From Methanobacteriota archaeon (GTDB taxonomy: Archaea; Thermoplasmatota; E2; DHVEG-1): a stretch of DNA of 42,384 nt. The notes under the pieces are model-generated. The model saw nothing but the letters and a program-made list of their open reading frames with translations. It made no database searches and had not been told where the DNA came from. The stretch lies in NCBI GenBank assembly GCA_026394495.1, contig JAPKYE010000056.1:1-42384 (forward strand), given 5' to 3'. Positions 1 through 42,384 of this stretch are shown one piece after another; the first letter of the stretch is position 1; the number at the start of each line of letters is the position of its first letter. A program made the translations under genes and the position numbers.

Positions 1-3000
1 TTCGTAGAAGAAGTTACATGAGAGAACGTCGCTAGATCAGTATTTCTGATGATAATCCCATTATTTTGTTTTGTGTCTGATCCGCTGCATATTATGTAAT
101 CAAAGCGTGAATTATCTGCATTGTAAAGGAAGAGCTCTGAGCAGGTACCCGTCCAATAATTATTGAAAAAATTCATCAAATACACAATGTTTCTGCCACC
201 GGAACCAATGTTATTTGTGATGGAATGGAAAAACTGAGAATCATCGTTCCCGTCGACATACAAATCATATTGTTGATTTTCTTGGATGGTGTTTTGTGTT
301 ATCATATTCCCTGTACAGTATCGTAGGTAGACTCCGTAGATGCCGTTGTTGTTTACTGTATTACTGGAACTCATATCGTTTGAGTTCGAATCATATTCAA
401 GCAAAACACCATTTTGTGTGTTGTCGTTGACGATGTTATCAAAGATATTATTGTTCGAGCTGTGATCAAGATAAACCCCATTTTGTCCATTATAATTTAC
501 TGTATTTTCGATGACGTAATTATCTGGACCGCTATACCTAATGTAAATCCCGTGTTGCGCATTATTATTTGCTATATTACCGGTCAGATCATTGTTTTGA
601 CTGTTTGAAACCTGTATTCCTACTTGGTTATTGTTGGCAGTATTCAAATGAAGGATGTTGTCTGAAGCATAAAAAAGATAGAGGCCGCTATTAGTGTTAT
701 TCTGTACTGTATTACTCCACAAATCATTGAAAGAACATGCATCATACAAATAAATCCCCTGTCCTTTGTTAGCGCTCACGTTGTTTCCTGATATATTATT
801 ATAACTGCTTGTATGCAGATAAATCCCGTAATTCGTATTATTAGTTACAACGGTATTTATGATATGAATATATGAACAGCCATCAAGACCGATACCGACG
901 CCACCATTTTGGATAGTGAACCCAGAGATGTTCACCAATTGAGACGATTGCAAATTGAGTAACGTGCCACTTCCCGCACCTTTGATAAATGTCGTTGATG
1001 AACTATTCCCCGTCAGATTGAATGACCTACTTGTTGCGCTGCAGAGTTCAGAGTATGTTCCATCCCATACAAAAACAGTGCCGCCATCAGCGACCTGATC
1101 AATCCCTTTTTGTATGCTCGCAAAACGTGTGCTATTCCACTCCGGCGTGTTTTCATTGAAATTATCATCAACATATACTGTGGTTGGGCGTTTCGTCGTG
1201 AAATGCCATAGTGAACCATTGGTTGATGCGCCATGATTATCCCAGGCAACAATCCTCCAATAATACGTCTTATAATACAGCAGGGTCAAAGGACCATACG
1301 ATAGCTCTGATTGATTATTCACAGCCATAGACGGAGTAGTATTCATCCCGAAATATACATCATACTTTACAGTGTCGCCATCAGGGTCTCCACCAGTCCA
1401 ACTCAATGTCTGTATAATTGGCACATTTGTTGAACTATTTGCAGGACTGGGGCTACCCGAGGCGTTTGGTGGATTGTTGATACTCGTGGTAAAATTCCAA
1501 ATAGGCCCTGCAGTTGATGCACCGTGATTGTCCCAGGCTACAATCTTCCAGTAGTAAAGTGTATTGAAATTCATTATCCCAGGATCATATGTCCCTGTTT
1601 GGTTACCAGCTCCTACTTTTGGTGGAGGAATGGCTGTTCCAAAATACACATCGTATGTGATTGAATCACCAAGATCAGAATCAGTAGCTGACCAGCTGAG
1701 ATCAGCGGTGATCAAAACCCCGGTTGTTTGATCAGGTGGAAATGGATTTCCTGGTTGGCTTGGTGCATGATCAAGTTCAGCTAAGGGGTGATAATCCCCA
1801 CCAGTGGTTATCTTCGAAGAGGAGTTATACGGTAAAAAAGTGTCACCCAACCCATCTGCATCGATATCACCACCTATGTAATCATTCCAATAGTTACCCC
1901 CTAGATACGATCCACCGAAAATATTTATACCCAGAGTTTTCGTAATGTTCCATTTGTTGGTCCCGTTATCGTACGCATTCTGAGTATTATTAAAGTAATT
2001 GTTGTATATGATATTGTTATTTGAGTGATCCAGCCAAATCCCGGTTCGTCCATTGTAACGTATGGTACAGTTGGTAATGAGGTTGTTACTGTTGTCATAA
2101 AAGACGTAGACGCCATCGTATGCATTGTTGCTAATCGTATTGTTTATGATACGATTACTATTGGATGAACCAAGGTACATCCCATCCTCTGTGTTATAGG
2201 TAATTGTATTGTATGAAACAAGGGTACCATTAATTGAATATAGACTGATACCGCATAGATTATTTGACAGAACATTATTTGTGATCGTATTATTGTTGCT
2301 CGAACCTTCAGCTCTGATTCCAGACCAACTATTTGAATTAATTGTATTACCAGTGATAGTGTTATTATTATCCAAAGACCGAAGCCATACCCCTCTATAC
2401 GCATTATTTGTTATACTGTTTCCAGTAATCGTATTATTGATATTAGATTCCCACAACTCTATTCCATCATAGTTATTGGCAATGATATTATTCTCAATAC
2501 GACAATCTCGGACACCAGTCCATAATAAAACCCCAGCATAGTATGCCCCTTGTATCGTGAAATTTTTTATTGTCACATTGTTTGCAGTGATCTTTATAGT
2601 GTCGTATGATCCAGTTCCGCTCGAACCATTAATAATAGTTTTTGTGTTGTTTTTACCAATCAACGTAATCGCTTTATTAATAATCACATGTTCATTGAAG
2701 GTTGTGTTCACGAGTACTTTGATTGTATTTCCTGGGTCTGCGGCATCAACTGCCTGCTGTAACGATTGATAGGTAGCATTCTTTTCAACATTATACACTG
2801 GACCAAAAGTGAGATTTTTTATATAATAAAACAACGGGGTTTCTGTGTTTTCGTTCACAAAATACTTCATTTTTGCTTCTGCATCATTCTCATTTGCTGA
2901 CGTCATAATCGAACTCATAAGCGTGCTGTATTCATCGAAGGTGTGATTTTCATTGTTGTTAGCATAATGCAGAATTTCTCTGGTTTTTGAGCAATCATAC

Positions 3001-4127
3001 GAGTCGCTTGTAAATCCACCGCCACCGGTTGCGTACATCACTTTTGGTGCCATGATGTCTTCCATGCCGTTTCCATCTGTCCAACTATGGAAAATATCGC
3101 TCGAAGATGTTAAGTATGAAGGAGCTAGTGGTAAAAAAATTCCAACGAGCGCTTGTCTGCCCATCTGAATCCACGCTAAGTTCAAAGCCCCATTATAACT
3201 ATTGTTTCCACTGACTGCAACAAATGTATTAACACTTGCACTTCGGGAAATTTCATCAGTGGTGTCAATAGTGCCTGTTCCCCATTCCTGACCACTGACA
3301 TTTTTTCCACCTAGATGGCAGACATCTTTCCACGTGACTTTGTTATCGCCATCACTGCTTTTTGTTGAACCTGTATCTGTAATATCTTCCCAGATGGCTT
3401 GGACAGTGTCCCCTGTTCCATCAGGATCGCTATGAAGACCTTCACAATGTAGATAATTATCGATCGGCTGCCATGTATTATTCACCCAGGTGATATGAGA
3501 GTACACGTAACCGCTTTGATTAAAGGAGGATACAACAGCACCAACACCGAACTCTGCGCTTACGATGCCGATATTATCACCACTCCCTGCCTCAATCTCT
3601 ATATTTTGAGCGATATAGACTGCTGCGTCTCGTACCGTGGAATAATGACCAAGAGCCCACCTCCGACATCTTTCTGGACTCGCTGTTCTCGAAGAATTAA
3701 ATTGTCTATTTGCCAGACTAATAAATCCAGGGGAATCCGCAGTAAAACTCCCTAATGCTAAACCTACCTCGTTTATCCCTGCTTTATAATGAGCATCGGA
3801 TGGTCCACAACTATAAAACGTATAGGTGTAATCATCATTGTAATAGGGTTTATTTGAAGAATCATCAGAATGCCTTGTTTTCCAGAAGATACTCCTATTA
3901 TCTTTCACACATGTACCAGTTGCAATAATTCCACAACAATCATCATCTAATTCACCAGTAAAAGTTTGTGAAGTTGTTGTGGCGTGTGATATCTTCTGTA
4001 GATGTTCGCTAGTAATTACATGATTAACACCATCGATACTACTTGATGCGCTCAGTAAAGAACCCACGCCAACAAGCAGCATAAATATTCCTACGACCAC
4101 AGCTTTTTTTGATAGGATTCTATCCAT
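1..4127 (-). CDS. Secreted Ntn-hydrolase-like / parallel beta-helix surface protein (3' end outside window)
   Basis: The frame is open from an ATG at 4127, preceded by a strong GGAGG site (about 4138-4142), to the left edge, about 1375 residues with no stop. Residues 1-28 are a signal peptide. Residues about 60-430 resemble the C45/U34/C69 group of N-terminal-nucleophile amide hydrolases: a Cys pair (C64, C65) after an acidic run, then GIIATG, GINEVGLALGSF, and a late block DVCH...SRSASVNTFVA...LAWIQMGRQALVGIFLPLAP. Residues about 450-770 are Asn-rich NosD/PbH1-type beta-helix repeats ending in a GGNYWNDY block. About 785-980 are two fibronectin-like modules (LSWSATDSDLGDSITYDVYFG and a second copy). 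From about 985 a second beta-helix runs to the edge. It is probably extracellular and heavily glycosylated, with many NxS/T sites. The catalytic assignment is by motif resemblance; whether C64 or C65 is the nucleophile is unclear. Confidence 0.75.
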   Translation of the reverse strand, partial: MDRILSKKAVVVGIFMLLVGVGSLLSASSSIDGVNHVITSEHLQKISHATTTSQTFTGELDDDCCGIIATGTCVKDNRSIFWKTRHSDDSSNKPYYNDDYTYTFYSCGPSDAHYKAGINEVGLALGSFTADSPGFISLANRQFNSSRTASPERCRRWALGHYSTVRDAAVYIAQNIEIEAGSGDNIGIVSAEFGVGAVVSSFNQSGYVYSHITWVNNTWQPIDNYLHCEGLHSDPDGTGDTVQAIWEDITDTGSTKSSDGDNKVTWKDVCHLGGKNVSGQEWGTGTIDTTDEISRSASVNTFVAVSGNNSYNGALNLAWIQMGRQALVGIFLPLAPSYLTSSSDIFHSWTDGNGMEDIMAPKVMYATGGGGFTSDSYDCSKTREILHYANNNENHTFDEYSTLMSSIMTSANENDAEAKMKYFVNENTETPLFYYIKNLTFGPVYNVEKNATYQSLQQAVDAADPGNTIKVLVNTTFNEHVIINKAITLIGKNNTKTIINGSSGTGSYDTIKITANNVTIKNFTIQGAYYAGVLLWTGVRDCRIENNIIANNYDGIELWESNINNTITGNSITNNAYRGVWLRSLDNNNTITGNTINSNSWSGIRAEGSSNNNTITNNVLSNNLCGISLYSINGTLVSYNTITYNTEDGMYLGSSNSNRIINNTISNNAYDGVYVFYDNSNNLITNCTIRYNGRTGIWLDHSNNNIIYNNYFNNTQNAYDNGTNKWNITKTLGINIFGGSYLGGNYWNDYIGGDIDADGLGDTFLPYNSSSKITTGGDYHPLAELDHAPSQPGNPFPPDQTTGVLITADLSWSATDSDLGDSITYDVYFGTAIPPPKVGAGNQTGTYDPGIMNFNTLYYWKIVAWDNHGASTAGPIWNFTTSINNPPNASGSPSPANSSTNVPIIQTLSWTGGDPDGDTVKYDVYFGMNTTPSMAVNNQSELSYGPLTLLYYKTYYWRIVAWDNHGASTNGSLWHFTTKRPTTVYVDDNFNENTPEWNSTRFASIQKGIDQVADGGTVFVWDGTYSELCSATSRSFNLTGNSSSTTFIKGAGSGTLLNLQSSQLVNISGFTIQNGGVGIGLDGCSYIHIINTVVTNNTNYGIYLHTSSYNNISGNNVSANKGQGIYLYDACSFNDLWSNTVQNNTNSGLYLFYASDNILHLNTANNNQVGIQVSNSQNNDLTGNIANNNAQHGIYIRYSGPDNYVIENTVNYNGQNGVYLDHSSNNNIFDNIVNDNTQNGVLLEYDSNSNDMSSSNTVNNNGIYGVYLRYCTGNMITQNTIQENQQYDLYVDGNDDSQFFHSITNNIGSGGRNIVYLMNFFNNYWTGTCSELFLYNADNSRFDYIICSGSDTKQNNGIIIRNTDLATFSHVTSST

Positions 4128-4200
4128 ACTTTTTTGCCTCCCCTTGATATAAACTAACAAAGATTAGTATACAATATATATTTAAATATTTTTTTATAAA
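4128..4200 (-). promoter_or_regulatory. Promoter and RBS of the giant surface protein
   Basis: On the minus strand an AT-rich block with TATA-like sequence (about 4170-4185) lies some 45-55 bases before the ATG at 4127, followed by a GGGGAGG ribosome-binding site. The long leader plus strong RBS differs from the leaderless arrangement of several other genes here. The transcription start is not directly shown. Confidence 0.4.
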
Positions 4201-4241
4201 GAAAAATCGTTATAATCAGTATGAATCGTTATTTTTTCTCA

Positions 4242-4433
4242 TCAGCGAATTGTTCTCAAATAATTCTCAATGCTTCGATCATATGTCTTTTCTGTATCAC
4301 CTGGAAAATAACACGCAGGCAACTCCTCACGGTCACGATGATACCGAAGACACGCACAACACAACCCTTTCCTATTACAAGAATAACTACAATTACAGAC
4401 CATCTTGTTTTCTCTCACTTTACACTCAACCAT
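4242..4433 (-). CDS. Small Cys-rich DUF6485-type protein
   Basis: A 63-residue protein. An ATG at 4433 preceded by GGAAGGGGG is chosen over the upstream in-frame ATG at 4484, which would overlap ligA. It contains clustered cysteines (CNCSYSC, GLCCACL) followed by [15 protein letters not shown] and [11 protein letters not shown], the pattern I recognise as DUF6485, a short archaeal/bacterial family likely to bind metal through its Cys cluster. Function is unknown. It lies 16 bases downstream of ligA on the same strand and is probably the last gene of that operon. Confidence 0.75.
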
Positions 4434-4449
4434 ACCAACAACCCCCTTC

Positions 4450-6441
<1,992 letters not shown>

Positions 6442-8157
6442 TTATCCCCCAAGAAGTTTTTCTATTTCTTTTAGTGTATGCGTATTGAGGATATCTTTTT
6501 TTTCAAGCCAGCCTCTGCGTGCGGTAGCAACACCAAATCGCATAAAAGGAAGATGTGAAACGCTATGGGAATCAGTCCCAAGAACAAATTGGACACCAAG
6601 TTTTTTTGCAGAATGCGCATGGATATCGTCAAAATCCAGTCGATCGGGAAATGCGTTGATTTCAAGATATGTCTTTGTTTCTTTTGCGGTATCAATGATT
6701 TTTTCGATGTCTGCCTCGTAGGGATCTCGTTTCCCAATTAATCGACCGGTGGGATGTGCAAAGAAATCCACGTGTTCGTTTTCGATTCCTCTGATGATTC
6801 GTTTGGTCATCTCTGCTTTATTCATTTTAAAAGCAGTATGTATTGCTGCGTACACAAAATCAAATTGTTTAAGGATTTTGTCGCTGTAGTCAAGTGATCC
6901 ATCTGGTTTAATGTCGCATTCGGTACCAAAAAGAATACGGAAATCTGTATATTTCTTGTTGAGTTTCTGTATTTCTAAAAGTTTTTTTTGTAATTTTTCT
7001 TCGGAGAGGCCATTTGCGATTTTGAGTGATTGTGAATGATCCGTACTTCCCATAAAGGAATATCCAAGTTTCTGTGCAGCAGTTGCAAGACTCTCAAGCG
7101 TATCGTTGCCGTCGCTCCACTGGGAATGAATATGGAAATCCCCATGGATGTCTTGATCTTGTACAAGACTGGGAAGCGAATGTTTTTTTGCAGCTTCGAT
7201 CTCTCCGTGGTTTTCCCGCATCTCAGGTTCAATATAAGAAAGCCCTAGTGTTTTGTAGATTTCTTCTTCGGTTTTCCCTGCAACATATTCATCAGTATCT
7301 TTTTTATATAAACCGTATTCGTTTAATTTGTATCCTTTACGTATCGCTAGGCCGCGTAAGGAGACATTATGTTCTTTTGACCCGGTGAAATATTGTAGTG
7401 CTGCACCATAGCTTTTCTGTTCCACGACACGCAGATCAACCTGAATGTTATCTTGTAATAGTACACTTGATTTGGTAGATCCCTGTACAAGTACTCTTTC
7501 TACATAAGGGTATTTTACGAAATACGCCATCACTTCATCAGGGTGTTTTGAAGACGCAAGGATGTCAATATCTCCGATGGTTTCTTTCATCCGACGCAGA
7601 CTTCCCGCTAGATGCAAAGAATCAATTTTTTTGTTTTGTTTCAAATACTCAAGATATCGTTGTCCGCATGCGTACGCAACGTTCAGTAGAACCCGTCCAC
7701 TGGTTTTTTCTCGCAGTTCAATGCCTCGTAAAATGTTGCGTTCTGTTATCTCCCCAAATCCATCAAGAGTACGAAGAGTACCAGAAATGCATGCTTGTTT
7801 CAGTGCTTTAACTGTGGTGATACCAAAGTTTTGATATAGCGCAGCAACTTTTCTTGGACCAAGACCTGGGATTTCAAGTAAATCCAAAAGGCCTATAGGT
7901 ATTTCTTTTTTCAAACGTTCAAGGTATTCGATTTTTCCTGTTTCAATGAGTTCCGCTATTTTTTGTGCAAGCGCATCTCCTATACCAGGAATTGATTCAA
8001 GGCGTTTCTGTCTGACAAGAGTCTCAACATCTTCACCATGTGTTTCAATGGTTTGCGCTGCGATTCGGTACGCCCGGATCTTAAAAAAATTTTCTCCTTT
8101 CAAATCAAGAAGATCAGCAATATTGTATAAGATACTTGCAACATGTTGATTGTCCAT
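6442..8157 (-). CDS. polX: DNA polymerase X family with PHP domain
   Basis: A 571-residue two-domain enzyme for gap-filling and end processing in base-excision-type repair. The N-terminal half has helix-hairpin-helix motifs (LESIPGIGDALAQKIAEL, LEIPGLGPRKVAALY) and a nucleotidyltransferase core: GSLRR (about 185), GDIDI (about 195-199) and the third acidic strand IQVDLRVV. The C-terminal half is a PHP phosphoesterase domain (GDFHIHSQWSDGNDTLE, GSTDHSQSLKIANG, FAHPTGR, LGTDSHS), expected to bind metals and give 3' exonuclease or phosphatase activity. The ATG at 8157 with an upstream GAGAGG is preferred over an in-frame TTG six codons earlier. It is followed directly by ligA, so polymerase and ligase form a gap-fill-and-seal pair. 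Confidence 0.95.
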   Translation of the reverse strand: MDNQHVASILYNIADLLDLKGENFFKIRAYRIAAQTIETHGEDVETLVRQKRLESIPGIGDALAQKIAELIETGKIEYLERLKKEIPIGLLDLLEIPGLGPRKVAALYQNFGITTVKALKQACISGTLRTLDGFGEITERNILRGIELREKTSGRVLLNVAYACGQRYLEYLKQNKKIDSLHLAGSLRRMKETIGDIDILASSKHPDEVMAYFVKYPYVERVLVQGSTKSSVLLQDNIQVDLRVVEQKSYGAALQYFTGSKEHNVSLRGLAIRKGYKLNEYGLYKKDTDEYVAGKTEEEIYKTLGLSYIEPEMRENHGEIEAAKKHSLPSLVQDQDIHGDFHIHSQWSDGNDTLESLATAAQKLGYSFMGSTDHSQSLKIANGLSEEKLQKKLLEIQKLNKKYTDFRILFGTECDIKPDGSLDYSDKILKQFDFVYAAIHTAFKMNKAEMTKRIIRGIENEHVDFFAHPTGRLIGKRDPYEADIEKIIDTAKETKTYLEINAFPDRLDFDDIHAHSAKKLGVQFVLGTDSHSVSHLPFMRFGVATARRGWLEKKDILNTHTLKEIEKLLGG

Positions 8158-8183
8158 ACCCTGCCTCTCCCTCAAATCTTTTT

Positions 8184-8867
8184 TTATTTACTTAGGGAAA
8201 CAACAATGTCTACCTCATCATCGTCGTTCAAATGTAATTTGTCACGCAGATAAATTGGTGAGATAATCTCTAGAACCGTGGCATAATGACTACGTAGCGG
8301 TAGAACAATCGCTGCTTCGACGTCTTTGATGGTTGCATGAAAACATTGTACCTTGCCGAATGTTCGATTCTCTGTTGTGAACGCATCAATGAGGATTCCA
8401 CCATAGTTTTTCAACAGGCGAAGTTTATTTCGTTCCAGTGGTTGGATCTCGACATTAAGTGTTCCAGGGTATGGGGTAAAACCTAGTTTCTGTTGGAATT
8501 GTTCGACGTATCCTTTTTGGGCGGTGTAGTATTTTCCTTCGCCCATGCCTGAGATGATTTTTCCTTTGAAATGCACCCTGGTCTGTAACTCAAATATCTG
8601 TTTGTACTGTGCAAACTCATGTTGAAGTGCCTCAACTCCTTGATCTGTGATGAGTATCAACTGTTTTTTTATCCCAAGTTCTCGAGTGATGAGTTCTTCT
8701 GCATCAAGTTCTAAGAGGTACCGGGATGCCGTCTGTTGACTGGTGTTGAGTTGTTGTGCAAGCTCAAATGAGGATATCTCGATTTTGCTGCTCATCGCAC
8801 CGAACAGCGCAAGTTCTTTTAAGGTTTCCAACAGATATGATTTCATAGTTTTCTTCCTTTTGTTCAT
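8184..8867 (-). CDS. ribK: CTP-dependent riboflavin kinase with N-terminal winged helix
   Basis: A 227-residue protein. The archaeal-type kinase makes FMN from riboflavin using CTP. Residues about 10-85 are a winged helix-turn-helix (FELAQQLNTSQQTASRYLLELD). The remainder is the DUF120/RibK fold with diagnostic IISGMGEGKYY, FQQKLGFTPYPGTLNVE, GGILIDAF and the C-terminal ISPIYLRDKLHLNDDDEVDI. The start ATG overlaps the stop of the upstream regulator (ATGA), so the two are translationally coupled. The fused DNA-binding domain suggests it may also act as a regulator of riboflavin or flavin genes; that part is family-based inference. Confidence 0.93.
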   Translation of the reverse strand: MNKRKKTMKSYLLETLKELALFGAMSSKIEISSFELAQQLNTSQQTASRYLLELDAEELITRELGIKKQLILITDQGVEALQHEFAQYKQIFELQTRVHFKGKIISGMGEGKYYTAQKGYVEQFQQKLGFTPYPGTLNVEIQPLERNKLRLLKNYGGILIDAFTTENRTFGKVQCFHATIKDVEAAIVLPLRSHYATVLEIISPIYLRDKLHLNDDDEVDIVVSLSK

Positions 8868-9088
8868 CCTATGTTTTGCGCAATTTTTTTTCCTTTTTCG
8901 GTTAATATATATGTGTTTTCTTTTTTCTCAATGATGCCGTTGTTCATAAACTCGTCGATTACTCGTTGGACAACTCGACGTACTATATGATGTTTTTTCG
9001 CTATCTGATCAAAGTTTGTTTCTCCTGATGTAAGATCATCAAAGATCACTCTGCGATACTTGTTTGAGAGGATGTATCCTTCATCCAT
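8864..9088 (-). CDS. Small winged-helix DNA-binding protein
   Basis: A 74-residue protein that is essentially one winged helix-turn-helix: NFDQIAKKHHIVRRVVQRVIDEFMNNGIIEKKENTYILTEKGKKIA. It overlaps the ribK start by four bases and is the first gene of the ribK-polX-ligA-DUF6485 string, so it may regulate that operon. It lies only 45 bases from the divergent GTPase gene and may share control with it. The target and any ligand are unknown. Confidence 0.7.
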   Translation of the reverse strand: MDEGYILSNKYRRVIFDDLTSGETNFDQIAKKHHIVRRVVQRVIDEFMNNGIIEKKENTYILTEKGKKIAQNIG

Positions 9089-9133
9089 AGAGCACCAACA
9101 TCTTAATTTACAGGTCTCACATAAAGCTTTTCA

Positions 9134-10105
9134 ATGTCTTTGTTCAGCAAGCTCCCCCAAGTGCAATCTGCAGAAAAAATATTGGATCAAGCATTCAAGA
9201 ACGCAAAAAACATCCAGATACAAGATCGAGACCCTTTCTATAGGCGTCGGAAGATCATCATAAAAAAAACCGAGGTTTTTGCGGGATCAATTATTACCAC
9301 GTTAGAAAAATATGTGAAAGGATTTCCTTCTGTGGAGCAGCTTCCACCGTTTTATCAGGAGCTTCTTGACATCAGGGTTGATAGGAATCAATTCAAAAAA
9401 TCACTTGGTGCTGTGGATTGGGCGCGGAAGCTCTGTATGGATATCTACACAAAACAAAGTGGCTTGTTGGAGAGAACTGGAAAAATAGATTTTTTGACGT
9501 TGAAGCAAAAGGAAATCTATGGTCGGATATCATCGGTGGTGAAACAGATTGATAGTAATCTGCTGATGCTTGCCGCTGCACAGAAAACCCTAAGGCAGTT
9601 TCCTGATATCCAGGATGTTCCAACAGTTGTGATAGCTGGGTATCCAAATGTGGGGAAATCCTCGTTACTTAGGTGTTTGTCTCGTGCACGTCCGTTGGTT
9701 GCTCTGTATCCTTTTACGACTAAAGAGATCTATATAGGTCATATGGAGAAGACTGTGCATTATGTGAAACAGTTGTATCAGGTGATTGATACGCCTGGTC
9801 TTCTGGATCGTCCGTTGTCATCAAGAAACGATATCGAGAAACAGGCGATTGCTGCGTTACAGCATCTTGCGGATCTTATCGTGTTTATTCTTGATCCGTC
9901 TGAGACAAGCGGGTATTCTATTAAGGATCAGGATGGTTTGCTTGTGCAGATGAAAAAAATTTTTCCAGATATCCCGTTTATTATCGTTGAAAACAAATCT
10001 GATTTGATGAGTACGGATTCAGCGTCTCTGAAGATTTCCTGTGAGAGTCATGCGGGTATTGATGAACTGAAAAAAATGATTTTTGAGATGATAAAATCTC
10101 AATAA
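9134..10105 (+). CDS. NOG1-type GTPase (OBG family), ribosome assembly
   Basis: A 323-residue protein with an N-terminal helical NOG1 domain (about 1-155) and a GTPase domain with G1 GYPNVGKSS (about 169), switch region YPFTTKEIYIGH, G3 DTPGLLDRP and G4 NKSD. It matches archaeal NOG1-like GTPases, thought to act in large ribosomal subunit assembly. The archaeal form lacks the long C-terminal extension of eukaryotic NOG1, as here. It is divergent from the winged-helix/ribK operon and convergent with the next gene. Confidence 0.93.
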   Translation: MSLFSKLPQVQSAEKILDQAFKNAKNIQIQDRDPFYRRRKIIIKKTEVFAGSIITTLEKYVKGFPSVEQLPPFYQELLDIRVDRNQFKKSLGAVDWARKLCMDIYTKQSGLLERTGKIDFLTLKQKEIYGRISSVVKQIDSNLLMLAAAQKTLRQFPDIQDVPTVVIAGYPNVGKSSLLRCLSRARPLVALYPFTTKEIYIGHMEKTVHYVKQLYQVIDTPGLLDRPLSSRNDIEKQAIAALQHLADLIVFILDPSETSGYSIKDQDGLLVQMKKIFPDIPFIIVENKSDLMSTDSASLKISCESHAGIDELKKMIFEMIKSQ

Positions 10106-10128
10106 AAAAAGAAAAAAAGGGGGGTTAT
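10106..10128. terminator. A-rich convergent intergenic segment, probable terminator
   Basis: The 23 bases between the convergent GTPase gene and the 277-residue protein gene are A-rich with a G run. On the minus strand this gives C and T runs typical of archaeal oligo-T termination. Confidence 0.35.
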
Positions 10129-10962
10129 TTATCCCCATCCAGTTTGCCATGGAGGTATCGGTGGTGTTTGTCCTGGTGTTTGTGCCTCAACTAGGAAACC
10201 TTGAAGCGGGAAGACATCAGGTGCCCACCAGGAATATATCAGAATTCCGTAACCCTGGTTTATCTCAGGTGCATGCGTTACGATCCATTTTGCTAACTCC
10301 CAGACGAAAATAATTCGTATTGTCGCTGACCAAGGATCTTGTATGTGAGCTGCAAGCATGACACCGATAAATATTGCAGCCGCAGGGACACCAAAGTTCA
10401 AGAGAACTAATCGAAGTGCTTTTGTTAATGCATTGTTTAAATCTACTAATCTTTCAATGCATGGGTCTCCGTGGCTGTCGTAATAGTGTTTGTGCCATAC
10501 ACCAGTGATACCGTAGAAGAGATACTCTGGTGTCTCATGGCTTTCACCCATGGTTAATACTGGTGTAGAATCTTCTCGTATTAACTGATATCCACTTGAT
10601 GGAAGACCAACCGTTTGATAAAGAGAAGTTAATTGTGTTTCAATGGTATCAAAATATCCTTGTAGTGTCGGTGTTAGGACCATTCCATTGAGTGAATCAC
10701 CATGTGTAGCCGCATACTCTGTGATATATTGGTTTATTGCGTTGAGTTGTGTTTGATATTGTGCGAATAATTGTTGATATTGTTCATAGGCTGATTGTTC
10801 CACAACAATTCCGGGTGTCGCTTCAGCATGTATTATTTCGACTGGAGTGAATACCCCGGGAGTGGTCGTTCGAGTTACTGCACTAGTTGCTGGTAATGCT
10901 ATCAGCAACACCAGGATAACAGCGGCCCCTATTCCAAAATATTTCTTTCCATTTCCTTTCAT
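10129..10962 (-). CDS. Secreted or membrane-anchored protein of unknown function
   Basis: A 277-residue protein whose ATG at 10962 follows a clear GGAGG. Residues 1-28 form a signal peptide or anchor (YFGIGAAVILVLLIALPATSA). A Gln/Tyr-rich helical stretch follows (YEQYQQLFAQYQTQLNAINQY, about 58-80), likely a coiled coil. Then comes a globular part with GITGVWHKHYYDSHGDPC, a hydrophobic segment LLNFGVPAAAIFIGVMLAAHI (about 188-208), and a Pro/Gly/Trp-rich tail (QTPGQTPPIPPWQTGWG). I do not recognise the family. It is flanked by unrelated genes and appears monocistronic. Confidence 0.6.
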   Translation of the reverse strand: MKGNGKKYFGIGAAVILVLLIALPATSAVTRTTTPGVFTPVEIIHAEATPGIVVEQSAYEQYQQLFAQYQTQLNAINQYITEYAATHGDSLNGMVLTPTLQGYFDTIETQLTSLYQTVGLPSSGYQLIREDSTPVLTMGESHETPEYLFYGITGVWHKHYYDSHGDPCIERLVDLNNALTKALRLVLLNFGVPAAAIFIGVMLAAHIQDPWSATIRIIFVWELAKWIVTHAPEINQGYGILIYSWWAPDVFPLQGFLVEAQTPGQTPPIPPWQTGWG

Positions 10963-11086
10963 TTCTTTTTCCTCCGTTCTTTGCTTGTTATATTCAAGCT
11001 ATGAAAAAGTATGTTCTCACCAGATATATAAACTTTATAGTGCAATCATCCAATCTTTAACATATGACAAAAAAAATAATAATTAT

Positions 11087-11773
11087 TTATGAACAAAAAG
11101 ATGGAGGAAAAAAGTATCCATATAATGTACTCAGGATTGAATCGAGAGTATCATTTCTATTTTGGATTTGATTTGGAATGCCATCTGATATATAAAACTC
11201 AACAAACTCTATGATACCTGCAACAATGGTTTTATCATCCAGATGTTCTTTATGTTTTATCAGTAAATCGTAAGTCATCCAGGGATCTTTTAACACATAT
11301 ATTTTCTCGCTTGATACTTGAGGCCGTTTAATGATGCTCGGCAGCGTTTCTTTACGGATGGCTCCTTTATCAATTGGTACCTGTTCAATGATCCCTGCAT
11401 GTATCATTTTACGCAAATGAAAACCAATTGTGGCAGGATGTTTTTCAAGAAATCTGCTTAGATCTTTTTGTGAACATTGCGCAGCGATGAAAAACCAGAG
11501 AAGAATATGGAGCGTTGTTCGTTTTCGAAAACAGTTGAGTATTTTTTTTTCTTTTTCACCAATATCAAGTGAAATAAAATATCGACTATATTTACCATCT
11601 ACTCTTGATATGATGAGTCCTTTTTTTTCAAGGTACTGTAAATGATATTTTAAAGAAGTAAAGGGAATATTCATTTTTCTTGAGATATCACGCATATGTA
11701 ATCCTGAGTTTTGCGCGATAAACTCATAGATTTCCCGTCTTCTTTTTAAATCCAGACTGGTATTATTTTGCAT
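11087..11773 (-). CDS. Tandem winged-helix transcriptional regulator
   Basis: A 228-residue protein with two ArsR/MarR-like winged helices in tandem: the first in residues 8-70 (REIYEFIAQNSGLHMRDISRKMNIPFTSLKYHLQYLEKKGLI) and the second about 82-140 (LHILLWFFIAAQCSQKDLSRFLEKHPATIGFHLRKMIHAGII). This layout is common in archaeal repressors and activators. It is transcribed divergently from the tetraether synthase-like gene. Its start codon abuts a perfect inverted repeat (11774-11805) that carries its own TATA box about 26-32 bases upstream, so it is probably leaderless, self-regulating and in control of the neighbour. The ligand is unknown. Confidence 0.85.
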   Translation of the reverse strand: MQNNTSLDLKRRREIYEFIAQNSGLHMRDISRKMNIPFTSLKYHLQYLEKKGLIISRVDGKYSRYFISLDIGEKEKKILNCFRKRTTLHILLWFFIAAQCSQKDLSRFLEKHPATIGFHLRKMIHAGIIEQVPIDKGAIRKETLPSIIKRPQVSSEKIYVLKDPWMTYDLLIKHKEHLDDKTIVAGIIEFVEFYISDGIPNQIQNRNDTLDSILSTLYGYFFPPSFCS

Positions 11774-11805
11774 TATAAAATCATTGTAGTGTTAATGATT
11801 TTATA
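11774..11805. promoter_or_regulatory. Perfect dyad operator with back-to-back TATA elements
   Basis: The sequence TATAAAATCATT (11774-11785) and its exact reverse complement (11794-11805) flank an 8-base spacer. Each arm carries TATAAAA in the outgoing direction, so the element contains one TATA-like box per strand. The minus-strand box lies about 26-32 bases before the regulator start at 11773, right for a leaderless transcript. Binding of a dimeric winged-helix protein here would block TBP access in both directions. The dyad is seen directly; its role is inferred. Confidence 0.75.
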
Positions 11806-11881
11806 TATATTTTCCTATAATGTCTACGTTAAAACCGAAACAAAAGTATATATCGTAAATTCCATTGTTTGGTTATCGTTA

Positions 11882-13387
11882 ATGATGGTGTTGGAGAATA
11901 TCGAATCTGTTTGTCCTACGTGTTATATTGAGGGAATAATCCAGAAGATCGATGCCCAAGTTATCGAAGAAAATAAGAAAGTATGGATCATTAAAAATTG
12001 TGAGAAACATGGTTCTTTTAAGGAGTTGTATTTTGGCGATGTGAATTTGTACAAGAGATGGATGAAATATAAGGTGACTGGGCATCCTGTTTCTGACGTG
12101 AAAACAAGTTTGTTTGATGACCCTACATTATATGCGGATCACACGTCTCAAACAATTTTAACAAATCTCGTTGTGACAAACAGGTGTAATCTACGATGTA
12201 GTTATTGTTTTATTAATGCAGGGGCAGCAGGTTCTGTCTATGAGCCATCGTTCAATCAACTGAGAACATTAATGCAGCAAACAAGAAATGAAAAACCCTT
12301 AGGTTCGAAATCCATTCAAATAACAGGTGGTGAACCAACACTTCGTAGTGATTTTTTCGATATTATTCGATTAGCTAAGGCGGTTGGTTTTTTGCATGTT
12401 CAGGTTCATACGAACGGGTTGAAACTCGCTGAAAATATCGAATACTGTCAACGATTGAAAGACGAAAAAGTCAACACTATTTATATGAGTTTCAATGGAG
12501 TATCGAAAGAAACGAATCCATTGTTAGAACAAAATAAACGTGCTTTGGAAAATCTTCGAAAAGTGAATGTCAATGTTGTTTTGGTTCCGGTTTTGATCGG
12601 TGGTAAAAATATTCATGAGACAGGTAAGATTGTACGTTTTGCTATTGACAATATAGATGTTGTCCGGGGTGTACATTTCCAGCCGATTTCCTTCTGTGGC
12701 AGAGCAACAACTTTAAAAGAGAATGAACGGAAAAGTCAGCGTGTTGAGTATATCCAGTTGATAGAAGCTATTGAACAAGAGTTTTCTGGATTGATATCAC
12801 GTGATGATTTCTACCCGATATCTATTCTCTTCCCGATTTCACAACTTACTGAAAGTGTAACGCGGGAACATCATGTGGAGTTCACCCCGCATCCAGGATG
12901 TGGTGGGTCGACATTTATCGTGATGAATGAAGGAAAACCGATCCCAATCACTCGATTTATTAATGTAGAAACCTATATCAAATTTATGAATGAACAAGCA
13001 GCGAAAACAGGTCCTTTGAGAAAACTTCGTCTCGCCTCAGCTATCGTGAAAAACATTAATACGTTTATCAATACCGAAAAAGCACCGCAGAGTTTTGATA
13101 TGAAACAGATAGCGAGGGATTCTGTAACTGTCGGAAACGAGTATGCCCTTCGAAAGTTACATCATAACAGCTTATTTATTGGCATGATGTGGTATCAAGA
13201 TCTTTGGAATCTCAACATCGATCGCTTACAACGATGTGTTATTCATTATACAACCTTTGAAGGAATCATCCCTTTCTGCACCTACAATATTCTTGGGTAT
13301 GGCGATAAAATTCAGAAAAAATATTCCATTTCAGTTGAAGAATGGGAGAAAAAAACTGGCCAATCATTACAAGATGACATGGCCTAA
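11882..13387 (+). CDS. Radical SAM protein of the tetraether lipid synthase (Tes) type
   Basis: About 501 residues from the ATG at 11882 (or 11885). The frame is open upstream, but an earlier start would place the ATG beside the divergent promoter and add an unlike hydrophobic leader. An N-terminal CPTC plus KNCEKHGSFKELYFGDVNLYKRW resembles the extra cluster region of archaeal Tes. Then come the radical SAM site NRCNLRCSYCF (CX3CX2C), the glycine block ITGGEPTLRSDFF, and C-terminal HPGCGG and RCVIHYTTFEGIIPFCTYN...KKYS, which fit the additional Fe-S binding part of this family. Tes couples two diether lipid tails into membrane-spanning tetraethers. A related radical SAM activity cannot be excluded, but the overall order fits Tes well. 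Confidence 0.8.
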   Translation: MMVLENIESVCPTCYIEGIIQKIDAQVIEENKKVWIIKNCEKHGSFKELYFGDVNLYKRWMKYKVTGHPVSDVKTSLFDDPTLYADHTSQTILTNLVVTNRCNLRCSYCFINAGAAGSVYEPSFNQLRTLMQQTRNEKPLGSKSIQITGGEPTLRSDFFDIIRLAKAVGFLHVQVHTNGLKLAENIEYCQRLKDEKVNTIYMSFNGVSKETNPLLEQNKRALENLRKVNVNVVLVPVLIGGKNIHETGKIVRFAIDNIDVVRGVHFQPISFCGRATTLKENERKSQRVEYIQLIEAIEQEFSGLISRDDFYPISILFPISQLTESVTREHHVEFTPHPGCGGSTFIVMNEGKPIPITRFINVETYIKFMNEQAAKTGPLRKLRLASAIVKNINTFINTEKAPQSFDMKQIARDSVTVGNEYALRKLHHNSLFIGMMWYQDLWNLNIDRLQRCVIHYTTFEGIIPFCTYNILGYGDKIQKKYSISVEEWEKKTGQSLQDDMA

Positions 13388-13472
13388 AACTTGTAGATTA
13401 TATAAACCTCGTAGTACTGTTATCTAGATATAACCGGAGTGTATCTATTCAATGGTAAGATATGTTTTTTTT
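13388..13472. terminator. Convergent intergenic region with oligo-T run
   Basis: The region between the Tes-like gene and the convergent lipocalin-like gene holds a T run on the plus strand (about 13465-13474), a plausible archaeal terminator for the Tes-like transcript. Confidence 0.35.
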
Positions 13473-14924
13473 TTAATTATATGTGTGCGTAAGCTCAACG
13501 TAAGCGCTCCCTGTTACTGGACTACCATTAATGGTTCCAGAAACTGTACACGCACCTTCCCAAAAACAGGTACATGGGACAAAATATACAATAAACTGTT
13601 GAGCCCAAGGCGGTAAATTCTCGAATAAACGCATCATTTGGTCGTCATAGTATGGGGTAATAATAAGGTTAATTGAGTGTGAAGGTTCTATGATATTCCA
13701 CTGATTCGAAAAAATCTTTTGGCTGATCGGGTCCCGCCAATAGCCTAATTGCGTAATTGTATAATCATCTAAAAGATCTAAAGATCCATTGATATCGACT
13801 AAATTCAATCCACCAGAATATGATCCTAGTCTATGTCCAGCTCTATCCCATAAATCACCGACCATGATCTCCTGGTAGTCATTAAGTTTTATTGAGAACC
13901 ACTCCCAATTCACTCGAAGACCTAAGGGGGGTTGAGCTGGGTCGAAGTTGATAAAATTGCCCCATTGGTGATCGATCCATGCAGATCCAGTTACCTTTTC
14001 GTTGATTCCATCGACCGTTATCATACCTTCAACTGCAAGTTTTGTCAGAGTATAATACCAAGAGGAATCATTTCCAAAATCAACAACCCCATCACCACTC
14101 ACTATTAATGGAGGTTTCACACAATCCATATCAACTGATAGTTGCATTGGTTGATTGTCCTCCTGTTGGGCATCTCCGCTGACAAGAAGGGTGTACTGGA
14201 AGGGAAGAAGATCATCACCACTGGTTTTGGTACACCAAACGTCATTTTGTATCGTCCCACCGCCACCATCATCGTCAGCGATGACCGGGGTTGACTGAAT
14301 AGGTGTAGCTGCAATCCGTGGCATCAGTTGTAAGTTCATGGATGTTGCCTTTGTATCCATAGTTTTACTCAGTGCATAAACTGCTTGATTATTTGAAGCG
14401 ATATATTGATTGAAGTCGAGATTGTTCAAATAGTTATCATCAAAAGGTGCAAATGTTAAATCAAGATGATCAGCACTTGCTGACAAGTCTCCGAATTTCC
14501 TATTGGTGTAGGTTTGCCCTTCCGCGATATCAGAGATGGTAAATAATCGTAATTCTATGTTATCATGTTGAGCTCGGTGAAGCTGAAAATAACAGACCAT
14601 TGATCCGTATTCATTACCCGTCATATTGCCTGTGAGATGGAAATTCACATACCACCATTCAATCGGATATTCATAGGTGTCATGTGCGCCCTCATCGGTG
14701 GGAAACGTAATGTTTGTTCCTGGTGGATAATAGGGATATGTTTTCCATGGCCTCATCGGAGGTTGGTTATCTTGACTTGCATTGCCTATGCTCGGTGGGA
14801 TCACCATCAATAAAATGATCGTAAGTGACGTAAGGACCTTTAGATGGTTTTTTATCTTCGATGGAAATATACTGAGAAGTGGTATTCGCTCCAAAATTAT
14901 TCCAATTTTTTTAGGATTTCGCAT
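13473..14924 (-). CDS. Secreted CrtC/AttH-type lipocalin-like protein
   Basis: A 483-residue protein with a membrane-targeting N-terminus (VLTSLTIILLMVIPPSIGNAS, about 29-50). It carries signatures of the hydroxyneurosporene synthase/AttH lipocalin-like fold: YPIEWWYVNFHLTG near residue 88, and GSAWIDHQWGNF in the second half-barrel, followed by NWEWFSIKLNDYQEIMVGDL. CrtC enzymes hydrate carotenoid double bonds, while AttH-like proteins are often exported and uncharacterised. An Asp/Gly-rich insert (DDDGGGG, about residue 220) is unusual. The ATG at 14924 follows GGGGAAAG. It is one of three members of this fold in the window; the substrate is unknown. Confidence 0.75.
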   Translation of the reverse strand: MRNPKKIGIILERIPLLSIFPSKIKNHLKVLTSLTIILLMVIPPSIGNASQDNQPPMRPWKTYPYYPPGTNITFPTDEGAHDTYEYPIEWWYVNFHLTGNMTGNEYGSMVCYFQLHRAQHDNIELRLFTISDIAEGQTYTNRKFGDLSASADHLDLTFAPFDDNYLNNLDFNQYIASNNQAVYALSKTMDTKATSMNLQLMPRIAATPIQSTPVIADDDGGGGTIQNDVWCTKTSGDDLLPFQYTLLVSGDAQQEDNQPMQLSVDMDCVKPPLIVSGDGVVDFGNDSSWYYTLTKLAVEGMITVDGINEKVTGSAWIDHQWGNFINFDPAQPPLGLRVNWEWFSIKLNDYQEIMVGDLWDRAGHRLGSYSGGLNLVDINGSLDLLDDYTITQLGYWRDPISQKIFSNQWNIIEPSHSINLIITPYYDDQMMRLFENLPPWAQQFIVYFVPCTCFWEGACTVSGTINGSPVTGSAYVELTHTYN

Positions 14925-15132
14925 GACTTTCTTTCCCCTATCTAAAAAATTATTTATTGATTATGTATTTTCGCTTTTAGTATATAAATATATCGTCTTT
15001 TTAGCTATTTTTATGGTTTTTTTGCTTTTTCTGTGTCTTTGCAGTAAATAAGTATATATGGTTTCTTCATGGTTTTTAGAAAATAATCAAGATAGAACAA
15101 GAATCTGTTAAAAGAAAAAAAAGATAGAAAGT
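14925..15132. other. Non-coding stretch with AT-rich promoter
   Basis: This holds the minus-strand promoter of the lipocalin-like gene (TATA-like run about 14970-14992) and an AT-rich downstream part. No further gene is visible. Confidence 0.4.
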
Positions 15133-15363
15133 TTATTGCTTTGTTTTTGCAGCAATTCTTCCAATCCAGATTGTCATGACAACTGCAAGTAAGGTGACAA
15201 ATATTGCGTATGCCCACACACCATATGTTGCAAGGAAATATAGTGGGCCACCTACTTTGAATAAGCCACCTATTGCTTCGTTCCAGGCTAATGCAGCTAC
15301 TAATCCAAACGCCGCAGTCATCAACGCAGCTATCTTTTCTACTACTTCAACTTTTATTGCCAT
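15133..15363 (-). CDS. Small membrane protein, DUF5654 type
   Basis: A 76-residue protein with two hydrophobic segments (about 8-28, with AALAWNEAIGGLF following, and about 44-66, YGVWAYAIFVTLLAVVMTIWIG). It matches the short archaeal DUF5654 membrane family, typified by a LVAALAWN-type block after the first helix. The start ATG at 15363 follows GGGGAGAAATCTT. Function is unknown; it probably sits in the cytoplasmic membrane. Confidence 0.8.
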   Translation of the reverse strand: MAIKVEVVEKIAALMTAAFGLVAALAWNEAIGGLFKVGGPLYFLATYGVWAYAIFVTLLAVVMTIWIGRIAAKTKQ

Positions 15364-15526
15364 AAGATTTCTCCCCGAATACAGAACTAATGTTTAAGAA
15401 TATAAATGTTTTTATCACCCTTGGTTTCTTGTATCAATTGCAGATAAATTTCATAGGATAGAATTTATAAAGAATCAGATGTTATAAGTAGTTAGAACAT
15501 TAAAAAGAAAATGTGGTGGAATCGAG

Positions 15527-15820
15527 ATGGATAAAATTTTTGGGAAGGAAAAGAAACCAAATGAAATGAAAGAGGCAATAGGATTCGTCCTGATCAGCGT
15601 TGCTCCTTCGCACGAATATGAGGTACATGATAAACTCGCAAAAGTTGAGGAGATCGTCGAACTGCATTCGTTATTTGGGGAATACGATCTGATAGCGAAA
15701 ATTGAAACAAAAGATTTTGAGACGCTTGGTCATATTATCGTCAATAAAATCAGATGCGTGGAAGGGGTTATCGATACGCGTACGCTCACGGCAACAAGTG
15801 TGCTTGTGAAACGAAAATAA
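15527..15820 (+). CDS. Stand-alone Lrp/AsnC ligand-binding (RAM) domain protein
   Basis: A 97-residue protein. After a charged 17-residue leader (MDKIFGKEKKPNEMKEA), the rest is an AsnC_trans_reg/RAM domain: IGFVLISVAPSHEYEVHDKLAKVEEIVELHSLFGEYDLIAKIETKDFETLGHIIVNKI...VEGVIDTRTLTAT. There is no helix-turn-helix, so it cannot bind DNA alone as Lrp does. Such proteins may bind amino acids or other effectors and pair with full-length Lrp proteins. A TATA-like element lies near 15463-15490 and a GGTGG site precedes the start. Confidence 0.85.
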   Translation: MDKIFGKEKKPNEMKEAIGFVLISVAPSHEYEVHDKLAKVEEIVELHSLFGEYDLIAKIETKDFETLGHIIVNKIRCVEGVIDTRTLTATSVLVKRK

Positions 15821-15839
15821 TTTTTTTGAGAAGCACAAT

Positions 15840-15847
15840 AAAAAAAA
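15840..15847 (-). terminator. Oligo-T terminator after tRNA-Gly
   Basis: Eight consecutive T residues on the minus strand lie 11 bases beyond the tRNA-Gly 3' end, a typical archaeal termination signal. Confidence 0.5.
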
Positions 15848-15858
15848 GGGTTGGTGAG

Positions 15859-15931
15859 TGCGGGCGCCGGGATTTGAACCCGAGTTATAAGCTTGGCAAG
15901 CTTATGTGATACCAGACTACACCACACCCGC
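15859..15931 (-). tRNA. tRNA-Gly (anticodon GCC)
   Basis: A 73-base class I tRNA. The acceptor stem pairs GCGGGTG with CGCCCGC (one G-T pair), the T-arm is TCGGG-TTCAAAT-CCCGG, and the anticodon loop is TTGCCAA on a TAAGC/GCTTA stem. The discriminator is A. No CCA is encoded. No intron. Confidence 0.95.
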
Positions 15932-16076
15932 ATCTTGGAATTAAAAATCAAGAAGCAGGAACCTATTAAAAAGGATTGCGCTATGGTTTTTTTCTCTTCA
16001 ATAACAGACGTAGGTATTTGTTGGTTAGTATAGAAAACATAATAAATAATAATGACAATATATAACTTTGGGAGAT

Positions 16077-17234
16077 ATGAAAAAAATTGCGATTGTTGCT
16101 ATCGGTATTCTATTTTTTGCCACAGTATCAGCCTCAGGTATTATTCCCATAGGAAAATCAACAGTGGCACCATATGTGTTTTCCGAACAACAAAAACCTA
16201 GAATTCCCCCCATTATTTATATTTTACATGAACTATATGAAAAAAATCATCTGTATCAAAAGCTCTATAATCGTTTGATGCAAAAACCACTCACAAATGA
16301 GCACGGGTTTGTGTTTTCACCAAAGCCAGTTAATCTTTCTGATGATGCGTTTCATGGTGCGGATACCATTGATTTCACTGAATGGTGGTATTTTGATGCA
16401 ATACTCAACGACGGATACAGTATTCAACTGATCTTTCAGGTGATTAGTCTTTTGGATCGAAATGTACTGTCTACAAAAATCAATATGTATCAGAATGGCA
16501 AGTTAGTTGCAAACGCAGAAAAAATATTTCTCCCTGATGAATTCTTTATCTCAAAAGAAACACCGTTAATCACAATAAACGGGAAACAAGTGATGAACGG
16601 AGAAATCGATCATGGACAGTGGATATACGATGTCTCAGTTGATATCAACGATGTTGCTGTTGATCTGTGTTTTGTTGGTACTACCTGTGGTTGGAAAGGA
16701 GACGCCCCTGTAAGTAAATGGGCGGTCATCTTGCCGAAAGCAGATGTTCAAGGCATGATTACCATCAATAATCAGAAACAAAATGTCATGGGGACCGGAT
16801 ATCATGATCATAACTGGGAGCTCAACGCACAAGCAGGAAAATACTTTGGTTGGCTCTGGGGAAAAATCTCCACAGGTTCTGTGACTGTCGTGTGGTCTTC
16901 TATCCTAGATACTCGGTTTGAAGGACAACCGATCCTGGTAATCAATATAGGAGCGCAGGAATATCAATCCATTGATCCGTCAGCTATTCGATTCACCGCT
17001 GATGAAATCTTTTTAGAAAACGGCAAAATGATCCCGCATAAATTTGTGCTGCATGCAACAACAGATACTGTATCTGTTTCCCTGACAATGACCGTCGAAA
17101 CTATACATCATGTGAAAGTGGGAACAATCACCTACTGGCGGTACCATGTTCATTGTCTAGGTTCAGTTACGATTGATGGAAAAACTGAGCTTGTTGATCA
17201 AAAAGAAATCGCAGAGTTCGTCAGGTTCCGATAA
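16077..17234 (+). CDS. Secreted CrtC/AttH-type lipocalin-like protein
   Basis: About 385 residues. The ATG at 16077 is preferred over an upstream in-frame TTG because it gives a standard signal peptide (KKIAIVAIGILFFATVSASG). Family signatures are TIDFTEWWYFDAILNDGYSIQLIFQ (about residue 103) and MGTGYHDHNWELN (about 243), the paired half-barrel motifs also present in the genes at 13473 and 33944. It is exported and may bind or act on a hydrophobic isoprenoid-like ligand; a CrtC-like hydratase activity is only a possibility. Two Cys (CFVGTTCG) may form a disulfide. It stands alone between tRNA-Gly and the convergent tiaS. Confidence 0.75.
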   Translation: MKKIAIVAIGILFFATVSASGIIPIGKSTVAPYVFSEQQKPRIPPIIYILHELYEKNHLYQKLYNRLMQKPLTNEHGFVFSPKPVNLSDDAFHGADTIDFTEWWYFDAILNDGYSIQLIFQVISLLDRNVLSTKINMYQNGKLVANAEKIFLPDEFFISKETPLITINGKQVMNGEIDHGQWIYDVSVDINDVAVDLCFVGTTCGWKGDAPVSKWAVILPKADVQGMITINNQKQNVMGTGYHDHNWELNAQAGKYFGWLWGKISTGSVTVVWSSILDTRFEGQPILVINIGAQEYQSIDPSAIRFTADEIFLENGKMIPHKFVLHATTDTVSVSLTMTVETIHHVKVGTITYWRYHVHCLGSVTIDGKTELVDQKEIAEFVRFR

Positions 17235-17247
17235 AAAAACCGTTGTG

Positions 17248-18567
17248 TTACATTCTTTTTAATGGTTTGCTGAGATGGCGTCGTGCACAGACTGGGACTT
17301 CGTAGAATCCTGTTTTGATCGATCTTTTCCTTGGTTTTGTTTTTGGTTTATTTTTGGTGGTTCCACAGCGTTTACATTTGTATCCTTGATTGGTCCCTCG
17401 TGATTTCATGTGTTTCCCGCATCGTGAACAGACCGGGTTTTCTGTTTTTTCTCGAATCTGTATAAGTGATCTGATATTGATTTTTTCAAGATTCACGGTA
17501 ATTGGTTGTTCTCGAACGCCACCGTAAACATCAACGCGATCACCAATTGTTAGTTCTCGAATAACGTTTCTGAATTGTTTTGTTGGTTCATACGCTGCAC
17601 AGTCTATTGTTCCTGTGGCATCATCAATTGAGAAAAGGACATGGCCGCCAGGTATGGTTCGCGGCGGTGAAACAACAGTTCCTGAAACGATTACGGATTG
17701 GTACGGTTGGATGTCTTGGATGGTTTTCTTTTGGAGATGATCATCGGTTCCCTGGTTGGTCTCAAAAAGTAAAAAACCCATTGTTTGTTCAGAGATAATC
17801 ATTGATTTTGCAGAAATAAGATCCGTGGGGTGTTCTCCTCGTATTCCGTAGAGGATCGGACATGGAGAATGTGGCACAAGCCGGTTATGTTTGTTTGTGT
17901 AATCGTAGTTGTCAAATGTGTTTGTACACGCTTTATCCATCTGTTGTACTGAATCATTGTCAACGATGCGTTTCGTTCCCCATCGATCTTGTTCTCGGTA
18001 GGTGATCAGCTCAAAGGTTTTATCGGATCTAGGAGACCATGCGATTGCTGCGGTTGCTCCGATGAGCCCTCGTTTGTTTTTGTATCCTTTGTACAGTGCA
18101 TCATGAGATTTCAACAAGGAGACGACATCCGTAAGATGTACGATTTCTTGAACTGCGGTTGTGTAGAGTCTTTGTGATGGTTTTTTGTTCAAAAGAACAA
18201 AACCAGGGTTTGTGTTTTGGTCATCGGTTTTTGCATAGCGTTCAATAATGCTCTGAACAAGTGATTTAACCGCTGTATATTCTGATGATGAAAGGTCTTT
18301 TTTCAGAATGGAACACGCAACAATGTTTTGGTTATGTGTGCTACCGATTCTGATTGTTTTCCCGATACTCCTTCCTATTTGTAACGCAAGGGCGCCATTT
18401 CCCCGGGTCTTCCACGGGATATTAGGATTTAAGCGAACAAGCCTTGGATATCCGATGATATCGTACTCCTGTTCCACGAGTTTTTGAATGAGACTGTAGA
18501 TTACGTACGTTGTGCATCCCCCTGAAACAGAGTCTGTGTCGTCAATGCCTATCCAGATGATGTTCAC
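17248..18567 (-). CDS. tiaS: tRNA(Ile2) 2-agmatinylcytidine synthetase
   Basis: About 439 residues. A GTG at 18567 gives the expected N-terminus VNIIWIGIDDTDS; the longer ATG start at 18606 adds 13 unlike residues and runs into the divergent promoter. TiaS converts C34 of the AUA-reading tRNA-Ile to agmatidine using ATP and agmatine, an archaea-specific function. Visible are GIDDTDSVSGGCTTYV, the conserved core (WKTRGNGALALQIG, GLIGATAAIAW, YRXXDRWGTKR), an OB-fold (SGTVVSPPRTIPGGHVLFSI, about 305-360) and a C-terminal zinc ribbon (CSRCGKHMKSRG...CKRCG). Confidence 0.95.
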   Translation of the reverse strand: MNIIWIGIDDTDSVSGGCTTYVIYSLIQKLVEQEYDIIGYPRLVRLNPNIPWKTRGNGALALQIGRSIGKTIRIGSTHNQNIVACSILKKDLSSSEYTAVKSLVQSIIERYAKTDDQNTNPGFVLLNKKPSQRLYTTAVQEIVHLTDVVSLLKSHDALYKGYKNKRGLIGATAAIAWSPRSDKTFELITYREQDRWGTKRIVDNDSVQQMDKACTNTFDNYDYTNKHNRLVPHSPCPILYGIRGEHPTDLISAKSMIISEQTMGFLLFETNQGTDDHLQKKTIQDIQPYQSVIVSGTVVSPPRTIPGGHVLFSIDDATGTIDCAAYEPTKQFRNVIRELTIGDRVDVYGGVREQPITVNLEKINIRSLIQIREKTENPVCSRCGKHMKSRGTNQGYKCKRCGTTKNKPKTKPRKRSIKTGFYEVPVCARRHLSKPLKRM

Positions 18568-18611
18568 CCGCAAAACATTATTATAGAAGCAGTATTTTAA
18601 CTTCATTCGTT

Positions 18612-19562
18612 ATGGAACGATCAGATCTAGTTCGAAATATTAGGGAAACATTGAGTCGTGCAGGGTTCTCAGTCTCAGATTTATGTTCAATTCGGCTCGC
18701 TGGTTTTGATCTTGTTGCTCGAAGAGATAACACTCTTTTGTTTGTGAAAATCCTAACAAATATTGATGCGCTCTCTGAAGATGTTGCAAAGGAGATTATC
18801 ACGTTGTCGTCTCTTTTGAAAGGATGTCCTTTGCTTGTTGGTGAAAAAACAGGTCTTGGCGACCTTGAAGATAATGTTGTGTATTTCCGTTTTGGTATTC
18901 GTGCAATTACTCTGAACACATTGCAGGATCATTTGCTCGAGGGTATCCCTATTGCTGCGTATGCTGCGCAGGGTGGTTTGTATGTGACTCTTGATGAGAA
19001 AAAAATCCAGGTGCTTCGCCAGCAGCAGGGTGTTTCGCTTGGGGAGTTTGCCAGGTTTGTTCGCGTGTCTCGGAAAACTGCTCAGTTGTATGAAAAAGGG
19101 ATGAACGCGCGAATCGAGATTGCTTCACGGATTGAAGAATTGTTTAATAGTCCGGTATGTCTGCCTATGGATCTTTTTGATATAACTCAGAATGATCAAA
19201 AGACTGAAGGTAAGAATCTAAAAAAGCCGGATGATTCGAAGAATTTTGAGCAGGAGGTTTTTTCGTTGTTGAAACGCCTGGGATATGAGATCGTTCGCAT
19301 GGAACGCTGTCCGTTTGAAGCAGTTAGTAAAGAAAAAGAGCGGGTTCTTCTCACCTGTGTGCATACGTATAATAAGAAATTGATTCAGAAAGCGCAGCTT
19401 GTGAGCAGTATTTCGCGAATCACCGAGAAACATGCGGTGTTGTTCACTGATACAGACACGGAGAAGAAAAACTTGGAAGGAACTCCGATTATCCGTAAAA
19501 AAGAGTTAAAGAAGATTCGGGGACCTGAAGAAATCATTGATTTGATTATCGAACGAATCTAA
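18612..19562 (+). CDS. Archaeal XRE-type transcriptional regulator (COG1395 type)
   Basis: A 316-residue protein. The N-terminal part (about 20-125) looks like a degenerate nuclease-fold domain (LAGFDLVARRDNTLLFVKI). A helix-turn-helix of the Cro/XRE type follows (LRQQQGVSLGEFARFVRVSRKTAQLYEKGMNARIEIASRIEELF, about 136-180). A C-terminal domain resembles the first in pattern (LLKRLGYEIVRMERCPFEAVS...LLTCVHTY). This order is that of a conserved euryarchaeal regulator family of unknown targets. It is divergent from tiaS with only 44 bases between start codons, so the promoters overlap. Confidence 0.85.
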   Translation: MERSDLVRNIRETLSRAGFSVSDLCSIRLAGFDLVARRDNTLLFVKILTNIDALSEDVAKEIITLSSLLKGCPLLVGEKTGLGDLEDNVVYFRFGIRAITLNTLQDHLLEGIPIAAYAAQGGLYVTLDEKKIQVLRQQQGVSLGEFARFVRVSRKTAQLYEKGMNARIEIASRIEELFNSPVCLPMDLFDITQNDQKTEGKNLKKPDDSKNFEQEVFSLLKRLGYEIVRMERCPFEAVSKEKERVLLTCVHTYNKKLIQKAQLVSSISRITEKHAVLFTDTDTEKKNLEGTPIIRKKELKKIRGPEEIIDLIIERI

Positions 19563-20057
19563 CGAGGATACTTTTTCCTGTCGCGTGACAAGAACACAAT
19601 AATAGTTTGAATAACTCAAAAAGGAGATGGGGTTTTTCATCGGTGGGTCTTACGCGTATGCTTCAGACCGCGCAGTATTTCCAGCCGCTATTGATAAACT
19701 TTATTATAAAAATATATAAAGTAGAATAAAAATGTCTTTCATAGAGAACATTAGATGATGAATTCATTCATAGCATGCGGTGAATATTTGTAGCAGTTTT
19801 TCAGTATCGTTTCTACTTCCGAAAAATCCATACTTGAGATTATCTTTCTGAGGCTTGCCCCCCCATTGTTTTTCATTTGTGCATCCAAAACAAATGACTC
19901 TTAGGAGGGCTCATTTAATTTTTCAACAGCCCATTATACAGTATCATCTTCAATCAGAAGTTCAACAGGAATGTTGCATGATTTTACTAGTAAATATGAG
20001 TTAAAATAAATTTTTGCAAAAGAATACGATTTTCTCCTGTAAAAAATAGTAAAAAAG
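19563..20057. other. Long non-coding stretch, possibly degenerate
   Basis: There is no convincing gene in these 495 bases. Two short readable pieces exist: plus strand from an ATG near 19627, about 30 codons (MGFFIGGSYAYASDRAVFP and on), and minus strand 19876-19751, about 41 codons ending SPHAMNEFII. Neither is recognised. A weak GGTCT/AGACC inverted repeat lies near 19645-19670. It could be decayed gene remnants or hold a small RNA. Confidence 0.3.
20051..20056 (-). terminator. Oligo-T terminator after tRNA-Leu
   Basis: Six T residues on the minus strand directly follow the tRNA-Leu 3' end, with a second T6 run ten or so bases further on. Confidence 0.45.
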
Positions 20058-20142
20058 TGCAGGGGAGGAGATTCGAACTCCCGAACCTCTGCAGGAACAG
20101 ATCTTGAGTCTGTCGCCGTTGACCAGGCTTGGCTACCCCTGC
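20058..20142 (-). tRNA. tRNA-Leu (anticodon CAA)
   Basis: An 85-base class II tRNA with acceptor stem GCAGGGG/CCCCTGC, a D-arm with AGCCAAGCCTGGTCAACGG, anticodon stem ACAGA/TCTGT with loop CTCAAGA (anticodon CAA), a long variable arm, and T-arm GGGAG-TTCGAAT-CTCCT. Discriminator A; no encoded CCA; no intron. Confidence 0.95.
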
Positions 20143-20172
20143 ACACGGAAAACGAAAATACGAGTACCGTAA

Positions 20173-21573
20173 TTAAAGTTTAGGTTTGCCTGTAAACCAG
20201 GAATACTTCTGTTTCATAGCCATAACATGAGCAGCAATTTCAATCGATGCCAAAAGAAGCACTATTTCAAATATGATTGTTACAACATAGAACAACACAT
20301 GATACGCAGAAAAAAATCTCCCGACAATCGCATCGAGTCCTGCAGCAACTGAGACAACACCAAACACAAGTAGTGAAACACTATACAAAACCAACACATC
20401 TGATTTTTTCCCAATATATTTTGCGCCAAACGGAAGAGAAATAATAACACCCGCAAGATAAGAAAACACAAGAAACCAGATGGAAAATGCAAGAAACCTC
20501 GTACCAGCAAACGCGATATAATACGCAAGAAACGGAATCGAACACAAAAAAGGAATAACTAGGGCATAGACTTTTCCTGTAACAAACGTTTTTTCAGATA
20601 CAGGAAGATGCCTTACCACCCACATCGTCTGTTCTTCGATAAGAAACATGTTGATTGCAGGAAACACAGCCGTGAAAATGATCACGATATAGATGCCAAG
20701 CGAGACGTACACCGACGGCAGAAACTGTTCGGCCTGTATACGAAGCGACTCAGGGATGAACAAATCTTTTCCAAAAACTGCGAGATAACCGATAAACCCA
20801 CCAGTTGCCACAGACGTGAAAACAAAACTTGATAGCAGACGATCCCTCCAGAGCACTGTTGTCTCCTTAAAAAAAATCGCGGATCGTTCAGTTCGCATTA
20901 TAGCTTTCTTGTTTTCTTTCTGTCGATCTTTCCTATTCACATATTGATAGGAATCAAGTGCATATCGTACGCTCCAAGCAAGATAACACAACGAAAAACC
21001 GATGAGAACAACGATAATCTCAAGGTTTCGAACATAAAGAAACACACCGATTATCGCCCCAGCTGGCAGAAGCCGAAGTTTATGCGGACTGAAGAAATGC
21101 AGAGACGTCGCAACCCCAAGGATGCAACCAAGCACAACACCTGTGGTAAACTTGAGGTATTCAATAGGATATCCAAGGGAAACACCTGCGACCGAGAGAA
21201 AAACACTAAACAATGATGAGAAAAACACCCACAACCCAAGATTCGTCCAGAAAATCATCAGCGCTATTTCACCGACTGTTCTTTGGTGACTTACCGCAGA
21301 TGAAAGCGCATACGTAACTCCTGGTGATTGCACAAAATACTTATGAAAATCCGCAGATGATTTCATAAGAAAAACAAAGAAAAAAGAAAACACGACATCG
21401 TCGATACTCATGTTCACCTGGTTTTTCAACATGAACATCGTAAGCATCGCAGTCATCGCAACAGAGAACACAAGCATAAACCCAAACCATATGTACAGAA
21501 CAGGGCTGTCCCGGATGTTTCGCTGTAAATTGCGTCCCGCATCAGTAAGCAGCGTCGTATAGGTATCAAACAT
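20173..21573 (-). CDS. ABC-type transporter permease
   Basis: A 466-residue polytopic membrane protein with about ten to twelve hydrophobic segments (for example VLYIWFGFMLVFSVAMTAMLTMFML near 27-51, LIPFLCSIPFLAYYIAF, VLFYVVTIIFEIVLLLASIEIAA). It follows the ABC ATPase gene by 2 bases, so the two form an export-type ABC system of the ABC-2 kind. A basic cytoplasmic loop (VNRKDRQKENKKAIMRTERSAIFFKETTVLWRD, about 214-246) sits midway between the two membrane halves. The substrate is unknown. Confidence 0.8.
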   Translation of the reverse strand: MFDTYTTLLTDAGRNLQRNIRDSPVLYIWFGFMLVFSVAMTAMLTMFMLKNQVNMSIDDVVFSFFFVFLMKSSADFHKYFVQSPGVTYALSSAVSHQRTVGEIALMIFWTNLGLWVFFSSLFSVFLSVAGVSLGYPIEYLKFTTGVVLGCILGVATSLHFFSPHKLRLLPAGAIIGVFLYVRNLEIIVVLIGFSLCYLAWSVRYALDSYQYVNRKDRQKENKKAIMRTERSAIFFKETTVLWRDRLLSSFVFTSVATGGFIGYLAVFGKDLFIPESLRIQAEQFLPSVYVSLGIYIVIIFTAVFPAINMFLIEEQTMWVVRHLPVSEKTFVTGKVYALVIPFLCSIPFLAYYIAFAGTRFLAFSIWFLVFSYLAGVIISLPFGAKYIGKKSDVLVLYSVSLLVFGVVSVAAGLDAIVGRFFSAYHVLFYVVTIIFEIVLLLASIEIAAHVMAMKQKYSWFTGKPKL

Positions 21574-21575
21574 AT

Positions 21576-22271
21576 CTAGGTACCCTCGGTCTGGAAATAC
21601 GCTTCTTCGATGCTCCCGTATTTCTGCATGAACATATCAACCGAACCTGATGCGACAACCTGTCCACGTTTCATGATGTACACCTGATGCGCGGTTTGTT
21701 CAACCAACTGCGGGGAATGGGTTGCAAGAATCGTAGTCCCTTTTCGATCGACTATAAATTTCTGCAATGCCCGAGCAGTAAGCGGATCAAGCCCCCATAC
21801 CGGTTCATCAAGCAAAAGATTCGCAGGCGAATGCATGATAGCGGAGATGATCGAGATTTTTTGTTTCATACCTTTAGAATACGTCCCCAACTCATAATCA
21901 AGAAATCGATCAACCCCTAGAAGCGTTGACAGTTCACGTATTCGCGGTTCTGCTTCTGTGAATTTGCGTAACGATGCAATGTACACGAGGAACTCGCGTC
22001 CGGTGAGCCGATCATACATCGTCGGTGTCTCAGGAAGATAACCAATGCGTTCCCGCACCTTAATTGAATCTTTGACGATGGAGAATCCATCTACACTGAT
22101 TTCGCCTTGGTTAAACGGCAGGATTCCTACTAGGATTTTCAGAAGCGTGCTTTTCCCTGCACCGTTTTCCCCCATGATCGCAGTGACTTGTTCATTTTCA
22201 AACGAAAAAGTGACATTGTTCAAAGCAACTAGCTTACCATATTGTTTGACAACATTTTTTGCAATAATCAT
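21576..22271 (-). CDS. ABC transporter ATP-binding protein
   Basis: About 231 residues from the ATG at 22271 (MIIAKNVVKQYGKLVALNN). The longer frame to 22406 would overlap truA and is rejected. All ABC motifs are present: Walker A GENGAGKST, Q-loop LPETPTMYDRLTG, signature YSKGMKQK (a variant of LSGGQ, usual for ABC-2 exporters), Walker B NLLLDEPVWGLDP, and the switch His in ATHS. It energises the adjacent permease. It lies 40 bases downstream of truA on the same strand. Confidence 0.93.
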   Translation of the reverse strand: MIIAKNVVKQYGKLVALNNVTFSFENEQVTAIMGENGAGKSTLLKILVGILPFNQGEISVDGFSIVKDSIKVRERIGYLPETPTMYDRLTGREFLVYIASLRKFTEAEPRIRELSTLLGVDRFLDYELGTYSKGMKQKISIISAIMHSPANLLLDEPVWGLDPLTARALQKFIVDRKGTTILATHSPQLVEQTAHQVYIMKRGQVVASGSVDMFMQKYGSIEEAYFQTEGT

Positions 22272-22311
22272 TATAGGTGCAACAATATTGATAATATAAA
22301 CTCTGACATAT

Positions 22312-23082
22312 TCATAGTTTTTCTGATGACAGAGACGAGATGATTGCTCTTTCAAAATCACAGAGTCGTTGCTCTGTATTTTTGTTGTATTCAAACCCAA
22401 AATCATATACGATGTCTTTGAGGATCAATGGTTCTGCAGGTGAAAGCCCAAAATCAACTTTTTTTTCGGGGTCATTTAGAGCATCACTAAGATGTTTATT
22501 AGTGAGTTTTTTTAATCCAACTTTTTCGATTGATGAGATCAGTCGTCTGATCTGATTCCAAAGATAATTCTGTGCATAAAAATCAAAAACCAAAAACTTG
22601 TTCTCATCAGAGACAACAATTGCATCAATGGTTCTTTTTGGGTTTTTTCCTTCTTCGACGCGTGCGAAATTTTTAAAATTATGTTCACCAGTAAAGATAG
22701 CTGCAGCTGAGAGAACATCATCAACAACAAAACCCTTGTTTTCTAAATAGTAACGGTATATTCGCAGTTTTGCGTATCTCGGATAAAAATCACTATCAAC
22801 ATTCTGAATCCCATAAACAAAAATATGGGGAATTTTTTCTTTGAGTTCTTGTATCACGCGCTCTTTTGAGGTATCGGTATTGACAGCTATCACATTTCCA
22901 AGCGCTGATACTCCTTTATCAGTTCTACTTGCTGACCGAAAACAAGATGTTTTCGCTCCATCAATAAACCCCTGCGTAATCAAAGCGTTCAGTAATTCTC
23001 CTTCTACTGTTTTACGATTGGGTTGTCGTGCGTATCCATCGAATTTTTGTCCATCATAAGCAAATTTCAATGCGATCCTCAT
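22312..23082 (-). CDS. truA: tRNA pseudouridine synthase A
   Basis: A 256-residue protein with catalytic motif SASRTDKGVSALGNV (the Asp is the nucleophile), KIPHIFVYGIQNVDSDFYPRYAKLRIYRYYL, HNFKNFAR and NYLWNQIRRLI. This is the TruA family that isomerises uridines in the anticodon arm (38-40). A TATA-like TCTATATAC lies about 23-31 bases upstream of the ATG, consistent with a leaderless transcript, possibly continuing into the ABC exporter genes. Confidence 0.95.
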   Translation of the reverse strand: MRIALKFAYDGQKFDGYARQPNRKTVEGELLNALITQGFIDGAKTSCFRSASRTDKGVSALGNVIAVNTDTSKERVIQELKEKIPHIFVYGIQNVDSDFYPRYAKLRIYRYYLENKGFVVDDVLSAAAIFTGEHNFKNFARVEEGKNPKRTIDAIVVSDENKFLVFDFYAQNYLWNQIRRLISSIEKVGLKKLTNKHLSDALNDPEKKVDFGLSPAEPLILKDIVYDFGFEYNKNTEQRLCDFERAIISSLSSEKL

Positions 23083-23103
23083 ACAGGTTTTGATAGGTGT
23101 TAA

Positions 23104-23113
23104 CGTATATAGA
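23104..23113 (-). promoter_or_regulatory. TATA box of truA
   Basis: The minus-strand sequence TCTATATAC lies about 25 bases from the truA start at 23082, the spacing expected for an archaeal leaderless promoter. Confidence 0.5.
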
Positions 23114-23227
23114 GATTATCACAGCTAAACCGTAGGATCTGGAGGGCATCATTATTTAATTTTTGGGAACGAAACATTTTTTTATACAAACTATTAAATA
23201 CCTACGCAGAAGATATCAATATCACAT

Positions 23228-24547
23228 ATGAAAATCCTCCTCGTATTTCCCAGAATTGAACATGGTGCAGCAACCCATAGTGATAAAGGATCGTGGAGTT
23301 CTATTCTCTTTGGATATCCAATTATTACACTACCTCATCTTGCTGCGATTACCCCAAAAAAATATTCAATAAAATTAGTCAACGAAAACTATGAGGATAT
23401 CGATTTCAACGACGATGCAGATGTTGTTGGGATCACAAGTTATACGATGACTGCACCACGTGTCTACGAAATAGCTGATGAGTTCCGCAGACGAGGAAAA
23501 AAAGTTGTTCTTGGTGGATATCATCCGACTGCGATGCCTGATGAGGCAAAACAACATGCTGACAGCATCTTACTAGGTGAGGCAGAGGCGACTTGGCCTG
23601 AACTTCTCTCTGACGCAGAAAAAGGAAAATTAAAACAGTTTTATGGTCCAAACCCTGATTTTGATATGGCTGCAATTCCCCCTATACGAAGAGATTTAAT
23701 TATTCATAACCCAATCATGGGTGCCGTACAATCAACCAGGGGTTGTCCGAATCAATGTGAGTTCTGCGCGATCGCAAGCTTCTGTAAACACGGGGTGAAA
23801 CAACGTCCTATAAAAAACGTGGTAGATGAAATTAAACAGATGCCGAATCGCATGTTTGTTATCCACGATCCAAGCCTTACGGTGAATCCACCATATGCTA
23901 GAGAATTTTTTAAGGAGCTGATTCGTCAAAAAATCCATAAAGGCTGGGTTGCAAACGGGAACGCTAACGTTCTTGGAAAAATCGATGACGATTTCTTGGA
24001 TCTTGCACGAAAATCCGGGTGTGTCGAATGGTTCGTCGGCTTTGAATCAGTAAGCCAGGCATCGCTTGATGGAATAAAAAAAACCGTAAACAAGGTTGAA
24101 GACTTCAAAAAAATGATTACACGCATCCATAAACATGGGATGACGGTCCAAGGCGGTATCATTTTTGGATTTGATCAGGATACCTCTGATGTCTTTGATA
24201 ACACTCTTGAGAAAATGTATGAATGGGAGCTTGATGCAGTGGAAATCAACGTTCTCACCCCGTATCCTGGGACGCCGCTTTTTGATCGGCTGGAAAAAGA
24301 AGGAAGACTTCTCACACGGGACTGGTCTAAGTTTAACCAAATAGATGTTGTCTTCAAACCAAAACAAATGACTGAGAAAGAACTCTTCGAAGGTGCACGT
24401 AAAGTTGCAAAAGCATATTACACAATGCCAAACGTGATCACTCGGGCGACAAAGGTGTTTCTACGGACACGAAAACTTTTTGGTTTACTTCCAGCAGGAA
24501 CCAATTATACCTTCAGACGGTATTATAAAAAAGATTTTGGTTTCTAG
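23228..24547 (+). CDS. B12-binding-domain radical SAM protein
   Basis: A 439-residue protein. Residues about 1-135 form a cobalamin-binding-type Rossmann domain (DADVVGITSYTMTAPRVYEIADEF, VVLGGYHPTAMPDEA, ILLGEAEATWPELL). Residues about 160-370 form the radical SAM barrel with STRGCPNQCEFCA (CX3CX2C) and WFVGFESVSQASLDGIKK. Members of this class methylate, cyclise or couple unactivated carbons; archaeal examples include GDGT ring-forming and calditol-forming lipid enzymes, but the motifs do not let me assign one. It starts the stretch of adenylate-forming and isoprenoid-related genes; TATA-like sequence near 23195-23203. Confidence 0.88.
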   Translation: MKILLVFPRIEHGAATHSDKGSWSSILFGYPIITLPHLAAITPKKYSIKLVNENYEDIDFNDDADVVGITSYTMTAPRVYEIADEFRRRGKKVVLGGYHPTAMPDEAKQHADSILLGEAEATWPELLSDAEKGKLKQFYGPNPDFDMAAIPPIRRDLIIHNPIMGAVQSTRGCPNQCEFCAIASFCKHGVKQRPIKNVVDEIKQMPNRMFVIHDPSLTVNPPYAREFFKELIRQKIHKGWVANGNANVLGKIDDDFLDLARKSGCVEWFVGFESVSQASLDGIKKTVNKVEDFKKMITRIHKHGMTVQGGIIFGFDQDTSDVFDNTLEKMYEWELDAVEINVLTPYPGTPLFDRLEKEGRLLTRDWSKFNQIDVVFKPKQMTEKELFEGARKVAKAYYTMPNVITRATKVFLRTRKLFGLLPAGTNYTFRRYYKKDFGF

Positions 24548-24626
24548 CATTTTCCATATGATATGTGATATTAATAAAAAGATAAAAAAGGATTAGCTGA
24601 TATAGTTTATAAAAAAGGTGAGTGAA

Positions 24627-25421
24627 ATGAACGGATGGAAAATGATGGTTGGTATAATTTTCATAGCAGCAATTATAGTGATTTCAGGTTGTACTTCCAC
24701 AGAGAATATCACTGCAGAGAAAATAAAATCAAACATTTTACAAGCAATAAAAAATGTGTCATCATACAAATATTCAACAGAAGGAACAATTACTATGAGT
24801 ATTACAAATGCTTCAGGAGTAAATACTACTGAAACGACAATTATTCAACTTAGCGAAGTTGATGTGACTAATAAAAAATTAAAGATCGATCAAACAAGTA
24901 CGGAAACAAAAACATCAACTACACAGCATATTCTTTATTACCTTGTTAATAAAATTCTGTATACCGGGACAGAGACAAACGGACAGATCACATGGACACA
25001 TATCAATACGAGTCTGACAGATTCTGAACAAACATGGATGGCACTTTCCCAATTAGAAAGACAAATGCTCATTCTGGAAAATGCGAGTGTTGAACAATTG
25101 GCAGATGATGTTATTGAAGGTGTTTCATATTATGTATTAAACATCACATTAAATCTATCAGCATCCAGTTCCAGTAGTGATAATACAGTGCTGCCTGTTG
25201 ATGGCTTTGCTGATATGATGAAAGAAATGGATATAAAATATTGGATTGACAAAGATACGTATCAGCTTAAAAAAGCAACATTGAAGGTAACAATGGATCT
25301 AAATTGGATGGGTATGTTTCAAGATGCAACAAGCGCTCTTTCCATTCAAGATATAACTTTGCTTTGCTATGATTACGACATACCTGTTACAATAGATGTA
25401 CCACCAGATGCATTACAATAA
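24627..25421 (+). CDS. Secreted lipoprotein with LolA/LppX-like fold (putative)
   Basis: About 264 residues from the ATG at 24627, which follows AAAGGTGAG. It has a lipoprotein-type signal: hydrophobic stretch then VISGC (Cys at about residue 22), then a Thr/Ser linker. The rest is predicted beta-rich with alternating strands (KIKSNILQAIKNVSSYKYSTEGTITMSI, VSYYVLNITLN, DIKYWIDKDTYQLKKATLKV), a pattern seen in LolA/LppX/DUF6612-type lipid-binding lipoproteins. It lies between the radical SAM gene (same strand) and the convergent PaaK-like gene. The fold is inferred from pattern only. Confidence 0.65.
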   Translation: MNGWKMMVGIIFIAAIIVISGCTSTENITAEKIKSNILQAIKNVSSYKYSTEGTITMSITNASGVNTTETTIIQLSEVDVTNKKLKIDQTSTETKTSTTQHILYYLVNKILYTGTETNGQITWTHINTSLTDSEQTWMALSQLERQMLILENASVEQLADDVIEGVSYYVLNITLNLSASSSSSDNTVLPVDGFADMMKEMDIKYWIDKDTYQLKKATLKVTMDLNWMGMFQDATSALSIQDITLLCYDYDIPVTIDVPPDALQ

Positions 25422-25459
25422 CCAAAAGGGGTTAATCTCATTTACATCCTTTTTTCCTG

Positions 25460-26779
25460 TTACTGTTTCACAATCAATTTAAACTTCCCTGTTTTTTGGT
25501 CTACAGGAAGCTTTTCGACAACCTGAATGGTATATGAAACACTGGTGAAATGTTTTATCGCAAGCCACTCATCAAGTTTCTTTTTAATTGCTTGAATCAC
25601 ATGTTCTCTTTCTTTTTCTGCAATCATCACACGCACATCAAACGATTTTTTATCCTTGAGAACAAACTGCAGACCAGAAAGACCTTTCACATAAAAATCT
25701 GTGAAAATAAGTGGATGAATATAATCTATCTCTCCAAAATCGTTTTCTAAATTGATGATAAACTCAGAGCGACCAACAACATTGTCCACAAGAGTAAACG
25801 GATATCGAAGCGATGATTTCTTCTGCTTCAAACAATCATCAATCCGATACCGAATAAGCGGCTCCGTTTTGTTAAACAAATTCGTCACAAGGATATAATC
25901 CTCAAAAAACTCAATCAAAACAAGATCATCACGCAACAGAATCCCACCATACTCATCCCGCCCCACACCCACAATGATACATTCAGCAAACCCATAGTTA
26001 TTGTTCATCGGTGCATGAAACACACCTGTGATATACTCCTTCTGATGCAAAATGATATTTCCCTCTGCGCAATTCACGAGTAGCGACGGATGAATCCGCA
26101 GATTACCTTTCTCCTGCTGCTCCGCAAGAACTTTTAGTCCAGTGAAATACCCGCCGACGATATCCGGTTGAAACGCATTCAACTTCTCAACAAGCCTCTC
26201 CGTCGGCTCATTGATATCTACCACCAATGTTTCAGTAAATAATCTCGAAAAACCTTTATTCATCCAGGAGGAAAAACTCACCCCTGCAAAATGCCCGCCG
26301 GTTGCACCAAGAAACACGGATTTCTTTTTCGAAAACCGAAAATCATATGATGTTGTGATATATGGAAACAGATAATCCCATTCACGTTTATTATACAAAA
26401 ATACCCCGATCTTTCCAGAGGAACCTGATGTATGAACCACATGGTATTTTCCCTTGAACAACTCATTTGGATCTTTGCTTTGTGCTAAAAAATCAAGCAC
26501 CTCAGATTTTGTCACGTTAGAATCTGTTAGCACATCATCAAAACGTTCCATCACCATATTTTTAGTGATACTTGGGAGTTTATCAAACGGAATCGACTTC
26601 AAATCAGCTCTTGTGATCCCCTCAGACTTATACAACTCACGATAAAAAGAAGAATGATCAAAGGCGTAACGAACGATCCTTCTGAATTTTCTCTGCTGAA
26701 TCTTCAACAATCGTCTTCTACTCAGATGTTCATAATATCTTGATTGAAGAAACGAACGAACCATCGTCAAACTACTCAT
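25460..26779 (-). CDS. PaaK/CapK-type adenylate-forming enzyme, copy 1
   Basis: A 439-residue protein of the phenylacetate-CoA ligase/CapK branch of the ANL superfamily. Visible are the N-terminal FRRIVRYAFDHSSFYRELYKSEGIT block, phosphate-binding loop HTSGSSGKIGVFLYN (about residue 116), NNYGFAECIIVGVG in the position of the YGxxE motif, LIRYRIDD, and a C-terminal TGKFKLI with a likely catalytic Lys. It should adenylate a carboxylic acid and pass it to CoA, a thiol or an amine. It is closely similar to the protein at 28961-30286. It is divergent from copy 2, so they share a promoter region. Confidence 0.85.
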   Translation of the reverse strand: MSSLTMVRSFLQSRYYEHLSRRRLLKIQQRKFRRIVRYAFDHSSFYRELYKSEGITRADLKSIPFDKLPSITKNMVMERFDDVLTDSNVTKSEVLDFLAQSKDPNELFKGKYHVVHTSGSSGKIGVFLYNKREWDYLFPYITTSYDFRFSKKKSVFLGATGGHFAGVSFSSWMNKGFSRLFTETLVVDINEPTERLVEKLNAFQPDIVGGYFTGLKVLAEQQEKGNLRIHPSLLVNCAEGNIILHQKEYITGVFHAPMNNNYGFAECIIVGVGRDEYGGILLRDDLVLIEFFEDYILVTNLFNKTEPLIRYRIDDCLKQKKSSLRYPFTLVDNVVGRSEFIINLENDFGEIDYIHPLIFTDFYVKGLSGLQFVLKDKKSFDVRVMIAEKEREHVIQAIKKKLDEWLAIKHFTSVSYTIQVVEKLPVDQKTGKFKLIVKQ

Positions 26780-26864
26780 GCCAACTCAATTGATAATCAA
26801 CGGCAGAGTATTTATATGTACACCAAATATATTCAGGACAACCAAAGAATTGGAGATGATGTTC
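26780..26864. promoter_or_regulatory. Divergent promoter between two PaaK-like genes
   Basis: This holds a plus-strand TATA-like AGTATTTATATG (about 26809-26818), about 50 bases before the chosen start at 26865, and GGAG at 26852-26855 that fits the ATG at 26865 (spacing 9). Confidence 0.45.
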
Positions 26865-28247
26865 ATGAATCCTTTTCACAACCCACTGTTTCTATTCCGC
26901 GTCCTAAAAAGTTACCTCATCGGCATCAATTACATCTGGAAAACCAACGAAAAAAAACTACGAACACACCAAGATACATTGCTGAGAAAAACCATCAAAT
27001 ACGCATACACCGTCCCAATGTACCAAAAAAAATATGATGCCTTAGGAATCCACCCTAGTGATATCCAAGGGATCGATGATCTCCAAAAACTCCCGTTTAC
27101 CACAAAAGATGATCTTCGTGAGAATTACCCCAAAGGAATAATCCCATCAGGTTTTGACCTACAACACGGATTTCTCCTTTCCACCTCCGGCTCTACAGGA
27201 AAGCCTGTGTTTGTCTACAACGACCTGTTTTCAGCAATCCAAAGCCTTGAAGGATTCGTCCGCGCACTACGATCTTACGGCGGCAGCTGGAACAAATCAA
27301 AAATCTGTATCATCATCGACATCACCCCGGGAAGCGCAGAACACGCATTCTTCACAGAAAGCATGTCCCCGTTTCTTAAACGCTTCATGCCTCTTGGTAA
27401 CATCCAATACCTGCACATCGACGAAGACCCTGAAAGCCTTATCGAAAAAATAAATCAGTTCCAACCAGAGTTTCTTGGCTCAGACCCAAACATGCTCAGA
27501 GAGCTAGCGTATCTTAAACTCAGCGGAAAAGGAAACAACATCAAACCTAAAGTCATGTTCTCCGGCGGTACCATCATTGACGCCTACACAAAACAATACA
27601 TCGAGCATGCGTTCAACTCTAAAATCATGGACATCTATGGTACAACCGAGGCAGGACCACTTGCGTTTGAATGTGTTGACGGTGGAGAGTACCATGTGCA
27701 GTCAGATTACGTTTACCTTGAATTTCTCGATGAACAACAAAAACCAGTCTCTTTTGGGTCCCCAGGGCATCTTGTCGTCACCAGATTCTCAACAGGGGGA
27801 ACACCGATTATCCGCTATACCGGATTTGATGATATCGTCGTCCAACTCCCCATTCGAACCTGCAAGTCGGGAATCACTACGCAGATGATCAAAAAAATAG
27901 AAGGACGTTCAACCGATCTTATTGTCCTACCTGATGGAACTACGCTGTCGCCATTTACCATCACTGGGATTCCTGCGAAAGTCATGGATGAATACAATAC
28001 CTATAAGATAAAACAATTCCAGATCATCCAACACACAAAAAATCGCATCGAAATCCTCATTGTGATCGACGAGCAACTACGAACAATTGGAGTCCCAGTT
28101 GAAACAATGCTACAAGAACTACAGAAACGATTCTCAGAACGCCTTGGATCTAACATCAATGTACAAATCACCGAGACAAAAACCATAGAAAAAGACCCAA
28201 AAGGTGGCTATGTCAAGGTCTGCATCTCAAAAGTACCACATGCCTAA
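26865..28247 (+). CDS. PaaK/CapK-type adenylate-forming enzyme, copy 2
   Basis: About 460 residues from the ATG at 26865 (alternatives 26856 and 26859); the frame is open further upstream to 26778 but that overlaps the divergent start. The motifs are canonical: LLSTSGSTGKPVFVYND, MDIYGTTEAGPLAFEC (YGTTE), PIIRYTGFDDIV, and a C-terminal DPKGGYVKV. It is clearly diverged from copies 1 and 3, which share non-canonical SSGKIG and YGFAE/YGVAE motifs. It likely activates a different carboxylate or a different step. It is convergent with the methyltransferase gene, only 4 bases between stops. Confidence 0.87.
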   Translation: MNPFHNPLFLFRVLKSYLIGINYIWKTNEKKLRTHQDTLLRKTIKYAYTVPMYQKKYDALGIHPSDIQGIDDLQKLPFTTKDDLRENYPKGIIPSGFDLQHGFLLSTSGSTGKPVFVYNDLFSAIQSLEGFVRALRSYGGSWNKSKICIIIDITPGSAEHAFFTESMSPFLKRFMPLGNIQYLHIDEDPESLIEKINQFQPEFLGSDPNMLRELAYLKLSGKGNNIKPKVMFSGGTIIDAYTKQYIEHAFNSKIMDIYGTTEAGPLAFECVDGGEYHVQSDYVYLEFLDEQQKPVSFGSPGHLVVTRFSTGGTPIIRYTGFDDIVVQLPIRTCKSGITTQMIKKIEGRSTDLIVLPDGTTLSPFTITGIPAKVMDEYNTYKIKQFQIIQHTKNRIEILIVIDEQLRTIGVPVETMLQELQKRFSERLGSNINVQITETKTIEKDPKGGYVKVCISKVPHA

Positions 28248-28251
28248 CACA

Positions 28252-28893
28252 TTATTTTTTCACTAGCAGCAATGAATCAAGAACCCCAAGAGAATATGAT
28301 CGTACAGAATCTTTCATTGTAAAAAATGATGAAATGTTGATCAGTGGTTTTCCATCGTTTTTCAACACGGTGCGATATACAATCCGTACAGACGGCTTCA
28401 TAGTTTTTGAAAGAGTGTCAAACACCAGCTCCTGACCTCGTACACCATACAATACAACAATCACATCAAAATTTCCTGCAGGAAAACCGGATCCATCAGC
28501 ATATTCCAGCGTGATGGCATCCTTTAGATTTTTCCTAGTAAGGAACTTCAAACCATCGGTAACAGCTTTTTCATCACAATCAATCGCATGAACCTGTGCC
28601 TTGGTTTTCATTGAAAGAAGCAACGGCGTCACAGGAAGAGAGCCACACCCAATCACAAGAACACGATCACTATCTGAAATTGCAGCTAAAGCAATTTCCT
28701 TTTCAACAATCTCTTCATACATTTCAAGATACAACGATGCAACCACATCGAAATTCTCAGCCATTTTTTCAAAGACAATAAAACACACATCCATCACATG
28801 TTTAAACGAGCCAGGATGCAACTTCGGACCAATCATCTTAAACATAAAATGAGGAATAAATAATAGAAGCATCTCCATCCTTCGATTCATCAT
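28252..28893 (-). CDS. Class I SAM-dependent methyltransferase-fold protein, nicotianamine-synthase-like
   Basis: About 213 residues from the ATG at 28893, with a TATA-like element 20-28 bases upstream; a TTG at 28908 is in frame. The glycine motif RVLVIGCGSLPVTPLLLS, followed by AQVHAIDCDEKAVTDGLKFL, resembles the GSGPLPLTSIxL motif of nicotianamine synthases more than that of ordinary methyltransferases. FDVIVVLYGV and a late beta block (VRIVYRTVLKNDGKPLIN) complete the fold. Known NAS enzymes transfer aminocarboxypropyl from SAM to amines. Here either that or methyl transfer is possible. It sits between PaaK-like copies 2 and 3. Confidence 0.6.
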   Translation of the reverse strand: MMNRRMEMLLLFIPHFMFKMIGPKLHPGSFKHVMDVCFIVFEKMAENFDVVASLYLEMYEEIVEKEIALAAISDSDRVLVIGCGSLPVTPLLLSMKTKAQVHAIDCDEKAVTDGLKFLTRKNLKDAITLEYADGSGFPAGNFDVIVVLYGVRGQELVFDTLSKTMKPSVRIVYRTVLKNDGKPLINISSFFTMKDSVRSYSLGVLDSLLLVKK

Positions 28894-28960
28894 AGCACAG
28901 TCATTCAAGAGAATATCTTTTGTTAGTCTTTAACCTTTGGGACTACCTAAATCATTTTTT

Positions 28961-30286
28961 TTATGATGCAGAAATTATCAACTTAAACTTCCCGGTTTTT
29001 TTATCAATTGTAAGTTCATCGACTACTCTGACTGAATAAGTGACATCTGTGAAATCCTTTGCCTTCAACAAATCATCGAGTTTCTCCTTGATTTTCTGCA
29101 CAACTTCACCCTGTTTCTCCGATTTATCAATCACAGCAAAAAACTCAAACGATCTCTTATCTTTGACAACAATCTGTAGTTTATCAAGTCCTTTTACATA
29201 AAACTCTGCGATCACAATCGGATGAATAAAATCAAGTTTCCCCTTGCGATTCTCAAGCCAGATAACCATCTCGTCTCGCCCAATTACACTCTCAACCAAA
29301 GTGTAGGGAAGCATCTTTTTAGTATCTTCTTTCACTTTGAGATAATCATTAATCCGATACCTGATCAACGGCTGGGTTTTATTAAAAAGATTCGTCAACA
29401 GAATATGATCATCAAAAATCTCAACATACGCAAGATCATCAAACAAGTAGATGCCACCATACTCTTCTCTGCCGATTCCCATGATTACGCACTCTGCGAC
29501 ACCATATAAATTAGCCATCGGCAGATGAAACACACGTTCAACCTTTTTTTTCTCCTCAGGAATAATACCCTCCCCAGCATTCACAAGAAACCGAGGATTA
29601 ATATGAAGTTCTCCTTGTTCTTGTTTCTCAGAAAGAATCTTTAGCCCCGTGAAATACCCGCCAAGAACATCCGGCTGAAAACGATTCAATAGTTTTATAT
29701 GCTCTTCAATCGGTTTTTTGATATCAAGAATCAACTGATCACAAAACCAACTCGTGATCCCATGATTTGTCCAGGAGGAAAAACTCGCCCCTGCATAATG
29801 ACCATCTGCGGCACCAAAAAACACAGATTTATTTTTTGAAAACCTAAAATCAAACGTTTTTGTACTATATGGGAAAAAACAATCCCAATCACGTGTACTA
29901 TACACAAAAATACCGATTTTCCCAGATGAACCTGATGAGTGAATCACATGATATTTATTATACAAAAGATCATCCGGGTTTTTGCTTTTATCAAGGAAAT
30001 AAACCACATCTTTTTTCGAGATATCATTAGTAGTCAAAACCTCATCAAAATGATCCATGATCAATTCTTTATTAACTACGGGAAGATCCTGAATCTTTAT
30101 TGTATCAAGCTCTTTTTCTGTTATTCCTTTTAAGGTGTAGAATTCATGGTAAAATTTTGAGTGATTGTACGCATATTTAAGGATCTTGCGGAATTTTTTT
30201 TCACGCAGACGAAGCATACCCTCTCGAGTTTTTTTTTCATGAAGCTTCGATGCAATAAAACTACAGATCAACGCGAAATTACTCAT
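28961..30286 (-). CDS. PaaK/CapK-type adenylate-forming enzyme, copy 3
   Basis: A 441-residue paralogue of the gene at 25460, aligning end to end by eye (FRKILKYAYNHSKFYHEFY, HSSGSSGKIGIFVYS, GGYFTGLKILSEKQEQGEL, NLYGVAECVIMGIGREEYGG, KKTGKFKLI). Differences spread through the protein suggest an old duplication with both copies kept functional. It is upstream of the methyltransferase on the same strand (67 bases) and divergent from the second radical SAM gene. It probably acts in the same pathway as copy 1; the substrate is unknown. Confidence 0.85.
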   Translation of the reverse strand: MSNFALICSFIASKLHEKKTREGMLRLREKKFRKILKYAYNHSKFYHEFYTLKGITEKELDTIKIQDLPVVNKELIMDHFDEVLTTNDISKKDVVYFLDKSKNPDDLLYNKYHVIHSSGSSGKIGIFVYSTRDWDCFFPYSTKTFDFRFSKNKSVFFGAADGHYAGASFSSWTNHGITSWFCDQLILDIKKPIEEHIKLLNRFQPDVLGGYFTGLKILSEKQEQGELHINPRFLVNAGEGIIPEEKKKVERVFHLPMANLYGVAECVIMGIGREEYGGIYLFDDLAYVEIFDDHILLTNLFNKTQPLIRYRINDYLKVKEDTKKMLPYTLVESVIGRDEMVIWLENRKGKLDFIHPIVIAEFYVKGLDKLQIVVKDKRSFEFFAVIDKSEKQGEVVQKIKEKLDDLLKAKDFTDVTYSVRVVDELTIDKKTGKFKLIISAS

Positions 30287-30415
30287 CAGCTTCTTCCAAG
30301 AAGACGAATAGATTATTTGTTAATAAACCATTTTGATGAAAACGATTCAAAAGAATATGAACAATCAAACCAGGGATTAAATACAAAAGATGCCATACAT
30401 CACCATGAGCATACG
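30287..30415. promoter_or_regulatory. Divergent promoter, PaaK copy 3 / radical SAM 2
   Basis: A plus-strand ATTAAATACAAAAG (about 30376-30388) lies about 30 bases before the ATG at 30416, consistent with leaderless transcription. On the minus strand a TTTATTAAC-like box lies about 34-42 bases before 30286. Confidence 0.4.
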
Positions 30416-31810
30416 ATGAAATTTTTGTTTATTTTCCCATCACATAAAGGGTTTCAAATCGCTGATAGAAAACATTTTCCAGTAAACCCTTATTCTCCAC
30501 CACTTGGTCTCCTATATCTTGCGGCAGTCCTTGAAAACGACGGCCACACCGTCGAAGTTATTGATTATACCGCAGAACAGCAAGACCACACTGCATTAGC
30601 GCACAAGCTCTCCTCTGCAGATGCGGTCGGAATCACTATCTGCACGGGCTCTCTTTCCAACGCAAAAAACCTTGCAGAGTTCATCAAACAAACAGACCCT
30701 GAGATTCCACTTCTTCTCGGTGGACCCCACTGCTCACTTGTTCCACGACAAACCCTATTGAATTTCTCAGCGGACATTTGCGTCCAAGGAGAAGCAGAAC
30801 CAATCATCTCCCAGATCGCATCAGCACTTGAAGGAAAACAAAACCTGTCAAACATCCCAGGGATCTACTACAAAGAAAATGACATCATACGTTACACAAC
30901 GCCGCTCAAACCACTCGATAACCTCGATGAACTGCTCTTTCCCGCACGTCACCTCGTAGAAAAATACGACTACGGCTACATGCTTAAAGAAAAAATGACC
31001 AAGGGAAAAACCACGTCCATTGTCACCTCCAGAGGATGCCCATATCAATGCACATTCTGCGGATATACCAGCGTGCGACCAGGATTCAACATGCGATCAG
31101 CAGAAAATGTTCTTTGCGAACTCGACGAAATAAAAAGACAAGGATATAAATCCATCATGATCGTTGATAATAATTTCCTCGTCAACAAAAAACGCGATGA
31201 ACAAATCCTCGACGGCATCATCCAAAAAAAATATGATTTTACCATATGGATTGAAGGATCACGCGTTGATCTCGCACATAAACGACTCTACGAAAAAATG
31301 AAAAAAGCAGGTGTCACCTGCATATCTCTTGGGCTTGAATCAGGAAACCAAGACATCCTCAATTTCTACAAAAAACACACCACGCTTGCTCAGATACACC
31401 ATGCAGTACGACTCAGCAAAGACATGGGGTTTACCACATCAGGTAGTTTCGTTCTTGGTGCCCCCGTCGAAAGTAAAAAACAGATTAAACAAACCATCAA
31501 ACTTGCACAGTCACTCCCGCTTGATGTCGCGCATTTTGTTGCACTGGGGTATCTCTACGGTTCACCCCTATGGAAAGAAGCAGTCGCATCAGGAAAAATA
31601 CAACCAGATGAATTCGCAGTACCTGCGGATATCAGACGAGGACTTGGAAATTTCACTGAAGATGAACTGAAAAACTTCTGCATAAAAGCCCATCGCAGTG
31701 TATATTTCAACCCACGATTCATCCTACGGCAACTATGTGACGCTATCAGAAAAAAGGATTTTCATTTCATCAAAGCGGGTTTTCGCATGCTCGCCATAAA
31801 AGAAGAATAA
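30416..31810 (+). CDS. B12-binding-domain radical SAM protein
   Basis: About 464 residues from the ATG at 30416 (MKFLFIFPSHKGFQIADR); the frame is open upstream into the divergent gene but that part reads as noise. The N-terminal cobalamin-type domain shows PYSPPLGLLYLAAVLENDGHTVEVIDY, DAVGITICTGSL, LLLGGPHCSLVP and ICVQGEAEPII. The radical SAM domain starts at SRGCPYQCTFCGYTSVRPG (about residue 206) and continues with IMIVDNNFLVNKKR and ISLGLESGNQDIL. It has the layout of MiaB-like/BchE-like B12 radical SAM methylases and cyclases. It shares the class but not close identity with the gene at 23228. Confidence 0.88.
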   Translation: MKFLFIFPSHKGFQIADRKHFPVNPYSPPLGLLYLAAVLENDGHTVEVIDYTAEQQDHTALAHKLSSADAVGITICTGSLSNAKNLAEFIKQTDPEIPLLLGGPHCSLVPRQTLLNFSADICVQGEAEPIISQIASALEGKQNLSNIPGIYYKENDIIRYTTPLKPLDNLDELLFPARHLVEKYDYGYMLKEKMTKGKTTSIVTSRGCPYQCTFCGYTSVRPGFNMRSAENVLCELDEIKRQGYKSIMIVDNNFLVNKKRDEQILDGIIQKKYDFTIWIEGSRVDLAHKRLYEKMKKAGVTCISLGLESGNQDILNFYKKHTTLAQIHHAVRLSKDMGFTTSGSFVLGAPVESKKQIKQTIKLAQSLPLDVAHFVALGYLYGSPLWKEAVASGKIQPDEFAVPADIRRGLGNFTEDELKNFCIKAHRSVYFNPRFILRQLCDAIRKKDFHFIKAGFRMLAIKEE

Positions 31811-31816
31811 ATCATG

Positions 31817-32815
31817 TTACAGCTTCAGAATCTTTCTTAAATCATGGGGCAGAAATGGTTTCTCAAAAATACGCGTCTCTGTTTTTTTCACAAGCTCTAC
31901 AAGTTTCGTGTTCACCGGCGCCTTAAGATATTTTTGGTCAGCAAGACGAACAATCTCACCATTGATGTAATCAATCTCCGTTGTTTTTCCTTGTGAAAGA
32001 CTCTGCCACATCGAATTTCTCGCATCGTCTTTCATCCCAAGCGCAACCTTGCTTAACAGCGCGGAAAACGAACCAAGAAAACGAAGTACCCGGATGATAC
32101 GCTTTGGATCAATCCCTGGAAGAGAACGCAGCGGGATCTTTACTTGTTTCACAATAGAAAGCGCCTCCCGTAGTGTTGCAAGAATGATGATTCGTGAATC
32201 CCGGTTTTTCATCGACTGTCTGATGGTTTGACCAGTGAGTGCGGTCACCGCAATCTGGGTGTTTACTATCAACTTACTCCAAAGAACAGGTTCTATATCA
32301 AAAACAAAACGCACATCCAGCCCCTGAGATTTGAAATGATTTTTTATCTCTGACAACGATGATGCATGCTCGTTGGAAAACTCAAGAACAAGACCGCCTT
32401 TCATCGTGAGCGACGCAACACCTGGTGAAGATGAGACAGCGTTAAACAATACCACACCAGAAATCGCTTTGACCTTTGTGATATCCCTTAGAATCTGCGC
32501 ATTATGTACCCCGTTCTGAAGAGAAATAATCAATGTGTTTTTTTTTAGATGTTTTTGCATCAGATGGGCAACAGGCTCAGTATCCTGCGATTTCACACAT
32601 ACAAACACGACGTCAACATCAGATACCTTCGCATAATCATTTGTAATTTTCAGAGTATCATTAAAGTATTGTTTTTCATCGATGATCAGACCCTGTTTTT
32701 TGATATTATCCACATGATCGTTTTTTCCAAGAAGAACCACATAGTCCTGTGTCTCCATCAGATGTCGAGCAATAATGCTTCCTACAGCCCCAAGTCCTAC
32801 TACTGCGTATTTCAT
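31817..32815 (-). CDS. 2-dehydropantoate 2-reductase-like protein (PanE/ApbA)
   Basis: A 332-residue protein with N-terminal NAD(P)-binding GLGAVGSIIARHL, then VDVVFVCVKSQDT and LQNGVHNAQIL, the central WSKLIVNTQIAVTALTGQ, and the C-terminal SMWQSLSQGKTTEIDYINGEIVRLA, where the ketopantoate reductase family has its catalytic Lys/Asn and substrate Glu. It may serve pantothenate/CoA synthesis, which would fit the nearby acid-activating enzymes, or reduce another 2-oxo acid or imine. Its ATG overlaps the stop of the upstream prenyltransferase gene (4 bases), so the two are co-translated. Confidence 0.85.
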   Translation of the reverse strand: MKYAVVGLGAVGSIIARHLMETQDYVVLLGKNDHVDNIKKQGLIIDEKQYFNDTLKITNDYAKVSDVDVVFVCVKSQDTEPVAHLMQKHLKKNTLIISLQNGVHNAQILRDITKVKAISGVVLFNAVSSSPGVASLTMKGGLVLEFSNEHASSLSEIKNHFKSQGLDVRFVFDIEPVLWSKLIVNTQIAVTALTGQTIRQSMKNRDSRIIILATLREALSIVKQVKIPLRSLPGIDPKRIIRVLRFLGSFSALLSKVALGMKDDARNSMWQSLSQGKTTEIDYINGEIVRLADQKYLKAPVNTKLVELVKKTETRIFEKPFLPHDLRKILKL

Positions 32816-33900
32816 GTTTCCCTCACAAACTCATATCGTTTTCGTAACAATCGCTGGGTCGACAGAGCAAGACCCAACGAGACCGTAAAAATTAGAGCTG
32901 CAATCCACCATGATGAAATCACGCCGAAGAGAAACGCAGATGCAAGAGTCACTCGTTCTGCAACAAAAAACTCATGTGCTTGCAATGCACGTACTCGATC
33001 AATCTCTCTTGCGGTGAACATGCGAAGATACATGATACAAAGAATGAGAACTGCACATGCAAAGACGATGATGAACCGATCCAAATATCGTATCAACGGT
33101 GAAAAAACAATGAAGCCGATGATTAATAGTATGCAGAGACTGCTAAGACAAGCTGCGATTGTAAACGATGTTTTGACTCCGTATTTCACGGGTATTGTAT
33201 TGTATCCTCCTTTTTGATCCCCTTCCCTGTCTCGGATTGTGCCGACAAGGTTGCTGGTGATATCATGGATAAGGAAAACTATGGAGAGCAGCCAGATTGA
33301 TAGGGGGATAGATTCTGGTGAGATGCCAGTAGCAAATACGCCAAACACGTAGGCTGCGATGATGACGATTCCTCTGTTGATGTTCCCAAAGATACCGCGT
33401 GATTTAGAAATTTTTGAATAAGCAAATACGAGTGCTGCTACGACAAAAACAAGTAAAACGTTCCAAGGACTGAGGAGAAAACAAAGAAGAAACCCAACAA
33501 TAACATAGATTCCCCCAACGCCAAGCGCCTCCTTTGGTTTTATTCTTCCTGAAGGAATTGGTCTGTGTGGTTTCTGGATTGCATCAAGTTTTCTATCAAG
33601 GAAGTCAGAGAGATACAATGCAGCGATCCACCCGAGGATGGGAATAAGAAACGATAAGAACAAACGTATTTCTTGGTCAATAGTAAATGATAGATTGTTG
33701 CCATAGGCAAGACTAGCACCAACAAGACTCACGAGACCACACCATATGACTGTGTACAACCGCATGGTTTCAATATGAGCAAAAATCTTCTGTTTTAGTT
33801 TTCCAACAATTGATTGTGTTGTCATCGCAGGAGGCACCTGTTTACAAAAAGAAAACAGCTGATGGAATTTAAACCTATAACCCGCATGATGTTTTCCCAT
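32812..33900 (-). CDS. UbiA-family prenyltransferase
   Basis: A 362-residue integral membrane protein with about nine transmembrane segments. The first Asp-rich motif is DFLDRKLDAIQKPHRPIPSGRI and the second is GTIRDREGDQKGGYNTIP, which bind the prenyl diphosphate through Mg2+. Relatives include the archaeal digeranylgeranylglyceryl phosphate synthase and quinone prenyltransferases; the length and second motif do not decide between them. A start at 33900 fits a TATA box at about 33924-33934; a Met 25 codons in (33825) is an alternative. It shares a 43-base divergent promoter with the CrtC/AttH-like gene. Confidence 0.85.
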   Translation of the reverse strand: MGKHHAGYRFKFHQLFSFCKQVPPAMTTQSIVGKLKQKIFAHIETMRLYTVIWCGLVSLVGASLAYGNNLSFTIDQEIRLFLSFLIPILGWIAALYLSDFLDRKLDAIQKPHRPIPSGRIKPKEALGVGGIYVIVGFLLCFLLSPWNVLLVFVVAALVFAYSKISKSRGIFGNINRGIVIIAAYVFGVFATGISPESIPLSIWLLSIVFLIHDITSNLVGTIRDREGDQKGGYNTIPVKYGVKTSFTIAACLSSLCILLIIGFIVFSPLIRYLDRFIIVFACAVLILCIMYLRMFTAREIDRVRALQAHEFFVAERVTLASAFLFGVISSWWIAALIFTVSLGLALSTQRLLRKRYEFVRET

Positions 33901-33905
33901 CCTAA

Positions 33906-33935
33906 ACTATTTAATAACCCCTGAAAATATAACCA
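33906..33935. promoter_or_regulatory. Overlapping divergent leaderless promoters
   Basis: In the 43 bases between start codons, a plus-strand CTATTTAATAACC (about 33907-33918) lies about 28-36 bases before the ATG at 33944, and a minus-strand GGTTATATTTTC (about 33923-33934) lies about 24-34 bases before the ATG at 33900. Both distances fit leaderless archaeal transcripts, and the two elements nearly abut, implying coordinated or competing expression. Confidence 0.5.
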
Positions 33936-33943
33936 TCTGAAGA

Positions 33944-35269
33944 ATGCTTGCGAAAACAGATCCTTTTAACCCTTGGACAATGGATGATGAAGGTGAACAC
34001 CCTAAAAGCTCCATGGAATGGTGGTGTGCAGAAGCGTTTTTTTGTTCGGCTCTTGATAAAAAAAAATGGAGTGTTAAAGCTGATTTCATGCAATGGCGCA
34101 CAAAAACCGGTGTTCATGGATCTATGTATAATCTGCGGTTGTTTGATCTTCAAACCAGCAAACACTACATCTTCGATGCAAGAAATGAAACACAAAAATT
34201 ACACATAACAAACAACCCGTTTTCCGCTTCGTTTCAAGAATCATTCTTTCAAGGATCCTTTCCAACATATACGATTCATTGTGTTGATCAAAAAAACGAT
34301 ATCGCTTTAGATTTATCATGCAATTCTTCCTCGTACCCTCATTGGGTTGCTCAGGATATCACAGGAGGTTTTCTACCTGCGGGATTGGGGTTCTACCGAT
34401 ATGGTTTCATCCCAAAAAATACTCTCACAGGAAATCTTCGCATTCGCGATACAACAACTCTAATCACTGGTGAAGGATATATTGAACATGTCTACGGTGA
34501 TTTCTCATATCATCGCCTTGGTACAGAACATGCTGGGTTACAAAAATCATTTTCTACATATAGTAAACTTGTTGGATGGTGGCTCAGAAATCATACGTTT
34601 CATATCCCTGAGAAACTGACCCTTAGTACCAGCAACAACCCACTGGGATACGACTGGATGTGGGGACTTCTTGACAACGGATGGACGCTGTTTTATGGAA
34701 ATATCCTTTTCTGGATTATGCAAGGGCCAATCGCAGGATCACTAATATTTTCCAAAGATGGAAAAACATACACGGAGTTCTGTAACGTCTCTTTCCGCTA
34801 TTCAGCCATGCGACATGCAAAAGAATTTAATGTCATGTACCCAACAGGAATAGAGATGACTGCAACAAACAAAAAAGAGACACTTCACCTCACAGTAACA
34901 ATGACCGATGAGCCCTATGAACATACACGAAAATTCATAAACGAAAAATTCTGGCAAGGATTTTTAATTGCTGAAGCACCCGGGACCATTCAAGGATATT
35001 ATTCAGATGGAAAAGAAACAATTCCACTCAATGGGATGTGCAAACTGGAACCCCAACGACAAATATCAAAACTTGGCCATAACTCACTTAGTATCACTCT
35101 TCTCAAACCACCACAGGGGATCGGAAAAATAATAGAACTTGATTCTTCTCTTCTCAAAAAAACGTGCGTAATGAAAGTACAATTTTTCCCAAAACCCCGG
35201 ATTAGTTTTACGATGAACCGGCATGCGAATACCGAATCTTCAAAAAAAGAAGCGAAAGATTACAGCTGA
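33944..35269 (+). CDS. CrtC/AttH-type lipocalin-like protein without signal peptide
   Basis: A 441-residue protein. The family signatures are KSSMEWWCAEAFF (about residue 22-34) and TGEGYIEHVYGDFSYHRLG (about 179-197), parallel to EWWY... and ...HDHNWE in the two secreted members here. Unlike those it begins directly with the fold and has no signal sequence, so it is probably cytoplasmic. Being divergent from a UbiA prenyltransferase, it is a reasonable candidate for acting on a prenylated product, for instance by hydration as CrtC does. The activity is inferred from context only. Confidence 0.72.
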   Translation: MLAKTDPFNPWTMDDEGEHPKSSMEWWCAEAFFCSALDKKKWSVKADFMQWRTKTGVHGSMYNLRLFDLQTSKHYIFDARNETQKLHITNNPFSASFQESFFQGSFPTYTIHCVDQKNDIALDLSCNSSSYPHWVAQDITGGFLPAGLGFYRYGFIPKNTLTGNLRIRDTTTLITGEGYIEHVYGDFSYHRLGTEHAGLQKSFSTYSKLVGWWLRNHTFHIPEKLTLSTSNNPLGYDWMWGLLDNGWTLFYGNILFWIMQGPIAGSLIFSKDGKTYTEFCNVSFRYSAMRHAKEFNVMYPTGIEMTATNKKETLHLTVTMTDEPYEHTRKFINEKFWQGFLIAEAPGTIQGYYSDGKETIPLNGMCKLEPQRQISKLGHNSLSITLLKPPQGIGKIIELDSSLLKKTCVMKVQFFPKPRISFTMNRHANTESSKKEAKDYS

Positions 35270-35483
35270 TCCCAAAACCATTAGCAATAATTATCGCAAG
35301 GTCCTGTCTGAGGAGCCCATATATCAACCACAACGTCATCCCTACTGCCAACACAACAGGCATAAAATATGAGACGTCATCGAGTTTTTTTGTTCTATGT
35401 CCTCTGATGAGTTGAGGAATAAATCCAATTGAGGTGATTGTTCCTGCGGCAAACCCAATAAGAGTAATAAAATCAAACTCCAT
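35208..35483 (-). CDS. SemiSWEET / PQ-loop membrane protein
   Basis: About 91 residues from the ATG at 35483 (MEFDFITLIGFAAGTITSIGFIPQLIRG), the normal SemiSWEET length; an in-frame TTG at 35525 would add 14 unlike residues. It has three transmembrane helices with a PQ-loop motif (GFIPQLIRGHRTKKLDDVS). SemiSWEETs dimerise to move sugars or similar small solutes. The 3' end overlaps the 3' end of the convergent CrtC/AttH-like gene by 62 bases. Confidence 0.88.
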   Translation of the reverse strand: MEFDFITLIGFAAGTITSIGFIPQLIRGHRTKKLDDVSYFMPVVLAVGMTLWLIYGLLRQDLAIIIANGFGISCNLSLLFLKIRYSHAGSS

Positions 35484-35582
35484 ACAAGATGGATTCATAG
35501 ATGAGTAGATATTAAATGTTTCCAAAAACCAGGAACAAATAAGTTTTTGTAGGATAATAGATATGTACGTTTCCCACTTTAA

Positions 35583-35655
35583 GGGCCCGTGGGGTAGCTT
35601 GGTATCCTTCTAGCTTGGGGTGCTAGTGACTTGCGTTCAAATCGCAACGGGCCCA
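35583..35655 (+). tRNA. tRNA-Pro (anticodon GGG)
   Basis: A 73-base class I tRNA with acceptor stem GGGCCCG/CGGGCCC, anticodon stem CTAGC/GCTAG with loop TTGGGGT (anticodon GGG) and T-arm TTGCG-TTCAAAT-CGCAA. Discriminator A; no encoded CCA; no intron. Confidence 0.95.
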
Positions 35656-35751
35656 CTATCATCATCTTTGTAAACATTTTTTAATGATTAAAAACAATTA
35701 AGAGCGAACATTATTTCAATAACATAACACATATACTCTTCAAGGAAGATT

Positions 35752-36183
35752 ATGGCTAATAAAGAATACAAACCGATTCTTCTCGTTGAAGATAACCCAA
35801 CTGATGTAAACCTGATTGTAGAAGCGTTTCAGAAAAACGAAATGGGCCATATCCTCGATTTTGTTTACGATGGTATCGAAGCTGTAGAATATCTTTTTGG
35901 TTCAGTAAACGGAACATCTCTTTGTTATCCAGCTCCAAAATTAGTGCTCCTTGATCTCAGATTACCGCGGATGGATGGACTTGAGGTTCTCAGAAGAATA
36001 CGAACCCATCATGAAGCAAAACACCTCTCAGTAATAGTGTTCACCGGGTCGCAAGATGAACAAGATCATACAGAAGCATTAAATCTTAATGTAGATGGGT
36101 ACATCCAAAAACCCCTAGATTATCACGATTTTCCAAAAGCACTTGAAAAAATAGGACTTACCTGGCTGATTCTTCATCAATAA
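35752..36183 (+). CDS. Single-domain response regulator
   Basis: A 143-residue CheY-like receiver domain: acidic pocket LLVEDNPTD, phospho-acceptor Asp in LVLLDLRLPRMDGLEVL (about residue 66), Thr in VIVFTGSQDEQD and Lys in VDGYIQKPLDYHDF. The insert between helix 2 and strand 3 (YDGIEAVEYLFG...PAPKLV) is like Rcp1-type regulators that pair with hybrid or phytochrome-like kinases. There is no output domain and no kinase nearby, so it acts by protein contact or in a phosphorelay encoded elsewhere. Confidence 0.95.
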   Translation: MANKEYKPILLVEDNPTDVNLIVEAFQKNEMGHILDFVYDGIEAVEYLFGSVNGTSLCYPAPKLVLLDLRLPRMDGLEVLRRIRTHHEAKHLSVIVFTGSQDEQDHTEALNLNVDGYIQKPLDYHDFPKALEKIGLTWLILHQ

Positions 36184-36219
36184 AAATGATACACGTGTTC
36201 TTCGTTATATGAAAAAATA

Positions 36220-36648
36220 TCATTCAATAGAAACAATAGTGATAGCACAGACAAGTGTCTTTCCCGCTAGGGGATGATTCAGATCAAGTGTTAAGGTTTT
36301 TTCATTTATGTTTATGACGGTGCCTACGTAGGAGCGTTCTGATGGGGTATCGATTTTTACTCGTGCACCAATTTCAAGGGTGACATCATCACGAAAAAGC
36401 TCCCGCGGTACTTCAAGGAGAAGGTCGTCAAGATGCGGACCAAATGTGTCAAGAGCATCAAGAACAATGGTTTTTGTCTCCCCTTCTTTCATCCCTGGTA
36501 AAACTTGTTCGATCGCTATAAGAAATTTTCCTTCACCGACCACGAGCTCCATGGGTCCTTCTTTTTCAGTTGTAAGACAAACGGTTCCATCTTCAAGTTT
36601 CGCCTCATAGCGAATTTTTACTTTTATGCCCTCTCGTACAACCTTCAT
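36220..36648 (-). CDS. FKBP-type (SlyD-like) peptidyl-prolyl cis-trans isomerase
   Basis: About 142 residues from the ATG at 36648, which has AGGAGA upstream; an ATG at 36666 is in frame but includes the RBS. The FKBP core is split by an insert-in-flap domain as in SlyD: IKVKIRYEAKLEDGTV, VVGEGKFLIAIEQVLPGMKEGETKTI, insert FGPHLDDLLLEVPRELF...IGARVKI, then the return strand LDLNHPLAGKTLVCAITIVSI. It acts as a folding helper in the cytoplasm. It lacks the His-rich tail of bacterial SlyD. Confidence 0.92.
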   Translation of the reverse strand: MKVVREGIKVKIRYEAKLEDGTVCLTTEKEGPMELVVGEGKFLIAIEQVLPGMKEGETKTIVLDALDTFGPHLDDLLLEVPRELFRDDVTLEIGARVKIDTPSERSYVGTVININEKTLTLDLNHPLAGKTLVCAITIVSIE

Positions 36649-36808
36649 ACCATGGGTTCTCCTCATTGACTATTGACGTTTGAAGGGAAAGTGCTAATAC
36701 GTGACTTTATTTAAATGTTATTCAATAATGAATTCAGGATGAAACTAAGGTGCATCTTTACAGCAAACTACTAAAACAACAAGTTTATTTCGCATCCTGT
36801 GAGGGCTA

Positions 36809-36827
36809 AGTGGCCTAGTGGTTATTA
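36809..36827 (+). other. tRNA-like 5' fragment A
   Basis: The 19-base stretch AGTGGCCTAGTGGTTATTA looks like the D-arm region of an archaeal tRNA, preceded by GGGCTA. No anticodon or T-arm follows, so it is not a complete tRNA. It matches fragment B with two transitions. It may be a remnant of a tRNA gene disrupted by insertion, or chance. Confidence 0.35.
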
Positions 36828-36924
36828 GCAAAGCCTTTTCTTTGATTTTTTACGAAGAAAAGAGTACCATCATTCATACATTAACAGATAATGAAGTCAT
36901 GCCCTTACGTGTAGAGTTTAACTG

Positions 36925-37374
36925 TTAAAATTTCGATACGGGATATCCCGCTTCTTCCCATGCTTTTATTCCGCCAATCAAATTGTAAAACCGAGAATCG
37001 CTAAACATCTCATAGAGTAGAAAATGTTTCGTAATGTCCTCACTGGTTTTTCCGATATTACAATAAAAGATTACGTTCTTATTTTTTAAAATTTTACTAA
37101 ATAACGTCAATGTAATTCGATCCCCCATACCCTCCCGAAAATCATCTTTATAAGAAAACAAAGACCAGTAAGGAGTACAAAAAACTCTTGGCATTTTTAT
37201 CTTTTCTTTTATAAAATCCTTATACCCCCTAACATCAATAAACACCGTGTTTTTGTTCAATCCCATGTTAAATGCTTCTTCAGAAGTAATATTAGTATAA
37301 GGAATGGATGATGCAATAGGAGTAATAATAAGTAAAAGTATTAAACTTAAAGGCATGTAAATATATTTATTCAT
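36925..37374 (-). CDS. Secreted rhodanese-like protein
   Basis: A 149-residue protein with an N-terminal signal or anchor (YMPLSLILLLIITPIASS). The rhodanese fold is visible as ITSEEAFNMGLNKNTVFIDVRGYKDFIKEKIKMPRVF and the active-site loop FYCNIGKTSED, with the Cys at about residue 104 in a six-residue loop, then the closing FYNLIGGIKAWEEAGYPV. It should be a sulfur carrier or transferase, or a redox/sulfide-handling protein at the cell surface. A TATA-rich leader (AATATATAATAC) precedes the ATG. It lies between two tRNA-like fragments. Confidence 0.85.
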   Translation of the reverse strand: MNKYIYMPLSLILLLIITPIASSIPYTNITSEEAFNMGLNKNTVFIDVRGYKDFIKEKIKMPRVFCTPYWSLFSYKDDFREGMGDRITLTLFSKILKNKNVIFYCNIGKTSEDITKHFLLYEMFSDSRFYNLIGGIKAWEEAGYPVSKF

Positions 37375-37723
37375 ACTTGTATTATATATTTAATCACATA
37401 TAAATATTTCTCTCCAAATAAAAACATTCCTAAAGTATTTTACTATATATCAACTGATTTTCTTATGGAAAAAATTAGTTCGAAGAGCATCTCCGATGAA
37501 CTTGACCTTAAAACATAAATTGATGTCATCTTACCACCGATGCAAAAAGATTAAGACGTTGGCTATCTCTAAGCCAGGGTCATATTCTCAATCCAGTGGT
37601 AATACGATATGGGCCAGTGGTCTAGTGGTTATCAACGAAGTTAAAAACACCTGGGAGTCTTCAAAAGAACAATCAACCCCCACAAGCAAGATATAAATAT
37701 ATAAAACAGATATCAAACCTAGG
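37375..37723. other. Intergenic region with tRNA-like fragment B and divergent promoters
   Basis: This 349-base stretch holds the minus-strand promoter of the rhodanese-like gene next to 37374. It also holds a tRNA-like 5' fragment (AGTGGTCTAGTGGTTATCA at 37616-37634, preceded by GGGCC), and a TATA-rich run (about 37689-37704) some 20-35 bases before the ATG at 37724, fitting a leaderless start for the giant surface protein. No further gene is seen. Confidence 0.4.
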
Positions 37724-40465
37724 ATGCACAAAAAGGAAGGGATGCTTGCTAGTAGTAGACATATACAGTGTGTACTACTTCTTACATTAATACCATTGCT
37801 ACTGACTAGTTTCATCTGTCTCGAAGCATCATCAATTACTACACCCACCATCCATACTCATGCATCCATAAAAAACTCAATACTGATCGCTGGCGCGTTT
37901 TTTACCATAGATGTCACCGTTGAAAAGGAAACAGATAACATCTATATCCTTGCCTATAGCGGGGATGCCATTCCAGATCCTGAAAGCCAATCAATAAAAA
38001 ATTATTATAAATGGGAGTACAACCAAGGGACATGGAGAGACGCTAGCGGTCATGACACCCAGCATATCATTGCGTCCAATTGCACGAAAACAAATACAAC
38101 ATACTCGTTCTATATTGGATTAGCTACCCAGGCAGATCCTGGGAAGTGGACTATAAAAATTTATGTTGATAATAAAGAAACTTCAACGAAGACAATGAAT
38201 GTGATCATCGGTAATTTTTGTCTGTTCTTTTCAACAATTATCGGTGTATTTGAACCGCCAAATCATCATAGAACGAGGCCACTCGTAGAAGAGAAAGTGT
38301 ATATTGACCATAAAAAAAGAATGATGGTACAACAAAAAAACATCGATGCCGTTGTTGATGGAGTTCTGCGAAATCACGAGACAAAATCAGATGAAATAAA
38401 AAACACAGATACCACAGATATAACTCATGTGTCGTTTACGAAACAAGACCTGATTCAATCAAGTTCATGCACCTATCATCGAAGCAAATTCAAAGAATCA
38501 CAGACTGATTCGATACATACAGCGGATGTGAGAAATAAAGCGGGGATGGCATTTGGTTTTGATGGGAAAAAATTTGAGGGATGTAAAAAAATCGTTGTCA
38601 TCTCAATCGTTCTTTTACTGTTGTTATCTACTGCACTTTCTACAGTCCTGTCGGGTGATGAACCCACAATATTTGGGGTAGACCTAATTGTCTGGGACGA
38701 CACCGATAATCAATCAAGATATATAAACGAGACAATCACCTTTTATGCTCAGTGCAATAGCATGAATCAAACCATAGAAAATGCAACCGTTCAAATTGTA
38801 TTTCCCGGTGAAGAGGTGACAACCTTACGTCCTATGAATTATACCGATGGAGCATATATCTACTGTAGATCATTCAAGAACAGCGGGATTCATAATTATC
38901 AAGTTTTCTGTTCAGTCGCAGGTTACGAAAACACTATACTAGAGAGTTGGTGTGATGTTGCCCCTTTTGAAACGACAAATGAGACTACCGAAGAAATTGT
39001 AGAAGAAAACACCCAGATTCCTGTGATTCCGGCACCACCTACTCAGTTCTCAGCTGTTGTTGAAAATCAGTCTTGTATTAAGTTATCATGGAAAAAAGGC
39101 GATAATGCAAACACCACCTATATCGTTCGCGGAGTTGGTTCTTATCCAGCTAACAGAACCACCGGCGTGTTCGTCTACAACGGAACCGAAACAAGCTACA
39201 TCGACGAAGAGATTAATCACTCAATACTATATTATTATCGAGCATGGTCGTACGCAGAGCAGATAGTTAATGAGACAGCAGCGCATCAGTGGTCAGAAGA
39301 GTATACCGATATATTAAGCAAATTTACTGAATTGTTCACATCAGATGAACAGAACGATTTCTCTGAAAATAATTCTTTAAGTGAAAATGAAACCAATAGC
39401 TCATACTATTCTTTTGATATCAAAAACACATATGAAAATAACCTACTGAACACCTCTGAGAAAGCAGAGTTAGATACCATCTGCATTATTGATAAGCACC
39501 ATGAGGAAAAACAGGTTGTGCCTGGATCCAGTTTTTTTGTGGAACGCATAATCGACGGTCCGCAGAATAACAGTGTCACCTTTGTCCCTCTGTTTTCAGA
39601 TTCCCTGACGTTCCAGAGAATCGAGATTCTTGAACCACCTGTCTACATTCAGACGAGATCTCAATCACAATTCTCTGAGATTAATTCACCAATAGTTCAT
39701 TCGCAAACATTAGTTTCTACGGTGTGTGACGTTAATTCGATTAGAACTGAAAAAGAAAAGAACATTACCCATTTTATCGCTGAACTTCCTTCTGAGCCAG
39801 AGGCGTTTAATCGATTTGTATATACCAACTCCTTTGATCTTCAGAGTCCTCAAACAGTAAGAATATGGTTTACTGCTCCCAGCTGGGAGGAAATACAGTC
39901 TGGCAGTAAAAGTGCTTCTGGGCACATTAGTTATCTAGTGTTTTCCTCGGACCGTGGTGGATTTGATTTTGAGGGAAGTTCTTGGTGGGATAGCAATTGG
40001 AACTACCGTAAAGCTCTTAATATCAACAATGCAAATAATAGCTATCAAATGATCATAAATGTCACAAAGAGTTCCGGTGGTAACGTAACCTGTGACGGTT
40101 ATTGCAGAGATGATTTTGGTGACATACGTTTTGTCGACAAGGATGGCATCACTGAGTTGGATTATTGGATGGAGAGTTATGTAAGCGGGAGTTATGCTAT
40201 TTTCTGGGTTGAGACACCATCAGATATTGAAACAGATCAAAACATCCTTATGTATTATGGAAATAGTGGTGCTTCTTCTGTTAGTAATGGTCAAATCTTG
40301 GGTCAAATACCACGTATACAGGTTTTCTCAATGGAATTATCGAAGGAGACGTGCTGCTCGGAACTGACTCCATCGCTGAAGTATCCTTCAGAGGAAACAG
40401 AACAGCAGATACCGGTTATAAAGCAAGAATGGATGCACGAAGCGGTGAAGGGCTCTCTTTTCTGA
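37724..40465 (+). CDS. Giant DUF2341 / Fn3 surface protein, first reading frame (frame break near 40292-40306)
   Basis: The frame reads 913 residues, but homology to the expected fold stops near residue 856. Residues 14-34 are a signal or anchor (IQCVLLLTLIPLLLTSFICL). About 40-165 form a beta-rich domain. At about 163-178 there is a hydrophobic segment (IIGNFCLFFSTIIGV), then a basic 110-residue stretch, and at about 288-310 a strong transmembrane helix (KKIVVISIVLLLLLSTALSTVLSG). Then come a fibronectin-like module (PPTQFSAVVENQSCIKLSW, 438-515), an acidic Asn/Ser-rich linker, and a DUF2341 module from WWDSNWNYRKALNI (about 754) to YYGNSGASSVSNG. The last 57 or so residues to the stop at 40465 read out of frame. 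It is probably a cell-surface adhesin or sugar-binding protein. Confidence 0.75.
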   Translation: MHKKEGMLASSRHIQCVLLLTLIPLLLTSFICLEASSITTPTIHTHASIKNSILIAGAFFTIDVTVEKETDNIYILAYSGDAIPDPESQSIKNYYKWEYNQGTWRDASGHDTQHIIASNCTKTNTTYSFYIGLATQADPGKWTIKIYVDNKETSTKTMNVIIGNFCLFFSTIIGVFEPPNHHRTRPLVEEKVYIDHKKRMMVQQKNIDAVVDGVLRNHETKSDEIKNTDTTDITHVSFTKQDLIQSSSCTYHRSKFKESQTDSIHTADVRNKAGMAFGFDGKKFEGCKKIVVISIVLLLLLSTALSTVLSGDEPTIFGVDLIVWDDTDNQSRYINETITFYAQCNSMNQTIENATVQIVFPGEEVTTLRPMNYTDGAYIYCRSFKNSGIHNYQVFCSVAGYENTILESWCDVAPFETTNETTEEIVEENTQIPVIPAPPTQFSAVVENQSCIKLSWKKGDNANTTYIVRGVGSYPANRTTGVFVYNGTETSYIDEEINHSILYYYRAWSYAEQIVNETAAHQWSEEYTDILSKFTELFTSDEQNDFSENNSLSENETNSSYYSFDIKNTYENNLLNTSEKAELDTICIIDKHHEEKQVVPGSSFFVERIIDGPQNNSVTFVPLFSDSLTFQRIEILEPPVYIQTRSQSQFSEINSPIVHSQTLVSTVCDVNSIRTEKEKNITHFIAELPSEPEAFNRFVYTNSFDLQSPQTVRIWFTAPSWEEIQSGSKSASGHISYLVFSSDRGGFDFEGSSWWDSNWNYRKALNINNANNSYQMIINVTKSSGGNVTCDGYCRDDFGDIRFVDKDGITELDYWMESYVSGSYAIFWVETPSDIETDQNILMYYGNSGASSVSNGQILGQIPRIQVFSMELSKETCCSELTPSLKYPSEETEQQIPVIKQEWMHEAVKGSLF
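40151..40291 (+). repeat. Exact 141-bp repeat, copy 1
   Basis: It encodes the second half of the first DUF2341 module (TELDYWMESYVSGS...SSVSNG). It is base-for-base identical to 42244-42384. Sequence upstream of 40151 is similar but not identical to that upstream of 42244; the frame break lies directly after 40291. Confidence 0.95.
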
Positions 40466-42384
40466 AACCACCCTACACTGTTGGTGTATGGCAAATAATA
40501 GGGACTGCCACTGGAACTGCGTGCCCAACCGGTTGGGGGACTATAAAAATTACGGTCAGTGGCACGTCATTTACCCTCGAGGCATTTGGTCAAACGAAAA
40601 GCATCACTGATTTTGATTATTCAGCTGCAGGAGAGATATCGTTACAGAACCATTACGGAACTTCTTCAAGATTTGACAATGTACGAGTCAGAAAATATGC
40701 ATCCCCAACTCCATCGTGGAATAGTTTTGGGAATGAAGAAAGCTTTCCAACCAGCAGTAACCCAGTTCCTAGCGATGGAGAAACAAATATTGCTATTCCA
40801 CCAGATAGCTTCAATATAACAATCAATGATTTAAATGGAGACAAGATGAACATTACCTGGAGAACAAATGCTAGTGGAAGCTGGGTAACATTCAACACAA
40901 CAAATGGGGGCGGAAGTGGAGTTGGAAATGGAACATATACAGCCACAAACACATCATGGGTAGATTCCCATTCGACTAAGTTTTGGTGGAGTGTAAACCT
41001 TACAGATGGAACTACTTGGACGAACAAAACCTACAATTTCACTACCAGCTATCAGCCGCAATTAAGCTCTCCTTATCCTGTAAATGGAAGTTTCAGTGTT
41101 TTAAAACCGACTTGTATGATAATTGCTTCAGATCAAGATAAAATAACAGTTACTGTAAGATTCTATGAAAATACAACTGGGAGTTGGGTTTTACAACAAA
41201 CTAATAATAGTGTTAGCGTCACAAATCCTGTTAGTGTTGTATGGGACAACTACAGCAATGCAACAGGGTACTATGTACAATACTGGTGGAAAGTAAATGT
41301 AACTGATGACAAAAATGTGTACAATGAAAAAATCTACTGTTTTATAACTTCATCAGATAATCCACCTGAGCTAAGCAACGAAAAACCAACAGACCAATCA
41401 AAAGGAATTCTCACAAATCTAAACATAATCAATGTAACTATCTCTGATCCAGATGGTGATAGTATGAACTGGTCTATTGATACAAGCCCTGACATCGGCA
41501 GTAACTCAAGTAATAACGTTGGCAACATCAGCATCTCCTGTAATATATCAGGATTGATTGCGGGGACTACATATTATTGGTATGTAAACGTAACAGATGG
41601 AACAATGTGGATAAATGAAACATATAGCTTTACAACGAACAATCCACCTAGTATCACGCTTATAACCCCATCACCAAATGGTACTACTGGTATAACTACG
41701 CAACCAACATGTAGAATGTGGGCAAATGACACTGAAGGGGACACCCTTAATGTTACGTGGTCAACAAATGCTAGTGGAAGTTGGATAAATAAACATACTA
41801 ACATAAGTATATCTGCAAATAGTACAGTATCTTATAAATTCACAGACTTTGCCGACTATAACAAAACATATTACTGGGAAGTCTATGTAAAAGATGCATT
41901 AAGCAACATCAGCAGATGGTATTATTTCACCACCAAGTCAATAGAAACATCAGTTGATACTATTAGCCCATACGAAGTAGAAACGTTTTCATCTGTAATC
42001 GATGCCACGGGATCCTCCGATTTAGATAATGTTACTCTTTGGTATCAATATTCATCTGATAATTCATCTTGGAATTGGTGGAATTTGAACTGGGGTTACT
42101 ATAAAGTTTTTAAAATTAGTAATGCTAACAACAGTTATCAGATGCAGATTAATGTTACTAAGAGTTCCGGTGGTAACGTAACCTGTGATGGTCATTGCAG
42201 AGATGATTTTGGGGATGTACGCTTTATAGATGTTGATAATACTACTGAGTTGGATTATTGGATGGAGAGTTATGTAAGCGGGAGTTATGCTATTTTCTGG
42301 GTTGAGACACCATCAGATATTGAAACAGATCAAAACATCCTTATGTATTATGGAAATAGTGGTGCTTCTTCTGTTAGTAATGGT
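40288..42384 (+). pseudogene. Continuation of the giant surface protein in a shifted frame (3' end outside window)
   Basis: The frame, shifted by one or two bases relative to the first part, is open to the right edge. It begins NTTYTGFLNGIIEGDVLLG...RTADTGYKARMDARSGEGLSF, which reads as the second part of a LamG-like domain that commonly follows DUF2341. Four Ig/Fn3-like repeats follow (PSDGETNIAIPPDSF, PVNGSFSVLKPT, NEKPTDQSKGILTNL, SPNGTTGITTQPT) with many Asn-glycosylation sites, then a second DUF2341 module from NLNWGYYKVFKI. Type 'pseudogene' marks the broken frame; sequencing or assembly error could equally be the cause. No in-frame ATG before 40429 would make this a separate gene. Confidence 0.6.
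42244..42384 (+). repeat. Exact 141-bp repeat, copy 2, ending at the window edge
   Basis: Identical to 40151-40291 and ending at the last base of the window. The first upstream mismatch is the preceding base (C at 40150, T at 42243). Confidence 0.95.

Follow-up and report, generated by a model that had tools for sequence, protein, structure and literature searches.

The window, i.e., the whole 42,384-nt stretch of DNA analyzed here, contains a divergent gene pair in which a winged-helix regulator (11087..11773, minus strand, 228 aa) and a tetraether synthase (Tes) paralogue (11882..13387, plus strand, 501 aa) flank a 108-bp intergenic region. The regulator end of this region is occupied by a dyad, TATAAAATCATT-GTAGTGTT-AATGATTTTATA (11774-11805), with 12-nt arms and an N8 loop. 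As the first-pass annotation had described it, the inverted repeat is perfect, with both arms letter-exact at these coordinates, and the regulator starts directly beside it, at 11773 on the minus strand. The proximal arm (TATAAAATCATT; 11774..11785, plus strand) adjoins the regulator's start codon and lies at its expected transcription start, and the distal arm (11794..11805), in which the minus strand reads TATAAAATCATT, shares bases with the TATA box of the regulator. The dyad is genuine as well as rare, being the sole perfect inverted repeat in the 42-kb window with arms of at least 12 nt and a loop of at most 20 nt, and ten shuffles of the window produced none. Among dinucleotide shuffles of the intergenic region (108 bp), 0.11% held such a repeat (P = 0.0011), a rate from which we estimate that intergenic DNA would contain 1-2 such dyads per genome by chance. 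In 291 kb of family DNA there were three such repeats (loop 3-20 nt), and only the dyad was located just upstream of a start codon. A search for further copies, proposed as a check in the first-pass annotation, found none in the 2.2-Mb genome at up to 3 mismatches.

The regulator scores above cut-off for Pfam families HTH_24, HTH_HVO_0163_N, HTH_20, and HTH_5, and its score for the TrmB domain is below the TrmB cut-off. In an AF2 model of moderate confidence (pLDDT 70.6), the protein folds into two winged helices, with a helical C-terminus whose prediction is poor. Together, the Pfam hits and the model agree with the two winged helices originally proposed and point to an HTH_24/ArsR-type double winged helix. 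Since the model is moderate, its fold matches (best E = 9e-4, with low TM-scores) are indicative only. Residues 3-77 match the N-terminal domain of a putative DNA-binding transcription factor from Thermoplasmatales archaeon SCGC AB-539-N05 (5duk; sequence E = 1.2e-15, 42% identical in the fold alignment), a protein without known function of which only the first winged helix was solved. Phr of Pyrococcus furiosus (2p4w) was among the better fold matches, with a weak overall match (TM 0.3, moderate model).

Each gene of the pair has a predicted, conserved BRE/TATA of its own. For the regulator, GGAAAA-TATATATAAAA (11799..11815, minus strand) includes a TATA box that begins 36 nt before the start codon. 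For Tes, ACAAAAG-TATATATC (11840..11854, plus strand) includes a TATA box at 11847 that begins 35 nt before the ATG at 11882, a start that was set by alignment with relatives beginning MKELEK..SVCP; in the relatives, the Tes TATA reads GTATAAA. In all five genomes that have the pair, the distance from TATA to start codon is 33-36 nt for the regulator and ~35 nt for Tes. Across family DNA (152 starts), TATA boxes are modestly enriched at -33 to -36, which fits near-leaderless transcripts. A comparison by ungapped 11-mer similarity revealed no site common to the two promoters (P = 0.21-0.74). The best explanation of the divergent intergenic region, as judged from its sequence, is that the regulator and Tes each have a near-leaderless archaeal promoter of their own.

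The first-pass annotation had read the arms of the dyad as two divergent TATA boxes. This holds for the distal arm, whose overlap with the conserved regulator BRE/TATA also bears out the claim that the regulator's own predicted promoter lies within the dyad, and it does not hold for the proximal arm. The latter has no BRE-like sequence upstream, it reaches 7-8 of 13 consensus points where the -34 to -36 sites reach 11-12, and as a Tes TATA box it would imply a Tes leader of ~80 nt. A bidirectional TATA switch would have a BRE and a fitting distance to the start codon in both arms, a combination that the Tes-facing arm lacks. We consider the proximal arm an implausible Tes TATA box because it is without a BRE and unconserved, and because the Tes TATA is conserved at 11847.

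Genome searches identified four further genomes with regulator orthologues (71-80% identical), each divergent from a Tes gene (G035:C19, G067:C131, G066:C33, and G029:C10). A scan of named genomes with an alignment as query returned the same four contigs, which belong to Thermoplasmata/Euryarchaeota MAGs (Bin3_14.8m, LacPavin sediment, Prado234, and bin_19); an earlier contig scan with a single-protein query had found no match, and a search of viral contigs yielded no relatives. A linked Tes lies beside the regulator orthologue in 5/5 genomes having that orthologue. In the 40 other family genomes searched, no regulator match exceeded 43% identity, and none of their Tes sampled in the tree belonged to the linked clade. 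The regulator-Tes divergent pair is conserved in the window and four other Thermoplasmatota MAGs.

The dyad is not conserved with the pair. When the five intergenic regions were aligned, identity to the window was 83% in the regulator BRE/TATA block, 72% in the Tes BRE/TATA block, 51% in the dyad block, and 43% in the unconstrained middle. The first-pass annotation had suggested checking whether relatives that retain the pair keep the dyad; it is absent in 4/4, and none of the four has a significant palindrome (P = 0.30-0.78). The relatives' best imperfect dyads are centered 13-16 nt before the regulator start, a weak, post hoc result (P ~0.03). Since each winged helix has a nearly identical recognition helix in the window regulator and its relatives, a sequence-specific operator should have been retained. 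With 0/4 orthologous loci carrying it, we rejected the dyad as a conserved operator sequence.

The gene opposite the regulator, initially described as tetraether synthase-like, is identified as Tes by NCBIfam NF045702 (522.4 bits, cut-off 450). By its sequence it is a Tes paralogue from a family whose function is C-C bond formation between archaeal lipid tails. It matches Tes/GDGT-MAS of Methanocaldococcus jannaschii (7TOL; PMC9433317) over its whole length (E = 2e-115), and all canonical cysteines are kept: the radical-SAM CX3CX2C is intact (C102, C106, C109), as are the rubredoxin-type ligands and the C-terminal cluster cysteines, together with the equivalents of Q268/S271/R275 and Y459. The ligands of the N-terminal [Fe4S4] cluster of 7TOL (C73, C77, C80) are missing in the window Tes and throughout its family. 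In the four linked relatives (L103:2844-4358, L104:4369-5883, L105:1905-3404, and L106:4384-5895; all minus strand), the radical-SAM cysteine positions read C-H-D, F-H-D, Y-S-N, and T-S-K, cysteine stands in place of the Y459-equivalent tyrosine, and residues that contact adenosine have changed. Retained are GGEPT and the cysteines of the rubredoxin-type site and of the C-terminus. Reading frames of the linked Tes are full length, with pairwise dN/dS of 0.11-0.19, and the copies of the four relatives are likely Tes pseudoenzymes under purifying selection. Three of these four genomes (G035, G066, G029) carry a second, canonical Tes. The five linked Tes proteins form one clade (99/100), in which the window copy is sister to the four relatives, with high support in the full tree and 65/57 when the motif is masked. 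The regulator tree differs, nesting the window copy among the four relatives (90/79), and we are unsure of the order of events in this clade.

Two other Tes copies were observed in the window's genome. The second paralogue (L034; G000:C24 20981-23250) is 54% identical, with motif CNLRCEYCC and Y456C, and a second regulator paralogue (42%) is directly downstream on the same strand, so that the Tes-regulator association recurs. The third, distant Tes (37%; L094, G000:C63 3187-4704) is probably the housekeeping Tes of this genome. It adjoins a ribulose-phosphate epimerase gene (L111; 2464-3108), and the epimerase also neighbors the canonical Tes in G029. Within the window there are three CrtC/lipocalin-like genes, at 13473-14924 (minus strand), 16068-17234 (plus), and 33944-35269 (plus), the first of which alone is above the Pfam cut-off; among the five loci read far enough, four (G035, G067, G066, G029) show an ORF homologous to the one beside Tes. 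The window also contains two B12-binding radical-SAM genes and a UbiA prenyltransferase gene (23228-24547, plus; 30161-31810, plus; 32812-33900, minus).

If the dyad works, its position between the TATA box and the regulator start argues for autorepression, since archaeal regulator sites downstream of TATA usually repress (PMC4158304). The dyad spans the promoter of the regulator only, from TATA box to expected transcription start. A regulator dimer could bind its half-sites, which are 20 bp (~two helical turns) apart, on one face of the DNA; once bound, it would block TBP/TFB or polymerase, and the regulator would limit its own synthesis as the autoregulatory Phr and HSR1 do (PMC9133787). Tes would not be controlled through a second TATA box within the dyad. 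We tentatively favor the dyad as a lineage-specific autoregulatory operator, with confidence slightly short of even; binding, dimer, and repression are each part of this proposal rather than observations. Phr of P. furiosus and HSR1 of Archaeoglobus fulgidus are winged-helix proteins that act at sites close to or covering their own gene starts (the 29-bp site of Phr overlaps the start site; PMC9133787). As with these, a winged-helix DNA-binding protein is encoded next to the dyad; the overlap of the dyad with that protein's promoter applies to the promoter as predicted. Unlike theirs, the window regulator has two winged helices, and the dyad differs from their motifs and is unconserved in relatives. 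An autorepressor's operator would also be kept with orthologous regulators, and the dyad is absent from the four orthologous loci. In the TrmB/Tgr system of Thermococcales, the place of the inverted repeat relative to BRE/TATA decides between repression and activation (PMC4158304); its arms of 4-6 nt are repeated across a regulon, whereas the dyad is a single 12-nt copy with no regulon.

The regulator may instead have its real operator elsewhere. A 26-bp element, AAAGATTGGATGATTGCACTATAAAG (11033..11058, minus strand), lies just past the end of the regulator gene. A TATA box comes next (~11024-11032), and ~71 nt separate this TATA from a gene (10129..10962, minus strand) for a 277-aa protein with a hydrophobic, signal-like N-terminus and no Pfam family, which is a possible target. 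The element is directly behind the regulator gene in 5/5 orthologous loci, and a variant is behind the paralogous regulator of G032:C13. Element plus TATA was found in 8/80 class genomes, with zero control hits, and 7/8 of these genomes carry a regulator homologue (E < 1e-35), compared to 8/45 family genomes overall; the co-occurrence has a Fisher P of 1.4e-6 across the 45 family genomes, and a single genus taken alone gives 0.04, values that are uncorrected for relatedness. The element is a candidate regulon motif. Copies outside the window include those at G035:C44 and C26, G066:C81 (two), G029:C67, G032:C13 and C131, and G019:C122 and C226. Those that are unlinked precede signal-peptide-like genes in G035, G066, G029, and G032, and one in G019 precedes a B12-radical-SAM gene; several of the target proteins are homologous to each other. 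Since archaeal activators bind just upstream of TATA (PMC4158304), the position of the element suggests activation, and the regulator would probably activate secreted-protein genes through it. We infer from adjacency and co-occurrence only that the regulator reads the 26-bp element, which is a better candidate for a conserved operator than the dyad. Against this, G024 has a homologue and no element, G065 has the element and no close homologue, the genomes are not independent, another co-occurring factor could read the element, and no match was detected in the dyad region or near Tes or the paralogous Tes genes (best score -18). On balance we lean modestly towards the 26-bp element being the true operator and the dyad being irrelevant to it, a view that is compatible with dyad autoregulation.

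Two side observations concern these element loci. In G019:C122, B12-radical-SAM, UbiA-like, and CrtC-like genes occur together with a 26-bp element and a regulator paralogue. In the relatives, a hairpin, GGTATTGTAGTGAGC..GCTCACTACAATGCC, is conserved in the stretch that separates the element from the following gene (L091 9656-9687, with matching stretches on the 3' side of the regulator in L032 and L031); the window is without it. An Rfam scan returned tRNAs only.

The dyad could also be a chance, non-functional palindrome, which we regard as nearly as likely as autorepression and thus as a serious possibility, if one somewhat under even. The conserved TATA box would hold one of the AT-rich arms in place, and in the window's lineage the other would have been completed by drift in the 12 nt that precede the start codon, a course of events to which we give the same guarded credence. 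The arms are 92% A+T, the dyad was picked from some dozens of intergenic regions, the genome holds no second copy, and 4/4 relatives with the same gene pair have not conserved it. However, the dyad is rare, both in its own region (0.0011) and in family DNA (three in 291 kb), and its place is the one to expect for an operator of the neighboring regulator. That the dyad-bound regulator controls itself and Tes together through TATA boxes in both arms, the switch put forward in the first-pass annotation, is improbable: the dyad does lie between both genes with its distal arm overlapping the regulator TATA, and the central TATATATA, read the opposite way, might give rise to a minor Tes start, but the Tes-facing arm is unconserved and without a BRE, 4/4 relatives are missing the dyad, and the conserved TATA of Tes at 11847 is separate from the dyad, >40 bp downstream.

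Whether or not the dyad serves in autorepression, it does not settle how Tes is controlled. Regulation of Tes has been named as open (PMC8941075), tes rises in the cold (PMC10465181), and our search of the open-access full-text literature found neither a regulator of Tes nor a cysteine-less Tes; little has been described of how tetraether formation is controlled at the level of transcription. It is conceivable, though we consider it rather unlikely, that the regulator family in this Thermoplasmatota family commands, through 26-bp sites, a small regulon (secreted proteins and, in one genome, a B12-radical-SAM gene) and is itself coupled to a Tes paralogue. In this reading, the paralogue has become in four relatives a radical-SAM-less pseudoenzyme under purifying selection, which might bind lipid as a partner of active Tes or regulate it. 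The conserved regulator-Tes pair and the 26-bp element provide testable handles on tetraether control. Cysteine-less Tes proteins maintained by selection would represent a pseudoenzyme form of a lipid synthase, and they would caution against calling GDGT producers from metagenomic tes homologues.
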